Shown here piece by piece: positions 1 to 64,000 of a stretch of DNA of 64,000 nucleotides. Within the stretch, counting starts at the first letter, position 1; each line of letters begins with the position of its first letter. Under the pieces are notes generated by a model. That model did no database searches. It was not told where the DNA came from and was given only the letters and a program-made list of their open reading frames with translations. Source of the stretch: Dokdonia sinensis (lineage in GTDB: Bacteria > Bacteroidota > Bacteroidia > Flavobacteriales > Flavobacteriaceae); contig NZ_REFV01000006.1 of NCBI RefSeq assembly GCF_003688895.1, forward strand, positions 1 to 64,000. The letters run 5' to 3'. The translations under genes were made by a program, and so were the position numbers.

Positions 1-574
1 ATGCAATCCAAATTTATAACAATCAGAGACCGCACTTATCCAATCACCTGCTAACACCACAGCAAATGCATCAACAAAACAAACTAAGTAGAAAACAGTA
101 CAAATCAAAAAAGCTTAACGATGCTAGAATCGTTAAGCTTTAAATATTAATTTTAATCCTTTAATAATCTGTATCGGTTATTTAGGACTAGACATTCTTA
201 TAAAATCGTTCTAAATTTATTTTAGCCACCAGTTACAAACAACAGCAACAGCCCTAGAGTCAGAAAGCGTATGGCTCTTCTTAAATTTCTAAATTTCCAG
301 GCGGCAATCATTGAGATGATAAAAATCTGTTTTCCCAATCGTTCAAAAAAGTTTATCCTCATGTCAGCTTACTTTTTAAAATGTTTTGACAAATGAATCA
401 TTACCGATTAAGTTTTAAATCGTGTAAACTTTCTAAGAACGAATATTATGAACGACCTGAAGTGGTCATCTTTTGAAAATTTTTTTTCAAGCAAATGCTA
501 TTATAAGTAAGTATATTTAAAAAGTTTCCATTTTATAGAAATCTTTGAGAGTTCTTATATATTATCAGAGTGTA
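1..574. other. Gene-poor left edge and leader of the PUL regulator
   Basis: I see no convincing gene here. A 17-codon reading frame at 1-54 could be the tail of a gene that starts outside the window, but nothing supports it beyond being open. A strong inverted repeat lies at 111-140 and is listed separately. From about 150 to 540 the DNA is AT-rich with no coding frame I trust. The regulator's promoter should lie in the last 150 bases, but I could not find a clear TAnnTTTG element. Confidence 0.5.
108..142 (-). terminator. 12-bp inverted repeat, probable terminator
   Basis: Arms AAGCTTAACGAT (111-122) and ATCGTTAAGCTT (129-140) are exact reverse complements around a 6-nt loop. Read leftwards the hairpin is followed by a run of T, so it fits a factor-independent terminator better on the minus strand, although no minus-strand gene is visible to its right. 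It may act in both directions for a gene beyond the window edge. Confidence 0.55.
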
Positions 575-3319
575 ATGAGTAAAATAGTTTTTTTTCTTTT
601 TAGTTTATTGACAATTCCCGCATTTGGGCAACTGTTCAGTCCACAAATCGATAATTATACTTATGGTGATAATCAAAACTGGGGAATTAATGTGAGCGAT
701 GGGGATTTGATATTCATTGCAAACAATAGGGGACTAGTACGATATACTGGACAGCAATGGGAATTACTAAAACTACCCAAAGAAACAATTGTTAGATCAG
801 TCTTTAATGATGGAGAAATTGTCTATACGGGTTCTTATGAAGAATTTGGATTCTGGAAGAAAAATTCAAGTAATTTATATGATTATCATTCATTGACCTA
901 TCTGTTTAATAATCCTGACTCAATTGGTAGTGAGGAGTTCTGGCAAATCTTAAAATTTAAAAATAATATCCTATTTAGGTCATTCGGCGGTCTGTATATT
1001 TTTGATGGAACATCTATTTCCAAAATTGAAAAAACTCAAGGAGTTTTTTCAATGTCAAATTACAGAGATAAATTTTTTGTAGCAACGTCTACTGACGGTC
1101 TCCAAGAACTTATAGATGGACGCCTCGAGCCTCTTAAAAATAATCAAGCCCAATACCTTACGAATATTAAGAGTTTAACATCATTAGGTGATAAGTTATT
1201 CCTATATGACGAAATTAAAGGGGGGTTCATATTTGACGGATCAAACTTTACGCCGATATCAGCATCTCTAAATAATGTGCTCAAGATGTATATCCTTAAT
1301 AAAGCTAAATTTATTGACGACAATACGCTATCCTTCGGGACAATAAAGAATGGGGTATTAATTTATGATTTAAAGGATGAAGCTTTATCCTTTATAAATA
1401 AGGAATCTGGTCTTAATAACAATACGGTTTTAGGTCTTGACTATCACAAGGGCAATTTATGGGTAGCTTTAGATAATGGGATTAGTAAAATAAATTTAAA
1501 AAGTTCTTACCGTTATTATTTTGATCTAAGTGGAGCTCTTGGTACTGTATATGATATGGCCTATTATAAAGGACGTTATTATCTAGCAAGTAATACTGGC
1601 ATTTATACATTCCATAATGATGATCTAATCTTAATTGAAAAATCAGAAGGTCATGTGTGGAATCTCACTATTATCAATGATCAGTTATTCTGTGGCCACA
1701 ATAATGGGACGTATCTTATAAATGGTGATAAAGTTGAGACTATTGATCTTTCACTAGGGGGGGTATATGGATACACGGAAATACCTTCTGAGAGGTTTGG
1801 TTATTTGCAATCTACTTACTCCGGAATCAGCCATTTAGATTTTAATGGTACAAATGCAACAGTAACTAAAGTCGACGGTGTGGATACACCGATTAATGCT
1901 ATTACGTTTAATACTGAGAATAAAGTTTGGGCTACGCATCCTTATAAAGGACTATTTCGGTATACTTTAAATAACAATTATTCTAAAATTATAGAGAAAG
2001 AAGACTTTAGTAATTATCCAACCTTAAATCAATATAAAACCGAAATAGTTAAAATAGGTGATAAGACGTATTTCTCAAATTCAAATAAGTGGTATACCTA
2101 TACAGAAACAAAGAGAACTTCCAAATTTGTCGAAGTTGAAAAGTTAAAAGACTTAAAATCGATTGGTGTAGAAGAAAATGGAGTTTGGTTTTTAGATGAC
2201 AAGTTTTCCCGTTCTCTCATTTTCTATAATAATAATTTTGAGGAGAAATTAAGGTTAACAGACTTTGAGTTATATAACCGTCTGGTGGCAAATTATGGTG
2301 CCGTAGTTGTAAAAAACGACTCTATACGTATGTTAAATTTAAATGATGGTTTTGCCATATTTAACGTTAATACAATAGCAGAAGAAAGTCTCTCAAGACC
2401 TATTATCGACAAAGTTTATAGTCCAAACCAAACAATTCCTATCCCTAATAATTCAGATGTGGAAATATCATTTAAAGATGCTTCCTATCTCACTTTTGAA
2501 ACCTATACCCCAAACGCCTTTCAAAATGAAATGAGTTATGTTCTTTCTGGTGAAATGAAACAAAGGCAAATCATTAAAAACGGAAAATTTATTTTACAAA
2601 ATTTAGGTTATGGTGATTATTCACTTAGAATTTCTAATAACTATGAGACGGAGGTAGATAAAAATATCGAAGATAATTTATATCGTGAAATCAAATTCAC
2701 CGTATTACCACCTTGGTATCTTTCAAAATTAGCCTTTATCCTATATATTCTTCTTTTTATATGTTCTGGATATTTCTTATATCATCGTAATCTTCTTAAA
2801 ATACGCAGGGAACAATTAGAGCTTAAGCGACAATATGCTAAAGAAACCCAAGAACGTATCTATGAGCTAGAAAAGACGAATTTGGAAAAGCAGATTAAAG
2901 ATAAAAAGAGAGAACTTACAAACTCTACGGCATCCATTATCAAAAAGAATGAAGCAATCATAATATTAAGAAACGAACTAACACGTTTAAAAGATGTATC
3001 CCCAAATAGTTACCGTACAAAGAAAATAATAGCAAACTCAGAAAAATATATCAATAATAAGAATGATTGGAGGCAGTTTGAAGAGAACTTTAAGCAATTT
3101 AATGCCGACTTCTTTGACAATCTTGTAAAAAAGTTTCCCAAATTGACCACTAGAGATTTAAAATTATGCGCTTATATTAAAACAGGGCTAACTTCCAAAG
3201 AAATTGCCCCTCTTATGAATATTTCAAAAAGAGGTGTTGAACTTCATCGATATCGTTTAAGAAAAAAATTAGAAATGCATAGCGATGATAATTTCTTAGC
3301 TTTTTTGCAAGCATTTTAA
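575..3319 (+). CDS. Propeller / Y_Y_Y / LuxR-type HTH membrane regulator of the PUL
   Basis: Probable one-protein sensor-regulator that detects glycan breakdown products in the periplasm and controls the downstream operon. The chosen ATG gives a clear signal peptide (MSKIVFFLFSLLTIPAFGQ); an upstream TTG at 545 would add ten residues ahead of it. Residues about 20-600 carry repeated propeller-like strands of the two-component-regulator-propeller type, then a Y_Y_Y-like beta domain, one membrane helix near 714-737, a long charged coiled coil, and a C-terminal LuxR-type helix-turn-helix near 856-900 (RDLKLCAYIKTGLTSKEIA). There is no kinase domain, so this is not a classic hybrid two-component system. 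The gene stands alone, 242 bp before susC and in the same direction. The domain reading is from family knowledge; the target operon is inferred from position. Confidence 0.85.
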   Translation: MSKIVFFLFSLLTIPAFGQLFSPQIDNYTYGDNQNWGINVSDGDLIFIANNRGLVRYTGQQWELLKLPKETIVRSVFNDGEIVYTGSYEEFGFWKKNSSNLYDYHSLTYLFNNPDSIGSEEFWQILKFKNNILFRSFGGLYIFDGTSISKIEKTQGVFSMSNYRDKFFVATSTDGLQELIDGRLEPLKNNQAQYLTNIKSLTSLGDKLFLYDEIKGGFIFDGSNFTPISASLNNVLKMYILNKAKFIDDNTLSFGTIKNGVLIYDLKDEALSFINKESGLNNNTVLGLDYHKGNLWVALDNGISKINLKSSYRYYFDLSGALGTVYDMAYYKGRYYLASNTGIYTFHNDDLILIEKSEGHVWNLTIINDQLFCGHNNGTYLINGDKVETIDLSLGGVYGYTEIPSERFGYLQSTYSGISHLDFNGTNATVTKVDGVDTPINAITFNTENKVWATHPYKGLFRYTLNNNYSKIIEKEDFSNYPTLNQYKTEIVKIGDKTYFSNSNKWYTYTETKRTSKFVEVEKLKDLKSIGVEENGVWFLDDKFSRSLIFYNNNFEEKLRLTDFELYNRLVANYGAVVVKNDSIRMLNLNDGFAIFNVNTIAEESLSRPIIDKVYSPNQTIPIPNNSDVEISFKDASYLTFETYTPNAFQNEMSYVLSGEMKQRQIIKNGKFILQNLGYGDYSLRISNNYETEVDKNIEDNLYREIKFTVLPPWYLSKLAFILYILLFICSGYFLYHRNLLKIRREQLELKRQYAKETQERIYELEKTNLEKQIKDKKRELTNSTASIIKKNEAIIILRNELTRLKDVSPNSYRTKKIIANSEKYINNKNDWRQFEENFKQFNADFFDNLVKKFPKLTTRDLKLCAYIKTGLTSKEIAPLMNISKRGVELHRYRLRKKLEMHSDDNFLAFLQAF

Positions 3320-3406
3320 GAATAAGATGAATTTTTGGGTCTAAAATTTAGAATATTAAGGTGAGTTTACCTCATCAACACTACATCAAATTGTTAAAAT
3401 TAGTAT

Positions 3407-3438
3407 TCTAAAATACATCTAAGTTATTGTATTTTAGA
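3407..3438. promoter_or_regulatory. 11-bp inverted repeat between the regulator and susC
   Basis: TCTAAAATACA (3407-3417) and TGTATTTTAGA (3428-3438) are perfect reverse complements separated by 10 nt. The repeat sits 87 bp after the regulator stop and about 123 bp before the susC start. Its 21-bp centre-to-centre spacing, two helical turns, suits a dimeric helix-turn-helix operator. It could instead be a weak terminator of the regulator gene, but no clean T-run follows. Confidence 0.5.
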
Positions 3439-3561
3439 TATTTATATTTTAGGGTTCATTTCATCACTATCTCGATAACGTTTTCGTTAGAATCAAGTCT
3501 TAAGTTTACATCGCATTAACTTGCAATAATTTAAACTGGACAAATCTTAAGCGGAAACTCA

Positions 3562-6500
3562 ATGAATTTTAGACATACTTTCTTCCTATTTGTAGTATTG
3601 ACCGTACAGAGTGTTTTTTCTCAAAATACTATAACGGGAACAGTAACTTCTCAAAACGGGGATCCTATTCCAGGAGCTACTATAATAATAGAAGATTCCA
3701 ATATTGGTGTTCAAACTGATTTCGATGGGAATTTCACTATAAACGCATCTGCTAACGATACTCTTATAGTGAGATATCTTGGTTTTATTGAAGAACGTGT
3801 TTATGTTGCTTCTGACAAATCCTCTTACAACGTGATCTTGAAAGAGGACATTAATCAATTAGGTGAAGTAGTCGTTGTAGGTTATGGAACTCAAAAGAAA
3901 GAAGTTCTGACAAGTTCAGTAGCACAAATAGACGGAGAAGAATTAGCGGAAGAATCAGTTTTAAATGCTACTCAAGCATTACAAGGAAAAGCTGCAGGTG
4001 TACAAGTAATTGCCTCAGACGCACCCGGTCAAGCTTCACGGGTAGTCATTCGTGGGCTAGGTACTGTTCAGGGTGGTCGTGATCCCCTTTTTGTTGTAGA
4101 TGGTGTGCTTACTGACAACATCAACAACATTAATACTTCAGATATTGAATCAATAAATGTTTTAAAGGACGCTGCTTCGTTAGCTATATATGGAAACAGG
4201 GGGGCGAATGGTGTCGTAATTGTCACAACAAAGAAAGGAAGGACAGAAAAAGTACAGATCAAGTTTAATACTTACACAGGGGTAAGGGATATTTTAAGTA
4301 CTGTTGAAATGGCAAATTCTGAGCAGTTTGTCATATATAGTAATGAAGCAGCTCGTCGAGATTTGCAAAATGATAACGATCCCTCAAATGATAATGATTT
4401 TAGTAATTTCATTCCTACAAATCAAGCCTTCAATACAAACTGGCTAGATGAAATTACACAACTCGGACTTATTCAAGATTACTACCTCTCATTATCTACC
4501 GGTTCAGAAAATATTAAGGCGTTTTTTAGCGCAGGATTTAATGAAGAGCGGGGCATATTATTAAACAATGATTTTAATAGGCTCACGGTTAGAAGCAATG
4601 TAGATTATAAAATAAACAACAAGTTAGATTTTTCTCATAAAGTTGGTATTCAACTTGCGACAGGAACACCTCAGAGCTTTGGTCTTTTTACCTCAGCTTA
4701 CAAACAGGCTCCAATCATTCCAGCAAGAATGGATGATGGGACCTTTGGATCTTCTATAGCAATAAATAATGTCGCTAACCCACTAATCGATGCGACAAAT
4801 GCTTTTAAACGTGAAAAGAATAAATTTTTTAAGGTTCAAGGGGCATTTCAATTTGATTATGAAATTTACAAAGATCTATCATTTACATCGCGCTTTTCAA
4901 TTGAGACAGAGTACGGGCGTTTTTACAATTTTAGAAATAGGCTAGGTCGTTTTTTGGCAGATAATCCATCTAATACAGAGAGTAGTTTTGAGGGAGGAGT
5001 CGATAATCCCGCTAGAACCCGTTTAACAGTAACCCATACTAATACTTATCGCTGGTTTGTTGATAATTACTTTACTTATAACAAATCATTTTTTGAAAAT
5101 CATAATGTGAATGTTACAATAGGTATTACTGCTGAAGAAAATCGAAGTGAATTTTTATCAGCAACTCGAAATAATGTCCCGCTGAGTGATAATTTAAATT
5201 TTAATTTAAATAATGGTGATCAGGATGATACACAATCTAACTCAGGAGCCATTAGTGTGACAGATCGCTTATATTCTTATCTAGCGCGAATTAATTACGA
5301 TTATAAGGGTAAATATCTTCTAGGCGGATCATTTCGTCGAGATGGTTCTAGTAGATTTCAGCCCGGTAGCCAATTCGGAAATTTCTATGCAGTGAGCGCG
5401 GGATGGGTGGTAACTAAAGAAGATTTTTTTGACGATACTGTATTTGACGTTTTGAAATTTCGCGGAAGCTTTGGACAATTAGGAAATCAAAATGTGCCTT
5501 TCAATATAGTAACGGCTACAACTGGAAGTGGTGGGTTTTATGCTTTTGGGCCAAATCAGGATCTACAGCAGGGTATTACAATTACGGGTACGGTACAGGA
5601 GGATTTGTCCTGGGAAGTTACAGAGGAAACAAACATTGGTCTGGAATATAAATTGTTTGATTTCCGACTCTCTGGAGAGGTTGATGTGTATAGGAGAGTC
5701 AATACAAATGCTATTTTAGAAATTGAATTACCAGACGTTATAGGTTTTGATCCTTTTAATTCTGCTGTGGGAGAAGTAGAAAATAAGGGTATTGAGTTTT
5801 CTCTAAACTGGTCTGATAAATTGAGTGAGGATTTCTCATATTCTATCGGAGGAAACTTTTCCTTCAATGAAAACGAAATTAGTAAAGTAACTAATCCTTT
5901 TTTTAGTGAGCAAATAGGCGGTTTTATTAATAATGGTGAATACACTAAGAAAATTGCCGTTGGCCAGCCATTGGGTAGCTTTTTCCTTTACGAGGTTGAA
6001 GGTATAGATGAATCAGGTGATTTTGTTTATCGTGATAATAACAACAATGGCACTATAGACGAAGGAGATCGTAAATTCTTTGATTCTTATCTTCCTAAGT
6101 ATTATGCGAGTCTCAATTTAAGTGTAAACTTCAAGAATTTTGATTTTAGTACAGACATATTTGGAAATTTCGGGAATAAAATATACAACGGTAAGAAGGC
6201 GCAAAGATTTGGAAATGAAAATATTGAGCTGAGCACTTTTAACAACCGTTTTACTTCTGGAAGACCCAGTAATACGACACCAAGGGCTTTCAACGATGTT
6301 CCTATTTCATCAGATTACTATTTAGAATCCGGTGATTTTGTTAGAATAAACAATATGACCTTGGGATATACATTACCAGAGGGCGCTTTAAAATATTTTG
6401 ATAATATACGTGTCTATGCTTCTGCAAGAAATCCTATTATTTGGAAGCGATTCTCAGGATTTACGCCAGAACTCCCAGGAGACCCATTAGGTGGTGCAGG

Positions 6501-6564
6501 AATTGAACTAGATGCTTATCCTACTTTACGATCTTTTTATATTGGATTGAACACTTCTTTTTAA
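3562..6564 (+). CDS. susC: SusC/RagA-family TonB-linked outer-membrane transporter
   Basis: Outer-membrane barrel that imports oligosaccharides with TonB energy, paired with the SusD lipoprotein encoded directly downstream. A signal peptide (to about residue 20, ending SVFSQ) is followed by a carboxypeptidase-regulatory-like domain (GTVTSQNGDPIPGATIIIED; about 25-95), a TonB-box-like segment (EVVVVGYGTQKK), a plug domain (about 115-225, including FVVDGVL and LKDAASLAIYGNRGANGVVI), and a long barrel ending in an aromatic C-terminal residue (GLNTSF). The length of 1000 residues is typical. It is the first gene of the operon; susD starts 4 bp after its stop. The substrate is inferred from the neighbouring GH genes, not from this sequence. 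Confidence 0.95.
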   Translation: MNFRHTFFLFVVLTVQSVFSQNTITGTVTSQNGDPIPGATIIIEDSNIGVQTDFDGNFTINASANDTLIVRYLGFIEERVYVASDKSSYNVILKEDINQLGEVVVVGYGTQKKEVLTSSVAQIDGEELAEESVLNATQALQGKAAGVQVIASDAPGQASRVVIRGLGTVQGGRDPLFVVDGVLTDNINNINTSDIESINVLKDAASLAIYGNRGANGVVIVTTKKGRTEKVQIKFNTYTGVRDILSTVEMANSEQFVIYSNEAARRDLQNDNDPSNDNDFSNFIPTNQAFNTNWLDEITQLGLIQDYYLSLSTGSENIKAFFSAGFNEERGILLNNDFNRLTVRSNVDYKINNKLDFSHKVGIQLATGTPQSFGLFTSAYKQAPIIPARMDDGTFGSSIAINNVANPLIDATNAFKREKNKFFKVQGAFQFDYEIYKDLSFTSRFSIETEYGRFYNFRNRLGRFLADNPSNTESSFEGGVDNPARTRLTVTHTNTYRWFVDNYFTYNKSFFENHNVNVTIGITAEENRSEFLSATRNNVPLSDNLNFNLNNGDQDDTQSNSGAISVTDRLYSYLARINYDYKGKYLLGGSFRRDGSSRFQPGSQFGNFYAVSAGWVVTKEDFFDDTVFDVLKFRGSFGQLGNQNVPFNIVTATTGSGGFYAFGPNQDLQQGITITGTVQEDLSWEVTEETNIGLEYKLFDFRLSGEVDVYRRVNTNAILEIELPDVIGFDPFNSAVGEVENKGIEFSLNWSDKLSEDFSYSIGGNFSFNENEISKVTNPFFSEQIGGFINNGEYTKKIAVGQPLGSFFLYEVEGIDESGDFVYRDNNNNGTIDEGDRKFFDSYLPKYYASLNLSVNFKNFDFSTDIFGNFGNKIYNGKKAQRFGNENIELSTFNNRFTSGRPSNTTPRAFNDVPISSDYYLESGDFVRINNMTLGYTLPEGALKYFDNIRVYASARNPIIWKRFSGFTPELPGDPLGGAGIELDAYPTLRSFYIGLNTSF

Positions 6565-6568
6565 AAAA

Positions 6569-8020
6569 ATGCTGGAAATGAAAAAATTACAACACACAAA
6601 AATTTGGGTACTAGTTTCAACTATTATTGGTATAGCTACCCTACAGTCTTGTAGCGAAGATTTTATAGATGTTGAATCTAATCAGGAGACGGAATCTGCT
6701 CTTACTTCTGATCGTGCTCCAGAACTTGTAAATGCAGTTTATAATAGCCTTTTAGTTTGGGAAGTGAGTTCTTTTGCCTGGACAGGTATAACAAGTATTG
6801 CTTCAGATGATGCAGATAAGGGCAGTATTCCGAGTGATACAGGGGTAGACAAACATCTTTTAGATGCTCTGGATATTACACCAACTCTTATCTCAGTAGG
6901 TGATGTATGGAGAGGTCACTATGATGCTATTCAAAGAGCAAATCAGGCCATAAATAGAATAGAGCAATTTGATGATATGGATCCTGATCTACAAGATCGT
7001 CTTCTAGGTGAGGCAAAATTTCTAAGAGCCCTATTCTATTTTCGTCTCGTACAAACTTACGGAGGGGTTCCTATTATTACTAACATAAATAGTCTGGATG
7101 ACATCACAGGAGATGTATTATCTCGGGCTACAAGAGAGGAGACTTACGCTTTTATAGAGCAAGACTTGACTGACGCAATTGAATCTCTACCTGAAAAAAG
7201 TGAGTATCCTATTTTAGAATTAGGCCGTGCTACTAAAGGAGCAGCCAAAACCTTACTTGCCAAGGTAAGTATGTATCAAGAAAAATGGGAAGAAGTACGA
7301 CGTCTTACAGACGAAGTTATTGCTTCGGGTGAGTATGGATTAACTCCTAACTATGAAGATATCTGGAAAGAAGGTAGTGAAAACAATATTGAGTCCATTT
7401 TTGAAATTCAGTCAAGAGGAGATGATCCGGCTGCCGGCGTTGATAAATACAGTACAATCCAAGGGGCTCGCGGTGAAGGAGGCTGGGGATGGGGTTTCAA
7501 CACACCATCACAGGACTTAGACAACGCTTATGAGGATGGTGACACTAGACGTGATGCGACCATTATGTTTGCTGGAGAAACTTTATTTGATGGAAGAGTT
7601 ATAAGCATTAATGCGCCTAATCCAAGATATAATCAAAAAGCATATTCAAGCGCTTTAACAGAGGCTGAAGTTACAGGTAAAAATGTTAGAATTCTGCGAT
7701 ACGCTGAGGTTCTGTTAATGAATGCAGAGGCCGCTTCTGTAATAGGAGGTGATGTTTCTAGTCCACTTAATCAAATTCGAGAAAGAGCTGGTTTAGAACA
7801 GACCTCTGCCACCAGCCAAGTGGCTGTGTGGGACGAAAGACGGTTAGAAATGGCTTTCGAACACGATCGTTATTTTGATTTAGTTCGTCAAGGTCGCGCT
7901 CCTGAAGTCCTAAACTCTAAGGGTATACCGTTTCAATCAGGAAAGCATGAAGTTTTTCCAATACCTCAAGAACAAATAGATCTGAGTGGGGGAGTCCTTA
8001 CACAAAATCCAGGTTACTAG
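6569..8020 (+). CDS. susD: SusD/RagB-family surface glycan-binding lipoprotein
   Basis: Lid lipoprotein that captures oligosaccharides on the cell surface and delivers them to SusC. The lipobox LQSC places the lipidated cysteine at residue 28, followed by acidic residues (SEDF) as expected for surface lipoproteins of this phylum. Family hallmarks include the RGHYDAIQRANQAINRIE helices and FLRALFYFRLVQTYGGVPII in the TPR-like core, and a C-terminal WDERRLEMAFEHDRYFDLVR stretch with a final QNPGY. The length of 483 residues is normal. An ATG three codons in (6578) is an equally good start. The gene is translationally close to susC. Confidence 0.95.
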   Translation: MLEMKKLQHTKIWVLVSTIIGIATLQSCSEDFIDVESNQETESALTSDRAPELVNAVYNSLLVWEVSSFAWTGITSIASDDADKGSIPSDTGVDKHLLDALDITPTLISVGDVWRGHYDAIQRANQAINRIEQFDDMDPDLQDRLLGEAKFLRALFYFRLVQTYGGVPIITNINSLDDITGDVLSRATREETYAFIEQDLTDAIESLPEKSEYPILELGRATKGAAKTLLAKVSMYQEKWEEVRRLTDEVIASGEYGLTPNYEDIWKEGSENNIESIFEIQSRGDDPAAGVDKYSTIQGARGEGGWGWGFNTPSQDLDNAYEDGDTRRDATIMFAGETLFDGRVISINAPNPRYNQKAYSSALTEAEVTGKNVRILRYAEVLLMNAEAASVIGGDVSSPLNQIRERAGLEQTSATSQVAVWDERRLEMAFEHDRYFDLVRQGRAPEVLNSKGIPFQSGKHEVFPIPQEQIDLSGGVLTQNPGY

Positions 8021-8075
8021 ATTAAATCATAAGAAACGCAAATTATTTATGCAATCATTTAATATTTTAAAAAAT

Positions 8076-9419
8076 ATGGATACGTTTTGTACCAAATTAT
8101 TCTTATCAATTTTATTGTTTGGCAGTTGCAATAGCGATGAGATAGCACCGCCACCTCCAGATGTTGGTTTTGTTGAAGAATCAAATGTTGAGACCTTACC
8201 TTTTGAAGAGCTTCTCAATACTGTGCAAGAACGCACCTTTAACTACTTTTGGGATTTTGCTGAGCCTGTAAGTGGTCTTGCTCGAGAGCGTTCTCAAGAG
8301 AATGCTTTAGGCGGAGATGCGAGAAATATTGTGACTATCGGTGGCTCTGGATTTGGAATTGCTTGTTTTCCAGCAGCAGTCGAGAGGTCTTGGATCACAA
8401 GGCAAGAGGCAATTGAACGTATGAATAAAATTCTAACGTTCTTAGAAAATGCCGAAACGTATAATGGGGTGTTCTCTCATTGGTATATGGGAGATACAGG
8501 TGTAACAAGACCTTTTAGTGACCTTGATGATGGTGGAGATTTAGTTGAAACAGCTCTTTTGATTCAAGGCCTTTTAATTAACCGTCAATATTTTTCAGAG
8601 AATAACGACCAAGAACAGTCAATTCGGGATCGAATAACAGCGATATGGGAGGCCGTGCAATGGAATTTTCACGAACGTGGACAAAACGTTTTAACTTGGC
8701 ACTGGTCCCCAGAAAACGAGTTTGCGATTGATTTAAAAATTCAAGGTTGGAATGAAGGTCTTATAGTTTATGTCTTAGCTGCTTCATCTCCAACCTATCC
8801 CATTCAGAAAGAAACCTATGATAATGGATGGGCGTCTAATGGGGAAATGACCAATGGGACAACTTATGTAGGTACTGAACTTCCGTTAGGAGAGCCATTT
8901 GGTGGTCCCTTATTTTTTGCACACTATTCTTTTATTGGTTTAAATCCTACAAATTTAAGTGACCAATATGCAAATTATTTTGAGCAGAATCGGGCTCATT
9001 CATTGATCAATTTTGAATACTGCAGGAATAATCCTAATGGTTATAAAGGTTATAGTGCTGAATCTTGGGGGTTAACCGCTAGTGACAATTATGAAGGGTA
9101 CTCAGCACATAGTCCAACAAATGACTTAGGAGTAATTACGCCTACCGCAGCCTTATCGTCATTCCCATTTACACCAGAAGAATCTACAAGAGCACTTGAG
9201 CATTTTTATTATGATAAGAATGATGAATTGTGGGGTCCCTACGGATTTTATGATGCATTTTCTGAGGAATTCAATTGGGTCGCAGATGGCTATTTAGCAA
9301 TTGATCAGGGCCCCATCGTAGCAATGATTGAAAATTTTAGAAGTCAACTTTTATGGAATTTGTTTATGCAGGATTCAGATATCCAAAATGGACTTACGCA
9401 ACTTGAATTTAACTTTTAA
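8076..9419 (+). CDS. PF10091 'glucoamylase-like' / GH144-like endoglucanase lipoprotein
   Basis: Probable (alpha/alpha)6-barrel glycoside hydrolase acting on glucan at the cell surface or in the periplasm. The signal has a lipobox (LLFGSC, Cys18). Conserved stretches are ERTFNYFWDFAEPVSGLARE near the N terminus, an acidic cluster DDGGDLVET (about residues 151-159), and WNEGLIVYVLAASSPTYP. This matches the layout of family GH144 (endo-beta-1,2-glucanase), where the D..DxxE group and the glutamate in WNE are candidate catalytic residues. Other PF10091 proteins act on other glucans, so the specificity is inference. An in-frame ATG at 8049 is possible; a frame extending back into susD to 7986 is unlikely because it would bury the lipoprotein signal. 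Confidence 0.8.
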   Translation: MDTFCTKLFLSILLFGSCNSDEIAPPPPDVGFVEESNVETLPFEELLNTVQERTFNYFWDFAEPVSGLARERSQENALGGDARNIVTIGGSGFGIACFPAAVERSWITRQEAIERMNKILTFLENAETYNGVFSHWYMGDTGVTRPFSDLDDGGDLVETALLIQGLLINRQYFSENNDQEQSIRDRITAIWEAVQWNFHERGQNVLTWHWSPENEFAIDLKIQGWNEGLIVYVLAASSPTYPIQKETYDNGWASNGEMTNGTTYVGTELPLGEPFGGPLFFAHYSFIGLNPTNLSDQYANYFEQNRAHSLINFEYCRNNPNGYKGYSAESWGLTASDNYEGYSAHSPTNDLGVITPTAALSSFPFTPEESTRALEHFYYDKNDELWGPYGFYDAFSEEFNWVADGYLAIDQGPIVAMIENFRSQLLWNLFMQDSDIQNGLTQLEFNF

Positions 9420-9427
9420 TAGAATTT

Positions 9428-11698
9428 ATGCTACCTAAGAAAATCACATATCTATTAATTCTAGGCATTTTAGCAATTTTTTCAGGCTTTACCTATAGTC
9501 AATATAGTTCAAACAAGAAGAGCTATTCGAACAATATTGATGGGGAGGTAAACCGAAAGGTTGACTCATTATTGGTATTGATGACTTTAGAAGAAAAGAT
9601 AGGTCAAACGGTCCTTTATACCACAGAATATGATGTTACTGGTCCAGTTGTGGATAAAAACTATCTAAATTATTTACGTGATGGTCGTTTAGGTGCAATG
9701 TTCAATGCAACGGGATCAGCCTTTACGAGAAAACTTCAAAAAATTGCAGTTGAGGAAACACGATTAGGTATTCCATTGTTGTTTGGGTATGACGTTATTC
9801 ACGGATATAAAACTATTTTCCCAATCCCTATGGGAGAGGCATCAAGCTGGGATCTAGAACTTGTAGAAAAAAGTGCTAGGGTTTCTGCCATCGAGGCCTC
9901 TGCCGAAGGTTTACATTGGACATTTGCCCCTATGGTAGATGTCGCCCGTGACCCGCGTTGGGGTCGTATCGCCGAGGGTGCAGGAGAAGATACATATCTC
10001 TGTACAAAAATTTCCGAAGCGCGGGTACGGGGTTTTCAAGGGGAGGATCTAAGTAGTGATAATACTATTTTAGCTTGCGCAAAACATTACGCGGCCTATG
10101 GCGCCGCCCAGGCAGGACGCGATTATCATACTGTAGATATCTCCGAAAACACATTAAGAAATGTATACCTCCCACCATTCGAGGCACTTACTAAACAGGG
10201 AGTAGCGACATTTATGACTTCTTTCAATGAAGTAAATGGTGTTCCTGCTACTGGAAACAAGTATTTATTAAAAGATATTTTAAGAGAGGAATGGAATTTT
10301 GATGGTTTTGTTGTGACGGACTACACTTCAATAAACGAAATGGTTAATCACGGATATGCTGAAGATTTAAAACACGCAGGAGAGTTGGCTTTCAACTCAG
10401 GTGTGGATATGGATATGCAAGGTGGAGTTTACCTGAATGAAATGGCAAAATCCATTAATGAAGGCAAAATTTCAGAAGAGCAACTTGACGAATCTGTACG
10501 ATCTATTCTCAAACTTAAATTTAAGTTAGGTCTATTTGATGATCCTTACAAGTATTGCCATGAGGATACTGAAAAAGAAATTGTTCTAAGTCAAAAAAAC
10601 CTTGATATCGCCAGAGAAGTTGCTCAAAGGTCAATTGTGCTCTTGCAAAACAAAAAAGGTACTCTACCGCTAAAAAGCGATTCAAAAATAGCCCTCATAG
10701 GCCCTCTAGCAGATGATCAGTACCATATAGTAGGAAATTGGATTGCAAGAGGAGACAGGAATGGTAGTGCGGTAAGTGTAAGGGAGGCTCTAGTTGCTAG
10801 AAATAGCAAATTTGATTATGAGAAAGGATGTGAGATCAGCGGTGATAATTTGACTGGTTTAAACAATGCCATTAAAATAGCTAATGCCTCAGATGTAGTC
10901 GTTATGGTAATGGGAGAAAGTGAAAGAATGAGTGGGGAAGCAGCGAGCCGAACAAATATAAAATTACCCACTGTACAGCAGGATTTGATTCGAGAAATAA
11001 GAAAAACGGGGAAACCATTAGTAATTGTTCTCATGAATGGGCGGCCTCTAGATCTTAGGTTTGAATCAGAACAGGCCGATGCTATTGTTGAAGCTTGGTT
11101 TCCAGGGACAAGTGGCGGACATGCAATTACTGATGTGCTTTTTGGAGATTATAATCCGTCAGGTAAACTCACTGTTACTTTTCCTATGACAATTGGGCAA
11201 ATTCCTATTTTCTATAATATGAAGAATACAGGGAGGCCCGCAGATATTGAAGGAGCAAATGAGCGGTATACATCAAAATATATTGATGCTCCTAATAAAC
11301 CGATGTATCCATTTGGATATGGTTTAAGTTATACAACATTCGATTATGGAGAAGTAAATCTTGATAACAATACCCTTACAGAAAATACTATCATAATGGC
11401 ATCAATAGAAATTACTAACACGGGAAAATTTGATGGTGAAGAGATAGTACAGCTATATATAAAAGATATGGTTGGAAGTATAACTAGACCGGTAAAAGAA
11501 TTAAAGGGATTCCAAAAAATATTTTTAAAAAAGGGCGAAAGTAAAACACTAACATTTGAGATATCTGCCGAAGACTTAAAATTTTACAAAAATGGAGCCG
11601 GCTATATCAATGAAGAAGGGGACTACAGACTTTTTATAGCGGGTAGCTCTGATCACGAATTCACAAATTCTTTCAGCTTTAAATCGAGTCAAATATAA
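9428..11698 (+). CDS. bglX: GH3 beta-glucosidase (BglX-like), exported
   Basis: Periplasmic exo-acting beta-glucosidase that would cut glucose from oligosaccharides released by the upstream endo-enzyme. A signal peptide (residues 1 to about 25) precedes the GH3 N-terminal TIM barrel, with the KHYAAYGAAQAGRDYHTVDIS motif and the likely nucleophile Asp298 in VVTDYTSINE. The GH3 C-terminal alpha/beta sandwich (about 405-620) and a fibronectin-III-like domain (about 660-750) follow. The 756 residues match full-length BglX. It starts 8 bp after the previous stop, so it is in the same operon. GH3 plus a GH144-like enzyme is a coherent pair for beta-1,2-glucan but also works for other beta-glucans. 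Confidence 0.93.
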   Translation: MLPKKITYLLILGILAIFSGFTYSQYSSNKKSYSNNIDGEVNRKVDSLLVLMTLEEKIGQTVLYTTEYDVTGPVVDKNYLNYLRDGRLGAMFNATGSAFTRKLQKIAVEETRLGIPLLFGYDVIHGYKTIFPIPMGEASSWDLELVEKSARVSAIEASAEGLHWTFAPMVDVARDPRWGRIAEGAGEDTYLCTKISEARVRGFQGEDLSSDNTILACAKHYAAYGAAQAGRDYHTVDISENTLRNVYLPPFEALTKQGVATFMTSFNEVNGVPATGNKYLLKDILREEWNFDGFVVTDYTSINEMVNHGYAEDLKHAGELAFNSGVDMDMQGGVYLNEMAKSINEGKISEEQLDESVRSILKLKFKLGLFDDPYKYCHEDTEKEIVLSQKNLDIAREVAQRSIVLLQNKKGTLPLKSDSKIALIGPLADDQYHIVGNWIARGDRNGSAVSVREALVARNSKFDYEKGCEISGDNLTGLNNAIKIANASDVVVMVMGESERMSGEAASRTNIKLPTVQQDLIREIRKTGKPLVIVLMNGRPLDLRFESEQADAIVEAWFPGTSGGHAITDVLFGDYNPSGKLTVTFPMTIGQIPIFYNMKNTGRPADIEGANERYTSKYIDAPNKPMYPFGYGLSYTTFDYGEVNLDNNTLTENTIIMASIEITNTGKFDGEEIVQLYIKDMVGSITRPVKELKGFQKIFLKKGESKTLTFEISAEDLKFYKNGAGYINEEGDYRLFIAGSSDHEFTNSFSFKSSQI

Positions 11699-11719
11699 TA
11701 TCAACATAATCAAATTATT

Positions 11720-14392
11720 ATGAAAAAAATACTACTACTATTAATTTTGTTTCCAGCATTAATTGGTTATTCACAATGTGTAGATCCTCTATTGACAGAT
11801 TTCGAATGTGGAACACCATCACACCCGTTTTCTGGTGGAGTGGTTGTAAATAATGTGCCCAACCCCTTCAGCGGAGGCATAAACACAAGTGCCAATGTAG
11901 GAGAGGCAACAGATAATGGTACGGAGCCCTTTGATGCCATTATAGTGGATTATGGAGCACCTATAGATTTGATGACCAACCCTATTTTTCACATAAAGGT
12001 ATACACCGAGCTAACAACACCCATACCATTTGTTGCTAAGGTAGAAGGTGGTACAACCCCCTTAGAAATTATGACTAATATCGATGTCTCGGACCAATGG
12101 CTGGAATACACTTTTGACTTTTCTTCAGTAGCAGATAGTGGCAATACCACTTTAGTTATATTCTTCAATTTTAATGAGAGCGATGGTTCGATCACAGACA
12201 CCTATTACATAGACGATATCTTTTTTGCTCCTGCTGAAGAAGATACTATGTGTGTGGATCCTATACTATCTGATTTCGAATGTGATCTTCCATCACATCC
12301 CTTTTCTGGTGGAGTGGTTGTAAACAATGTTCCAAACCCTTTCAGCGGTGGCATAAACGTAAGTGCAAATGTGGGAGAGGCAACAGATAATGGTACGGAG
12401 CCCTTTGATGCTATTATAGTGGATTATGGAGCACCTATTGATTTGATGACCAACCCTATTTTTCACATAAAGGTATACACAGAGCTTACAACACCCATAC
12501 CATTTGTTGCTAAGGTAGAAGGAGGCACAACGCCCCTAGAAATAATGACCAATATCGATGTCTCTGACCAGTGGGTGGAATACACTTTTGACTTTTCTTC
12601 AGTAGCAGATAGTGGCAATACCACTTTAGTTATATTCTTCAATTTTAATGAGAGCGATGGTTCTGTCACAGACACCTATTATATAGACGATCTCTTCTTT
12701 GCTCCAGCAGATACTATGTGTGTAGACCCGATACTATCTGATTTCGAATGCGATCTTCCATCACACCCCTTTTCTGGTGGAGTGGTTGTAAACAATGTTC
12801 CAAACCCTTTCAGTGGCGGCATAAATGTAAGTGCAAATGTGGGAGAGGCAACAGATAATGGTACAGAGCCCTTTGATGCTATTATAGTGGATTATGGAGC
12901 ACCTATTGATTTGATGACCAACCCTATTTTTCACATAAAGGTATACACCGAGCTTACAACGCCCATACCATTTGTTGCTAAGGTAGAAGGTGGCACAGCC
13001 CCCCTAGAAATAATGACAAATCTTGATGTCTCGGACCAATGGGTGGAATACACTTTTGATTTTTCTTCTGTAGCAGATAGTGGCAATACTACCTTAGTCA
13101 TATTCTTCAATTTTAATGAGAGCGATGGTTCTGTCACAGACACCTACTACATAGACGATCTTTTCTTTGCTCCCGCTGAAGAAGAAGAAGGTACAATGTG
13201 TGCCGATCCTGTACTATCTGATTTCGAGTGTGATCTTCCATCACACCCGTTTTCTGGTGGAGTAGTCGTAAACAATATTGCTAACCCTTTCGTTGGTGGA
13301 TTTAATACAAGTGCAAACGTGGGCGAAGCAATAGATGATGGAACGGAGCCACTTGATGCGATAATAGTGGATTACGGAGCACCTATTGACCTTTTAACCA
13401 ATCCAATATTTCACATTAAAGTTTACAAGACAATTACAGGGCCAATACCTCTTGTGGCCAAGGTAGAAGGTGGAACGACTCCTTTAGAGATTATGACGGT
13501 GATGGATGTATCTGATCAGTGGGTGGAATACACTTTTAACTTTTCTTCAGTGGCAGATAGTGGCAATACAACATTAGTCATATTCTTCAACTTTAATGAG
13601 AGCGATGGTTCGGTTAATGACACCTACTATATTGATGACCTTTTCTTTGCTCCGGCAGATAGTATGTGTGAGGATCCAATAATTACAGACTTTGAATGTG
13701 ACCTACCATCGCAACCCATATCGGGCGCATTGCAAAATATTCCTAATCCATTTGAGGGCACCGCAAATCCAAGTGAATTCGTAGGAGAGTACACGGATGA
13801 AGGGGGTGATGCTTTTGACAATATTGCTGTTAATTACACAATGCCCATAGATCTTTCAACAAATAACAAATTCCGACTCAAAATTTACACCTCTCAAACT
13901 ACGAACTTATTAGTAAAACTTGAAGGAGGAACTTCTCCAGCAGTTGAACTTGGAAATATTGGTGACCAGGGTGATAATATTGATGAACTTAATTCTTGGA
14001 CTGAATACGAATTTGATTTTAGTGATCAGGCAGGAGAAAATCACGAGCGTTTAGTACTTTTCTTTAATGCCGGGAATGAGCAAGATGAAAACGAAACTTT
14101 CTTTATAGATGATTTAAGATGGGAATCCGAATCTTTAAGTATAAACTCATCTGATGAACAATCCATTATCAGTATCTACCCTAATCCATCTAGGGATATC
14201 ATCCATATATCTTCAAAGTCTGAAATCATTGGCTTCGAGATGTTTGATATTTCTGGGAAGAATGTAAAAAAGCATGTTTTGGGAAGTAGCAGTATTTCTA
14301 GAATTGATATCTCATCATTAGTGCCTGGGTTATATTTCCTAACTCTTAAGAGCAGCACTGGAAATCAAACGCTAAAGGTTCTTAAAAGATAA
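11720..14392 (+). CDS. Secreted protein of five tandem ~156-residue modules with a T9SS type A tail
   Basis: I do not recognise a named family. A signal peptide (MKKILLLLILFPALIGYSQ) is followed by five modules beginning at nt 11777, 12251, 12719, 13199 and 13667. Each starts C-x-DP-h-h-(S/T)DFEC, continues with NPF.GG.N.S.NVGE..D.GTEPFDAI and ends with a jelly-roll-like segment (WVEYTFDFSSVADSGN, IFFNFNESDG, YYIDD). Modules 1-3 are nearly identical, 4 is diverged and 5 more so. The last roughly 75 residues (SIYPNPS..., ...LKVLKR) form a T9SS type A sorting domain, so the protein is exported and attached at the surface. The beta-sandwich repeats and PUL position suggest multivalent glycan binding; this is inference. 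No catalytic motif is visible. Confidence 0.85.
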   Translation: MKKILLLLILFPALIGYSQCVDPLLTDFECGTPSHPFSGGVVVNNVPNPFSGGINTSANVGEATDNGTEPFDAIIVDYGAPIDLMTNPIFHIKVYTELTTPIPFVAKVEGGTTPLEIMTNIDVSDQWLEYTFDFSSVADSGNTTLVIFFNFNESDGSITDTYYIDDIFFAPAEEDTMCVDPILSDFECDLPSHPFSGGVVVNNVPNPFSGGINVSANVGEATDNGTEPFDAIIVDYGAPIDLMTNPIFHIKVYTELTTPIPFVAKVEGGTTPLEIMTNIDVSDQWVEYTFDFSSVADSGNTTLVIFFNFNESDGSVTDTYYIDDLFFAPADTMCVDPILSDFECDLPSHPFSGGVVVNNVPNPFSGGINVSANVGEATDNGTEPFDAIIVDYGAPIDLMTNPIFHIKVYTELTTPIPFVAKVEGGTAPLEIMTNLDVSDQWVEYTFDFSSVADSGNTTLVIFFNFNESDGSVTDTYYIDDLFFAPAEEEEGTMCADPVLSDFECDLPSHPFSGGVVVNNIANPFVGGFNTSANVGEAIDDGTEPLDAIIVDYGAPIDLLTNPIFHIKVYKTITGPIPLVAKVEGGTTPLEIMTVMDVSDQWVEYTFNFSSVADSGNTTLVIFFNFNESDGSVNDTYYIDDLFFAPADSMCEDPIITDFECDLPSQPISGALQNIPNPFEGTANPSEFVGEYTDEGGDAFDNIAVNYTMPIDLSTNNKFRLKIYTSQTTNLLVKLEGGTSPAVELGNIGDQGDNIDELNSWTEYEFDFSDQAGENHERLVLFFNAGNEQDENETFFIDDLRWESESLSINSSDEQSIISIYPNPSRDIIHISSKSEIIGFEMFDISGKNVKKHVLGSSSISRIDISSLVPGLYFLTLKSSTGNQTLKVLKR
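11777..14130 (+). repeat. Five tandem ~470-bp DNA repeats inside the surface-protein gene
   Basis: Repeat starts lie at 11777, 12251, 12719, 13199 and 13667, spaced 474, 468, 480 and 468 bp, all multiples of three. Copies 1-3 match over long stretches at the DNA level, including third codon positions, while the linker lengths vary by acidic codons (GAAGAA runs). Copy 4 is clearly diverged and copy 5 strongly so. This gradient points to recent duplication or gene conversion among the first three. Read assembly could collapse or expand this region. Confidence 0.9.
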
Positions 14393-14419
14393 TCAAGACA
14401 CCTAAAAAAAAAATACGAA

Positions 14420-16426
14420 ATGAAAATAATTAGAACTTACAAACGGATTTCTCTATTATATGTGCTCTTAGCCATAGTTTCTTGTGAAGACAATCTTCAA
14501 GAGTTTCCACTTTTGACTACAGTTCCTTGTGAGGATACAGATGTAGTAGTAGACCCTCTAATCATTTCTGATTTTGAATGTCAAGCTAATATTGAAATTG
14601 CCAATGTTACAACTGTAAGAAACCCCACAGAGACTGGAATCAACACATCCTTATTTGTAGGTCAATTTATAGACGGTCAGAGTGCGACAGACGGTATTAC
14701 AATAAACTATGGCACTATAAATCTTTCAGAAAATGCACTCTTTAAGTTTAAGGTAAAATCTGATGTCACAGGAGCCCTTGTGGTTAGATTGTTAGGAGGT
14801 AACGGCGCAACTGCAGTAATATCGAGCACCGTTTTTGGTGGTGATGCCTGGACGCAACAAGAACTTGATTTCAGTGATTTTGAGGATGGTGACTTTGATC
14901 AAATTATGATAATATTTAATGAAGGAGTAGAGACTAATGGAGATGATATTTACTTCATTGACGATATTTTATTTGATAAGGCAATAGATCCCTGTGAAGA
15001 TGTACAACCAGACTTAAGTATTATAAATGATTTCGAATGTCAACAGAATTATCTTCTTGGAGATCCAAGTCAAGGAGAATCTGCTGTCGTAGTAGTTCCT
15101 AACCCTAGCGCCAGTGGAATTAATGTAAGTCCATTTGTAGGTGAATATATTGATAATGGAACGGAGCCGTTTGATAATTTGTTAATTGATTTTCAAGAAG
15201 TGGTTGATCTTATGGAGAATAGCCAATTCAGTATAAAAGTACGTTCTGGTATAGCTGGTCAGGTAATTGCAAAGTTAGAAGGCGGATTAATGCCTCTCGA
15301 AAGAACGGCAACAATCCAGCAGACGAATCAATGGTCAGAACTAACTTTTGATTTTAGAGATGCTCAGGGCGCCGAGAACACTAGACTCGTTTTATTTTTT
15401 AATGCTGGCGCAACTAATGGGACTGAAACAGACTCATATTTCATCGATGATCTTAGGTTCATCCCTTTTGCAGAAGAGTGCGAAGGTGTTACACCTGATC
15501 TTTCTATAATAAGTGATTTTGAATGTCAGCAAAATTATCAACTAGATGCTGTACCCGCGGTAGACAACCCCAATATGACGGCCTTGAATATGAGCGCAAT
15601 GGTGGGGAGGTATGTGGATAATGGAACAGAGCCATTTGATAGCATTATTATCAATTTTGGAGGACCTATTGACTTATCTGAAAATGCTCAGTTAAACATA
15701 AAAGTACTATCTAGTATGCAAGCACCACTTCTGGCAAAACTTGAAGGTGGTACAGGTGCACCCACTGAGATCGCCACAACCATTAATGTCGTAGATGAAT
15801 GGAGCAACTACACTTTTGACTTTTCTTCAGCAATCGATGATGGAAACACAGTACTTGTTTTATTTTTTAATGCTGGGCAGAGTGATGGCACGACGGAAGA
15901 TATCTATTTTATAGATGACCTTCAATTTCAGAATGCTGGCTGTAATCAGATTGTAGAAAATTGTGATGGAGTAGATGAAGACTTGAGCATCATAAATGAT
16001 TTTGACTGTCAACAGAATTTTCCATTTGCAAATGCTGGAGACATCCCTACAGTTCAAAATCCCATGGTAACCTGCGATAATAGAAGTTCAAATGTAGGCC
16101 AGTATACAGATAATGGTACAGATCCATTTGACAATACACTTATTAATTTTGGAGCACCTATAGACCTTTCTGTAAACAATCAATTTAAAATTAAAGTTCT
16201 TTCCACAGAGGCTGGCCCTATTTTGGCAAAACTTGAGGGAGGAACACCGGTAGAAATCTTTGCAGACATCACTGTCCTCAACGAATGGGTAGAGTATACC
16301 TTCGACTTCAGTGGGGCAGAGGGTAACGGCAATACAGCCCTAGTGTTATTTTTCAATGCAACAGAGACAGATGGAACTCCCCAAGATCTTTACTATATAG
16401 ATGATCTAAGGTTTGAGGCACAATAA
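14420..16426 (+). CDS. Surface lipoprotein of four modules related to the upstream repeat protein
   Basis: No named family recognised. A lipoprotein signal ends at about Cys23 (LLAIVSCED), followed by four modules opening with (L)SII(N/S)DFEC-QQNY or similar (the first diverged), each with the NPxxxGxNxSxxVGxYxDNGTEPFDN core and ending in LVLFFNAG-xxDGT-xDxYFIDDLRF. These are the same module as in the upstream gene but diverged from one another, with no near-identical copies. There is no T9SS sorting tail; anchoring is by lipid instead. Last gene of the operon, 27 bp after its neighbour. Its position after SusC/D and its beta-sandwich repeats fit a surface glycan-binding protein (SusE/F-like role), which is inference. 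Confidence 0.82.
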   Translation: MKIIRTYKRISLLYVLLAIVSCEDNLQEFPLLTTVPCEDTDVVVDPLIISDFECQANIEIANVTTVRNPTETGINTSLFVGQFIDGQSATDGITINYGTINLSENALFKFKVKSDVTGALVVRLLGGNGATAVISSTVFGGDAWTQQELDFSDFEDGDFDQIMIIFNEGVETNGDDIYFIDDILFDKAIDPCEDVQPDLSIINDFECQQNYLLGDPSQGESAVVVVPNPSASGINVSPFVGEYIDNGTEPFDNLLIDFQEVVDLMENSQFSIKVRSGIAGQVIAKLEGGLMPLERTATIQQTNQWSELTFDFRDAQGAENTRLVLFFNAGATNGTETDSYFIDDLRFIPFAEECEGVTPDLSIISDFECQQNYQLDAVPAVDNPNMTALNMSAMVGRYVDNGTEPFDSIIINFGGPIDLSENAQLNIKVLSSMQAPLLAKLEGGTGAPTEIATTINVVDEWSNYTFDFSSAIDDGNTVLVLFFNAGQSDGTTEDIYFIDDLQFQNAGCNQIVENCDGVDEDLSIINDFDCQQNFPFANAGDIPTVQNPMVTCDNRSSNVGQYTDNGTDPFDNTLINFGAPIDLSVNNQFKIKVLSTEAGPILAKLEGGTPVEIFADITVLNEWVEYTFDFSGAEGNGNTALVLFFNATETDGTPQDLYYIDDLRFEAQ

Positions 16427-16451
16427 ATAATATGAATATTTTTATAGCGCA

Positions 16452-16473
16452 GTACGCTTTCGCGAAAGCGTAC
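16452..16473. repeat. FAKA palindrome, copy 1 (22-bp perfect)
   Basis: Exact GCTTTCGCGAAAGC core with matching flanks, giving a 22-bp perfect palindrome 26 bp after the last PUL gene. It is the first copy in the window; none occurs to its left. Confidence 0.9.
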
Positions 16474-16824
16474 TCACATTTAAATTAAATACTTAAAACG
16501 TACCCAATTTGTTATGTTTATGGTTTGTGTCTTACTCAAACATTAAAAGATTAGAATATCGCAATCATTATTAACTATATGATAGATATTTCAATCAATT
16601 CATTAATAAGGAAATAGGATAAGGCTATTCATATGATAAAAGAAATTTGAAGTATAGGGATGAGAGGTAAAACTATTATAAACCATTATTGTAGCGAAAG
16701 ATTAGACCGAGCTGTGTTGTAATGGCTTTTCGTGAACTTATAATTTTACTTTTATAGCAACGAGGATTCTAATTGCTTAGTTTTATTTTTTTGCTATTGA
16801 CAGATATCTTACGATATCAAGTAT

Positions 16825-16857
16825 AAAACTCCGTAAATCTCTGATTTACGGAGTTTT
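16825..16857 (+). terminator. Strong factor-independent terminator
   Basis: A 15-bp perfect stem (AAAACTCCGTAAATC pairing with 16843-16857) with a 3-nt loop; the distal arm ends in TTTTT. It is about 400 bp beyond the last PUL gene, so it may end the PUL transcript or an unseen RNA in between. Being symmetrical, it could work in both directions. Confidence 0.8.
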
Positions 16858-16860
16858 TGA

Positions 16861-17067
16861 TTCAAAATAGTTAAAGAAAATGGAGCGCCAGAATTAGAAA
16901 AAGCGTATTGGAAAACCTACTCCTGTCAACGGAATATTATAACTGCAGACGGGAAACTCTACGGGAAATATCATAAGAATCACTTTTGTAACCTTTGGAA
17001 GAGTGAGTATTCGCAAAGCCGAAATGATAATTTAGGTGATTTGATTTTAGACGGTGTTGAAAACTAA
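16861..17067 (+). pseudogene. C-terminal relic of an unknown protein
   Basis: An open frame of 68 codons runs from directly after a stop (16858-16860) to TAA at 17065-17067 without a start codon. It contains spaced aromatic, Cys and His residues (YWKTYSCQR, then KYHKNHFCNLW). That pattern loosely recalls a cysteine/histidine-rich segment of plasmid- or phage-type replication initiators, but the match is from memory and weak. The frame has normal-looking codons and looks like a gene remnant rather than chance. It lies between the PUL and tRNA-Ser. Confidence 0.4.
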
Positions 17068-17160
17068 ATATATGTTGATCTTGACTATCTCAAAAGCTTT
17101 TTCTGAAACTTGCAATAAACCTTCGAGAATTGTCAACGTTACTATCAACTAAAAAAATAA

Positions 17161-17190
17161 AGCCCCGATATCATTGCGATAACGGGGCAT
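17161..17190. terminator. Terminator-like hairpin next to a tRNA-Ser partial copy
   Basis: GCCCCG and CGGGGC arms with additional AT pairs form a stable stem, with T-rich or A-rich flanks on both sides. It directly precedes the partial tRNA-Ser 3' end, repeating the terminator-then-tRNA-end order seen at the real tRNA-Ser. Confidence 0.55.
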
Positions 17191-17193
17191 TTT

Positions 17194-17210
17194 GCGGAGA
17201 AAGTGGGATT
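17194..17210 (-). repeat. Partial copy of the tRNA-Ser 3' end
   Basis: GCGGAGAAAGTGGGATT differs at one base from 17374-17390, the 3' end of tRNA-Ser plus one flanking base. The two are direct repeats 180 bp apart. The following bases no longer match the tRNA. This is the kind of direct repeat left by integrases that use tRNA 3' ends, or by an unequal duplication. Confidence 0.6.
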
Positions 17211-17248
17211 AATTCCATTGATCCCTACAATCTCCCCTAGTGACAATA

Positions 17249-17283
17249 AAGCTCTATATCGCTATCGCGATATCAGGCTTTTG
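17249..17283. terminator. Imperfect hairpin, terminator-like
   Basis: AAAGC and ATATCGC arms pair with GCGATAT and GCTTT across a 4-nt loop, with three internal mismatches. It is one of three hairpins of similar design between the PUL and tRNA-Ser. Confidence 0.4.
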
Positions 17284-17335
17284 TATTTTACTCCGCTTAC
17301 CAAAGCTGGGCTTTAAACGCTTCCTAAAAAAACAA

Positions 17336-17366
17336 AAGCCCGATTTTCATCAGAAAATCGAGCTTT
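17336..17366 (-). terminator. Terminator of tRNA-Ser
   Basis: On the minus strand, AAGCTCGATTTTC pairs with GAAAATCGGGCTT across TGAT and is followed by TT. It lies 9 bp past the 3' end of tRNA-Ser and points the right way. Confidence 0.75.
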
Positions 17367-17374
17367 GCTCTAAG

Positions 17375-17459
17375 CGGAGAAAGAGGGATTCGAACCCCCG
17401 GAGGTGTGACCCTCAACAGTTTTCAAGACTGCCGCATTCGACCACTCTGCCATTTCTCC
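17375..17459 (-). tRNA. tRNA-Ser (anticodon UGA)
   Basis: An 85-nt class II tRNA on the minus strand. The acceptor stem GGAGAAA/TTTCTCC pairs fully, the D arm contains GAGTGGTCGAATGC, the anticodon loop CTTGAAA gives UGA, there is a long variable arm, and the T arm contains GGTTCGAATCC. CCA is not encoded. A TATATTTG promoter element lies upstream (17496-17503). Confidence 0.97.
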
Positions 17460-17495
17460 TTGAGTGCCTCATCAGGTATTCCCTGAATGCGGGTG

Positions 17496-17523
17496 CAAAT
17501 ATACACCCCTTTTTCTTTTACAA
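17496..17523 (-). promoter_or_regulatory. Promoter of tRNA-Ser
   Basis: TATATTTG on the minus strand (17496-17503) matches the Bacteroidota TAnnTTTG -7 element. TTG triplets lie 17 and 20 nt further upstream (17521-17526) as candidate -33 elements. The spacing to the tRNA 5' end is about 37 nt. Confidence 0.7.
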
Positions 17524-17577
17524 CAACCCTTTCTTGAGGTTTTTTAATAAGAAATTAGAATTACTTATAAATCAATA

Positions 17578-18672
17578 TTATACATTAAAAAGGAAGTGCA
17601 TCACATCACCATCTTGAACAATGTAATCCTTACCCTGAACTCCTAATTTTCCTGCCTCGCGCACTTTAGACTCTGACCCATACTTTACAAAGTCTTCATA
17701 CTTAATCACCTCGGCACGTATAAATCCTTTTTCGAAATCTGTATGAATAACCCCAGCTGCCTGAGGACCCGTAGCACCTATATTTACCGTCCAAGCGCGT
17801 ACTTCCTTTACACCAGCCGTAAAATAGGTTTGCTGATTCAAAAGTTTGTAAGCTCCACGTATAAGTTTTGCACTACCAGGTTCTTCCAGACCAATGTCTG
17901 CAAGGAACATCTGGCGCTCCTCATAATCGTCTAGCTCTGTAATGTCTGCTTCTGTGCCTACGGCTAGAACAATGACTTCTGCATTTTCATCTTTTACGGT
18001 TTCACGTACTTTATCAACATAGGCATTACCGCTCACGGCACTATTTTCATCTACATTGCACACGTACATAACAGGCTTATCCGTAATAAACTGTAACGGT
18101 TTTACGTACTCATCGCGCGTATCTTTATCAATATCTAGGGCTCTTACAGAAATCCCCTTCTCGAGCCCTTCCTTTATTTTAAGTAGTACCGCTTCTTCGG
18201 CTTGAGCTTCTTTATTTCCCGTTCGAGCCGCACGCTTCACTTTTTCAAGTTTCTTTTCGGCAGTTTCTAGGTCTTTTAATTGAAGTTCGATGTCGATAGT
18301 TTCTTTGTCTCTTATCGGGTCTACGCTTCCGTCTACGTGAACGATGTTGTCGTTGTCAAAACAACGCAACACGTGTAAAATCGCATCTGTCTCCCTGATG
18401 TTCCCTAAAAATTGATTCCCTAGACCTTCACCTTTACTCGCTCCTTTTACTAAACCTGCAATGTCCACAATCTCCACCGTAGCAGGGATTACGCGCTCTG
18501 GGCTAACAAGTTCTTCAAGTTTGGCAAGCCGTGGGTCTGGTACATTTACCACACCTATATTGGGCTCAATAGTACAGAAGGGGTAGTTTGCGCTCTGTGC
18601 TTTGGCATTAGATAAACAGTTAAATAACGTTGATTTTCCTACGTTAGGCAATCCTACAATTCCGGCTTTCAT
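17578..18672 (-). CDS. ychF: Redox-regulated P-loop ATPase/GTPase YchF
   Basis: Universally conserved Obg-family nucleotidase (OLA1/YchF) that binds ribosomes and is linked to stress and translation control. The P-loop GLPNVGKST is at residues 7-15, the G3-like DIAG at 70-73, and the family-specific NVDE (206-209) replaces NKxD, which in this family shifts preference to ATP. A C-terminal TGS domain spans about 280-364. The length of 364 residues matches the family almost exactly. It is single-gene, with a TATCTTTG promoter element and a partial palindrome in its leader. Confidence 0.97.
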
Positions 18673-18713
18673 ATATTGTTTTTTAGTACGTTCTGAAATG
18701 GATTCAGAGTAAA

Positions 18714-18726
18714 TTTCGCGAAAGCG
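18714..18726. repeat. FAKA palindrome, partial copy 2
   Basis: TTTCGCGAAAGCG: the left arm has lost its first bases. It lies in the ychF leader, 41 bp upstream of the start codon. Confidence 0.65.
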
Positions 18727-18755
18727 GTCTTCTCATTTACCGCCTTACGAGCGTG

Positions 18756-18763
18756 CAAAGATA
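18756..18763 (-). promoter_or_regulatory. Candidate -7 element of ychF
   Basis: TATCTTTG on the minus strand, a full match to TAnnTTTG, 83 bp upstream of the ychF start. A TTG lies 23 nt further upstream, at the long end of the usual spacing. Confidence 0.5.
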
Positions 18764-18943
18764 ATGGTAATTGAAAAATAAAATTCCAAACACCAGCTTT
18801 AAACTACAACGATGCTGATTTCTGTTAAATTTGGTTAATTAGTGGCTGACTTTTTCAACTTTAGTAAATCCTTGTGACTGCTTTAATCATTCTTAACAGG
18901 CTGTCACTTTATTTTTACATCATAAACTAAAACACTAATAATT

Positions 18944-19483
18944 ATGAAAACGATATTTTATGTAGCAGCCTTTGCATTATGTACAGTAGGTGCAACGCAG
19001 GCTCAGGAAAAATCAATGGAAGATAAGGTAGAAGAAACATCTACAGTGCGGACAACAGTAAAAACTGCTTTAGGTAATGAAACCGTAACCAAGAAAACAA
19101 CTACAACTAAGGTAACCGACAAAATGCTCGATCCAGCAGATGCTGGTAAAACGAATCAAAGGTTAATCGCCGCAAACACAAAAGTGCGTACAGAAACGAC
19201 GTATACCTTTGATGATGCAGATTTTAAATTAACGGAAACTCCTAGTGGATTTACAGTAACACAATCTAATGACAATAATAGTGCTCAAGTCGCTACCCTA
19301 ACAAAATTAGCTAGAGGAGATGTATACTTAATGCGTGCTGGGGATGAAACGTCTGTAAGCTACTTCGATAAAGATGGAAATTTAGTTTCAGAAAAGTATG
19401 ATGATGAAAAAGATACTATGACTATTATTAAATACGAAGTAAAGAGACCTATGACTGCCAAATCTGAAAAGATACGTAAGTAA
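18944..19483 (+). CDS. Small secreted protein, function unknown
   Basis: A clear signal peptide (MKTIFYVAAFALCTVGATQAQ) precedes a Thr/Lys-rich stretch (TTVKTALGNETVTKKTTTTKV) and a mixed domain (about 80-165) with no motif I recognise. There are no Cys residues in the mature part and no sorting tail, so it is probably periplasmic. It is monocistronic, with its own terminator downstream. Lineage-specific hypothetical. Confidence 0.75.
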   Translation: MKTIFYVAAFALCTVGATQAQEKSMEDKVEETSTVRTTVKTALGNETVTKKTTTTKVTDKMLDPADAGKTNQRLIAANTKVRTETTYTFDDADFKLTETPSGFTVTQSNDNNSAQVATLTKLARGDVYLMRAGDETSVSYFDKDGNLVSEKYDDEKDTMTIIKYEVKRPMTAKSEKIRK

Positions 19484-19506
19484 ATCCTGATAGGGACCCA
19501 ATAGAA

Positions 19507-19537
19507 ACGCTCAACAAATTGTTGAGTGTTTTTTTTT
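19507..19537 (+). terminator. Factor-independent terminator
   Basis: ACGCTCAACA pairs with TGTTGAGTGT (one G-T pair) around a 3-nt loop and is followed by a run of nine Ts. It ends the 18944-19483 transcript. Confidence 0.85.
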
Positions 19538-19554
19538 GAGTAAAATCAATATAG

Positions 19555-20871
19555 TTATCCTTGGCCTTGGCCTTGGAGCTCTTGACCTATAGCCTGTACT
19601 TCATCCAGAACACGTAATAAATTACCGCTCCATAAAGCGCTTATTTCATCTTCGGAGTAGCCACGCCTTACTAGCTCTACTGTCACGTTAATAGTTTCAG
19701 AAGCGTCGCTCCATCCTTCTATGCCACCACCACCGTCAAAATCCGAACTTATACCTACATGCTTGAGTCCCATTTTTTCAACTAGGTAATCTATATGGTC
19801 TACGAAGTCGGCAACGTTTACTGCAGGAGGGAGGTTGTCCATTTTGGCGAGTTTTGCTTTTTGGATGGGTAACATTTCCTGATATTTTTCATAGTAAGCC
19901 ATACGCTCTGCGACTGGTAATACCATTACATCTTTGCGTTCCATATAAGTCACGCCCATAGAGTCGGCTATTTTTTTAAGAACTTGATTTTCTGCTTCGG
20001 CGCGCTTATCATTTTTCTCTGTGTTTAGGTAACTTTTAAAGGCTACTGTTTGTACAACGCCTCCATTTTCTTGAAGCCACTTTAACTGTTCATCATCTAG
20101 ATTACGGCTGTGATCGCAAAGTGCTCTTGCGCTAGAGTGGGAGGCGATAAGTGGTGCTTTACTGAGTTCGATCATCTGACGCATTGCTTCCTTACTGGGG
20201 TGCGAGACGTCTATCATCATTCCCAATCTGTTCATTTCGGCTACTACTTCTTTTCCTAAATCACTTAATCCGTTATGTAGCCAGACGTTGTCTTCCTCAC
20301 CAGTATTGCTATCGCTTAACTGGCTATGACCGTTGTGAGCGAGAGACATATAGCGTCCGCCCATTTCATAAAAACGGGCAACATTACTTATGTCTTCTCC
20401 CACAGGGTATCCATTCTCGATGCCTATCATCGCTACTTTTTTTCCAGATTTCCAAATTTCGCGTGCTTGAGCAGAAGTTGTCGCAAGTTGTATCTGGTCT
20501 GGTGCTATGTCCTTACAAAGTTTATGGATAGCGTCAAATTTAGAAATGGCATTCTCATACGCCTTTTTATAGCCTTCTGCATTGAGCGAGTCTTGACCTG
20601 TGTAAACTATGAACCACGGCACGTCCAGACCGCCTTCGATCATTTTAGGAAGGTTTACTTGAGAGGTAAGTCGCTGGGTATAATTGATACTGTCTGTAAA
20701 ATTTTTGACATTAATATCGCAATGCGTGTCTAGCGTCATTACGCGTTCGTGTATGGCTTTAGCTTCTGCAATAATTTCGGCTTCTGTCATTTCTTTTGGT
20801 TGTTCGCTTACTTGATCCTTGCATGCGATTAACAGCAGGCATAAAGCAATTATCTTAAGATTGTTTTTCAT
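19555..20871 (-). CDS. M19 (renal-type) membrane dipeptidase lipoprotein
   Basis: Zinc dipeptidase of the amidohydrolase fold, cutting dipeptides (often including D-amino-acid ones) at the cell envelope. The metal-binding landmarks are in order: TLDTHCDIN (HxD), GIENGYPVG (bridging Glu), LAHNGHSQLSD, DVSHPSKE and APLIASHSSARALCDHSRNLDD, then GISSDFDGGGGIEGW. I start at the ATG giving a lipobox (LLLIACKD); an upstream start would add 15 residues without purpose. The C terminus ends in QGQGQG, coded by a CCTTGG triplet of repeats at 19560-19575. No obvious operon partner. Confidence 0.93.
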   Translation of the reverse strand: MKNNLKIIALCLLLIACKDQVSEQPKEMTEAEIIAEAKAIHERVMTLDTHCDINVKNFTDSINYTQRLTSQVNLPKMIEGGLDVPWFIVYTGQDSLNAEGYKKAYENAISKFDAIHKLCKDIAPDQIQLATTSAQAREIWKSGKKVAMIGIENGYPVGEDISNVARFYEMGGRYMSLAHNGHSQLSDSNTGEEDNVWLHNGLSDLGKEVVAEMNRLGMMIDVSHPSKEAMRQMIELSKAPLIASHSSARALCDHSRNLDDEQLKWLQENGGVVQTVAFKSYLNTEKNDKRAEAENQVLKKIADSMGVTYMERKDVMVLPVAERMAYYEKYQEMLPIQKAKLAKMDNLPPAVNVADFVDHIDYLVEKMGLKHVGISSDFDGGGGIEGWSDASETINVTVELVRRGYSEDEISALWSGNLLRVLDEVQAIGQELQGQGQG

Positions 20872-21004
20872 TGTCTTATCATTAATTTGAGTTTCTAAGG
20901 TACGTAATAAATACACTTGTTTGATTATTGATTTTGCTCCTAAAAGAGATTATAAACAAATCTTTACGAAAGCATAATCAACTATTGGACTAGTGGATAA
21001 GGCT

Positions 21005-21026
21005 CAAAACTAAATATTTAGTTTTG
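21005..21026. promoter_or_regulatory. 22-bp perfect AT-rich palindrome
   Basis: CAAAACTAAAT followed by its exact reverse complement with no spacer. It is 134 bp upstream of the dipeptidase start. It could be an operator, or a hairpin ending an array transcript that runs leftwards. Its sequence is unrelated to the FAKA palindrome. Confidence 0.4.
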
Positions 21027-21162
21027 TTGATTGTAGGTGATAATTTTGAGACCGGGATTGAAGAAATAATTTGAACAAGAAAGGAAAGTTCTATTTGTAG
21101 CACAAAAGAGAAATTTTTAGAAGCTTAATGGTCGAGAAAGTTCCAAAATGTCTAGGGTGACC

Positions 21163-21995
21163 TTAGAAAGGTTGTAAGATCCCGCTATTGGCGTGACGAC
21201 ATTTTTTTAAATCAAACTTATGTTTTTTCGAATAAAAAAAGTCCCCAGATTGATCTGAGGACTTTAGAAAGGGTGGAAGATCACGCTGTTGGCGTGACGA
21301 CATTTTTTTAAATCAAACTTATTTTTTATCGAATAAAAAAAGTCCCCAGATTGCTCTGAGGACTTTAGAAAGGTTGGAAGATCACGCTGTTGGCGTGACG
21401 ACATCTTTTTATAAAATCGAATTTATATTTTTTGAACAAAAAAAAGTCCCCAGATTGCTCTGAGGACTTTAGAAAGGTTGGAAGATCACGCTGTTGGCGT
21501 GACGACATCTTTTTGTAAAATCGAACTTATATTTTTTGAACAAAAAAAAGTCCCCAGATTGCTCTGAGGACTTTAGAAAGGGTGGAAGATCACGCTGTTG
21601 GCGTGACGACATTTTTTTGTAAAATCGAACTTATATTTTTTGAACAAAAAAAAGTCCCCAGATTGCTCTGAGGACTTTAGAAAGGGTGGAAGATCACGCT
21701 GTTGGCGTGACGACATTTTTTTTGTAAAATCGAACTTATATTTTTTGAACAAAAAAAAGTCCCCAGATTGCTCTGAGGACTTTAGAAAGGGTGGAAGATC
21801 ACACTGTTGGCGTGACGACATTTTTTTTGTAAAATCGAACTTATATTTTTTGAACAAAAAAAAGTCCCCAGATTGCTCTGAGGACTTTAGAAAGGGTGGA
21901 AGATCACGCTGTTGGCGTGACGACATTTTTTTAAATCAAACTTATTTTTTATCGAATAAAAAAAGTCCCCAGATTGCTCTGAGGACTTTAGAAAG
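21163..21995 (-). repeat. Tandem array of ~104-bp tRNA-His-end/terminator units
   Basis: The conserved GTCCCC of the hairpin recurs at 21241, 21342, 21446, 21550, 21654, 21759, 21864 and 21965 (spacing 101, 104, 104, 104, 105, 105, 101). Read on the minus strand, each unit has an AT-rich spacer with TAAGTTTG or TAAGTTCG, a GTCG plus TCACGC/GCGTGA hairpin, the tRNA-His 3' end CTTCCACCC, TTTCTAAA, and a terminator hairpin ending in seven or more Ts. The copy nearest position 21965 is the real tRNA-His terminator. The leftmost copy (21163-21240) is decayed. Units are near-identical, so the array is recent or kept uniform. Confidence 0.92.
21958..21987 (-). terminator. Terminator of tRNA-His
   Basis: On the minus strand AGTCC-T-CAGA and TCTG-G-GGACT form a stem around GCAA, followed by seven Ts. 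It is the first of eight copies in the array. Confidence 0.85.
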
Positions 21996-22070
21996 GGTGG
22001 AAGACCGGTCTCGAACCGGCGACCTCTGGTACCACAAACCAGCGCTCTAACCAACTGAGCTACAACCACC
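21996..22070 (-). tRNA. tRNA-His (anticodon GUG)
   Basis: Minus-strand tRNA with the D arm GCTCAGTTGGTTAGAGC, anticodon loop TTGTGGT (GUG) on a CTGGT/ACCAG stem, and T arm around GGTTCGAGACC. The extra G at -1 can pair with C73, the hallmark of tRNA-His. CCA is not encoded. Acceptor pairs 5-68 and 6-67 are U-U as read here (GTGGTTG against CTTCCAC), which I believe is tolerated in related flavobacteria but could not check. Confidence 0.96.
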
Positions 22071-22087
22071 ATTTTAATTAGCGACTG

Positions 22088-22117
22088 CAAAGATAATCAT
22101 TACTTCAATTCTTGCAA
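22088..22117 (-). promoter_or_regulatory. Promoter of tRNA-His
   Basis: On the minus strand TTG (22115-22117), a 19-nt spacer, then TATCTTTG (22088-22095): a textbook Bacteroidota TTG-N19-TAnnTTTG promoter 17 nt upstream of the tRNA. Confidence 0.8.
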
Positions 22118-22199
22118 TACATTTTGTCAAAAAGCACTAAAATTTTACAAAAAGAATTTAAAAAATCATTGAGTAGCAGTTTACAGACTCCTGCTATAA

Positions 22200-23213
22200 C
22201 TACTTAATCTCCTCATGTCCATCTGCGTGCAACGCAAATCGCCCTCTTTCTTTAGGGTGGGTGTGGTCATAAGTGGGCCAAGGCCAGCCACCAAATTCTG
22301 TCCTACGAAACTCCATTATTGCCTCATTTATCTCCTGTTGCGTATTCATAACAAAAGGTCCTTGCTTAGCCACTGGCTCGGCAATGGGCTTTCCCTGTAA
22401 GAAAAGAAATGAAGATTTATTAGTTCCATTATTTATTCTCGCTTCTTTACCACTTATTAGGTCAATTGCGTGATTAATTGGGATATGGAAATCTTCAATT
22501 TCTATTTCGTCACCATTGTAAAAATATAACGACCTATTAACAGCCTCAACTTCTTTTGGGATTTCCCAAGATGCACCAGCTTCCATTGTTATAAGCCAAA
22601 TAGCAACTTTGTTTGAAGGGTCTGCCGCCCAAGAATCCGGAGCTGTTAAAGGAGCTTTTGTTTTGTCGTAATCGCCAGCAATTATTTTTATAGTGATTTC
22701 TTTACCATTTTTATCTTTAAAAGAATGTACAGGGATATCTTCATTCCATAACATTTTAAAATGTGGCTCTACCATTTTATTTTTCTTGGGTAAATTGAGC
22801 CAAAGTTGAAATAACAACAATGGGTTTTCTCTATCTTCATTCAATAGCGGAAACATTTCGCTATGCTGCACACCTTTCCCAGCAGTCATCCATTGTACAT
22901 CGCCATTCCCGAAGCGTCCAGCAGCACCCAGAGAGTCACTATGGTCTGCAAAGCCTTGCTCCACTATTGTTACTGTTTCAAAACCACGATGAGGGTGTGC
23001 GGGAAAACCAGGAACTGTCTTGCCGTGATACATCCGCCATCCATCTGGATTTGGAGCAAAGTCCATCCCGATATTGCGATCTGCAAGAGAGGCCTCTGGG
23101 CCCAAGTTTGCATTACCTTTAGGGTAATTATCCAGATGGTAAGCGCAAAAAAGAAATGGATCTTGTGTTTCCCATTGTGGTCCTAGTTGCTTTATTTTTT
23201 TTATTGCAGTCAT
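22200..23213 (-). CDS. Pirin family protein (bicupin)
   Basis: Cupin-fold protein of the pirin family (quercetinase-like or regulatory; the function varies). The N-terminal cupin carries the metal-site pattern [12 protein letters not shown] and [17 protein letters not shown] (His, His, His and Glu ligands), followed by a C-terminal cupin without obvious ligands. The 337 residues are slightly longer than typical pirins (about 290) because of insertions around WMTAGKG and a C-terminal [19 protein letters not shown] tail. It is transcribed after ybaB in the same direction, 81 bp apart, with a FAKA palindrome in between. Confidence 0.9.
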
Positions 23214-23272
23214 ATAAGGTTTTATAGCATTATTGGCAGCTCAATTGTAGACAAGTGCTTAGTTTATAAATT

Positions 23273-23288
23273 CGCTTTCGCGAAAGCA
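23273..23288. repeat. FAKA palindrome, copy 3
   Basis: Exact GCTTTCGCGAAAGC between the ybaB stop (7 bp away) and the pirin start (60 bp away), so in the pirin leader. Confidence 0.9.
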
Positions 23289-23294
23289 TACTTT

Positions 23295-23618
23295 TTATTT
23301 AAACATATCCATCCCTGGAATATCTGGCATTCCCTCCTTAGCAACCGCGGCCATTTCTGTGTCGTGTATGTGATGCGCTTTCTCTAAAACCTTATTTAAA
23401 TTGATAATTAAATAGTCCTCGAGCATTTCCTTGTCCTGCAATAATTTATCATCAATATCTAATGTCTTTATCCTACCATCTGCGCTTGCGGTAACCTTAA
23501 ATAAGCCGTCTGAGGATTGTTCATCTACAAGGACTGTTTTTAATCGTTGCTTTGTGGTTTCAGCTTTTGCTTTAGCTTCTTGTAACTTGCCCATAAGGCC
23601 CATCATATCTCCAAACAT
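23295..23618 (-). CDS. ybaB: YbaB/EbfC nucleoid-associated protein
   Basis: Small DNA-binding protein forming dimers on the nucleoid. The family pattern is an N-terminal helix ([26 protein letters not shown]), a beta sheet with the conserved [20 protein letters not shown], and a C-terminal helix ([30 protein letters not shown]) ending in the Gly/Met/Pro-rich tail typical of the family. The length of 107 residues is normal. It is not next to dnaX or recR here. Confidence 0.93.
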
Positions 23619-23681
23619 AATTGTGTTTTTAATGTGTTTGCTACAAATTTATTAATTTCAGCAGCCAAACTATTCTGAAGA

Positions 23682-25814
23682 ATGAAATATTACGCTTTAC
23701 TTGCTTCCGTAAGCCTTATTTTTGCGAGCTGTAATCAAAAACAAAACCGTCCCTTGACAAAAAATATAAAGCCGCCTGTCGCCGAAAAGAAACCTACAAA
23801 CCTAGAAAAGCACGGAGACATACGAGTAGACGACTATTTCTGGATGAATGAACGTGATAGTCCCGAGGTCATAGATTATCTTGAGCGCGAGAACGACTAT
23901 TACGATAAGATGACGGCTCATACTAAGGATTTTCAAAAAGACCTTTTTGAGGAAATGAAAGGGCGTATTAAGGAAGATGATGCCTCGGTTCCTTATAAAA
24001 ATAACGGCTATTGGTATTATACCCGTTTTGAGACTGGAAAGGGTTATCCTATACTTTGTCGTAAGAAGGACTCCTTAGAAAACGAGGAGATCATTGTTTT
24101 TGATAATAATGTAATGGCAGAAGGTGAGTCCTATTTTAGCCAGGCAGGATATAGTATTTCTGATGATAATAAAATTGCAGCTTTTGGCGTAGATACCGTG
24201 AGTAGACGGCAATACACCATCCGCTTTAAGGATCTTGAAACTGGTACATTATTTTCAGAGAAAATTGAAAATACTACGGGAAGTGCTGTTTGGGCAAACG
24301 ATAATAAAACCGTCTATTATTCTCGTAAAGACCCGGAGACATTGCGTTCTAATCAAATTTTTAAGCATATTCTAGGAACAGACCCATCTAAGGATGAGTT
24401 AGTTTTTCAAGAAGATGACGAGACTTTTTATAGCTACGTTTATAAGTCAAAGTCAAAGAAATACATCATTATAGGGTCAAGTAGTACGCTTACGAGTGAA
24501 TACCGTTTTGCGTCTGCAGAAAGCGGTACATCAGATTTTAAAGTTTTCCAATCCCGCACACGCGGTTTGGAGTATAGCATCGCTCATTACGAAGATTTCT
24601 TTTACGTAATGACAAATATGGATGATGCCACTAACTTTAAACTAATGAAAACTCCCATTACTGCAACCGAAAGTGGCAACTGGACAGAAGTGATACCGCA
24701 TCGCAAGGACATACTGCTGGAGGATATCGATATTTTCAAGGACTTTCTTGTAGTAAGCGAGCGGGCAAACGGTCTGAATAAAATCAGAATTATGCGCTGG
24801 GATGAAATGGCAGATTATTACTTGCCCTTTGATAATGAAACCTATACCGCATACCCTACGACAAACATTGATTTTGACACGGCGACACTACGCTACGCAT
24901 ACAATGCGCTTAACACGCCAAGTTCTGTCATTGAGTTTGATATGAACACACAGGAGAAGACCGTACTCAAGGAGCAAGAAGTACTAGGCGGAAATTTTGA
25001 TAAGGACAATTATGTAATGGAGCGCATCTGGGCAACGGCCAGCGATGGTGGTAAGATTCCAGTTTCTATTATTTATCATAAAGACACTAAGAAGGATGGA
25101 AGCGCTCCGCTATTGCAATATGCTTATGGAAGTTACGGTAGCACGACAGACCCTTCATTTTCTACCACTAGGCTTTCACTTTTAGACAGAGGATTTATAT
25201 ATGCCATTGCTCACGTGCGTGGCGGAGAGTATCTCGGGAGACCTTGGTATGAAGATGGAAAACTGCTTAAGAAGAAAAATACGTTCACAGATTTTATTGA
25301 TGTTTCAAAACACCTCATTGCGCGTGACTATACTTCGGCAGATCATTTGTATGCTTATGGTGGTAGCGCTGGAGGTCTTTTGATGGGAGCTATTGTAAAT
25401 ATGGCGCCAGAGTTATATAATGGCGTTCTTGCGGCAGTTCCTTTTGTCGATGTGGTCACGACAATGCTGGACGATAGTATTCCGCTTACGACAGGGGAGT
25501 ATGATGAGTGGGGAAATCCTAATGATAAAGAGTTCTATGATTATATGAAGAGTTATAGTCCTTATGATAACGCTTTCGCGAAAGCGTACCCAAACATATT
25601 TGTTACCACGGGATATCACGATAGCCAAGTGCAATACTGGGAGCCTGCCAAATGGGTTGCAAAATTGCGTGATACAAACACCGCGGACACCCAGATTTTA
25701 TTTCACGTAAATATGGAAGCAGGGCACGGGGGAGCATCGGGACGCTTTGAAGCACTAAAAGAAATCGCCGAAGACTTTGCTTTTCTACTTGATTTAGAGA
25801 ATATTACAGAATAA
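23682..25814 (+). CDS. S9A prolyl oligopeptidase / oligopeptidase B-like lipoprotein
   Basis: Serine peptidase cutting short peptides, probably after basic residues (PtrB type) or proline. A lipobox (LIFASC) is followed by DDYFWMNERDSPEVIDYLERENDYY, typical of oligopeptidase B, then a beta-propeller (about 80-430) and an alpha/beta-hydrolase domain. The catalytic Ser is at about 562 in YGGSAGGLL, with Asp in HDSQVQYWEP and His in EAGHGGASGR. The length of 710 residues fits. A FAKA palindrome is embedded in the coding frame (SPYDNAFAKAYPNIF), in a loop before the catalytic Asp. Confidence 0.93.
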   Translation: MKYYALLASVSLIFASCNQKQNRPLTKNIKPPVAEKKPTNLEKHGDIRVDDYFWMNERDSPEVIDYLERENDYYDKMTAHTKDFQKDLFEEMKGRIKEDDASVPYKNNGYWYYTRFETGKGYPILCRKKDSLENEEIIVFDNNVMAEGESYFSQAGYSISDDNKIAAFGVDTVSRRQYTIRFKDLETGTLFSEKIENTTGSAVWANDNKTVYYSRKDPETLRSNQIFKHILGTDPSKDELVFQEDDETFYSYVYKSKSKKYIIIGSSSTLTSEYRFASAESGTSDFKVFQSRTRGLEYSIAHYEDFFYVMTNMDDATNFKLMKTPITATESGNWTEVIPHRKDILLEDIDIFKDFLVVSERANGLNKIRIMRWDEMADYYLPFDNETYTAYPTTNIDFDTATLRYAYNALNTPSSVIEFDMNTQEKTVLKEQEVLGGNFDKDNYVMERIWATASDGGKIPVSIIYHKDTKKDGSAPLLQYAYGSYGSTTDPSFSTTRLSLLDRGFIYAIAHVRGGEYLGRPWYEDGKLLKKKNTFTDFIDVSKHLIARDYTSADHLYAYGGSAGGLLMGAIVNMAPELYNGVLAAVPFVDVVTTMLDDSIPLTTGEYDEWGNPNDKEFYDYMKSYSPYDNAFAKAYPNIFVTTGYHDSQVQYWEPAKWVAKLRDTNTADTQILFHVNMEAGHGGASGRFEALKEIAEDFAFLLDLENITE
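25571..25586. repeat. FAKA palindrome, copy 4 (in S9 peptidase)
   Basis: Exact core read in frame as Ala-Phe-Ala-Lys-Ala. The homologous position in oligopeptidases, as I remember it, has a segment of the same length, so the motif replaces rather than inserts. Confidence 0.9.
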
Positions 25815-25886
25815 TAATGAACAAAAGCTGTTCATAAATGGGTGTTAACGCAAACCCAACAACCGTTTCGTTTTAAAAATTTGTGT

Positions 25887-25894
25887 TATTTTTG
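25887..25894 (+). promoter_or_regulatory. Candidate -7 element
   Basis: TATTTTTG matches TAnnTTTG, 58 bp upstream of the PLP-enzyme gene at 25953. No TTG at the right spacing, so modest confidence. Confidence 0.4.
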
Positions 25895-25952
25895 TCGCGA
25901 TTTGTGCTTTGTAACCAACCTATTATGCAAGCACAGTATCTAACCTAAACGT

Positions 25953-26993
25953 ATGGACGAAAAACTTCAAGTGTTTGATAATGTGTTACAACTTGTAGGT
26001 AACACACCTCTTATTAAACTCAACAAGATAACTAAAGATTTTGATGGAGATTTCTACGCAAAAGTAGAAGCATTCAATCCAGGACACTCTTCTAAAGACC
26101 GTATCGCCCTTCATATTATAGAGGAAGCAGAGCGTGCGGGTGTATTGAAACCTGGAGATACCATCATTGAGACTACTTCGGGTAATACTGGTTTTAGTAT
26201 TGCTATGGTAAGTATTATCAAAGGCTATGAATGTATCCTCGCGGTAAGTTCAAAATCTTCTCCGGATAAGATAGACGCCCTTAAAGCGATGGGAGCTAAG
26301 GTATATGTATGTCCAGCACACGTAAGCGCAGATGATCCTAGGTCTTATTATAGTGTAGCAAAAAGGTTACACGAGGAGATGAAAGGTTCTGTGTATATCA
26401 ATCAGTACTTTAATAGTTCTAATATAGATGCTCACTTTGCTACGACGGGTCCAGAAATCTGGAACCAGACTAAGGGAGAGATCACACACCTCATAGCTTG
26501 TAGCGGTACCGGCGGAACAATTTCTGGTACAGCGCGCTATCTTAAGTCTCAAAATAAGGATATCCAGATCATCGGTATCGATGCTTATGGATCTGTGATA
26601 CAGAAATACCACGAGACTAGAGAGTTTGACGCGTCAGAGATTTACCCGTATCGCATTGAAGGATTAGGGAAAAATTTAATCCCGTCGGCTACAGATTTTG
26701 ATTATATAGATCGTTTTGTAAAAGTTACTGATGAGGAGAGTGCACACTCCGCAAGAGAGATTGCAACAACAGAGGGGCTTTTTGTAGGGTACACAAGCGG
26801 CGCTGCCGTTCAGGGAGTAAAGCAACTTGCTGCCGAAGGTGTTTTTAATAAAGACAGCAAAGTTGTCGTAATCTTCCCAGACCACGGGAGTCGGTATATG
26901 AGTAAAGTCTTTAGTGATAAGTGGATGTCTGAACAAGGTTTCTTTGACAGTCAGACAAAAGAAGAAGCTCAAGCGATAGAATACGTTAAATAG
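25953..26993 (+). CDS. PLP-dependent cysteine/cysteate synthase-like enzyme
   Basis: Fold-type II beta-replacement enzyme. PLP lysine K48 lies in GHSSKDR, the substrate-binding loop is TSGNTG (75-80), and the phosphate loop is [10 protein letters not shown]. The length of 346 residues is slightly longer than plain CysK. The spacing to the next gene, an alpha-oxoamine synthase, is 136 bp with a terminator in between, so the two are neighbours but not tightly coupled. That pairing suggests it supplies cysteate (O-phosphoserine plus sulfite) for sulfonolipid synthesis; ordinary cysteine synthase or cystathionine beta-synthase is the alternative. Family is sure; the specific reaction is inference. 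Confidence 0.85.
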
Positions 26994-27015
26994 AATTATG
27001 GTTTTCATCATACAG

Positions 27016-27044
27016 AAACTCCCGCTTTTTAAGTGGGAGTTTTT
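27016..27044 (+). terminator. Factor-independent terminator
   Basis: AAACTCCCGC pairs with GTGGGAGTTT around TTTTTAA and is followed by Ts. It lies 22 bp after the PLP-enzyme stop. Confidence 0.8.
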
Positions 27045-27099
27045 GGTTTCAGAACTTTTGAACGTACAAATGTGATTAGGTAGAGATTGCAAAATTATG

Positions 27100-27107
27100 T
27101 AGTTTTG
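27100..27107 (+). promoter_or_regulatory. Candidate -7 element of the oxoamine synthase gene
   Basis: TAGTTTTG matches TAnnTTTG, 22 bp upstream of the ATG at 27130, after the preceding terminator, so the gene likely has its own promoter. Confidence 0.5.
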
Positions 27108-27129
27108 CGCTTCGATTGAAAATTTGACT

Positions 27130-28386
27130 ATGGCGGATTTATTTGACAAAATTTATAAGGACAAAGGGCCTTTAGGGAAGTGGGCATCAGTAGCAGAAGG
27201 GTATTTTGTTTTCCCTAAACTAGAAGGACCTATTTCAAATAGAATGGGATTCCAAGGGAAAGAAGTTATCACTTGGAGTGTCAACGATTATTTAGGACTG
27301 GCTAACCGTCCAGAAGTGAGAGCTGTAGATGCTCAGGCAGCTGCAGATTATGGAAGTGCGTATCCTATGGGAGCACGTATGATGAGTGGTCATACAGAAT
27401 TGCACGAACAACTTCAAAATGAACTTGCAGAATTTGTAAAAAAGGATGCCGCGTATCTGCTCAATTTTGGATATCAAGGAATACTATCTACTATCGATGC
27501 TTTAGTGAGTAAAGACGATATAATTGTTTACGATGTAGATTCTCACGCTTGTATTATAGACGGCGTACGACTCCATATGGGAAAACGTTTTACATACGTG
27601 CACAACGATATGGAAAGCATCGAAAAAAATCTGGAACGAGCAACTAAACTTGCCGAACAGACAGGTGGAGGAATTTTACTGATCTCTGAGGGCGTTTTTG
27701 GAATGCGAGGAGAGCAGGGGAAATTAAAAGAAATAGTCGCTTTAAAGAAAAAATATAATTTCAGACTCCTTGTAGATGATGCACATGGTTTTGGAACGTT
27801 AGGAGCAACTGGTGCAGGAGCTGGAGAAGAGCAAGGAGTTCAGGATGAAATTGACGTATACTTTGCCACTTTTGCAAAGTCTATGGCAAGTACAGGAGCA
27901 TTTATTGCAGCAGACCAAGAAATTATAGATTTCTTAAAGTATAACTTGCGCTCACAGATGTTTGCCAAGTCCTTACAGATGCAACTCGTTGTAGGTGCTT
28001 TAAAGCGTCTTGATATGCTGCGCACAATGCCAGAGCTTCGCGAGAAGTTATGGGAGAATGTAGACGCTCTGCAAGGCGGACTTAAGAAAAGAGGTTTTGA
28101 CATAGGCACAACACAATCTTGTGTGACACCAGTGTATCTTAAAGGAAGTATTCCTGAAGCAATGGCTCTTGTTAAGGATTTACGTGAAAACCACGGTGTT
28201 TTTTGCTCTATTGTAGTGTATCCGGTAATTCCAAAAGGGTTAATCCTACTTCGTATGATTCCTACCGCTTCGCATACTTTGCAAGACGTAGAAGAAACAT
28301 TAGATGCTTTTGATTCAATTCGTGAGCGTTTAGAGAATGGAACTTACAAGAGACTTTCGGCGAGTGTAGCCGCTGCTTTTGAGTAG
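27130..28386 (+). CDS. Alpha-oxoamine synthase, candidate cysteate C-acyltransferase (sulfonolipid)
   Basis: PLP enzyme of the AONS/KBL/SPT family, which condenses an amino acid with an acyl thioester and releases CO2. The PLP lysine is K250 (TFAKSMAS), with VDDAHGFGTLG at 215-225 and SHACIIDG at 138-145. An N-terminal extension of about 45 residues (DLFDKIYKDKGPLGKWAS) is what I remember from flavobacterial cysteate fatty acyltransferase, the capnine-forming enzyme, rather than from KBL or BioF. The adjacent cysteate-synthase-like gene agrees. Serine palmitoyltransferase is the main alternative. I start at ATG 27130; a TTG at 27124 adds two residues. A strong terminator follows. Confidence 0.82.
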   Translation: MADLFDKIYKDKGPLGKWASVAEGYFVFPKLEGPISNRMGFQGKEVITWSVNDYLGLANRPEVRAVDAQAAADYGSAYPMGARMMSGHTELHEQLQNELAEFVKKDAAYLLNFGYQGILSTIDALVSKDDIIVYDVDSHACIIDGVRLHMGKRFTYVHNDMESIEKNLERATKLAEQTGGGILLISEGVFGMRGEQGKLKEIVALKKKYNFRLLVDDAHGFGTLGATGAGAGEEQGVQDEIDVYFATFAKSMASTGAFIAADQEIIDFLKYNLRSQMFAKSLQMQLVVGALKRLDMLRTMPELREKLWENVDALQGGLKKRGFDIGTTQSCVTPVYLKGSIPEAMALVKDLRENHGVFCSIVVYPVIPKGLILLRMIPTASHTLQDVEETLDAFDSIRERLENGTYKRLSASVAAAFE

Positions 28387-28410
28387 TAATTGAAATATCT
28401 CATAATATTT

Positions 28411-28447
28411 AAGACCGTTTAGTAAACACTAAACGGTCTTTCTTTTT
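28411..28447 (+). terminator. Factor-independent terminator
   Basis: AAGACCGTTTAGT pairs perfectly with ACTAAACGGTCTT around AAAC and is followed by TCTTTTT. Confidence 0.9.
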
Positions 28448-28554
28448 GTATCTCTATCGTTTTGTACAAATACTTTATGTTTACAGGGATATTTTGATGT
28501 TAAGGATATTGGTTTGAGAGTTCGAAACGCTATAATATCTTTCTAATGTTTTTC

Positions 28555-28570
28555 CGCTTTCGCGAAAGCA
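28555..28570. repeat. FAKA palindrome, copy 5
   Basis: Exact core in the leader of the 987-residue surface protein, 48 bp before its TTG start. Confidence 0.9.
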
Positions 28571-28618
28571 TACATCTTCCCAAAAGAAATCTTACATTTA
28601 TAGGGAAATTATATTCCT

Positions 28619-31582
28619 TTGAACAAAAATTATTTTCTTCTCTTAGTTATAGCCACTTTAAGCCTGTATGTAAATGCACAGGAAATCTCTCCATTGGTTA
28701 CGTTTAATGGCAATTTTGATTACAAGGCTTTTGGAAATACGATGAACCTTCAAGAGAATGGAGGAGGAGGCGCCTGCGATATTCTAGCCGAAAGTGCCGC
28801 CACTTTTGAACTTGAGGATGATCAATTTGTGCAAGCGGCCTATTTATATTGGGCTGGAACCGGAACAGGAGATTTTGATGTAGCTTTAAATGGTATTCCT
28901 ATTACAGCGAGCCGAACTTTTGAAGATAGTATAGATGAAAATAGAGTGTTTTTTGCAGCATTTTATGATGTGACCGAAATACTTCAAAATCAAGGACCAG
29001 GAGATTACACCCTGAGCGAGCTTGACGTAAGCGATCAGATTCCTGCCTATTGCCCATCTGGGACAAACTTTGCTGGGTGGGCTATTACAGTCATCTTTAG
29101 GGATTTTGATTTACCACTCAATCAGGTAAATGTTTTTGATGGATTGCAAAGTGTCTCTTCTACGGTAAACACTTTAGAAATAGAGCTCGAAAATCTGAAT
29201 GTTATAGATAATGAAGATGCCAAAATAGGTTTTATAGCTTGGGAGGGTGACGCAGGTCTTGCAGTGAACGAAACGTTATCTATAAATGGAAATCTTTTAA
29301 GCAATGCGCCTCTTAATCCAGAGAATAATCAGTTTAACGGTACTAATAGTTTTACGGGTGCAAATGATCTCTATAATATGGATATTGACTTTTACGATAT
29401 AGAAGATAATATAAATATTGGGGATATGAGTGCGACGATCCAGCTTACTTCAGGACAAGACTTTGTAATGATAAATAACATTATTACAGTCCTGAACTCT
29501 ACGTTGCCAGATGCGCTCATTGCATTAGATAATGCAACGGTTGAGTGTCAGGCAAGAGACGTGTTTGTCACTTATACCGTTTCTAATGAAGGAACTGAAG
29601 CACTACCAGCAAATACACCTATTGCCTTTTATGCAAATGAAATTCTAGTGGGAAATGCAACCACCACCGCTGTCATTGGAATAGGTGAAAACCTTACAGG
29701 AACCGCTACGATAGTTATTCCTACATCTATTCCAGATGAGTTTGACCTCATTGCCGTGGTAGATGATACAGGTAACGGTACTGGAATCGTAAATGAAACG
29801 AATGAAGATAACAATGAATCAGAGCCGCTCGAGGTCAATTTTAACAGTGTTTTTATTGCTGCGCCCCCACAGGATTTTATAGTTTGTGATGATGCGAGCA
29901 ATGATGGTGTCGAAATTTTTGACTTTACATCAAATGCCACCTTAGCCATAGGTGATCAGACGAATGTAACGCTTACTTATCATTTTACTCAAGAAGATGC
30001 AGATAACGGTGTAAATCCCATAAATAATCCAGAAGCATTTGAAAATAGTGAGAATCCTCAAGATATTTTTATACGATTGGAATTATATGCAGACACGAGT
30101 TGTTTTGCGTCTGTACCTTTTATGCTTGAGGTAATTCCATTACCTATAATTGAAGCACTAGATAATACCGAAGTATGTGATGATGAGAGCAACGATGGTG
30201 TTGCCATATTTGATTTGACATTTCAGAACGAAACTATTTTAAATGGGCAATCGGAAGTTATAATTACATTTCACTTATCCGAAGAGGATGCGCTTTCTGG
30301 TGAAAATCCAATCGCAGATCCTGAGACCTATGAGAATATTGCAAGCCCGCAAATAATTTATGTACGTCTTACAAGTAGACGTTTAGAAGGGTGTATTGCT
30401 GTAAGTAGCTTTACCATTGAGGTAGATGACATTGCGGTGGTGCAAAATTCGCTAGAGGATTTAATTCGTTGTGATGGACTAGAAAATGATGGTGTAGACA
30501 CCTTTGACCTCAGTATAAATGAAGCACTTGCGACTGGAAATCAAACAGATGTTGTAGTAACCTTTCATATTTCACAGGAGGATGCAAACGCAGGCATAGA
30601 TGCCGTACTGAACCCTTCTGATTTTACAAACACGAGCAATCCGCAGACCATTTTTTTAAGAATTGTTCAAGATGAAGACAATGTCTGTTTCTCGACAGAT
30701 TCATTTTTACTTAAAATTTTTGAGCAGCCTATAATCCCAGTACTTAATAACCAGCGTGTTTGTGATGATATTTCTAATGATGGCGTTTCTCAGTTTGACT
30801 TGACCCTTCAAGAGAGTGAAGTTTTGAACAATCAAGAAGAGTTTGTTATTTCATATCACCTACTTACAAATGAAGCGCTCACGGGAGATAATCCTATAAA
30901 TACGGACGAAATTTATACAAACATTACAAATCCCCAAGAGATATTTGTGCGTCTTGAGAACCCGTTAGATCGAGATTGTTTTGACGTAAAAAGTTTTATG
31001 CTTTTTGTAGATGCAACGGCACCTACAATCACACTTCCAGATATTGTGCAATGTAATGAAGGTTTTGAAAGGTCGATTTTTGATCTATCAGAAAATATAG
31101 ACGATTTAAATCTGGACGCACAGGAATTTGTAGAGGGATATTATTTCAATGCGCTTGACGCTTTGAATCAGGAAAATCCCATTGAAAACCCCTTTAATTA
31201 TACAAACACCACCTCTCCAGAGACTGTTTTTATAAGGATAGATGATGATAATCCAGACACTTGTTATCGTCTTGCAAAATTCGATATTTCCATTGAGAAC
31301 TGCCCACCTTTTGTTCCAGATGGCTTTTCGCCAAACAACGATGGCGTAAATGATACATTTGAAATCACAGGTATTCAAAATGTTTTTGATTATAGACTAT
31401 TTATCTATTCGCGATTAGGAAATCTCATTTTTGAAGGTTCTATGGATGATGGATTTTGGGATGGCACTCCCAACAAGGGCTTTGGTGGGAGTGAGTTGCC
31501 CACGGGAACATATTTTTATGTATTGAAATTGTATACAGATGATTATGACGATATAACAGGATGGGTTTATCTAAATAGATAG
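28619..31582 (+). CDS. Surface protein with repeats and T9SS type B (gliding-associated) C-terminal domain
   Basis: Exported by type IX secretion. The start codon is TTG; no ATG fits the signal peptide (to about residue 20, VNAQ). The N-terminal domain (about 25-290) has WAGTGTGDFDV and DVTEIL features of DUF3344-like adhesion modules. A CARDB-like domain follows (about 300-400, DNATVECQARDVFVTYTVSNEG), then five related segments of about 100 residues beginning CDD-x-SNDGV-x-x-FD (about 420-880), and the C-terminal domain FVPDGFSPNNDGVNDTFEITGI (about 900-987). Probably an adhesin or large cell-surface fibre. Function not otherwise identified. Preceded by a FAKA palindrome. Confidence 0.85.
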   Translation: MNKNYFLLLVIATLSLYVNAQEISPLVTFNGNFDYKAFGNTMNLQENGGGGACDILAESAATFELEDDQFVQAAYLYWAGTGTGDFDVALNGIPITASRTFEDSIDENRVFFAAFYDVTEILQNQGPGDYTLSELDVSDQIPAYCPSGTNFAGWAITVIFRDFDLPLNQVNVFDGLQSVSSTVNTLEIELENLNVIDNEDAKIGFIAWEGDAGLAVNETLSINGNLLSNAPLNPENNQFNGTNSFTGANDLYNMDIDFYDIEDNINIGDMSATIQLTSGQDFVMINNIITVLNSTLPDALIALDNATVECQARDVFVTYTVSNEGTEALPANTPIAFYANEILVGNATTTAVIGIGENLTGTATIVIPTSIPDEFDLIAVVDDTGNGTGIVNETNEDNNESEPLEVNFNSVFIAAPPQDFIVCDDASNDGVEIFDFTSNATLAIGDQTNVTLTYHFTQEDADNGVNPINNPEAFENSENPQDIFIRLELYADTSCFASVPFMLEVIPLPIIEALDNTEVCDDESNDGVAIFDLTFQNETILNGQSEVIITFHLSEEDALSGENPIADPETYENIASPQIIYVRLTSRRLEGCIAVSSFTIEVDDIAVVQNSLEDLIRCDGLENDGVDTFDLSINEALATGNQTDVVVTFHISQEDANAGIDAVLNPSDFTNTSNPQTIFLRIVQDEDNVCFSTDSFLLKIFEQPIIPVLNNQRVCDDISNDGVSQFDLTLQESEVLNNQEEFVISYHLLTNEALTGDNPINTDEIYTNITNPQEIFVRLENPLDRDCFDVKSFMLFVDATAPTITLPDIVQCNEGFERSIFDLSENIDDLNLDAQEFVEGYYFNALDALNQENPIENPFNYTNTTSPETVFIRIDDDNPDTCYRLAKFDISIENCPPFVPDGFSPNNDGVNDTFEITGIQNVFDYRLFIYSRLGNLIFEGSMDDGFWDGTPNKGFGGSELPTGTYFYVLKLYTDDYDDITGWVYLNR

Positions 31583-31614
31583 GAAAATACATCTTAAAAT
31601 AACGTTAATTTCGC

Positions 31615-31622
31615 TAGATTTG
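31615..31622 (+). promoter_or_regulatory. Candidate -7 element of the helicase-MBL pair
   Basis: TAGATTTG matches TAnnTTTG, 16 bp upstream of the helicase ATG. Confidence 0.5.
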
Positions 31623-31638
31623 TCGCCCAAGATAAATT

Positions 31639-32994
31639 ATGACATTTAAAGATCTAAACCTCGACAAATTTTTATGGAATGCCCTGGACGACTTAGGTTT
31701 TGAAACACCTACTCCCATTCAGGAACAAGCGTTTTCACCAGTGATGTCAGGTCGTGATGTTGTGGGAATTGCCCAAACAGGTACGGGTAAAACTTTTGCT
31801 TATATGCTGCCTATATTACGCAGCTTGCCTTACAGCCGCCAGGACCACCCCAGAGTTCTGATCTTGGTTCCTACTCGTGAACTTGTCGTTCAGGTCGTAG
31901 AGGAAATTGAAAAACTCGCAACTTATATAGACGTGCGCGTAGCTGGGGTTTATGGAGGAGTAAATATAAATCGTCATAAAGAGCTTGTTTCTCTAGGTCA
32001 AGATATTATTGTAGCAACACCTGGTAGATTATATGATCTGGCTGTGAGCCGTGTGCTTCAGCTTAAATCTATCCAGAAAATTGTTATAGATGAGGTAGAC
32101 GTGATGCTGGATTTAGGTTTCCGCCCGCAGCTGATGAATATTTTTGACATTCTTCCCAAACGTAGACAACATATTATGTTTTCGGCAACGATGACGGAGG
32201 ATGTAGATGCTCTTATATCTGATTTTTTTAGTAATCCAGAACAGATAGCTGTTGCCGCTAGTGGAACACCGTTAGAAAATATTACTCAAAAACGATACGA
32301 GGCACCTAACTTTTATTCTAAAGTAAATTTACTTCTGGAGGAGTTAGCTTTCGCGAAAGCGTACCCAAAAGTATTACTCTTTACAAGGGATAAGCGTATG
32401 GCAGACAGGCTATATAAAATCCTCGAAGAAGCATTCCCAGGACAAACGGATGTCATACACTCTAATAAAACACAGAATTACCGCCTAAACAGTATCGGTC
32501 GTTTTGCCGAAGGTAAAGTACGATTACTTATTGCAACAGATTTGATGGCGCGGGGACTAGATATAGATGATATTACGCACGTGATTAATGTTGATGTTCC
32601 TAAATATGCTGAAAATTACTTGCACCGCATAGGCCGTACAGGTCGTGCAGAACGTCAGGGAACCACAATTGTATTTTCTACACCTGCAGAGCAGGATAAT
32701 CTCGAAGGTATTGAGGAATTGATGGATTTTAAAATTCCGTTACAAAAATGGCCAGCGCACGTGTCATTTTCTAAAGAGCTTACACCAGAAGAGCGTCCAG
32801 AAGCAAAGGAAATATTTAATCCCCACAAGTGGAATAGTAATGATGAGGATGCTCCAGGACCAGCATTTCACGCAAAAAGTGAGAAAAATAGTAAGATAAA
32901 CCAAGGAGGATCGTATCGTCGTGAGATTGCACAAAAATACAAGAAGCCCAAAACTAGAGGTGATAAAAATTATAACAGAAGAAACAAGAAGTAG
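31639..32994 (+). CDS. DEAD-box-family RNA helicase with DEVD motif II
   Basis: ATP-dependent RNA helicase, RhlE/CshA-like, for rRNA or mRNA remodelling. It carries a Q motif (ETPTPIQEQAF), Walker A AQTGTGKT (45-52), PTRELV, TPGR, motif II DEVD (151-154, not DEAD), SAT, and HRIGRTGRA in the second domain. The C-terminal tail is Lys/Arg/Asn-rich (KKPKTRGDKNYNRRNKK) and likely binds RNA. The length of 451 residues is normal. A FAKA palindrome is in frame (ELAFAKAYPKV) at the start of domain 2. It ends 2 bp before the metallo-beta-lactamase start, so the two are probably co-translated. Confidence 0.95.
   Translation: MTFKDLNLDKFLWNALDDLGFETPTPIQEQAFSPVMSGRDVVGIAQTGTGKTFAYMLPILRSLPYSRQDHPRVLILVPTRELVVQVVEEIEKLATYIDVRVAGVYGGVNINRHKELVSLGQDIIVATPGRLYDLAVSRVLQLKSIQKIVIDEVDVMLDLGFRPQLMNIFDILPKRRQHIMFSATMTEDVDALISDFFSNPEQIAVAASGTPLENITQKRYEAPNFYSKVNLLLEELAFAKAYPKVLLFTRDKRMADRLYKILEEAFPGQTDVIHSNKTQNYRLNSIGRFAEGKVRLLIATDLMARGLDIDDITHVINVDVPKYAENYLHRIGRTGRAERQGTTIVFSTPAEQDNLEGIEELMDFKIPLQKWPAHVSFSKELTPEERPEAKEIFNPHKWNSNDEDAPGPAFHAKSEKNSKINQGGSYRREIAQKYKKPKTRGDKNYNRRNKK
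32347..32361. repeat. FAKA palindrome, copy 6 (in helicase)
   Basis: Exact core read in frame as Ala-Phe-Ala-Lys-Ala from about residue 237, between helicase domains 1 and 2. Confidence 0.9.
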
Positions 32995-32996
32995 TA

Positions 32997-33770
32997 ATGC
33001 GCAGATGGATTTACGTGTTTTGCTTTTTTAGTATAACCACATTATTTTTAGGAAGTTGTATAAACAGAAATAGAGGAGAAGTAGGCCCTTATTATAAGCC
33101 TATGGAAATTGTCAAACTTTCTGATCATAATTACATTCACACTTCGTTTATGAAGCTAGAAAGCGGGGCTTTTGTTCCTTGTAATGGCTTTATCTATGTG
33201 AATGACGGATCTGCAATTATTTTTGATACACCGCTCAACGATTCTATTTCTAGGCAATTAATTGATTTTGTTCAAGAAGATTTAGGTGCAAAAATTGAAG
33301 GTGTTGTTATTAATCACTTTCATAAAGATGCTGCGGGTGGTTTGAACGCTTTTGCAAAAGCAAATATCCCATCTTATGCTTCTGAACAAACAGCAAACTT
33401 ACTCGTTAGAGATTCGCTAGAAATCACCAACCCCTTTACTGAACGTCAAACGGTGGTCATCAAAGGTGATACTATATATAACAGCTATTATGGTGCTGCA
33501 CATACTCGTGATAATATTGTGTCCTATATTCCATCACAGCAAACGATAGTTGGTGGATGTATGATAAAAAGTCTGAATGCTGGAAAAGGAAATTTAGCAG
33601 ATGCCGATGTTACAATGTGGTCAGAAACTGTAACCAAAATTAAAATTGCTTATCCTGATGCAAGCTTAGTGATTCCTGGTCACGGAATGTACGGAGGTCA
33701 GGAGTTACTGGACTATACTATTAATCTGTTCCAACCCACTCAGGACAAAGTCGTTGGTAATTTAGAATAA
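32997..33770 (+). CDS. Subclass B1 metallo-beta-lactamase, lipoprotein
   Basis: Predicted zinc hydrolase of the B1 class, which opens beta-lactams including carbapenems. The complete B1 ligand set is present: H107, H109 and D111 (NHFHKDAAGG), H169 (GAAHTRDN), C188 (VGGC) and H229 (IPGHG). C188 and the HxHxD spacing separate it from glyoxalase and other MBL-fold relatives. The lipobox LFLGSC (Cys21) makes it an envelope lipoprotein, as in NDM-1; most B1 enzymes are soluble. The length of 257 residues fits. Its tight 2-bp spacing behind a helicase gene suggests a settled chromosomal gene rather than a recent resistance cassette. Activity on drugs is inference from ligands. Confidence 0.88.
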   Translation: MRRWIYVFCFFSITTLFLGSCINRNRGEVGPYYKPMEIVKLSDHNYIHTSFMKLESGAFVPCNGFIYVNDGSAIIFDTPLNDSISRQLIDFVQEDLGAKIEGVVINHFHKDAAGGLNAFAKANIPSYASEQTANLLVRDSLEITNPFTERQTVVIKGDTIYNSYYGAAHTRDNIVSYIPSQQTIVGGCMIKSLNAGKGNLADADVTMWSETVTKIKIAYPDASLVIPGHGMYGGQELLDYTINLFQPTQDKVVGNLE

Positions 33771-33803
33771 TTCCAAAAGTCTTTCGAAGTATCTTTCCCT
33801 TAT

Positions 33804-33849
33804 GAACTCGAACTCGAACTCGAACTCGAACTCGAACTTGAACTCGAAA
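33804..33849. repeat. Hexanucleotide microsatellite (GAACTC)n
   Basis: About seven and a half units of GAACTC, one of them GAACTT, between the metallo-beta-lactamase stop and the CDGSH gene start 35 bp away. It is noncoding. Slippage would change the leader length of the CDGSH gene. Confidence 0.85.
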
Positions 33850-33883
33850 AACTAATTTTAAACTGCACCGAGGTGCTTTTGAT

Positions 33884-34123
33884 ATGGAAAACAATAAAAA
33901 AAGGGGAGGAGATGCTCCCATAGCTTGTGACTTAGAAGCAGGAAAGAAATACTCGTGGTGTACCTGCGGGCATAGTGAGAATCAACCTTTTTGTGACGGT
34001 GGCCACAGAGCTGCCGAAAGCACCCCAAACCTACGCTTTGAAGCAGAAGAAACAAAAACCTACTACATCTGTACGTGTAAGCTTACCAAGAATCCACCAT
34101 TTTGCGATGGGTCGCATCAGTGA
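33884..34123 (+). CDS. Small protein with two CDGSH iron-sulfur motifs
   Basis: A 79-residue protein with two CDGSH-type [2Fe-2S] motifs in one chain: CTCGHSENQPFCDGGHR (about 26-42) and CTCKLTKNPPFCDGSHQ (about 63-79). Each has the C-x-C-x(n)-C-D-G-(S/G)-H ligands expected of mitoNEET-like cluster binding with one histidine. Bacterial proteins with two such motifs are known as monomeric two-cluster forms. Cytoplasmic, no signal. It is 12 bp before the next gene, suggesting an operon. Confidence 0.88.
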   Translation: MENNKKRGGDAPIACDLEAGKKYSWCTCGHSENQPFCDGGHRAAESTPNLRFEAEETKTYYICTCKLTKNPPFCDGSHQ

Positions 34124-34135
34124 TATAATTATCCT

Positions 34136-34702
34136 ATGAGAAACATAGTAATCTTTATTCTTTTATTGACTGTTTGCCACAATGTAAAAGGACAGTTTAT
34201 TAAAAGTACTTCTATAAAAGCATCTGTGGGTTTGGGCATTACAATACCCAATGAAGATTATGATATTAATGGTAACGGTGTCTATGCCCAAGGTGAATAT
34301 GTTTTAGAAGTTTCTAAATGGATTGACTTAAGACCTTATGCTGGCTTTATTTATACAAGTAAAGATAGCGACGATGTTGAAGATGGGGAGCTAGAATTTG
34401 ACGTTACGTCAAGAGCATTTTTATTGGGAGGAAAAATTAGACTTACGATTCCTATACCTTACGTGGCGCCTTATTTTGAATTAGGAGCTGGAGCTTCCTT
34501 TGGATCATTCACGACATTTACACCTACGATATTTCTTGAAAAAAATGGGGTAATTCCTCACGTCCCTATAACCTTAGGCTTAGAGCTAGGAAAGAGTAGG
34601 AAGGTTGATTTGGCTTTTGTATACTACCTTCAGGATAGCGTTGAGCAGGTAGCCGGTGCCGCAGCTATTGGTATATCTTTTCCGTTAGGAGTAAGTAAAT
34701 AA
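34136..34702 (+). CDS. Small outer-membrane beta-barrel-like protein
   Basis: Exported by a signal peptide (MRNIVIFILLLTVCHNVKGQ). The mature part alternates hydrophobic and polar residues with Gly-rich turns (ASVGLGITIPNEDYDINGNGVYAQGEYVLE, YFELGAGASFGSFTTFTP) and ends in an amphipathic strand, as in eight-stranded barrels. No family motif recognised. It shares the strand of the CDGSH gene and converges with cca, 2 bp from the cca stop. Confidence 0.65.
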   Translation: MRNIVIFILLLTVCHNVKGQFIKSTSIKASVGLGITIPNEDYDINGNGVYAQGEYVLEVSKWIDLRPYAGFIYTSKDSDDVEDGELEFDVTSRAFLLGGKIRLTIPIPYVAPYFELGAGASFGSFTTFTPTIFLEKNGVIPHVPITLGLELGKSRKVDLAFVYYLQDSVEQVAGAAAIGISFPLGVSK

Positions 34703-34704
34703 GT

Positions 34705-36120
34705 CTAAGTAGTTAGGCCCAACTCACCAGCCTTCTCCATCATAAACTTACGGGCGGCCTCATATTCATTAGGAATTATCCCTTCTAAAATAGCTTCTTT
34801 AATAGCCTCTTTTAAAATCCCAATCTCACGGGAAGGTTTAAGATTAAACGTCTCCATGATTTCTTCTCCAGAAACGGGCGGCTGAAAATTGCGTATGTGG
34901 TCACGCTCCTCAACTTCTTTCATCTTTTCTCTTACAACTTTAAAGTTGTTATGGTAGCGTTTGAAGCGCTTGGGATTTTTTGTAGTAATGTCTGCTTCAC
35001 ACAAGGTCATTAAGTCTTCTATGTAATCACCTGCGTCAAAAATGAGTCTGCGCACTGCACTGTCTGTAACAAACTCTTCTGAAATAACGATAGGGCGGGA
35101 GCTCATCAACACCATTTTCTGGACAAATTTCATTTTGTCGTTTAGTGGCATCTTAAGGCGTTTAAATAGTTTATAAACCATCTTTGCACCTACAAACTCG
35201 TGTCCGTGAAAGGTCCAGCCTACTTTCTTACTAAAGCGCTTTGTAGGCGCTTTCCCTATATCATGTAACAATGCCGCCCAGCGCAACCAGACATCATCCG
35301 TATTCTTTGAGATATTGTCTACAACTTCTAGTGTATGATAAAAATTGTCTTTATGTTTCTGACCTTCTACCTCGTCTATCCCTTTGAGTGCAACAAGTTC
35401 TGGGAGGATATGTTTTAGCAAGCCTGTATTTTCCAGCAGAAGAAAACCTTTAGAAGGTGTATTGCTTAAGAGTATTTTATGAAGCTCTGTGACGATGCGC
35501 TCATTTGTGATGATTTTAATTCTCTCAGCATTGCGAGTAATTGCTTCTAAAGATTGTCGCTCTATTATAAAATCAAGTTGAGTGGCAAATCGTATCGCTC
35601 GGAGCATACGCAACGGATCATCGCTATAGGTAATATCTGGGTTTGTTGGCGTTCTTATGATACCTCTCTCTAAATCTGAAATACCGTTAAAGGGATCCAG
35701 GAGCTGCCCGAATGTTTTAGCGTTTAATGATATTGCTAGCGCGTTTATCGTAAAGTCTCTTCGATTTTGATCGTCTTGTAACGTGCCGCTTTCTACTTCT
35801 GGATTTCGGCTGTCTTCGGAATAGGATTCTTTTCTGGCGCCTACAAACTCTACTTCGATATCTTCTGAGTGTAGCATTGCGGTGCCGTAGGTTTTAAAGA
35901 CTTGTACTTTTGGCTTGTTGGGTAAGAGTTGTGAAACCTTTCGCGCAAGCGTAATACCATTTCCTACAGCTACTACGTCAATATCCTTTGCATCACCGCG
36001 CTTTAAGATATAATCTCTAACATAACCACCTATAACATAGGTTTCTAGGTTTAGTTCATCTGCCGCCTGTGCAATGATTTTAAAAATAGGTTTTGTGATG
36101 GCGTTTTTGTAATCGGGCAT
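34705..36120 (-). CDS. cca: CCA-adding tRNA nucleotidyltransferase with HD domain
   Basis: Adds or repairs the CCA end of tRNAs, essential here because the two tRNAs in this window do not encode CCA. The catalytic head has GGYVRD (31-36), the metal-binding DxD (D46, D48) and [25 protein letters not shown] follows. An HD domain ([13 protein letters not shown]) and C-terminal helices complete the 471-residue chain, typical of the Bacteroidota form. Third gene of a minus-strand set after a pyruvyl transferase and a Sua5-like gene, with a 21-bp gap. Confidence 0.95.
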
Positions 36121-36141
36121 TCGTAGGATATTGGGAGGTAC

Positions 36142-36702
36142 TTATTTACGTATTACGGTCACTTTGCCATCTTTTGTTAATTTAATAACAGCAGATGGTT
36201 TTGAAGATTTTTTGTTCTTATGAAGGTCTACAATATAATCTACCCCTTCTAAAATGACGGGACTTATTTCTTTAAAGGACATAGGTGTAGTTTCTCCAAC
36301 CACGTTTGCACTTGTACTCACGATAGGTTTACGGAATTTTTTTACCAGAAAATTGCAAAATTTCTCTCTACATACGCGAAAGCCTAACGTATTATCTGCC
36401 GCTACAACATTCTGAGCAATTCGGATAGGATCTTCTAGAACAAGTGTTGTTGGTTTTCCAGCAAACTTTAGGATGTCATAAGCTACTTCTGGAATTTCTT
36501 CTACAAACATATTGAGCATTTTGTAATCGCTCACAAGACATATAAGTGGCATATCTTGTGTGCGCTGCTTTAATTTATAAACGCGGTCTACAGCATCTGC
36601 ATTGGTCGCGTCACAGCCTATTCCCCATACTGTATCTGTGGGGTAGAGTATGAGCCCTCCTCTTTTTAATACAGCAAGCGCTTCGTCGTGTAGTTTTTTC
36701 AT
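36142..36702 (-). CDS. tsaC: L-threonylcarbamoyladenylate synthase (Sua5/YrdC family)
   Basis: Makes threonylcarbamoyl-AMP from threonine, bicarbonate and ATP for the t6A37 modification of ANN-decoding tRNAs. The YrdC fold shows ALAVLKRGGLILYPTDTVWGIGCDATN, KQRTQDMPLICLVSD and the SANVVGETTP loop. The 186 residues correspond to the short TsaC-type form without the Sua5 C-terminal domain. It shares an operon with cca, so both act on tRNA. Confidence 0.94.
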   Translation of the reverse strand: MKKLHDEALAVLKRGGLILYPTDTVWGIGCDATNADAVDRVYKLKQRTQDMPLICLVSDYKMLNMFVEEIPEVAYDILKFAGKPTTLVLEDPIRIAQNVVAADNTLGFRVCREKFCNFLVKKFRKPIVSTSANVVGETTPMSFKEISPVILEGVDYIVDLHKNKKSSKPSAVIKLTKDGKVTVIRK

Positions 36703-36724
36703 TAAAATTATTTTAGTTTCAGGT

Positions 36725-37636
36725 TTAAGATAGATAGTCCATCGTTTTCTGATAGAAGTCCCTGTTAATTTCTCTAGATTCCTCTAAAACTCCCGAATAT
36801 GAAACAGCCTTTTTCAGATCTGCTTCAAAGTTGTCAAAGGTACTTATTATAGGTTGATGCTTAAGGTCAAAAAACTTAGAAGTTGTCGGAATGGCTACTG
36901 TTTTTCTACCAAGTAATGTAGCCCAATAAATTGCGTGATAGCTATTTGACACTATGGTCTCACATTTTCCTATCATCTCGACCATGGCCTCGATACTACT
37001 GGTGTTAGAAGTAGATGGATATTTAGAAAGACTGCTCACTAAGTTTTGGTCTTTTATGGAATTATGATTAAAAATTACGCCTACATCGTGCGTTATATTA
37101 AAATCTCTGTCAAAGATAGTATGAAGACAACTTACACAAGGTACATAAAGATTTTTCATAGAATAATCCCTAGTTCCCGCAAGGCCAAAGGCACTCATAT
37201 CTATATAATAAGAATTTACCTTACCCCATAATGCTCGATTTGTTTCATTGTGTCCAGCTCCCCAAATGACGATCTTCTTTCCGCGCTCTGCAAGTGTTTG
37301 AAAAAGTTCCATTTGCATTTTAAAATGTCTGATGTTTAAAAGTCCGCCGCCTCCAACAATCAGAGCGTTTTCAGAGATTGCATCTGCCCAAGCATCGCGT
37401 TTGCTTTTGCTTACAACTCTAAAGTCTGATAGGTGTAATGACTTACCTTTTAGGGTGTCGAAGTAGTGGTGTGGGCCGCTGTAGTAATCACCTACGTTAG
37501 TTGGATTTACGACGTGTACATTGCGTATATCGTTATGCTGCTGTTTTTTATCTAGAACTTTTTGTACTACATACTCTTTTCTTCTCGCGCTATCCAGCAT
37601 AGGAAAAACAGAACCGATAATTTTTTTGATAGCCAT
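36725..37636 (-). CDS. Polysaccharide pyruvyl transferase family protein
   Basis: Predicted to transfer pyruvate ketal groups from phosphoenolpyruvate to surface sugars (CsaB/WcaK-like). Landmarks are NVGDYYSGPHHYF, ENALIVGGGGLLN, KKIVIWGAGHNE, and MIGKCETIVSNSYHAIYWATLLGRKTVAIPTTSKF near the C terminus, matching the family's GT-B-like fold. The length of 303 residues is normal. Divergent from the GT2 gene 60 bp away, with a glycan kinase-like gene beyond, so a small cell-surface glycan group. Confidence 0.88.
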   Translation of the reverse strand: MAIKKIIGSVFPMLDSARRKEYVVQKVLDKKQQHNDIRNVHVVNPTNVGDYYSGPHHYFDTLKGKSLHLSDFRVVSKSKRDAWADAISENALIVGGGGLLNIRHFKMQMELFQTLAERGKKIVIWGAGHNETNRALWGKVNSYYIDMSAFGLAGTRDYSMKNLYVPCVSCLHTIFDRDFNITHDVGVIFNHNSIKDQNLVSSLSKYPSTSNTSSIEAMVEMIGKCETIVSNSYHAIYWATLLGRKTVAIPTTSKFFDLKHQPIISTFDNFEADLKKAVSYSGVLEESREINRDFYQKTMDYLS

Positions 37637-37696
37637 AATCCCTATTTTTACCCTGAGAAGCCAATGGTATTTTGACGTTCTAAATTATTTTATTTA

Positions 37697-38482
37697 ATGA
37701 AAACTGCACTCTTACTTTCTACTTACAACTGGCCCGAAGCTCTGGAGCTTATACTTAAAAGTATTCAGATTCAAACGCAGGCGCCAGATGAACTCGTGAT
37801 AGCAGATGATGGATCAACAACCGAAACTAAAGATCTTATTGATACATTTAGAACACAAGTGTCATATCCTGTAAACCATATTTGGCACGAAGATAATGGA
37901 TTTCAAAAATCTATTATTCTCAATAAAGCAGTCGCAGCTATAAATGCGGATTATATTATACAGGTAGATGGGGACTGTATTTTACACAATAAGTTTGTTG
38001 CAGATCATATCGCTTTCGCGAAAGCGAACCAATACCTATATGGCAGCCGCGTAAATATTAAAGAAGAATTTGCCCAAAGCATTGTATCTGAAGGAAAAAT
38101 CAATTTCAATTTACGTTCTAAGCAGATAAAAAATAAAATGCGGACCATTCACTCCCCAGTCCTAAGTAATTTTTTTAAACCTCAGCAAAAAATATCTAAA
38201 AAACTAAGAGGATGTAACGTTTCCTACTGGCGTAGTGATTTTATCGCTGCAAATGGTTATAACGAGGATATGACAGGTTGGGGAAAAGAGGATTCGGAAT
38301 TTATACTAAGACTCGTTAATGCAGGAATAAAAGGAAGGCGTTTGCGCTATCGTGGAATTGTATTTCATATTTGGCACAAGATATCTTCAAAACAGCGATT
38401 GTCTATTAATGAGGACATCCAGCAAGAAACCATAGCCATGAATAAAACGAGTTGTGAGAACGGAGTAAATAAATATCTGTAG
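37697..38482 (+). CDS. Glycosyltransferase family 2
   Basis: GT-A-fold transferase acting on lipid-linked or surface glycan. The nucleotide-sugar pocket is LLLSTYNWPEALELILKSIQIQ and DELVIADDGSTTET; the metal-binding motif is VDGDCIL. A C-terminal WRSDFIAANGYNEDMTGWGKEDSEF segment is typical of GT2 galactosyltransferase-like domains (GT27-like C). The 261 residues lack membrane helices. A FAKA palindrome is in frame (IAFAKANQYLYGSRV) at about residues 105-110. Confidence 0.93.
   Translation: MKTALLLSTYNWPEALELILKSIQIQTQAPDELVIADDGSTTETKDLIDTFRTQVSYPVNHIWHEDNGFQKSIILNKAVAAINADYIIQVDGDCILHNKFVADHIAFAKANQYLYGSRVNIKEEFAQSIVSEGKINFNLRSKQIKNKMRTIHSPVLSNFFKPQQKISKKLRGCNVSYWRSDFIAANGYNEDMTGWGKEDSEFILRLVNAGIKGRRLRYRGIVFHIWHKISSKQRLSINEDIQQETIAMNKTSCENGVNKYL
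38011..38026. repeat. FAKA palindrome, copy 7 (in glycosyltransferase)
   Basis: Exact core read in frame as Ala-Phe-Ala-Lys-Ala, in a helix after the DxD site. Confidence 0.9.
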
Positions 38483-38692
38483 GTGGTTCTGACCATTCAT
38501 TACAGGGTTTTTAAGAATAACCCACCAAGCTCAAAAGTTTATTAGAACAATTATTAGGATACTTTACTGAAGACAAATGGATTAGAGTCATATTTTTCCC
38601 TCTCATTCATAATTTCCAACTGTACTTAGTAAATTAGTACGGCTCTAATATCTCTTCTATATTATACTGTTATTTCTTGTAGCTTTGCCTCT

Positions 38693-39463
38693 GTGAATAT
38701 AGTTTTTTCAATTACATATAAAGGCAATAAAGACGCTATACAGCGTAGCATTAAAAATTTTGAAACGCAAGGCAAAAAATTTGATGATCGTAACCGCAAT
38801 GCTATAAAGTTATTTAACATTGATGGGAATGTGGTGAATATAAAGTCCTTTAAAATCCCCAATATAATTAATCGTGTCGCATACAAATTTATTCGTTCCT
38901 CTAAAGCCCAACGTTCGTTTGAGTATGCCCATAAACTATTAGAAAAACAAATACACACACCATTACCTATTGCATATTTTGAGGAAAAATCAGGATTTAC
39001 CTTTGGTAGGAGTTATTATGTGAGTGAACATTTGGATTGTGATCTTACGTATCGTGATTTAATTGATAACTCGCCGTATGCAGGAAATGAGGACATACTT
39101 GCGGCATTTGCCAGATTTACCTATGAGCTTCATAAAAAAGAAATCTATTTTTTAGACCACTCTCCAGGAAACACGCTTATTAAAATCAAGGAAGATGGTT
39201 ATGAGTTTTATCTAGTAGACCTAAATCGGATGAAATTTGGATCTATGGATTTTAAAACGCGTATGAAGAACTTTGAGCGTTTATCTAAAATAGAATCACA
39301 AGTCAAGATAATGGCAACCGCATATGCAACTGCAAGTGGTGAGGATAGTGACTTAGTATTTGGAGCTATGTGGGAGGGAATACAAGGTTTTCAAGAACGA
39401 TTTCATAAAAAACAAAACTTCAAGAAAAAATTAAAATTCTGGAAAAAAGAAAAAACCGCCTAG
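38693..39463 (+). CDS. Lipopolysaccharide kinase (Kdo/WaaP) family protein
   Basis: Protein-kinase-fold enzyme, probably phosphorylating a lipid A-core sugar. It has a Lys-containing beta strand (NVVNIKSFKIPN), a long helical lobe, then a catalytic loop FLDHSPGNTLIK (His-x-Asp-like plus Asn) and FYLVDLNRMKF (the DFG-equivalent metal site is DLN). This matches the KdkA/WaaP/RIO-like kinase pattern. The start codon is GTG; no ATG fits. It is 210 bp after the GT2 gene, and the gap holds nothing I recognise. Function at the sugar level is inference. Confidence 0.82.
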   Translation: MNIVFSITYKGNKDAIQRSIKNFETQGKKFDDRNRNAIKLFNIDGNVVNIKSFKIPNIINRVAYKFIRSSKAQRSFEYAHKLLEKQIHTPLPIAYFEEKSGFTFGRSYYVSEHLDCDLTYRDLIDNSPYAGNEDILAAFARFTYELHKKEIYFLDHSPGNTLIKIKEDGYEFYLVDLNRMKFGSMDFKTRMKNFERLSKIESQVKIMATAYATASGEDSDLVFGAMWEGIQGFQERFHKKQNFKKKLKFWKKEKTA

Positions 39464-39490
39464 ACTTAAATCCAGACGGCTTTATCTTAA
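39451..39490. terminator. Imperfect bidirectional terminator between convergent genes
   Basis: AAACCG-C-CT pairs with AG-A-CGGCTTT around about 12 nt, between two convergent stops (39463 and 39506). Both flanks are A/T-rich. Confidence 0.5.
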
Positions 39491-39505
39491 TGTTTAAACG
39501 TTATT

Positions 39506-40360
39506 CTAATTAACCGAAAGCATAGACAAAAACTTATCTAAATTAGGTAAGATCACGATTCGAGTTCTACGGTTAATGGCACGACTGTCACTATCTACAT
39601 TTTCTACAATAGGGTGGTAACTACTTCTTCCTGCTGCAATCAGTTTTGCAGGGTCTACGTTATATTTATCCTGTAACTCACGTACAATGGCCGTACTACG
39701 CTCGACGCTAAGCTCCCAGTTATCTTTTATGTAAGCTCCTTGTTTTACAGTACGATTATCTGTGTGGCCTTCAACTAATACTTCAATAGAAGGTTCTGAA
39801 TTTACCACATCGGCAAGACGTTGCAATAGGTCTTTTGCCTTTGAGCTTACGCGGTAGCTTCCGGAATTAAAAAGCAATTTATCAGATATGGTTATCATTA
39901 CGACACTCTCCTCGATATTAATATCAATGTCATCATTTGCCATACTTTCATCTAGGTTTCTTTTTAAATTTTGAGAAACGACAATATTCATACTATCTTC
40001 TAGGGTTCGTGCATTTGCAAGTTCTGCGGGATTTGCATTTGCAAGCGCTGCATTCATTTTTTCTTTAGTAGCCTTAGACATTATAACACCGCCTTGAGTG
40101 AGGTCGTATTTAGTATCATTTTCGGCAACTAGTGTACCATTTATGTCCTTAAGCGCGTTAATCTTTGAGTTATATTCGTCTACGCGGTTTTCTATAGCGG
40201 CATATTTTGCTTCTATGGCTTCTTTTTCAACTTGTGTTTTTGTGAGTTGGACACGTGTGTCATCATAGTTACCTTGCAGTTCTGTAAATTTCTTTTTACT
40301 CACGCAAGAAGTCGTAAGTAAGGTAATAGCGATACTTGCTGTTATAAAACGGTATTTCAT
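39506..40360 (-). CDS. OmpA family lipoprotein
   Basis: Anchors the outer membrane to peptidoglycan. A lipobox (LLTTSC) is followed by a coiled coil (about 25-75) and a linker, then the OmpA domain (about 165-275) with VEGHTDNRTVKQGAYIKDNWELSVERS and an arginine in NRRTRIV, the Asp/Arg pair that contacts diaminopimelate. The length of 284 residues is normal. Convergent with the LPS kinase gene and divergent from guaB. Confidence 0.93.
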   Translation of the reverse strand: MKYRFITASIAITLLTTSCVSKKKFTELQGNYDDTRVQLTKTQVEKEAIEAKYAAIENRVDEYNSKINALKDINGTLVAENDTKYDLTQGGVIMSKATKEKMNAALANANPAELANARTLEDSMNIVVSQNLKRNLDESMANDDIDINIEESVVMITISDKLLFNSGSYRVSSKAKDLLQRLADVVNSEPSIEVLVEGHTDNRTVKQGAYIKDNWELSVERSTAIVRELQDKYNVDPAKLIAAGRSSYHPIVENVDSDSRAINRRTRIVILPNLDKFLSMLSVN

Positions 40361-40531
40361 TTTCTTTGGATTAAATTAAAGTTCTTTTAAATAAAAAAAC
40401 GCTATTCCTAGCGCTTACTATTTGAATTACGGTCAGTAGTGCGCTTTGGATTACCGTTAACAATATTTTAGCATTTCTCTTAAGCAATTTAGGATTTCAT
40501 TGCAGACCATCGGAAGTACGATTATATGCTG

Positions 40532-40539
40532 TATATTTG
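40532..40539 (+). promoter_or_regulatory. Candidate -7 element of guaB
   Basis: TATATTTG matches TAnnTTTG, 83 bp upstream of guaB. The only TTG nearby is 29 nt upstream, beyond the usual range. A FAKA palindrome lies between this element and the start codon, so it would be in the transcript leader. Confidence 0.45.
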
Positions 40540-40585
40540 CACGCAATTAATTGTTGCCTACATAGCGAGAGGATGGATATGATTC

Positions 40586-40601
40586 CGCTTTCGCGAAAGC
40601 G
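40586..40601. repeat. FAKA palindrome, copy 8
   Basis: Exact core 21 bp before the guaB ATG, in the untranslated leader. As RNA it could fold right beside the start site. Confidence 0.9.
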
Positions 40602-40622
40602 TAACAATAAACATTAATTGCT

Positions 40623-42095
40623 ATGACTGCACACGAAAACAAGATTCTGGGAGAAGGTCTCACTTATGATGACGTACTACTTGTTCCAGCCTTCTCAGAA
40701 GTACTACCAAGAGAAGTAAGTATTAAAGCAAAATTTACACGCAACATCATTCTCAATACACCTATTGTCTCTGCTGCAATGGACACGGTGACAGAGAGTC
40801 GTATGGCCATTGCCATTGCCCGCGAAGGCGGTATAGGTGTCTTGCATAAGAATATGAGCATTGAGGCGCAGGCGATGAAAGTACGCAGAGTAAAACGTGC
40901 GGAGAGCGGTATGATCATAGACCCAGTAACCTTGCCATTAACCTCTATAGTGGCAGATGCCAAACAAGCAATGCGTGAGCACAGCATTGGAGGGATCCCT
41001 ATTATAGACGATGCAGGAAAACTCCTTGGTATTGTTACTAATCGTGATTTACGTTTTGAAAGAAATAATGAGCGTCCGATAAGCGAGGTTATGACTTCAA
41101 AAAATCTTGTAACAACTTCAGAAGGAACTTCCCTTCCTGAAGCAGAAGAAATTCTTCAAGACAAAAAGATAGAAAAGCTACCCGTTGTAAAAGACGACAA
41201 TACACTTGTAGGTCTCATTACCTTTAGAGATATCACAAAGCTCACCCAAAAGCCTAATGCAAATAAAGACCAATATGGTCGTCTTCGTGTTGCCGCGGCT
41301 ATTGGAGTAACAGGAGACGCCGTTGAGCGTGCTGGAGCTCTTGTAAAAGCAGGAGTGGATGCTATTGTAATAGATACTGCACACGGGCATACTAAAGGTG
41401 TAGTAAGCGTGCTTAAAGAAGTAAAAGCTGCCTATCCTAATCTGGATTGTGTTGTAGGAAACATAGCAACAGGAGCAGCAGCCAAATATCTAGTAGAAGC
41501 AGGAGCAGATGCTGTAAAAGTAGGAATCGGTCCTGGTTCTATTTGTACAACTCGTGTTGTAGCTGGTGTCGGGTTCCCTCAGTTCTCTGCCGTACTAGAA
41601 TGTGCAGCAGCTATAAAGGGTAGTGGAGTTCCTGTAATTGCAGATGGTGGGATACGTTACACAGGAGATATTCCTAAAGCCATCGCAGCTGGAGCAGACT
41701 GTGTGATGCTAGGATCACTACTTGCAGGAACAAAGGAATCTCCAGGGGAAACCATCATATATGAAGGACGAAAGTTTAAATCATACAGGGGAATGGGTTC
41801 TGTAGAAGCGATGAAACAAGGCTCAAAAGATCGCTATTTTCAGGATGTAGAAGATGATATTAAAAAATTAGTTCCCGAAGGAATTGTAGGTCGCGTACCG
41901 TATAAGGGTGAACTTAATGAGAGTATTCATCAGTTTGTAGGTGGTCTTAGAGCAGGAATGGGATATTGTGGGGCAAAGGATATTGATACGCTTAAGGAGA
42001 CAGGTCAGTTTGTAAAAATTACTGCAAGCGGAATAAATGAAAGTCACCCACACGACGTTACAATAACTAAAGAGTCTCCTAATTATTCTAGATAA
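40623..42095 (+). CDS. guaB: Inosine-5'-monophosphate dehydrogenase
   Basis: Oxidises IMP to XMP with NAD+, the first committed step of GTP synthesis. A TIM barrel is interrupted by two CBS domains (about 95-210; [24 protein letters not shown] and [20 protein letters not shown]). The catalytic loop GPGSICTTR has Cys308, the flap contains [16 protein letters not shown], and the monovalent-cation and Arg motif includes [13 protein letters not shown]. The 490 residues match the family. It has its own leader with a FAKA palindrome and a terminator downstream. Confidence 0.98.
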
Positions 42096-42114
42096 TTGCG
42101 ATTCTATATTATAG

Positions 42115-42143
42115 AAACCCGTCCTAGAGACGGGTTTAGTTTT
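42115..42143 (+). terminator. Terminator of guaB
   Basis: AAACCCGTC pairs with GACGGGTTT around CTAGA and is followed by TAGTTTT. Confidence 0.75.
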
Positions 42144-42200
42144 ATGGATAGTTACATTTATTAAGGTTTTAACGTAGAATGTTAAATTCATTTTAAATGT

Positions 42201-42217
42201 TACGCTTTCGCAAAAGT
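42201..42217. repeat. FAKA palindrome, degenerate copy 9
   Basis: CGCTTTCGCAAAAGTG: the left arm is intact and the right arm carries changes. It lies 66 bp before the next start codon. Confidence 0.55.
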
Positions 42218-42282
42218 GTTAACACCATAATCCAATATCTTACGTTGAACGTATAACCATTAAACAATAATTTCTAAATATT

Positions 42283-43167
42283 ATGGAAAACGAAAAAAGC
42301 AGTAATAACGGAATAAAAATAATAACTGGTATACTCGCAGTTTTATTAGTAGTTGCAGGTGCCTTTGCAGTAAAGTTATATCAACAAAAGGGGCAGCAAG
42401 AAGCAGAACTTAAGCAAGAAAAGAACGTCGTACTTGCAGACCTTAAGCAAATGGTAGATAAGTATGATGTAGTAATTGAAGAAAATAACTTAAAGGATAC
42501 AGAACTTAACGAAGCAAGAGATCGTATAAATGCGCTTATTCTTGATGTAGAATCTAAAGATGCAACTATTGCAAGTTTAGGAAAGTACCGCACAGAAGTT
42601 TTTAAACTTCGTAAAGAGCGAGACTTCTTATTTACACAAAATGATAGTCTTCGTGGGAGTAATAAATTACTCGCAATGCGTGTAGATAGCACAAGCTATG
42701 AGCTGGAGGTGCAGCGTGGGGTAGGAGACAGTCTTACTATAGAAAATGATAAACTTGCAGAGCGCGTTAGTTTAGGTTCTGCACTTGCGGCAAATAAATT
42801 GCGTGCTACAGGTGTAATCATTCGTAGTTCAGGTAAGCTAGTAGAAAATTCTAATAACAGAAGAGTAGATAAGGTTAGAGCTTGCTACACCGTTCCTCAG
42901 AATAGACTCGCAGAAGCAGGAGATAGAATTTTATATGTACAGGTTATAGACCCAAATAACAACGTCTTAGGTGATAATAAAACAATTGATTTTGAAAGTG
43001 GCTCACTTACTTACAGCGCCATTTCAAAATTCTTTTATGAGAACCAAGCCTTGGATATTTGTGAGAATGTAAGTCCCAGAGGGGACGGCTTTGAAGAAGG
43101 CGTTTATAAAGTAAACGTATTTGATGGGGAAGCGCTTATCGCCCAAACATCATTTACAATGAAGTAA
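42283..43167 (+). CDS. Membrane-anchored coiled-coil protein, function unknown
   Basis: One N-terminal membrane helix (about 10-28, IKIITGILAVLLVVAGAFAV) with a short cytoplasmic head, then a long coiled coil (about 35-165, rich in Glu/Lys/Leu) and a globular end (about 175-294) with VRACYTVPQNRLAEAGDRILYVQVIDPNNN. The topology points the coil and domain outwards, into the periplasm. I have no named family, although homologous hypothetical genes appear common in flavobacteria. Convergent with the helicase gene across a two-way terminator. Confidence 0.8.
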   Translation: MENEKSSNNGIKIITGILAVLLVVAGAFAVKLYQQKGQQEAELKQEKNVVLADLKQMVDKYDVVIEENNLKDTELNEARDRINALILDVESKDATIASLGKYRTEVFKLRKERDFLFTQNDSLRGSNKLLAMRVDSTSYELEVQRGVGDSLTIENDKLAERVSLGSALAANKLRATGVIIRSSGKLVENSNNRRVDKVRACYTVPQNRLAEAGDRILYVQVIDPNNNVLGDNKTIDFESGSLTYSAISKFFYENQALDICENVSPRGDGFEEGVYKVNVFDGEALIAQTSFTMK

Positions 43168-43197
43168 GATTAATTTTTTTATTAAATAAAGTAGGTT

Positions 43198-43237
43198 AAA
43201 ATTCCGAGTTAGACGTCACGCCTTTCTCGGAATTTTT
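43198..43237. terminator. Bidirectional terminator
   Basis: AAAATTCCGAG pairs with CTCGGAATTTT around a 17-nt loop, with A-runs before and T-runs after. It serves two convergent genes and overlaps the minus-strand stop codon. Confidence 0.8.
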
Positions 43238-44546
43238 ATGCTATACGGACACGTACCTTGGCCTTCTTTAGTCTTTTGTTATCTAGTTTTAGGAGCGTAT
43301 GAACTACTTCAGACTTATGGATAGCGACGTAGGATTGATCATTTTTCACCTCTATTGTTCCTAAATGTTCTCGTTGCACTCCCGCTTGCTTCAAAAAAAA
43401 TCCAGCAAGATCTCCCTTAGAAATTTTATCCTTTCTTCCTCCAGATATAGAAAGCGTTTGCCAAGGGCTAGCTTCTGGAATACTTGCTTCGGGTATAAAC
43501 TCTTCATCCATTTCAGGCATAAATTCAGGTAATCGTTCATTGCGCCAATGCAGGACATAGGCCGTTCCCTCGCTATGCATACGAGCTGTACGTCCATTAC
43601 GATGTGTAAATTCTTGCTCGTGTATGGGTAAGTGATAGTGAATGATAAATTGAATATCTGGCACATCAATACCACGGGCTGCAAGATCTGTTGCAAGCAG
43701 TAACTGGTGCGTACCATTTCTAAATTTTAGTAAAGATAGCTCGCGATCTCGCTGGTCCATTCCTCCATAAAAAGTTCCGTGAGCAATACCCTGCTCCTTA
43801 AGATGGTCACTTATACGAGCTATAGTATCCTTAAAATTACAAAAGATAATTCCTGGTTTGTTGCCTAAATGACAGAGTGCTTTTACGAGTGTATGTATTT
43901 TGTCTTTCTCGGGAGAAATTAAAGCTTTGATTTCTAGTTTTGTATTTGCAATATGCAGATAATCTACATCTACAGGGTTTACAAGCTTTACAAAATCTGG
44001 TATTTTTACACCCTGAGTAGCAGACGTTAGAATCTTTTTTTCTAGAGAAGGAAGTAAATTTAAAATCTCGCTCATTTCTCCTTCAAAACCTACTTCTAAG
44101 GATTTATCAAATTCGTCCAGAATTAATGTTTTTATATCCTCAACAGGAAATGTAGATCTGCGCAGGTGGTCTGCAATACGGCCTGGAGTTCCTATCAAAA
44201 TTGCGGGTCTATGTTTTATGGCTTGTCTATCTGTGTTGAAGGACTGCCCACCGTAAGCTGCGTGTATTTTATATCCGGTTCCCATCTCGCGAGCTACTTG
44301 CTCTATCTGAATTGCAAGTTCACGACTTGGTACTATTATTAGTAGTTGCACTTCTTCGAGCTCAGGATCAAGTTCGGCAATGGTGGGAAGGAGGAAAGCT
44401 AGTGTTTTTCCTGTCCCTGTGGGAGAAAGTAGGATAACTTCTTTAGACGCGTGTATGGCTAGCTGCGCTGCTTCTTGCATGTCATTAAGTTGAGAAATAC
44501 CCAACTTATCTAAAATCTGCTTCTGATTTTTGTGTTCGCTTATCAT
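43236..44546 (-). CDS. DbpA-like RNA helicase with DEFD motif II
   Basis: DEAD-box-type helicase probably acting in ribosome assembly. Walker A LSPTGTGKT, PSRELA, TPGRIADHL, motif II DEFD (in LILDEFDKSLEVGF), and HRNGRTARM are all present. The last about 80 residues (SGGRKDKISKGDLAGFFLKQAGVQ...GTIEVKNDQSYVAIHKS) match the DbpA RNA-binding domain. The length of 436 residues is slightly short. A TACCTTTG element lies only 6 bp upstream of the start, so the transcript may be nearly leaderless. Confidence 0.92.
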   Translation of the reverse strand: MISEHKNQKQILDKLGISQLNDMQEAAQLAIHASKEVILLSPTGTGKTLAFLLPTIAELDPELEEVQLLIIVPSRELAIQIEQVAREMGTGYKIHAAYGGQSFNTDRQAIKHRPAILIGTPGRIADHLRRSTFPVEDIKTLILDEFDKSLEVGFEGEMSEILNLLPSLEKKILTSATQGVKIPDFVKLVNPVDVDYLHIANTKLEIKALISPEKDKIHTLVKALCHLGNKPGIIFCNFKDTIARISDHLKEQGIAHGTFYGGMDQRDRELSLLKFRNGTHQLLLATDLAARGIDVPDIQFIIHYHLPIHEQEFTHRNGRTARMHSEGTAYVLHWRNERLPEFMPEMDEEFIPEASIPEASPWQTLSISGGRKDKISKGDLAGFFLKQAGVQREHLGTIEVKNDQSYVAIHKSEVVHTLLKLDNKRLKKAKVRVRIA

Positions 44547-44551
44547 AGCTG

Positions 44552-44559
44552 CAAAGGTA
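44552..44559 (-). promoter_or_regulatory. Candidate -7 element of the DbpA-like gene
   Basis: TACCTTTG on the minus strand matches TAnnTTTG and sits 5 bp before the ATG, implying a very short or absent leader. Confidence 0.45.
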
Positions 44560-44601
44560 GCATTTTGGATGAGGAAGCACCACGAAGGTTCATATCATAA
44601 A

Positions 44602-45246
44602 TTACCGAACATAAAAGTAAATGGACACATAATGACAGAAACTCCCCACAAGAACAAATAAGTGAAAAATTGCGTGATTAAAAGGAATCCGACGGATACT
44701 GTATAACACGGCTCCAATAGTGTAGGCAATGCCTCCAGCAAAAAGCCAAGTAATTCCCGCGGGGTTTAGATTTGTCATAAGCGGTTTATAAGCAAAAACG
44801 ATAATCCACCCCATAATCACGTATAATATAGTAGAGAGTATGTCGAATCGTCCAGTAAAAAATAATTTAAGCAGGATCCCAAACAACGCGATTCCCCAGG
44901 AAATACTAAAGATGATCCAGCCTATCTCACCATCGAGAGTTACCAGCGTGAATGGGGTGTACGTTCCCGCAATGAGAACATAAATAGCCGCGTGGTCAAA
45001 TATTTTAAGTCGATTTCGGCGTACAGGGTTTTTGGAATTGTGGTACGTGGTGGACGCAAAATAAAGTACGCACATACTAGTACCGAATATTATCAGGCTG
45101 ATGGTAATTTTTATAGTTGCGCTTTCGCGAAAGCATAAAAATAACAATCCCACCACGCTCATTACAAGGCCAAAACCGTGCGTATATACATTCCATTTTT
45201 CTTCTAATGGGCTGTAATCTGCTGGCACATAAAGGTTTTGCGGCAT
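44602..45246 (-). CDS. Hemolysin III / YqfA family membrane protein
   Basis: Seven-helix integral membrane protein of the PAQR-related hemolysin III family. The N-terminal EEKWNVYTHGFGLV motif carries the conserved His; FASTTYHN and GTYTPF with a late IPFNHAIFHLFVLVGSFCHY give the remaining metal-binding positions of PAQR proteins. The length of 214 residues is normal. It starts 4 bp after the thioredoxin-like gene's stop. A FAKA palindrome in the N-terminal helix is read in another frame (CFRESAT). 'Hemolysin' is a historical label; the cellular role is unclear. Confidence 0.92.
   Translation of the reverse strand: MPQNLYVPADYSPLEEKWNVYTHGFGLVMSVVGLLFLCFRESATIKITISLIIFGTSMCVLYFASTTYHNSKNPVRRNRLKIFDHAAIYVLIAGTYTPFTLVTLDGEIGWIIFSISWGIALFGILLKLFFTGRFDILSTILYVIMGWIIVFAYKPLMTNLNPAGITWLFAGGIAYTIGAVLYSIRRIPFNHAIFHLFVLVGSFCHYVSIYFYVR
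45120..45135. repeat. FAKA palindrome, copy 10 (in hemolysin III gene)
   Basis: Exact core within a coding region but read in a different frame (Cys-Phe-Arg-Glu-Ser-Ala), showing the motif is kept at the DNA level and not for one peptide. Confidence 0.9.
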
Positions 45247-45250
45247 ACCG

Positions 45251-45985
45251 TTATTGCTTCAGAAGAAAGTCAATCTGGTCTTTAAGTCCTGTGAGTGCGG
45301 GTTCGGGGTATGAAGGATCATTGCCAGAGAGCATTACACCGTTTTCTACAAACCGAATCGTTCCCGAAGCATCCACAAGAATGAGCTTAGGGAACGCATT
45401 ATTTTCAAGGTCTCGGGAAAGGTATTGCGCTGCATCAACCAGATGTTCAAAATAAAACGGTTTGCGTTCTAAAAATGTATTCACCTTATCTTTATCGTCA
45501 AAGGTGATAGCGACAAAATTTACCTTGCTTCCATAACTATCCTTTAGGTAATTTAAGTAAGGAATTTCTGTAATGCAAGGCGGGCAGTTCGTAAACCATA
45601 AATTTACGAGGGTCACCTTCCCTTTGTAATCTTCATTTCGTTTTAAATTACTATTGAGGTTGAGCAGTTCAAAGTCGGGTAGGGGTTGCTCAATCATAGC
45701 GGCTACTCCTGTGTTTATCCCTAATTCAGACGAATTAGACTGCGACAGAATAACTTCTACATTCTGGATGATGGAATCTTGTCGTACAGCCATAGAGCGT
45801 ACTTTGTATGAAGCAGTTGTAAATTTAAAAGTGCTGTTTTCAGAATAATTGTTTTCTATAGATTGCAGTTCTACTTGAAAATCATCTGTGGAGTAGATTT
45901 TACCTTGAAAATTGAAATAGGTTTCTTGGGCCGCTGCGGTTAAGGAAAGAGCGCTTAGTAGAACAATAGTCCAAATTTTCATCAT
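45251..45985 (-). CDS. Exported thioredoxin-like protein (TlpA/ResA type)
   Basis: Periplasmic disulfide oxidoreductase. A signal peptide (ending SLTAAAQ) precedes a 90-residue N-terminal domain and a thioredoxin fold with WFTNCPPCITEIPYLN (CxxC active site), IRFVENGVMLSGN and a C-terminal LKDQIDFLLKQ. The CPPC site and short insert are TlpA-like, as in proteins that keep other envelope proteins reduced. A start at the second codon is also possible. It is the fourth gene of a minus-strand set from 48144. Confidence 0.9.
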   Translation of the reverse strand: MMKIWTIVLLSALSLTAAAQETYFNFQGKIYSTDDFQVELQSIENNYSENSTFKFTTASYKVRSMAVRQDSIIQNVEVILSQSNSSELGINTGVAAMIEQPLPDFELLNLNSNLKRNEDYKGKVTLVNLWFTNCPPCITEIPYLNYLKDSYGSKVNFVAITFDDKDKVNTFLERKPFYFEHLVDAAQYLSRDLENNAFPKLILVDASGTIRFVENGVMLSGNDPSYPEPALTGLKDQIDFLLKQ

Positions 45986-46015
45986 TTTCTTATTTCAATC
46001 TAAGGAAGCGATTTC

Positions 46016-47140
46016 TTAGAGATTCTTACGATACGTGCGTCTACGTTTATGCAGTTCGTGTTCATATCCCTTCCAGAGCTGCTGTATCGCTTTGTTTTCT
46101 TCTAATTCTGGATTGGTCTCCACGTCTGTGATTCCTTCTTTATTAAATAGTTCTTGCATCTTTTGGAAGATGACGGCAGTAACTCCTTTTCCTTGATATT
46201 CTGGCTCAATGCCTATTAAGTAAAAAGCAGCAGTATCATTTTTCTTTCTAGCTTTCAGTAAATGAAAAAAGCCAGTAGGAAACAATCTTCCATTTGCTTT
46301 TTTAAGGGCTTTATTAAATGAAGGCATTACAATAGCAAAGGCAACGAGTCTTCCCTCTTGATCCTGAATACATTTGATGTAGTCAGGATTTATATATTTT
46401 ATGAACTTATCTTTATAATGGTCGATTTGGTACTGTTTTATTGGTACAAAAGTACTCAGCGTATTATAGGTCTTATTCAATAAGCCGAACATTTCATCTA
46501 CGTAAGGTTTGATTTCGGCAGTAGTTTTAAAATCTAAAGGTTTGAGTTTATAACGCTCTGAGATGATATTTGAGAATTTTGCAACCTTGGGGTTCTGCTT
46601 TTCTGCAGGTTGTATTTTTATTTTAAATTCTACCCACTCGGCTGCTTTTTCAAATCCTAGCTGTTCAAAGTGGTCTTTGTAATATGGATAGTTGTACCAG
46701 GTAATCATAGTATTGAGATACTCAAATCCTTCAATTAACATTCCTGCTTTTTCCATATTTGAAAAACCTACTGGACCTTCCATCCATTCTAGATTTTTCT
46801 TTTTTCCTATTTCTGCAACCTTATCTAGTAGCGCTTTAGTTACTTCGATATCATCTATCGCGTCAAACCATCCAAAACGCATTTTACGCTTGCCTTGCTC
46901 TTCGATCTCAATATTATTTGTTATCGCACAAATACGACCTACAGGCTTCTCTTGTTTGAAAGCCATAAAATACCGAGCCGTTGCATTTTTAAATACAGGA
47001 TTCTTTGCGGGATCCATACTTTCCAACTCATCAGATATAAGTGGTGGTACCCAGTTAGGTTCATTCTTATAAAGCTCAAATGGATATTTTACAAATCTCT
47101 TGAGCTCTTTAGGACTAGTTAGTTCTTTAATTTCAATCAT
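46016..47140 (-). CDS. GNAT-like N-acetyltransferase family protein
   Basis: Cytoplasmic acyl-CoA-dependent transferase fold. The N-terminal half has FVKYPFELYKNEPNWVPPLISDELE and the FGWFDAIDD / GPVGFSNMEKAGMLIEGF region; the C-terminal half has the GNAT pattern AFAIVMPSFNKAL, then LIGIEPEYQGKGVTAVIFQKMQ with the CoA-binding Q-G-K-G-V turn. The 374 residues are long for GNAT, suggesting two lobes. No substrate can be named. It is 8 bp from the 47149 gene. Confidence 0.8.
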   Translation of the reverse strand: MIEIKELTSPKELKRFVKYPFELYKNEPNWVPPLISDELESMDPAKNPVFKNATARYFMAFKQEKPVGRICAITNNIEIEEQGKRKMRFGWFDAIDDIEVTKALLDKVAEIGKKKNLEWMEGPVGFSNMEKAGMLIEGFEYLNTMITWYNYPYYKDHFEQLGFEKAAEWVEFKIKIQPAEKQNPKVAKFSNIISERYKLKPLDFKTTAEIKPYVDEMFGLLNKTYNTLSTFVPIKQYQIDHYKDKFIKYINPDYIKCIQDQEGRLVAFAIVMPSFNKALKKANGRLFPTGFFHLLKARKKNDTAAFYLIGIEPEYQGKGVTAVIFQKMQELFNKEGITDVETNPELEENKAIQQLWKGYEHELHKRRRTYRKNL

Positions 47141-47148
47141 AGGGGTTA

Positions 47149-48144
47149 TTATATGCCGTCACCGTCAAAGTCTGGCACATCTTTACGTTTATTCTTTTTC
47201 TTAGCCTTTTTTGCGGCTTTCTTTTTCATTTTCTTGTCTAGTTTGCTTTCGCCAGTGTTTCCATCATCTAGAAATATTTTTTCATCACCATTGTGCATAT
47301 CAAAACGATAAGAGGCTCCTAATGCTATGTTCTGACGGGCAGGAGTATCTTTAAGGTTAAACAAACCTGAAATGTCTACTTGAAAGTCTGGTGTAAAAAG
47401 ATATGCGGCACCACCTCTAATAATCTGATCAGAATATAAATCCCCATTTATGAGTTGAAACTCTAGAAAACCAGCAATTTTTGGTGTAAAAGAATGGGTC
47501 ATTGTAGTAATCCAGGTGTAGGATGGGAAATCTGTACCTATGTATTCTCCTATGACATTGTTTACCCATACCCAGCGACCCCAATTATTTTGTGTAATAA
47601 TTGCTACCGTAGGGCTTATTCCTTCTTGCACCGTAAAAAATGGGTTGTCTTTTGTTCCAAAATTTGCTCCAGCATATACCGCAACAGACGGGATGAGATT
47701 CTTCCATTTGAACTTACGGTTTGCCCAGTAGCTATATAGGTTTACCTCTTCCTCTTCGTTTTTTCCTGGATCATAAAAAAGATATTTTGCACCGAGGGTC
47801 AGTGTTTCAAAATCACTAAACTGTCTTTGCGCAACGTTGCCCGTTGTAAAGTTTAGCGTGCTATTCTGAAAACGACCTAAAACACTAATTTCCAGCTGTT
47901 CTTTCCAGACTCCATAGCGTGCACTAAAATCAATTCCCCAAATATCTGTATCAGTATTAAGAAGTTGATGTTTATCACTCCCCGTATCGTATCCAGCTTC
48001 AAATTGTAATACATTTTTCCCTACAGCATAGGCTCCCTGTGACTGTCCAGGTCTATTTGAGTTTAATGTTTCTGTGTACTGCGCATAGGTTTTTCCGCTT
48101 AAAGCAAAAATTGTCACAGCACAAGCTAAAAGTAATCTAGACAT
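47149..48144 (-). CDS. Outer-membrane transporter-like barrel protein
   Basis: Signal peptide (to about residue 21, ending TYAQY) then NSNRPGQSQGAYAVGKNVLQFEAGY, the start of the 'phenol MetA deg'-type barrel family found in Bacteroidota. Amphipathic strands continue to about residue 285. The tail is an unusually Lys-rich stretch (KKMKKKAAKKAKKKNKRKD) ending in DGDGI, probably a periplasmic extension. Role unknown; an export or sensing porin is a guess. First gene of the set. Confidence 0.75.
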   Translation of the reverse strand: MSRLLLACAVTIFALSGKTYAQYTETLNSNRPGQSQGAYAVGKNVLQFEAGYDTGSDKHQLLNTDTDIWGIDFSARYGVWKEQLEISVLGRFQNSTLNFTTGNVAQRQFSDFETLTLGAKYLFYDPGKNEEEEVNLYSYWANRKFKWKNLIPSVAVYAGANFGTKDNPFFTVQEGISPTVAIITQNNWGRWVWVNNVIGEYIGTDFPSYTWITTMTHSFTPKIAGFLEFQLINGDLYSDQIIRGGAAYLFTPDFQVDISGLFNLKDTPARQNIALGASYRFDMHNGDEKIFLDDGNTGESKLDKKMKKKAAKKAKKKNKRKDVPDFDGDGI

Positions 48145-48163
48145 AATAGTAGGGTTAGGAGTT

Positions 48164-48171
48164 CAAATATA
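48164..48171 (-). promoter_or_regulatory. Candidate -7 element of the 48144-44602 gene set
   Basis: TATATTTG on the minus strand, 20 bp before the first start codon. No TTG at the expected spacing. Confidence 0.4.
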
Positions 48172-48265
48172 GCAGAATTTATCATTTTTTTAAGCTTCGA
48201 CGGGGGCTAGTTGCGGCTCAATATCATTAATTTTACCACAATGATGTGAAAATAGACAAGCCCGT

Positions 48266-48517
48266 ATGGAAAGCTTTCTTAAAACGATATTAATCATTCT
48301 GTTGGTATATTTTTCTCTAAAGTTTTTAGGGAAGTTACTTATGCCTTATTTAATGCGTTACATAGCCAAAAAAGCAGGTCAAAAAATGGAAAGTGTCTTT
48401 AAAGGTTTTGAAGGATCTCAACAGCCAGGTAAGACGCAACCTCCCAAAAAAGAACCTGTTGCTAAAAAATCTACCAAAGTGGTAGGTGAATACATAGACT
48501 ACGAAGAAATAGATTAA
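48266..48517 (+). CDS. Small membrane-anchored protein (DUF4834-like)
   Basis: An 83-residue protein with one N-terminal membrane helix (LKTILIILLVYFSLKFLGKLL), a basic amphipathic segment (RYIAKKAGQKM) and a Pro/Lys-rich tail ending VVGEYIDYEEID. The YIDYEEI(D) end and size match the DUF4834 family, common in flavobacteria, of unknown function. First of a three-gene plus-strand group with msrA-like and EamA genes. Confidence 0.8.
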   Translation: MESFLKTILIILLVYFSLKFLGKLLMPYLMRYIAKKAGQKMESVFKGFEGSQQPGKTQPPKKEPVAKKSTKVVGEYIDYEEID

Positions 48518-48583
48518 TTAACCCTCACACGCTTTAAAGAGCAATTTGCTCAAAGTATGGCAACGCTATAGCTGTGATATTTT

Positions 48584-49087
48584 ATGAGTTCTAATAGTAA
48601 AATCGCTTTTGGCGGTGGTTGCCATTGGTGTACCGAGGCCGTGTTTCAATCCATAAAAGGGGTTTTTAAAGTTGAACAAGGGTATATGGCTTCAGAGCTT
48701 CCCTATGATTCTTTATCTGAAGCTGTCATTATATATTATGATCGGGAGCAAATTTCTTTAAAAGTACTTATAGAAATTCATCTTTATACACACGAAAGCA
48801 CCTCTAATCACAGTATGCGAGATAATTATCGCTCAGCAGTTTATTATTTTAACGAGGAGGATTTTGCTTTTGCGAAAGCATATATATCAAAATTCCAACA
48901 AGATTTTAATAGGCCCTTAATTACTCAAGTATTACCTTTTAAAATATTTAAAGCATCTCGGGAGTCTATCAGAGATTATTATAAGAAAAACCCAGAAAAA
49001 CCATTCTGTAAACGCTACATTGCGCCAAAATTGAAACTAATTTTAGAAAAGTTTCAAAATCATTATAATCCCTCATTTGCGAGTTAA
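48584..49087 (+). CDS. msrA: Peptide methionine sulfoxide reductase A-like protein
   Basis: Reduces methionine-S-sulfoxide in damaged proteins. The catalytic Cys13 lies in FGGGCHWCTEAVF; the family normally has GGGCFWC, so the Phe-to-His change is unusual. QGYMASELPYDSLSEAVIIYYD and STSNHSMRDNYRSAVYYFN follow the MsrA pattern (SxHxxDxGxQYRSxIYY) with several changes, including Asp-x-Asn for Asp-x-Gly-x-Gln. This may be a paralogue with altered activity. A degenerate FAKA motif (FAFAKAYISK) is in frame at about residue 97. Confidence 0.85.
   Translation: MSSNSKIAFGGGCHWCTEAVFQSIKGVFKVEQGYMASELPYDSLSEAVIIYYDREQISLKVLIEIHLYTHESTSNHSMRDNYRSAVYYFNEEDFAFAKAYISKFQQDFNRPLITQVLPFKIFKASRESIRDYYKKNPEKPFCKRYIAPKLKLILEKFQNHYNPSFAS
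48865..48880. repeat. FAKA palindrome, degenerate copy 11 (in msrA)
   Basis: GCTTTTGCGAAAGC: one change from the exact core, still read as Ala-Phe-Ala-Lys-Ala. Confidence 0.65.
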
Positions 49088-49102
49088 TTGCTCGTCTGTT
49101 TT

Positions 49103-50023
49103 ATGAAAAAAGAGACCTATCTCGTTGTTCTCGCTTTCTTCTCGATATACGTATTCTGGGGTTCAACATATTTGTGGAATAAGATTGTGGTCTCTGAAGC
49201 ACCAGCATTTATGCTCGCCTCATTGCGATTTACCATTGCCGGAGCTCTTATTTTTATAATTGCAGCGGCGACAGGGCGATCTCTTAAAATCACTCAAAAG
49301 CAATTTCTCAATTCTGTTCTTGCAGGATTTTTATTTCTTGCGTATGGTAATGGGGTATTTGTATGGGCACTTAATTATGTAAATAGCGGTTTTGCCGCAT
49401 TGCTGGCGGCATTACAACCGTTATCCATACTCGTAATGATGCGTATTTCACAACGTAAAGCGCTCAAACCAAAATCTATGATAGGCGTCTGCTTGGGACT
49501 CTTTGGAATGTATTTGCTTGTGAGTCAACGTGATATTGCTTTGCAAGAAGGTGCCGTTTTAGGAATTGTAATGATATTTACCTGTATCATTAGTTGGGGT
49601 ATAGGCAGCCTTTTTGTTGCCAAAGCAGATTTACCCAAGAATTTTTTTATAGCCACAGGTTACCAGATGGTTACTGCAGGAGTTTTACTCGCTTTGGGAA
49701 GTAGATTTATTTTACAAGAAACCTGGAACACTCCGTTAGACTGGAGTTCTAGCGCTCAGATATCTATGGGATGCCTGATATTATTTGGTGGGATTGCGGC
49801 ATTTACCTCCTTTAATTATTTACTTAAAAAAGTGTCTACAGAAAAAGTCGCCACATCTGCATATGTAAATCCTGTAATCGCCTTATTTTTAGGCTGGTAT
49901 TTTCTGGAAGAAATTGTTACCACACAATCTATTATTGCCGCAGGGATTCTTCTTACTGGTGTTTATTTTATAAATACTGTTCGTCAGAAGGAGGGAAGGA
50001 AGCCCACTGGTAAAAAGGCATAA
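49103..50023 (+). CDS. EamA/DMT-family inner-membrane transporter
   Basis: Ten-helix drug/metabolite transporter-type permease with two EamA repeats (about 5-140 and 150-295). The N-terminal motif VFWGSTYLWNKIV and helix-end patterns such as GVYFINTVRQK fit RhaT/YdcZ-like EamA members. I use the ATG at 49103; a TTG at 49088 directly after the msrA stop would add five residues. Substrate unknown. It ends in a basic tail (KEGRKPTGKKA). Confidence 0.92.
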   Translation: MKKETYLVVLAFFSIYVFWGSTYLWNKIVVSEAPAFMLASLRFTIAGALIFIIAAATGRSLKITQKQFLNSVLAGFLFLAYGNGVFVWALNYVNSGFAALLAALQPLSILVMMRISQRKALKPKSMIGVCLGLFGMYLLVSQRDIALQEGAVLGIVMIFTCIISWGIGSLFVAKADLPKNFFIATGYQMVTAGVLLALGSRFILQETWNTPLDWSSSAQISMGCLILFGGIAAFTSFNYLLKKVSTEKVATSAYVNPVIALFLGWYFLEEIVTTQSIIAAGILLTGVYFINTVRQKEGRKPTGKKA

Positions 50024-50047
50024 AAAATCCCGCAATTGCGGGATTTT
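50023..50047. terminator. Bidirectional terminator
   Basis: AAAATCCCGC pairs perfectly with GCGGGATTTT around AATT, between convergent genes. Confidence 0.85.
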
Positions 50048-50070
50048 CAATTTAATCTACTTTTTACTAG

Positions 50071-50373
50071 TTATGATACTTTCTCGACTTCTGCTTCGAT
50101 AATATCTTCGGTATATGCTGCCGTTCTTTGAGCAGAGTTTTTAGCTTTATTTGTTTCGCGCTCTAGAGCACCTTTAAGTTGTGTTAATCTGTCAGAAACT
50201 TGTCCCTCAACATCTTCGTATGTCTCTTTTATAGTATCTCCAGCCTTACGTGCTTTAGCCTTTAATTTTGCTTTTTCTTCAGGACTCATATTTTTATATT
50301 TCCAGTATCCGAATAATCCAGCTGCTAGCGTTGCGATTCCTGCTCCTATTAATCCTTTGGTTCTTTTTTCCAT
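50071..50373 (-). CDS. YtxH-like membrane-anchored helical protein
   Basis: 100 residues: a glycine-rich membrane helix (TKGLIGAGIATLAAGLFGYWKYKN) then a long charged amphipathic helix (SPEEKAKLKAKARKAGDTIKETYEDVEGQVSDRL). This layout is that of YtxH/gas-vesicle-protein-like stress proteins. Probably cell-envelope, function unknown. Confidence 0.75.
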   Translation of the reverse strand: MEKRTKGLIGAGIATLAAGLFGYWKYKNMSPEEKAKLKAKARKAGDTIKETYEDVEGQVSDRLTQLKGALERETNKAKNSAQRTAAYTEDIIEAEVEKVS

Positions 50374-50503
50374 AGCTCGTTTATATATTTAAATTTTGTG
50401 TATACCAAATATACTACTGCCATAGAGCACGAGCTAGTACTTTATGATGTCCATAGTAAACATTTATGACTTACTAAATCAATTTTAAGAATTAGCAATC
50501 TTC

Positions 50504-50830
50504 TTATGCTACAGCCTCTGTCAGGGTGTAGTAATGGAGTAAGTTTTTATAGAATGTTATGTTTCCAGCATCTGCTCTTACGCAAGACTTTAGGAAGGCA
50601 TTTAGATCATCATAATTTATTGTCACATTACAGCCTTTTGATAATACGGCAACACCGAGACAAATAGTTTTTTCTATTTTATCTATCGTGACACTTGAGG
50701 CATTAAAGAAGTGTTTAATGATGGCATTATGCAGCTCTTGAAACCCTTTGTGCGCTTTCTGATTTTCTCTTGTCGAATAGTCTATTAGGTTGTGAAGACC
50801 ATTAATGATAAGTGTATTTTCTTGGCTCAT
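50504..50830 (-). CDS. Hypothetical small soluble protein
   Basis: 108 residues with no signal or membrane segment. It looks all-helical, with ENTLIINGLHNLIDYSTREN at the start and a single CVRAD cysteine late. No family recognised. It is 130 bp upstream of the YtxH-like gene on the same strand; the gap shows no terminator. Coding status rests on its length and start position. Confidence 0.6.
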   Translation of the reverse strand: MSQENTLIINGLHNLIDYSTRENQKAHKGFQELHNAIIKHFFNASSVTIDKIEKTICLGVAVLSKGCNVTINYDDLNAFLKSCVRADAGNITFYKNLLHYYTLTEAVA

Positions 50831-50947
50831 AACTTTCAGTTTTTTGGTTTAGAGTAAAATTAAGATTGATTTTGACACTACCTTTTGTTTTATAAAATGT
50901 TTAACTAATAATTAAAACGATTAAACAAATTGAACTCATTTGGGTTA

Positions 50948-50963
50948 TGCTTTCGCGAAAGCG
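50948..50963. repeat. FAKA palindrome, copy 12
   Basis: Exact core in the intergenic DNA 108 bp before the DoxX-like gene at 51072. Confidence 0.9.
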
Positions 50964-51071
50964 AACAAAACGAAAACACTTTCCAGCAGAAAAATTTTTG
51001 AAAAACTGTTTAATAGTAGTTAAAATAGTTTCCCATAATTGAGAATAACCGTAACTTTTAAACAAAAATAT

Positions 51072-51437
51072 ATGGAATATTTTAGCTACGCATTACAGCT
51101 CATTGTTGGGTTAAGTCTTTTAAACGTCTGGTTATTGCAATACAATAAACCAACACAATGGCGTGGCGGAAACGCTCAAAACATCAAAGAAGAATTTCAA
51201 GTATATGGGCTACCCGTATGGATGTGTTATGCTGTCGGAACTTTAAAAGTAATTGGGGCGCTAGGTCTCATTGCTGCTATCTGGTTTCCTGAACTCTTGC
51301 GACCGTGTGCAATTGGGTTAGCTATATTATTAGCTGGATCTGTAGTAATGCATTTTAAAATTAATGATCCTTTAAAAAAATCTTTTCCGGCGCTTTTATT
51401 TTTGAGTATGTGCGTTTATCTCGCTTTAAGTATATAG
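51072..51437 (+). CDS. DoxX-like four-helix membrane protein (1)
   Basis: About 121 residues with four membrane helices (MEYFSYALQLIVGLSLLNVWLL; WMCYAVGTLKVIGALGLIAAIWFP; PCAIGLAILLAGSVVMHFKI; PALLFLSMCVYLALSI). The Q-W-R-G segment and helix pattern fit DoxX-like proteins. I start at the ATG; a TTG at 51039 would add eleven residues. Its last 12 bp overlap the end of the convergent DoxX-like gene. Confidence 0.82.
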   Translation: MEYFSYALQLIVGLSLLNVWLLQYNKPTQWRGGNAQNIKEEFQVYGLPVWMCYAVGTLKVIGALGLIAAIWFPELLRPCAIGLAILLAGSVVMHFKINDPLKKSFPALLFLSMCVYLALSI

Positions 51438-51782
51438 CATATTTACGTAGATAGAGTAAGCAATTACAGCATTAAGTATACAATAAATCAGAGAGGGTGA
51501 TGACTGTAATGGCGTGTCCTTAATCTTAAGGCGCACACCAAACCCAAAAAGCATTAAAACAGATAATCCCACAGCTCCAATAAAGGCAAGTAGTGGTATA
51601 TAAAAATATCCTATTAATAATGCCACGGCACCAGCAACCTGAAGTGCTCCTACGAGTGGTCTATGTTTGTCCAGATTATAGCGTATAAATTCTGCCTTCA
51701 TACGAGGGTCAATAAAACAACCTATACCAAAAAAAAGAAACGATACTGACGAGAATAGGATAAGAACTAAAAGTGTTTTCAT
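51426..51782 (-). CDS. DoxX-like four-helix membrane protein (2)
   Basis: 118 residues, four helices, with MKAEFIRYNLDKHRPLVGALQVAGAVALLIGYFY, a DoxX-type pattern. It converges with the gene at 51072 and overlaps its 3' end by 12 bp (51426-51437). The two genes are related in fold but not close in sequence. Function unknown; some DoxX-like proteins act in quinone or thiol metabolism. Confidence 0.8.
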   Translation of the reverse strand: MKTLLVLILFSSVSFLFFGIGCFIDPRMKAEFIRYNLDKHRPLVGALQVAGAVALLIGYFYIPLLAFIGAVGLSVLMLFGFGVRLKIKDTPLQSSPSLIYCILNAVIAYSIYVNMLYT

Positions 51783-51846
51783 AGCAACTTAAAAGTAATG
51801 CTATTTTTTATTGTTAGGCCTGAGGATTGGATTTAATTAGAATATA

Positions 51847-51861
51847 GCTTTCGCGAAAGCG
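51847..51861. repeat. FAKA palindrome, copy 13
   Basis: Exact core between the DoxX-like gene (2) and the surface protein at 52004, which starts 142 bp later. It also lies upstream of the minus-strand gene. Confidence 0.9.
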
Positions 51862-52003
51862 AAAAAAAGTGCGTAGTAAAATTTCTTTGCTTTTTTTATA
51901 GAAGCTGCCTGGCCTCTACAAATACATTGAAAAAGCAAATTACATCCTCTTACAGACAAAAACTTGCTTCCTATATTCTTATTTTTGGAGCGCTAGAAAA
52001 AGA

Positions 52004-54322
52004 ATGAAGAATCTATTTCCCCTTTTGATTTTCCTTATTGGCAGCGGTATGTATGGACAGTTTATACAAGTAGACAGTCAGTCATTTACTGCACAAGAGT
52101 TGATAGAGGACATACTGATAGAAAGTGATTGCATAAGCGACGTTGTTGTTACAAATGTTGTGGGAGGAGATTTTCAAGGAGTAGATCAGAGCTACGGTTA
52201 TTTTGACGCGTCAGGAACCGACTTTCCATTTGAGAACGGACTTGTATTAAGTACGGGTAGATTACAGAATGTAGATGGTCCCAATACCACATTAAGTGAC
52301 GATGATGCTCAGGGATGGGCAGGAGATAGAGATCTCGAAGACATTCTGGATGAGAGTAACACTACAAACGCTACGATAATAGAATTTGACTTCACAAGTG
52401 TAGCTTCAGAAATTAGTTTCCGCTATCTATTTGCTTCAGAAGAATATCAGGAAAATGATGCAAATACCTGCCGTTTTTCAGATTTGTTTGGTTTTTTGAT
52501 AAGGCGGGGAGATGAGCAGCAATATAAAAATATAGCGCTCGTTCCAGATACCCAAACCCCTGTAAAAGTTACTACCGTACATCCAGAAATACCAGGCGGA
52601 TGTGCTGCCGAAAATGAATTCTATTTTGAAAGTTTTAATGGTGCAGACGTGCCTATAAATTTTAACGGACAGACTAAAATACTCACAGCAACAACAGAAG
52701 TTATTCCTAATATTTCCTATCACGTCAAGCTTGTCATCGCAGATGAGCAAAATTTTCGTTTTGACTCTGCGGTATTTCTTGAAGGAGGGAGTTTTAAACT
52801 TGCTACAGATCTAGGAGAAAATAGGTTGCTTAGTACTGCAAGTGCTCTTTGCCCAAATGAAACCCAGCTTCTAGATGCTACAAACTCTCAGGCGACAAGC
52901 TACGCCTGGTTTAAGAATGATGAGTTGCTATTATCAGAAACAGATCCCACCCTTCTTGTGGAGGATCCTGGAACCTTTCGAGTGGTGGTTACTTTAGGAA
53001 ACGGCTGTACATCTTTCGGGGAGGTTACTATAGAATATGGAGAGCTGCCCGAAACATTTGATACGGTTTTACAGCAATGTGATCCAGATGATAATGGTCG
53101 TACATCATTTAATTTACTTCAAGCAAATGATATTATTACTAATAATGATAACGAACTTCTTGTAGTCGCATATTACACCACTCAAGCATTTGCGATCGCA
53201 AATACTAATGAAATACCGGATCCTAGATCGTTTCAGAACAGCGCAGAAAATCAAATTGTTTATGCCCGAGTAGAAAATCGTTCTGGGTGTTTTAGTATTG
53301 CCGCTGTAGAGCTCACAACAGCTTTTAATACACTTATAATAGATGATATTACAATTTGTGATACTGACGAGATAGATGATGGATTTACCGAAACGCCGTT
53401 AATCAATTTTACAAGCACCTTCCAATCTTTATTACCTTCTGGAGCGACTGTAAATTATTATCGTTCATCTGGAGATGCGTTATTTGAAGTAAATGGGTTA
53501 TCAGATCCATTTACTAACGAGGTCAGAAATAGACAAACCTTATACGTAAGGGTAGAAAATAGCGGAGATTGTTATGCAATAGCTCCTTTGGACCTATTCA
53601 TTGCTTCTGCGCCATTGCTTCCTGAAGATACATCTGTGGCGTATTGCATAAATGAAGCACCAATTCCAATAATGATAGAGAGCGGTGTGCAAAATCCTGA
53701 ACTATACAATTATGCTTGGACCTATAACGGGTCTTCAATCCCAAATGAGACTAACGCCATTGCTGTAAATGAAACTGGAAGCTATGAAGTAACCGTAACC
53801 TCATCTAGTGGCTGTTCTCGTTCAAGGACAATAACAATAACCGCTTCAGAACTTCCTGAAGTAACAGCCGTTGTGGTTAACGATGGTATTAACAATAATA
53901 GCATTAATGTTACCGTGAGTGGAGGAGGAGCATATGAATTTTTACTCGACAATGGATCTTATCAAGAAAATGGACTTTTTACAAACGTCACTCCTGGCAC
54001 CCATCGGGTCTACATAAGAGATATTAATGGCTGTGGAACAATTGTAGAGGAAGTGTCTGTGATAGGATTTCCCAAATATTTCACACCTAATGGAGATGGG
54101 TATCACGATTTTTGGCGTGTTGAGGGGGTTACTAGGGATAATCCAACAGAATCATTTATGATTTTTGACCGTTTTGGCAAACTACTTTACACAGCAAAGG
54201 ATATGCGTTCTGGCTGGAATGGTAAATATCAAGGTGCTACATTACCAACAAATGGGTACTGGTACAAGGTAAAACTCTCTGATGGAAGGACTTTTACAGG
54301 CGGATTTACTTTAATTAGATGA
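52004..54322 (+). CDS. Surface protein with choice-of-anchor L and T9SS type B C-terminal domain
   Basis: T9SS-exported protein. A signal peptide (to about residue 20) is followed by a choice-of-anchor L domain (about 35-260; GYFDASGTDFPFENGLVLSTG, SFRYLFASEEYQEN), an Ig-like domain (about 275-345; SYAWFKNDELLLSETDPTLLV), CDDP-type repeats (about 350-520), a second Ig-like domain (about 545-610), and a C-terminal gliding-associated domain (about 680-772; FPKYFTPNGDGYHDFWRVEG, IFDRFGKLLY, TFTGGFTLIR). The 772 residues are a normal mosaic for this class. Adhesion is likely; no enzyme motif. Confidence 0.87.
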   Translation: MKNLFPLLIFLIGSGMYGQFIQVDSQSFTAQELIEDILIESDCISDVVVTNVVGGDFQGVDQSYGYFDASGTDFPFENGLVLSTGRLQNVDGPNTTLSDDDAQGWAGDRDLEDILDESNTTNATIIEFDFTSVASEISFRYLFASEEYQENDANTCRFSDLFGFLIRRGDEQQYKNIALVPDTQTPVKVTTVHPEIPGGCAAENEFYFESFNGADVPINFNGQTKILTATTEVIPNISYHVKLVIADEQNFRFDSAVFLEGGSFKLATDLGENRLLSTASALCPNETQLLDATNSQATSYAWFKNDELLLSETDPTLLVEDPGTFRVVVTLGNGCTSFGEVTIEYGELPETFDTVLQQCDPDDNGRTSFNLLQANDIITNNDNELLVVAYYTTQAFAIANTNEIPDPRSFQNSAENQIVYARVENRSGCFSIAAVELTTAFNTLIIDDITICDTDEIDDGFTETPLINFTSTFQSLLPSGATVNYYRSSGDALFEVNGLSDPFTNEVRNRQTLYVRVENSGDCYAIAPLDLFIASAPLLPEDTSVAYCINEAPIPIMIESGVQNPELYNYAWTYNGSSIPNETNAIAVNETGSYEVTVTSSSGCSRSRTITITASELPEVTAVVVNDGINNNSINVTVSGGGAYEFLLDNGSYQENGLFTNVTPGTHRVYIRDINGCGTIVEEVSVIGFPKYFTPNGDGYHDFWRVEGVTRDNPTESFMIFDRFGKLLYTAKDMRSGWNGKYQGATLPTNGYWYKVKLSDGRTFTGGFTLIR

Positions 54323-54340
54323 TCATTTAGATGTTATTAA

Positions 54341-54360
54341 TACGCTTTCGCGAAAGCGTA
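54341..54360. repeat. FAKA palindrome, copy 14 (20-bp perfect, 22 with flanks)
   Basis: TACGCTTTCGCGAAAGCGTA, 18 bp after the surface-protein stop and 176 bp before the cspA start. Confidence 0.9.
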
Positions 54361-54492
54361 TACCAGATAATTCACCTTTTTACAAAAGACTTAAAGTGCT
54401 GAGTACCTTGACTACAGGAGCTTGGTCATTATTATTACACAAATTATTGAAAATAAAGGAATTAATTCAAGTGCAATTAGAATTAATGGCAT

Positions 54493-54500
54493 TACATTTG
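54493..54500 (+). promoter_or_regulatory. Candidate -7 element of cspA
   Basis: TACATTTG matches TAnnTTTG, 36 bp upstream of the cspA ATG, giving a leader of about 30 nt. Confidence 0.5.
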
Positions 54501-54536
54501 CACTTAAGTAAATATTATAAATTTAATTACATTACA

Positions 54537-54728
54537 ATGAACAAAGGAACAGTAAAATTTTTCAACGAAACTAAAGGATTTGGATTTATCACAGAAGAAG
54601 GTGTTGAAAAAGATCATTTCGTACACATCTCTGGATTAGTAGATGAAATCCGTGAGGGTGACGAGGTAGAATTTGAACTTAAAGAAGGAAACAAAGGATT
54701 AAATGCAGTGAACGTACGCGTTCTCTAG
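54537..54728 (+). CDS. cspA: Cold-shock domain protein CspA family
   Basis: A 63-residue single cold-shock domain that binds single-stranded RNA and DNA and melts RNA structure at low temperature. RNP1 is GFGFI and RNP2 is HFVHIS (usually VFVHFS); KGTVKFFNETKGFGF opens the domain. The start lies within a longer open frame whose upstream part (54396-54536) has no coding features. A terminator follows. Confidence 0.95.
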   Translation: MNKGTVKFFNETKGFGFITEEGVEKDHFVHISGLVDEIREGDEVEFELKEGNKGLNAVNVRVL

Positions 54729-54752
54729 TAGATATATTTCAAGTTTTTACAA

Positions 54753-54780
54753 AAAGCTCATCGCAAGATGGGCTTTTTTT
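54753..54780 (+). terminator. Terminator of cspA
   Basis: AAAGCTCATC pairs with GATGGGCTTT around GCAA and is followed by T7. Confidence 0.9.
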
Positions 54781-54870
54781 GTATTCAATTTATATGTTTA
54801 AATTGCTGTGCAAATTATAGCTCAAGCATTAACTGCAATCGGGAATGGATGACTACATAAAGAGCTGTAC

Positions 54871-55605
54871 TTATTTTTTTATAGGTTTTAATTGTATCAC
54901 CTTCAAAGCGTCTAAGATCCTTATAATTAAGTAAGTGATATCAATCTCATACCACTTTACACCAAAGTTTGCTCTGCTAGCGTGCTTATGGTGATTATTG
55001 TGATATCCTTCTCCCATCATCAAAAAATCAAAGCGAAAAAGGTTCTTGCTTGTATTCTTCATTTTAAAATTGACGTAGCCATATACATGTCCAAACCAAT
55101 TTATGATGACACCGTGTATAGGAGCCATTAAAAAGGTAACAGGCAGTAGCAACCATTGCCACCAAGCTGTAGCAAAGAACACAAAGAATATAATATAAAA
55201 ACTAATCCAAAGTATTCTTGAGAATCTTGAACTCGCAAAGGCATCAAAACTTTTCCATTGCGGTACATTTTTAGTGAAACGTTGGTCTACCGCTATGCGT
55301 TGCGTATTAATGTCTTGATAGATCGTCTTTGTTTTCCACATCATTGCAAACAAATTGTCGTCATAAGAAGGGGAGTGTGGGTCATTTTCTGTATCTGTAA
55401 ATGCGTGATGTAGACGGTGCATAATACCATAACCGTAAGCGCTTAAATAACTGGAACCTTGAAAAATCCAAGTAAGCACAAAGGTGATGCGCTCCATTGT
55501 TTTTGACATTGTAAATACTTGATGTGCTGCATAACGATGCAGAAAGAAAGATTGAAAGAAAAGCCCTCCATACCAGAGCACTATAACAAAAATAACTATA
55601 GTCAT
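54871..55605 (-). CDS. Membrane fatty-acid (acyl-CoA) desaturase
   Basis: Di-iron delta-9-type desaturase that inserts a double bond in acyl chains, adjusting membrane fluidity. The three histidine boxes are HRYAAH (23-28), HRLHH (63-67) and HNNHH in YHNNHHKH (about residues 203-210). Two pairs of membrane segments flank them. The length of 244 residues matches the short bacterial form. The lipid role fits next to cspA as a cold-adaptation context, though the genes are on opposite strands. Confidence 0.94.
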   Translation of the reverse strand: MTIVIFVIVLWYGGLFFQSFFLHRYAAHQVFTMSKTMERITFVLTWIFQGSSYLSAYGYGIMHRLHHAFTDTENDPHSPSYDDNLFAMMWKTKTIYQDINTQRIAVDQRFTKNVPQWKSFDAFASSRFSRILWISFYIIFFVFFATAWWQWLLLPVTFLMAPIHGVIINWFGHVYGYVNFKMKNTSKNLFRFDFLMMGEGYHNNHHKHASRANFGVKWYEIDITYLIIRILDALKVIQLKPIKK

Positions 55606-55671
55606 ACCTTTTTATGTAAAGGTAATTTTACAATAACATCAAAACAATGAACCTAAATCAATAAATTGATA

Positions 55672-56241
55672 TTATACCCTTTTTCTTATTCTGCTCAAAG
55701 CTTGTGCTGTAACACCTATGTAAGAACTTATGTATTTTAATGGAATAACCTCTAAAAGCTCTGGCCGCTCCTTAAAAATTTTAATATACAATTGCTCAGC
55801 TGTTAGATTGAGTAGATCTTGCTCTCGTTTTGATTTTAATAGGAATAGTCTTTCTGCTGTAAGTCTTCCAATAAGATTTCCTATTTGAGTTGTTTTATAG
55901 ACATCTTGTAAATCTTCGTATGTAATACTTAAGATACTAGTATCTGTAAGTGCTTGTAATTGATAAGCAGAGGGATTTTGTGTTAGAAAAGAGTCATAGG
56001 CACTTATAAATTGATCTTTGAAGCTAAAGCCAAAAGTAATTTCTTTCTCCGAATCGTCTTTAGGTATAAAGAGGCGTACTACACCATATTCTATAAAAGA
56101 GATATGGTGCTCTATTTCTCCCAATTTTAAAAAAATACATTTCTTCGGAATGTGGCGGCGCTTCAATCTCGAAGTAAAAAAAGTCCAATCAGAATCAGAG
56201 ATTTCTGCTATTGAGTCTAAGTATGCCTTGATCTGATCCAA
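55672..56241 (-). CDS. Crp/Fnr-family transcriptional regulator
   Basis: A cyclic-nucleotide-binding-like domain (about 25-115; HIPKKCIFLKLGEIEHHISFIEYGVVRLFI) then a C-terminal winged helix-turn-helix (about 145-189; LKYISSYIGVTAQALSRIRKRV, the recognition helix). Arg/Ser positions of the cAMP pocket are not obvious, so the ligand is unknown. The length of 189 residues is short but complete. It is upstream of and co-oriented with the desaturase gene, 66 bp apart, so it may control lipid desaturation (inference). Confidence 0.88.
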   Translation of the reverse strand: MDQIKAYLDSIAEISDSDWTFFTSRLKRRHIPKKCIFLKLGEIEHHISFIEYGVVRLFIPKDDSEKEITFGFSFKDQFISAYDSFLTQNPSAYQLQALTDTSILSITYEDLQDVYKTTQIGNLIGRLTAERLFLLKSKREQDLLNLTAEQLYIKIFKERPELLEVIPLKYISSYIGVTAQALSRIRKRV

Positions 56242-56380
56242 ACGCTTTATTTAAGTTAGAGCATAAAGATACCTATTAACAGGAGTGTATCTCAAATCAC
56301 AGAAGGTGATTTAACTAGAAGCATCGGAATATTGCCATTTTTAAAGATTAGCTATTATGCGACTTAGATACTAAAGAACC

Positions 56381-57535
56381 TTAAATTAAAATTGTCTTGG
56401 GTAATTTTAATATGAGCGTCGTACTATCGTCTTTTCCCGTAAGAAATGTAAGATTGCCGTCGTGTATTTCTGCAATCATCTTTGCGATATACGTTCCTAG
56501 ACCTGTTCCTCTATCCTTTCCTTCTGTTGTGTATTTATCAAAGAATTTTGCTCTCATCTTTTCAGGAATAACACCCGAATTTTTGATGTTAATAACAAAT
56601 AGATTATTAGTTTCTAAAGCGATAGTTACTTTTTTACCTTCTGGAGAAGCTTCTATTGCATTGCGAAGTAAGTTTTGGAAAAGGTGCTTCATATAAAATT
56701 TATCACCTTCCATCATGAGCTCATCCTCCTCTGGCTCTGCAATGATATTGTTGTGGTAAAGCTCTATTGTTGCTTTTTTTTCTTCAATGAGTTCGCGCAT
56801 TTCTCCTGTTGTACTTGCAATAAGTTCTAAAAGGTCAAATTTAGAAAGCGTAGGTATATACTCACCACGTTCCATTTGGGCAAAGTCTTTGGATGAAGTG
56901 AGCAGGTTAAGGGTGTCATTGCCTATATCTTTGAGCATACGGACCCATTTAGACTGTACAGGGTCTAGATTTGATTTTGATAAAATATCTGCAATTGATA
57001 CCATAGAGCCTATGCGATTACGCATATCGTGTTCGGCGAGTCTATTTGCAATATCTTGAGTTTTAATTTTATTTTCTAAAATTTCAATAGTAGTTCTAAG
57101 CCTCTTAACGGTAAGTTCAAGTTCGGCAGCTTTTACCACTAGCGTCATTTTTCTTTTTTCCTGAGTATGCTCATCTATCAGGAAAGCTGCATTTGTGATA
57201 ATCTCAAAAGTTTCACTTCTACTATTTTGAACAGTCCAGCGTCCTTGAAGTTCGTATTCTTTCTCAAGGAAATCTTCGTGCAGCTTCTCAAGAGTTTGTC
57301 TATTATCTTCAGGCACTACAACGGTAAATGGCTTCCCGATAAGCTCCTCACGGGTATATCCATAAATATCACAATACGTTGCATTTACATCTGTAAAATA
57401 GCCTTTAGGATTTGTGATACAAATACCTATGGGCATTTGCTGGAAAATCTCGTAGGATAATTTATTGTTATCTTCAAAGGTGCTTTTTATAGAAGCTAAT
57501 TCCCTCTCCGTTCGCTTTTGAAAATCATCTCGCAT
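56381..57535 (-). CDS. PAS-domain sensor histidine kinase
   Basis: A PAS domain (about 28-135; IFQQMPIGICITNPKGYFTDVNATYCDIYGYTREELIGKPF) with a short coiled coil, then a dimerisation/phosphoacceptor segment with H169 in LAEHDMRNRIGSMVSIADIL and a GHKL ATPase domain (N box HLFQNLLRNAIEASPEG, G box GKDRGTGLGTYIAKMI). No membrane segment is visible, so it is probably cytoplasmic. There is no response-regulator gene beside it, making it an orphan kinase. The DMRN after the His differs from the usual ELRTP. Confidence 0.93.
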   Translation of the reverse strand: MRDDFQKRTERELASIKSTFEDNNKLSYEIFQQMPIGICITNPKGYFTDVNATYCDIYGYTREELIGKPFTVVVPEDNRQTLEKLHEDFLEKEYELQGRWTVQNSRSETFEIITNAAFLIDEHTQEKRKMTLVVKAAELELTVKRLRTTIEILENKIKTQDIANRLAEHDMRNRIGSMVSIADILSKSNLDPVQSKWVRMLKDIGNDTLNLLTSSKDFAQMERGEYIPTLSKFDLLELIASTTGEMRELIEEKKATIELYHNNIIAEPEEDELMMEGDKFYMKHLFQNLLRNAIEASPEGKKVTIALETNNLFVINIKNSGVIPEKMRAKFFDKYTTEGKDRGTGLGTYIAKMIAEIHDGNLTFLTGKDDSTTLILKLPKTILI

Positions 57536-57712
57536 ATCTGGACACTCAATTTTAAATAAAGATATTCAAAATTAATTTTGAATTGTAATGCTTAACCGTC
57601 TAGTTTGTACACTTAAAAATGATAATAGAGGCAGTAAATTAAATTTAGAACGGTTCAAGACCGTTTATCGTTTAAAAAGAAGTAGTTTCGCGCAAAATTA
57701 AAAGCCCTGACT

Positions 57713-58162
57713 ATGAAGCGTATAACGGAATTTAAGAAACTCTTTGGAGTAGAGAAAGAGTTAGATCTCAAACAGCTTAAAAAAAGCTACAGAAATCTAG
57801 TAAAAGAGTGGCATCCAGATAAGTTTCAAGAGGGTGATCCAAGGCAAGAAGAGGCAGAGGTAATGAGCCGCCGTATTATCGATGGATACCATTTCCTAGT
57901 AAGTATGGCGCCAGAAACCAAGGCAGCAAATCTTGAGGCGTATACGGAGACCATAACAAATGCTGCAATTGCAGATTATCAGCACAAAGGGTTATTGCTT
58001 GAAATTACGTTTACAGACGGAACAACTTACGAATATTTTGGAGTGACCAAGCAGATATATATTAAAATGATAAATGCAGGGAATCTTAATCGTTTTGCAA
58101 AACGTAACATCTACCCTAAACACAATTATCGCAAGTCCAAGCGTCACTTACAAGAGGCATAG
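57713..58162 (+). CDS. DnaJ-like plus KTSC domain protein
   Basis: The N-terminal about 70 residues form a J-domain with the HPD motif (KEWHPDKFQEGDPRQEEAEVMSRRI), which could stimulate an Hsp70 ATPase. The C-terminal half is a KTSC-like domain (LLLEITFTDGTTYEYFGVTKQIYIKMINAGNLNRFAKRNI). The combination in 149 residues is compact. Role unknown; co-chaperone for a small substrate class is a guess. It is followed by a weak terminator and a FAKA palindrome. Confidence 0.85.
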   Translation: MKRITEFKKLFGVEKELDLKQLKKSYRNLVKEWHPDKFQEGDPRQEEAEVMSRRIIDGYHFLVSMAPETKAANLEAYTETITNAAIADYQHKGLLLEITFTDGTTYEYFGVTKQIYIKMINAGNLNRFAKRNIYPKHNYRKSKRHLQEA

Positions 58163-58192
58163 TACTTAAACTATTTTGACCCATAGATATTT

Positions 58193-58231
58193 ACAGCTCT
58201 AAAATTTTTTAAAATTCTTAGGGCTGTTTTT
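58193..58231 (+). terminator. Probable terminator
   Basis: ACAGC-T-CTAA and TTAG-G-GCTGT arms around an A/T loop, then TTTT. It lies 30 bp after the J-domain gene. Confidence 0.55.
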
Positions 58232-58233
58232 GA

Positions 58234-58255
58234 TTACGCTTTCGCGAAAGCGTAA
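58234..58255. repeat. FAKA palindrome, copy 15 (22-bp perfect)
   Basis: Exact core with matched TTA/TAA flanks, 26 bp before the helicase start at 58282. Confidence 0.9.
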
Positions 58256-58281
58256 CTTACCTCCATCACAAACCGTAGTAT

Positions 58282-59568
58282 ATGACAAATACATTTACCG
58301 CATTAGGAGTTATAAATCCTATTCAGGAGGCTCTCAAAGCACTTCAGATCACGGCGCCCACAAATATTCAGCAGTTAGCGATACCTGCAATGCTTACTTC
58401 AAAAAAGGATGTGGTTGCCCAAGCACAGACAGGTACTGGAAAAACAGCTGCTTTTGGGATTCCCTTGTTGCAACTAATTGACCGTACAAATCCTACGGTA
58501 CAGGCTGTAATCCTAGTCCCTACGCGGGAGTTGGGACAGCAAATTCAATCTAACCTGACCTCATTTACAGCCCATTTACCAGAAGTAACAAGCGCTGTAG
58601 TTTATGGAGGTGTTCCTGTAAAATCACAAATAGAACGTCTTAAGGAGCCTGCTCAAATTGTGGTTGCAACGCCAGGACGTCTCATTGATTTAATTGAGCG
58701 TAAAGCGATTAATATAACACAAGCAAATTATCTCGTGCTTGATGAGGCCGATGAGATGGTCACCTCACTTAAGGAAAGTCTTGACACGATCGTTACCGAA
58801 ATGCCTAACAACAGGCGCACATTCTTATTTTCTGCGACGATGCCGGGTGCGATTAAGCAAATTGTGCAAAATTACTTGGGTAAGAATCCGCTCGAGATTA
58901 GCTCTGAGATGGAAACCCTTGGGAGTAAAAAAATCACGCACGAGTATGTAGTAGTGGAGCCCATAGAAAAACTGGACGTGTTAATGCACTTTTTAAACAG
59001 TAGGTTGGGGCAGCGCGGTATTATTTTTTGTAAAACCAAGGCTGCAGTAAATAAACTTGCCAAAAATCTTGCTATTAATAAGTTTTCCTCTGGGGCCATA
59101 CACGGTAGTCTCTCGCAGCCCATACGTGATAGAATGATGGAGCAATTTAGGGAAGGGCACATCGATATTCTTGTGGCCACAGATCTAGCGGCCCGTGGGA
59201 TTGATGTGCGCGAGATAGAGTATGTGGTAAACTATCACTTACCAGAATTTTATGATATGTATGTGCACAGAAGCGGCCGTACGGCTAGGGCGGGGGCTAG
59301 TGGTTATGCGCTCACTGTTTTGCAACAAGAAGAAGTGCACGAGATTGCCGAGTTTGAACACGAGTTAGGGATTTCTTTTTCCGCTTTCGCGAAAGCGACC
59401 CCACAACAAATAGAAGAGAACAACACCGTGCTCTGGGCTAAGAAAATCTTTAAAACAAAGCCCAACCGAGATATTTCTCCTGAGCTGAAAGAGAAAGTTC
59501 AGGCCGTATTTCATCATTTAACTAAGGAAGAACTCATCGATAAACTACTCGCAGAAAAACTAGCTTAA
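58282..59568 (+). CDS. DEAD-box RNA helicase (DeaD/CshA-like)
   Basis: ATP-dependent RNA helicase with the canonical Q motif (TAPTNIQQLAIPAM), Walker A AQTGTGKT, PTRELG, TPGR, motif II DEAD (VLDEADEMV), SAT and HRSGRTARAG. The length of 428 residues is compact, lacking the long DeaD RNA-binding tail. A FAKA palindrome is in frame near the end (FSAFAKATPQQIEENN) and another lies just upstream of the start, so this gene carries two copies. Third DEAD-box-type gene in 27 kb. Confidence 0.95.
   Translation: MTNTFTALGVINPIQEALKALQITAPTNIQQLAIPAMLTSKKDVVAQAQTGTGKTAAFGIPLLQLIDRTNPTVQAVILVPTRELGQQIQSNLTSFTAHLPEVTSAVVYGGVPVKSQIERLKEPAQIVVATPGRLIDLIERKAINITQANYLVLDEADEMVTSLKESLDTIVTEMPNNRRTFLFSATMPGAIKQIVQNYLGKNPLEISSEMETLGSKKITHEYVVVEPIEKLDVLMHFLNSRLGQRGIIFCKTKAAVNKLAKNLAINKFSSGAIHGSLSQPIRDRMMEQFREGHIDILVATDLAARGIDVREIEYVVNYHLPEFYDMYVHRSGRTARAGASGYALTVLQQEEVHEIAEFEHELGISFSAFAKATPQQIEENNTVLWAKKIFKTKPNRDISPELKEKVQAVFHHLTKEELIDKLLAEKLA
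59382..59397. repeat. FAKA palindrome, copy 16 (in helicase)
   Basis: Exact core read as Ala-Phe-Ala-Lys-Ala followed by Thr, in the C-terminal extension after domain 2. Confidence 0.9.
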
Positions 59569-59692
59569 CATAACCCTTACGGCAAATGAGTACTTAATGC
59601 CTCATTATTTTAGATTCTGGCATTGGTAGATGCTATATATCTAAAATTTTGGGCAAGTTGTATTGTAGAAAAGCTTTAGGGTTTAAATTGGC

Positions 59693-59700
59693 TACATTTG
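59693..59700 (+). promoter_or_regulatory. Candidate -7 element
   Basis: TACATTTG matches TAnnTTTG, 28 bp upstream of the ATG at 59729. The spacing to a TTG is not ideal. Confidence 0.45.
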
Positions 59701-59728
59701 GTATTTAACAAACTGTACAACTCCGTTT

Positions 59729-60289
59729 ATGAAATCATATACAGCTGCCTTCGTCTTTTTATTTACAATCACAATTGCCGCCCAAGAATCTCCGTCACAA
59801 ACGTTCTGGAATACCCTGCAAGCTCATTGCGGTAAGGCATACGAAGGGAAGCTAGTTTTACCAGAAGAAGACGAAGCCTTTGGCGGGAAGAAGCTGGTCA
59901 TGCACGTTAGATCTTGTGATGAGAATCAGATTAAAATACCCTTTTTTGTGGGCGACGACAAATCGAGAACGTGGATACTCACAATGAATGACGGAATCAT
60001 TACGTTAAAACACGATCACCGTCACGAGGATGGAACAGAGGACGAAGTAAATTTTTATGGAGGAACATCGAGCAATACGGGCAAATCAGATATCCAATTT
60101 TTTCCAGCAGATGTGCATACCCAACAAATGATTCCTGGAGCAGCGACAAACGTCTGGTGGATTACCGTAGACGAGACATCATTTACATACAACCTCAAAA
60201 GATTAGGTACAGATCGCATATTTAAAGTAGTTATGGACCTTACTAAAGAAATTGAAACACCTGGTGCTCCGTGGGGTTGGGAAGATTAA
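59729..60289 (+). CDS. Secreted protein, function unknown
   Basis: A signal peptide (MKSYTAAFVFLFTITIAAQ) and one compact domain with QTFWNTLQAHCGKAYEGKL, VRSCDENQIKIPFFVGDDKSRTWILT and KHDHRHEDGTEDE. Two Cys (in AHCGK and RSCDE) could form a disulfide; the His-rich KHDHRH stretch might bind metal. I have no name for it, though similar hypothetical genes seem common in marine flavobacteria. Monocistronic. Confidence 0.75.
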   Translation: MKSYTAAFVFLFTITIAAQESPSQTFWNTLQAHCGKAYEGKLVLPEEDEAFGGKKLVMHVRSCDENQIKIPFFVGDDKSRTWILTMNDGIITLKHDHRHEDGTEDEVNFYGGTSSNTGKSDIQFFPADVHTQQMIPGAATNVWWITVDETSFTYNLKRLGTDRIFKVVMDLTKEIETPGAPWGWED

Positions 60290-60362
60290 ATACCAAGATT
60301 TTAAGAGGGTATTTACCTTATAATCAAATATTTAAAAACTTGTAGGAAAAAATTATTGACTT

Positions 60363-62414
60363 ATGAAAAGACTATTTTATATCTCACTGCTAACTGTAAT
60401 CATGTTTTCTTGCGATAAAGATAGTTTACAAACTAAATCTGCATCGGTCGAAAAGAAGCCTGTAGTTTTCGACGGAATTGACAACAGCATCGCTCCGGGC
60501 GACAACTTCTACAACCACGTGAATAAAAACTGGTATGACAATGCCGTTATTGCAGATGACCAAGTGGGCGTAGGAGCCTACCGTTTCCTCAATATTCCGC
60601 AACAGGGAAAACTAAAAAATATTCTGGAAGAGGTTTCGGTTCAGAAGCACAAAAAGGGAAGTGTAGAACAGATGGTAGGGGATTTTTATGCTTCGGGTAT
60701 GGACACCCTTAGTATCGACAAGCGTGGGATTGAACCTATACAACCTATTCTCAACGAGGTAAATAAAATAGATAGCGTTTCAGATCTTTTGACCTTTGTA
60801 GCCCAGCAGGTCAAAACGGGGGATTACTCCATGTTGAGTCCGTACATCTCGCCAGACCAGAAAAATAGCCAACTTAACATCCTTCACTTTTCACAAACGG
60901 GATTGGGATTGCCAGACCGGGACTACTATTTTAACGAGGACGCATCTTCTGTGGCGATACAGGAAGCTTATAAAACCTATGTTACGAAGCTGTTTGAATT
61001 GACTGGTGAGTATAACGCTTTCGCGAAACCTGACTTGAGCGCAGTCGAAAGTGCGGAAACCACATACAACTTAGAAAAACAACTTGCCGAAGCTCACAAA
61101 ACCCGCATCGAGCGCAGGGTGATACAGGAAAACTATAATAAACTTTCGGTAGCAGATTTGGACAAACGCCACGCAAACATAGACTGGCTAGCGATATTAG
61201 AAACCTTGGGAGCAGATGTAGATTCGGTTGATGTGCGCCAAACGGCCTACTATGACAAACTAGACACTATGCTCAAGAGCGTCCCACTAGCCGACTGGAA
61301 AACTTACGTAAAGGCACACACAATCAGTTCATACGATAATCTGTTGCCTACAGCTTTTCAGGATGCCTCGTTTGCATATAGCAAGGTGATTTCTGGTCAA
61401 AGTGAGCTACAGTCCCGCAGTAAGCGTATGGTGCGCAATGTAGACCAGATGATTGGTTTTGCGCTAGGGCAGTTGTATGTGAAGCGATATTTTGACGAAG
61501 CCGCTAAGGAACGTGCCCTTGACCTCGTGAATAATTTTCAGATTGCATTAGAAAAACGCATTAAAAACTTGGAGTGGATGAGCGATAGTACAAAGGTTAA
61601 AGCGGTCGAAAAACTCTATGCCATCAATAAGAAAATAGGCTATCCTGATGTTTGGCGCACCTATGATGTCAGTATAGACAGGAGTCAGTTTTTTGAAAAC
61701 GTAGTTGCCTTAAGTAAAGATAGTTACAATTATAATCTTAAACAGTTAAATAAACCGCCTAATCGTGGCGAATGGGGCACGACGCCTTCAACCGTAACGG
61801 CTTATTATAATCCGTCACTTAACGAGATCGTCTTTCCGGCTGGGATACTCCAAGCACCGTATTTTGACCTTTATGCAGATGATGCGGTCAACTATGGAGG
61901 TATCGGTATGGTGCTAGGGCACGAGTTTACACATGCCTTTGATGACCAAGGCGCACAATACGACAAAGACGGAAATGTAAAAAACTGGTGGACCGAAGAA
62001 GATTACACCAAATTTAAAGCAAAAACGCAACAGATTACAGACCAGTACTACAATTTTACTGTGCTGGATAGCGTGCATCTTAAAGGCTCACTTACCGTAG
62101 GAGAAAACACGGCAGATAACGGTGGTATTGCCATTGCTTACGATGCGTTTAAAATTACACCGCAGGGCAAGAGCGATACGACCATAGGTGGCTTTACCCT
62201 AGACCAGCGCTTTTTTATGTCTATCGCCCGGATATGGCGCGTAAAAACCCGTGATGAATACCTGCGCAATTATGTCGCCACAGATCCACACTCGCCACCC
62301 GTATGGCGCGTAAACGGGCCGTTAATGAATTTTACACCTTTTTACAACGCTTTTGATGTGAAGGAAGGAGATGAGAATTTTAGAACGGAAGAGGAGCGGG
62401 TTAGGATTTGGTAA
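60363..62414 (+). CDS. pepO: M13-family (neprilysin/PepO-like) metallopeptidase lipoprotein
   Basis: Zinc endopeptidase for oligopeptides at the cell surface. A lipobox (VIMFSC) is followed by FVDGIDNSIAPGDNFYNHVNKNW-type start (written here FDGIDNSIAPGDNFYNHVN) and the M13 core. Zinc ligands are HEFTH (520-524) and the Glu in ENTADNGG; VWRVNGP and the terminal region (EEERVRIW) complete the family signature. The 683 residues are normal. Codons are visibly GC-richer than in its neighbours (GCG, CGC, CTG), hinting at a different origin. A degenerate FAKA motif (NAFAKPDLS) is in frame. Confidence 0.94.
   Translation: MKRLFYISLLTVIMFSCDKDSLQTKSASVEKKPVVFDGIDNSIAPGDNFYNHVNKNWYDNAVIADDQVGVGAYRFLNIPQQGKLKNILEEVSVQKHKKGSVEQMVGDFYASGMDTLSIDKRGIEPIQPILNEVNKIDSVSDLLTFVAQQVKTGDYSMLSPYISPDQKNSQLNILHFSQTGLGLPDRDYYFNEDASSVAIQEAYKTYVTKLFELTGEYNAFAKPDLSAVESAETTYNLEKQLAEAHKTRIERRVIQENYNKLSVADLDKRHANIDWLAILETLGADVDSVDVRQTAYYDKLDTMLKSVPLADWKTYVKAHTISSYDNLLPTAFQDASFAYSKVISGQSELQSRSKRMVRNVDQMIGFALGQLYVKRYFDEAAKERALDLVNNFQIALEKRIKNLEWMSDSTKVKAVEKLYAINKKIGYPDVWRTYDVSIDRSQFFENVVALSKDSYNYNLKQLNKPPNRGEWGTTPSTVTAYYNPSLNEIVFPAGILQAPYFDLYADDAVNYGGIGMVLGHEFTHAFDDQGAQYDKDGNVKNWWTEEDYTKFKAKTQQITDQYYNFTVLDSVHLKGSLTVGENTADNGGIAIAYDAFKITPQGKSDTTIGGFTLDQRFFMSIARIWRVKTRDEYLRNYVATDPHSPPVWRVNGPLMNFTPFYNAFDVKEGDENFRTEEERVRIW
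61015..61028. repeat. FAKA palindrome, degenerate copy 17 (in M13 peptidase)
   Basis: GCTTTCGCGAAACC: intact left arm and centre, right arm altered. Read as Ala-Phe-Ala-Lys-Pro. Confidence 0.6.
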
Positions 62415-62467
62415 TGTTTAATGAGGAAATAATAATATCATTTATTTTACACCAAAATCTAGTTACG

Positions 62468-62475
62468 TATTTTTG
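62468..62475 (+). promoter_or_regulatory. Candidate -7 element of the CSD gene
   Basis: TATTTTTG matches TAnnTTTG, 64 bp upstream of the ATG at 62540. No TTG at the right spacing. Confidence 0.4.
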
Positions 62476-62539
62476 ACAAAAGAAGTAGAGAGGAAGAGAT
62501 AAGATAATAACCTCTCGTTTAAAGATTAAAGTAAATACA

Positions 62540-62791
62540 ATGATATTAGATTTTTTTAAAAAACTATTTGGTGGGAGTTCAGAAACTACAGGCGATAGAA
62601 AAGAAGGAACAGTAAAATTTTTCAATACTAGAAAAGGTTTCGGATTTATAACTGTAAATGGTTCTAACGAAGAAATTTTTGCCCATACGACCAATGTTAT
62701 CGGCAGAATTAAAGAAGGTAATAAAGTAACTTTTGAGATAGAGCAAAGTGAAAAAGGACCAACAGCTGTAAAAGTCAAAAAGGTAAAATAG
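62540..62791 (+). CDS. Cold-shock domain protein with amphipathic N-terminal extension
   Basis: 83 residues. The last about 62 form a cold-shock domain (KEGTVKFFNTRKGFGFITVNG; RNP2 is IFAHTT). The first about 20 (MILDFFKKLFGGSSETTGDR) are hydrophobic and amphipathic and are missing from plain CspA, so the protein may touch the membrane or a partner. Terminator downstream. Confidence 0.88.
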   Translation: MILDFFKKLFGGSSETTGDRKEGTVKFFNTRKGFGFITVNGSNEEIFAHTTNVIGRIKEGNKVTFEIEQSEKGPTAVKVKKVK

Positions 62792-62813
62792 CCTCGTACT
62801 ATTTTTAAAATGT

Positions 62814-62845
62814 AATCCCTACAACGCTCTGTTGTAGGGATTTTT
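62814..62845 (+). terminator. Factor-independent terminator
   Basis: AATCCCTACAAC pairs with GTTGTAGGGATT around GCTCT, then TTT. Confidence 0.9.
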
Positions 62846-62962
62846 GCTTTTAAGCTCAAAGCATTATTCTAGTCCAAATAGTCTTAGTCATTTTTATAAT
62901 AAACGTATTGAGAATATCTCAAAAACACAGCTAATCTATATTAGAACTGAACGAACGTAACA

Positions 62963-63856
62963 CTACGAATATAAAATCAAAAACACGCCAATTAGAATTC
63001 CCGTTAATGGGACAAGTTTCTTACGCTTATTTTTTTCTTTAAATAAAATACCACCCACAACCACGGCAATGATAAGTTGACTACGCTTAATGGCTGAAAG
63101 TAACATAATCAAAGCATCAGGGTCCTGTAAGGCCTTGAAATAAAAGTAATCTGCAGTTTGAAGCAAGATGCCCACCGCAATAATAGTCCATCTAAACTTA
63201 AAAGCTTTGCGCTTTTGAGCTATTGGAAACCACATAATGGAAAGAATGAACATTAAGATAATTATGGTGTACCAGCAGAACCAAAATTGTAATGTTTGTG
63301 GGTTGAGCGATACATTCTGAATCAAGAATTTATCATATAATCCGCTTGAGGCACCGAGAAATGTTGCACCTATGATTGCAAAAATCCATTTGTTTTTTGT
63401 AAAAATGATTCCTTCTTTTTTTCCAACTCTGGAATATAATATCACAGAAAAGATGATGACAAAAAAACCTATCCATTGTAGGAATTTGGGCTGTTCTTGG
63501 TAAATTATCATAGCTCCTATAAACGTAAAGAACGGACCTGCAGAACGTATGGGAGTGACAATTGTGAGTGGCAAGTGTTTGAGTGCTTTGTAAGCAAGAA
63601 TCCACGAGGCAGCCATAATTATAGACTTGATAAAGATATATCCGTGTGTTTTCCAAGGAACCGTAGTTATATGAAACCCAATCTCTTTAAAATATTCAGG
63701 GCTATATTTAGAGCCTATGAAGAAAGGAAGAAAAAGTAGGAACCCAGAAATGAGTGTCCCTAATAGGACGGGCAAAACTTCATTATCCTGAACAGCGTGT
63801 TTTTTAGCTAAATTGTGTAATCCCAGAAAAAGTGCAGCAAGAAGGCCTAAATACAT
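62963..63856 (-). CDS. EamA/DMT-family transporter
   Basis: A 297-residue, roughly ten-helix permease with two EamA repeats (about 3-130 and 150-295). Landmarks are YKALKHLPLTIVTPIRSAGPFFTFIGAMI at the end of repeat 1 and FKALQDPDALIMLLSAIKRSQLIIAVVVGGILFKEKN in repeat 2, both typical pseudo-repeat ends. Unrelated in close sequence to the EamA gene at 49103. Substrate unknown. Confidence 0.92.
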   Translation of the reverse strand: MYLGLLAALFLGLHNLAKKHAVQDNEVLPVLLGTLISGFLLFLPFFIGSKYSPEYFKEIGFHITTVPWKTHGYIFIKSIIMAASWILAYKALKHLPLTIVTPIRSAGPFFTFIGAMIIYQEQPKFLQWIGFFVIIFSVILYSRVGKKEGIIFTKNKWIFAIIGATFLGASSGLYDKFLIQNVSLNPQTLQFWFCWYTIIILMFILSIMWFPIAQKRKAFKFRWTIIAVGILLQTADYFYFKALQDPDALIMLLSAIKRSQLIIAVVVGGILFKEKNKRKKLVPLTGILIGVFLILYS

Positions 63857-64000
63857 CTACATTGCGCGAATATAGTTTTTATGTATAGGATATGCCAGGA
63901 AGAATATTTAACATAAACTATGCAAAGGTGTTATGAGTATATTTTATTAGGTCATAAATATCATACACGATAGCGGTATAATTATCTTCGCAAAAATTTG
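63857..64000. other. Right edge, no gene seen
   Basis: 144 bp with no open frame or hairpin I trust. A TATATTCG near the EamA start on the minus strand resembles a -7 element with one mismatch. Confidence 0.4.

Follow-up and report, generated by a model that had tools for sequence, protein, structure and literature searches.

A tandem array of tRNA-His tails in Dokdonia sinensis and its possible origin from small elements at tRNA genes

The tRNA-His gene of Dokdonia sinensis is followed by eight short units in tandem, each carrying a copy of the end of that tRNA without the T arm that belongs to it. What are these units, and how did they come to lie behind this gene? We analysed them in a window of 64,000 nucleotides, taken from contig 40 of the 3.65-Mb genome. 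A sequence-only reading had proposed either serial small-RNA cassettes or scars of repeated recombination. The scar interpretation fits the comparative evidence, because tRNA fragments with a swapped arm or a palindromic cap occur at several tRNA types and in several genera, often in tandem, with a patchy distribution, and partly beside GIY-YIG genes; serial small-RNA cassettes are not supported. With moderate confidence, we regard the array as belonging to a family of small GIY-YIG and palindromic elements that target tRNA genes, as a member that lacks the nuclease and was amplified locally.

Anatomy of the array behind tRNA-His

The tRNA call places tRNA-His (GTG) at 21995..22069 on the minus strand, and its T loop is intact (TTCGAGA). 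On its 3' side, TRF delimited a tandem array of eight units, 101-105 bp apart, at 21159..22004 on the same strand (period 104, 8.2 copies, score 1395). The array of terminators seen in the sequence-only reading is real: eight of one type were located on the minus strand at 21962..21989 (a stem-loop, then a T run), 21861..21888, 21756..21783, 21651..21678, 21547..21574, 21443..21470, 21339..21366 and 21238..21265, the last with a single loop base changed, and they are spaced by 101, 105, 105, 104, 104, 104 and 101 bp. The layout of terminator, AT-rich spacer ending in TGTC, 19-nt hairpin and 9-nt tail is repeated along the array. The neighbouring ORFs, named by eye, resemble a dipeptidase and a pirin.

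The 9-nt tail matches the 3' strand of the tRNA-His acceptor stem, as had been recognised, but it is not uniform in sequence, since CTTCCACCC is found in five of the eight units, CTTCCAACC in two and CTTACAACC in one. Hairpin and tail together occupy, on the minus strand, 21894..21921 in unit 1 (where the substitute for the T arm reads GTCACGC CAACA GCGTGAT), 21789..21816 in unit 2, 21684..21711 in unit 3, 21580..21607 in unit 4 and 21271..21298 in unit 7, all with the first tail; 21476..21503 in unit 5 and 21372..21399 in unit 6, with the second; and 21170..21197 in unit 8, which carries the third and has no terminator behind it. A 6-bp hairpin had been attributed to each unit. Its stem is intact in six of the eight; the expected copy with a G-U pair was found in unit 2 (21798-21816), and in the most distal unit, unit 8, the hairpin is decayed, broken by a mismatch. 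The loop measures 5 nt in all eight units, not 5 to 7 nt as once stated. The word CGTCACGC stands at the start of the hairpin in 8/8 units. CGTC-tagged REPs are palindromes of 20-40 bp whose CGTC, at one end, is unpaired; here the GTC of this word forms pairs with GAT when a unit is folded.

The real T arm of tRNA-His (GCCGG TTCGAGA CCGGT) is absent from all eight units, while the tail is kept. The description of the hairpin as a mimic of the T arm was correct, and it became the key to recognising the family described below. A search for hairpin plus tail, allowing up to three mismatches, returned eight matches in the window versus none in 100 shuffles. Outside the array, the window contains seven perfect GC-rich hairpins, a number within the range of three Markov controls (3-11), and the idea of dispersed palindromes was rejected.

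Two types of spacer were observed, one with TAAGTTTG in units 1, 7 and 8, and the other in units 2-6; four of the spacers contain GTTCGATTT. The units are 84-100% alike. Units 1 and 7 are 100% identical despite the five units between them, which are only 87-90% like that pair, suggesting recombination inside the array.

Arm-swapped tRNA copies in the genome and the genus

In the genome of D. sinensis, 37 tRNA matches were obtained, 36 tRNA entries were sampled and 33 distinct tRNAs were examined. On the 5' side of tRNA-Pro(GGG), 81-bp units repeat the tRNA's 5' half, in which TCCCGC TTGTG GCGGGA takes the place of the anticodon arm; their copy number is uncertain because of an N gap in the assembly. 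The 3' side of the same gene carries 37-bp units in which the T arm is replaced by CCACGC CCGAAA GCGTGG, followed by the tail. The second copy of tRNA-Val, named 'tRNA-Stop' by ARAGORN, has TCCCGAA TTTAC TTCGGGA in place of its anticodon arm. At tRNA-Leu(CAA), a tail copy was found together with a 5' piece whose cap is TCCCGAT AGTA ATCGGGA, at tRNA-Cys a copy of the 3' half, and at tRNA-Gln and tRNA-Ser(TGA) tail copies with tail-complementary sequence in front. The tRNA-Ser case lies in the window. Its tail copy ATCCCACTTTCTCCGC, at 17194..17237 on the minus strand, is preceded by the complementary GGGAT with an 11-nt loop and followed by a terminator-like stem, and the source, tRNA-Ser (TGA), is at 17374..17459 on the same strand. 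Two of these loci hold GIY-YIG ORFs, one immediately behind the tail array of tRNA-Pro(GGG), the other between tRNA-Val and its arm-swapped copy, and both pass PF01541. Since copies exist at tRNA-Pro, Val, Gln, Ser, Leu and Cys, a small-RNA array private to tRNA-His was dropped as the leading idea.

The hairpin of the array also occurs at other tRNA genes in the genus. The pattern TCGYCACGC-N4..8-GCGTGR had 16 matches in 18 genus genomes, and its reversed control had none. Nine matches are in D. sinensis itself, six in the tRNA-His array and three in the tRNA-Pro(GGG) tail array, with none elsewhere in the genome. The other seven are distributed over four of the 17 genus-mates, and four of them occupy the position of a T arm: three at the tRNA-Pro(TGG) of genome G014, and one in a pseudo-tRNA-Gly fragment of G015. 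The remaining three are away from tRNAs: G011 and G009 have one apiece, and the third is within rnpB of G014. Among these non-tRNA loci, Rfam identified rnpB in the G014 locus (L352) only. The tRNA-Pro(TGG) locus of G014 is the closest relative of the tRNA-His array that was found. There, a pseudo-tRNA-Pro with a GIY-YIG ORF occurs twice, followed by the real tRNA-Pro and two tail copies. The T arm of the pseudo-tRNA-Pro reads TCACGC TTGAG GCGTGA, and the tail copies carry TCACGC CTGAA GCGTGA, the second one decayed.

The tail array at tRNA-His was not found in the relatives read. tRNA-His was detected in 118/118 genomes, including that of D. sinensis, and the loci of 29 relatives, 11 of them genus-mates, were read; the tail array is present in none of these 29. 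Among the relatives examined, tRNA-tail arrays are patchy. One locus has a second full tRNA-His (L026), and another, in G023 (L031), has two decayed copies of the tRNA-His 5' half upstream, with an AT-rich hairpin replacing the anticodon arm. The exact hairpin plus tail had no match in genome_contigs, and the exact hairpin none in viral_contigs, in two scans from which near relatives may be missing. In one genus-mate (G004; 46 tRNA matches in all), partial tail copies were present at 0 of 28 tRNAs examined, and a full tandem tRNA-Val was the sole duplication among them.

The absence from the 29 loci read is also what ordinary tandem duplication would predict. By that account, the end of tRNA-His was copied by chance, slippage and unequal crossing-over produced the array, and the hairpin is incidental, with no mobile element involved. 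The similarity between units and the two spacer types are as local duplication and conversion would give, and no nuclease lies near the array. We nevertheless consider this account unlikely. It leaves unexplained why the T arm alone was replaced with tail and terminator kept, why one hairpin word recurs in the equivalent position of three further tRNA genes, in three genomes, and why arm-swapped Pro and Val copies exist in the same genome.

GIY-YIG genes and T-loop cassettes at tRNA genes

The GIY-YIG genes were examined in a set composed of the best 80 of more than 150 matches by E-value, together with ten loci of D. sinensis and one further locus (L346). The set comprises 102 domains in 91 loci, with one D. 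sinensis locus present twice. Fourteen of the 102 domains lie within 300 bp of a tRNA called by ARAGORN, pseudo-tRNA calls included, and 20 within 1 kb, counts which, like those of arms and cores below, include near-copies from one array and are not independent events. About one in 102 would be expected within 300 bp by chance, according to a hand calculation that spreads 37 tRNA matches over 3.65 Mb. All 20 domains within 1 kb are on the strand of the tRNA. When four domains known beforehand and the doubled locus were removed, 11/97 remained within 300 bp and 16/97 within 1 kb, all on the same strand and in 10 of 87 loci; no tRNA lies within 1 kb at the other 77.

In a tree of 98 GIY-YIG domains, one clade of 25 (support 99/95) contains 18 of the 19 rows that are within 800 bp of a tRNA, and the label of tRNA adjacency changes six times on the tree, compared with 17.7 times when shuffled. 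Reading of the flanks raised the tRNA-linked members of the clade to 22, the 18 and four with tRNA-Met or tRNA-Val sequence; the other three (L409, L424 and L426) are in or beside protein genes. The Val-linked rows group together, as do two Pro types, both with support; no such grouping by tRNA is seen among the Asp- and Met-linked rows. The alignment behind the tree has 86 columns, many of the forks are open, and the long-branch warnings include the tRNA-Pro protein of D. sinensis.

Several of these loci repeat nuclease and tRNA together. In G016, a unit of GIY-YIG gene, 3' part of tRNA-Val with the anticodon arm ATCCCGATTTTACATCGGGA, and terminator is present three times in tandem; G028 has two such units plus a fragment. 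A GIY-YIG locus in G116 has a T-loop insertion at tRNA-Met. In the tRNA-Val element of D. sinensis and the tRNA-Pro element of G014, the GIY-YIG ORF ends inside the start of the tRNA or tRNA copy. Perfect GC hairpins, terminators included, number 65 in the 56 kb within 300 bp of GIY-YIG domains versus 19 in the 153 kb more than 600 bp away. Repeats like CTGAGCNNNGTCGAAG are 16-fold denser near GIY-YIG genes (18 vs 3), and come from only 8 of the 91 loci. At the array itself, tblastn of the 102 domains against the window gave no match at E<=1 in the stretch from 20.8 to 22.1 kb, and neither a gene nor a remnant was found there.

A second, wider type of element emerged from a search for two tRNA-His tails separated by 51-111 nt in 397 genomes of the family. 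The search matched 26 of them, that of D. sinensis included. Upon reading the 30 loci listed, duplications were recognised in ten genomes besides D. sinensis, among them G221, where the stretch read has no tRNA; most other matches, including that in G128, look like chance. In six of the ten genomes, a core, GAGAAGTTTATNNTGAGCNNNGTCGAA, matched with two mismatches or fewer, separates the terminator from the tail copy, and the other four have variants of the core or a decayed form, judged by eye. With the same tolerance, 30 core matches were found in 8 of the 11 genomes. Three are in D. sinensis, none of them at a tRNA, and the tRNA-His array is not among them. A decayed T-loop cassette does occur at the tRNA-Gln of D. 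sinensis. A weak candidate for a decayed, inverted core (GGTCGAGAAAGTT...GTGACC, with the His-type arms GGTC/GACC) was noticed by eye at 21130..21162 on the plus strand.

The exact core was found in at least 119 stretches of genome_contigs, and those listed provide 80 loci with 100 matches. Among these 100, a tRNA on the same strand lies upstream within 1500 bp in 88 and within 150 bp in 74, and in 61 of the 74 the core is followed by at least 10 nt identical to the tail of that tRNA. Of the 12 listed matches without a tRNA, nine end in a tRNA-like tail by eye and three (L210, L214 and L237) do not. Core cassettes were seen at 13 tRNA isotypes among the matches listed, and since the core pattern was derived from tRNA-His loci, the other isotypes are an independent check. 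The listed loci with both tRNA and tail belong to Bacteroidota, mostly Flavobacteriaceae, and to Patescibacteria. A Pedobacter match has no tail copy, and one from Omnitrophota has no tRNA.

The arms of the cassette follow the tRNA next to it. In 35 of the 74 cases, perfect complementarity to the tRNA tail was found for the five bases that precede the core, against a mean of 1.5 and a largest value of 5 in 300 re-pairings. In 93 aligned units, the covariation of arm and core was 0.307, compared with 0.155 after shuffling (reached in 0/500); sliding the structure gave no more than 0.148. Since these rows are related to one another, they do not count as independent events. Pairs changed on both sides were not above the shuffled value (13 vs 11.9), and only 57.6% of the outer-arm cells are paired.

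Covariation of this kind is expected when RNA or single-stranded DNA pairs, and thus also bears on the proposal that each unit of the tRNA-His array is transcribed into a hairpin RNA of about 70 nt, a mimic of a tRNA fragment or a decoy. Unit 2 folds into a hairpin plus terminator, as such an RNA would. The spacers contain TAAGTTTG three times, TAAGTTCG four times and TAAATTCG once, and the first of these, in 3/8 spacers, fits the Bacteroidetes -7 box of the -33/-7 promoter form. However, the 'full -7 match' of the sequence-only reading lacks its -33 partner, since no TTG was found 15-23 nt upstream of any TANNTTTG on the array strand. An Rfam scan of the window at the gathering score returned two tRNAs and no other RNA family, and hairpin plus tail of the window were missing from the relatives read. 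Cassettes at tRNA-Trp begin 17-20 nt behind the tRNA with no terminator between tRNA and core, too close for one to fit, and an RNA ending at a terminator is thus not a trait that all these elements share. On balance, small RNAs are a distinctly improbable explanation.

GIY-YIG numbers rise with the core. In 71 genomes of the family, genomes with the core pattern, which here includes forms away from tRNAs, had 7.15 GIY-YIG matches and those without it 4.65 (p=6e-4), and for the GAGAAG form alone the values were 7.13 and 4.88 (p=0.003), both without correction for phylogeny or genome size. Physical linkage of core and nuclease was rejected: GIY-YIG ORFs occur anywhere in 3/96 core loci and close to the core in one, and the link between T-loop cassette and nuclease is therefore weak. 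A Y1 (HuH) transposase, moving palindromes in the manner of REP/RAYT systems and BIME arrays, would be another candidate mover. The units are tandem and palindromic, the core resembles repeats near GIY-YIG genes, and Y1-transposase ORFs were seen at two tRNA-His loci: in G457 at a distance of about 370 bp from the unit, and in G023, the genome with decayed 5'-half copies on the 5' side, about 280 bp behind the tRNA. Yet fewer than half of the array genomes (5 of 11) have Y1_Tnp, its presence does not track the core in the 71 genomes (10/20 vs 19/51, p=0.42), and D. sinensis has a single weak Y1 match, on a different contig. A RAYT was accordingly rejected as the general mover, and we rate this explanation slightly below that of small RNAs. 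Serial terminators insulating the co-directional dipeptidase-like gene at 19555-20916 (named by eye) from read-through of the tRNA promoter are very improbable: eight of them do precede a gene on the same strand, but one terminator suffices in the relatives read, the tRNA-Trp cassettes have none before the core, and hairpin and tail would have no explanation.

It is conceivable, and we propose it tentatively, that tRNA genes of Bacteroidota and some Patescibacteria host non-coding mobile palindromes which rebuild their arms from the host tRNA (reverse complement of the tail, a conserved 31-nt core from the T loop, and the tail) and are spread in trans by the tRNA-targeting GIY-YIG clade. The tRNA-His array would then be one local type.

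A proposed mechanism and known systems

Our preferred reading, a nuclease-less member of the GIY-YIG and palindrome family, could work as follows. A free-standing GIY-YIG homing endonuclease would cut a tRNA gene within an arm, the swapped arm presumably marking the cut site. Repair would duplicate the end of the tRNA and leave copies without the target arm, with or without the nuclease gene between them; such copies might escape recutting because the target is gone. Unequal recombination among copies would then expand and homogenise the array. The tRNA-His array most likely goes back to a GIY-YIG element that resided at this gene, or else relatives of such an element produced it in trans; amplification would have followed. 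The nuclease responsible would thus have acted from elsewhere or since been lost, and the units probably have no host function. A difficulty for this model is that next to each element stands an intact tRNA with unaltered arms, so that the donor must somehow escape being cut.

tRNA genes are classic landing sites of large integrating elements, which use tRNA 3' ends as attachment sites and duplicate the tail from the T loop to the 3' end. The tail is duplicated here too, but the array units of 64-113 bp have no room for an integrase, and an inverted tail copy lies across the core. The target range of tRNA genes thus appears to extend to very small elements, hairpin cassettes without a nuclease and GIY-YIG genes about 80 codons long, which leave the host tRNA intact while copying its end. 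The rtT repeats of the E. coli tyrT locus are also tandem, variable in number, and each contains a copy of the tRNA 3' end. Like them, the units of the tRNA-His array follow a tRNA in tandem and repeat its 3' end; unlike them, they involve another tRNA and a different sequence, and we know of no arm swap in rtT repeats. No match to the Rfam family of rtT-type tail repeats was found in the window at gathering. In Salmonella, the main text of one report describes a 175-bp rtT VNTR (PMC2658671).

The nearest known parallel is the free-standing GIY-YIG enzymes of T-even phages such as SegB, with nuclease genes beside tRNA genes and tRNA and nuclease in tandem, as described in the main texts (PMC13096335; PMC2988022). 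SegB cuts within tRNA genes, and its nuclease activity is required for tandem amplification of tRNA and segB; the amplified copies may be joined through microhomology shared by the 5' end of the tRNA and the 3' end of segB (both from the main text of PMC13096335). The GIY-YIG ORFs described above that run into the start of a tRNA or tRNA copy resemble this arrangement. SegB homologues co-localise with phage tRNAs (main texts of PMC13096335 and PMC2988022). The elements described here differ in that they are on bacterial chromosomes and encode single-domain proteins of about 80 aa with Val- and Pro-linked sub-clades. Their tRNA copies are truncated, with one arm turned into a hairpin, and the tRNA-His array has no nuclease gene. 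The main text of PMC13096335 gives the SegB motif as RAWTSGAAC. On the opposite strand this is GTTCSAWTY, in which we recognise a T-loop word, a reading of our own since 'T-loop' and 'T-arm' are absent from that main text. This word is carried by 16 of the 33 tRNAs of D. sinensis, and the T loop of tRNA-His, GTTCGAGAC, does not fit it. We infer that nucleases of the tRNA-linked clade cut those tRNA arms whose place is taken by a hairpin in the copies. If they do, the SegB principle would extend from phages to bacterial chromosomes, with a compact set of endonucleases aimed at different tRNAs, and pseudo-tRNA calls ('tRNA-SeC', 'tRNA-Stop') and terminator arrays, otherwise baffling to automatic annotation, would be explained. 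In searches of the open PMC library, whose coverage leaves out most subscription papers, neither tRNA-linked GIY-YIG elements nor tRNA-tail cassettes were found described for Bacteroidota.

REP/BIME palindromes with their RAYTs, including the GTAG and CGTC families, are short, often clustered and hypothesised to be mobile, and CGTC repeats, said to be without a dedicated transposase, are reported from Bacteroidetes (main text of PMC3733652, in which 'GIY-YIG' and 'terminator' do not appear). Unlike those genome-wide, high-copy repeats as that text presents them, the elements of the array are tied to a tRNA gene and carry its tail. The covarying arms of the T-loop cassettes provide a test case for palindromes that gain their arms from the target.

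tRNA-His and its surroundings in relatives

In the tRNA-His gene of the window (21995-22069), the acceptor stem was judged by eye to contain apparently two adjacent U-U mismatches (GTGGTTG / CTTCCAC). By the same inspection, identical acceptor-stem letters were found in most of the relatives' tRNA-His genes shown. In one relative (G023, locus L031, 1350-1510 and 1851-2210), two decayed copies of the 5' half were observed upstream of tRNA-His, and an AT-rich hairpin occupies the place of the anticodon arm in these copies. A Y1 transposase gene lies about 280 bp behind the tRNA-His gene of this locus.

Other copies of tRNA fragments

A copy of the tRNA-Ser(TGA) tail was located at 17194-17237 of the window (minus strand), preceded by a complementary 5' arm and followed by a terminator-like stem; it repeats the theme of the His array, but as a single copy. 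On another contig of the D. sinensis genome (C1, locus L065, 5112-5711), tRNA-Pro(GGG) is flanked by an array of 5' halves and an array of 3' tails, the units of both having their arms replaced by hairpins. The 5' array is interrupted by an N gap, and a GIY-YIG gene adjoins the arrays. A 3'-half copy of tRNA-Cys lies about 0.7 kb behind tRNA-Cys on contig C12 (L057), and genes that look by eye like toxin-antitoxin genes separate the two. In Salinimicrobium (L181, 5700-6000), a tRNA-Leu copy with its 5' part replaced, as seen by eye, is followed by a T-loop cassette.

GIY-YIG genes in other settings

At two fetched loci, L424 (around 1534-1900) and L409, inspection by eye places a GIY-YIG gene between the intact beginning of an epimerase-like gene and what seems to be a second copy of that beginning. 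This looks like the same copy-the-target logic, with a protein gene as the target. Tandem GIY-YIG matches about 310-365 bp apart were found in several other genomes (G106 contig 224, G035 contig 6 and G059 contig 8).

Other hairpins, palindromes and tandem repeats

The hairpin TCGTCACGC-loop-GCGTGA was found around position 1501 of loci L342 and L344, in a similar non-tRNA setting in two genus-mates, and neither hairpin locus had an Rfam match at gathering score. The palindrome CTTTCGCGAAAG occurs in 13 copies across the 64-kb window. Four 468-bp tandem repeats with 87% matches, which probably represent protein repeats, span 11777-13653, and GAACTC is repeated 7.5 times in tandem at 33804-33848.
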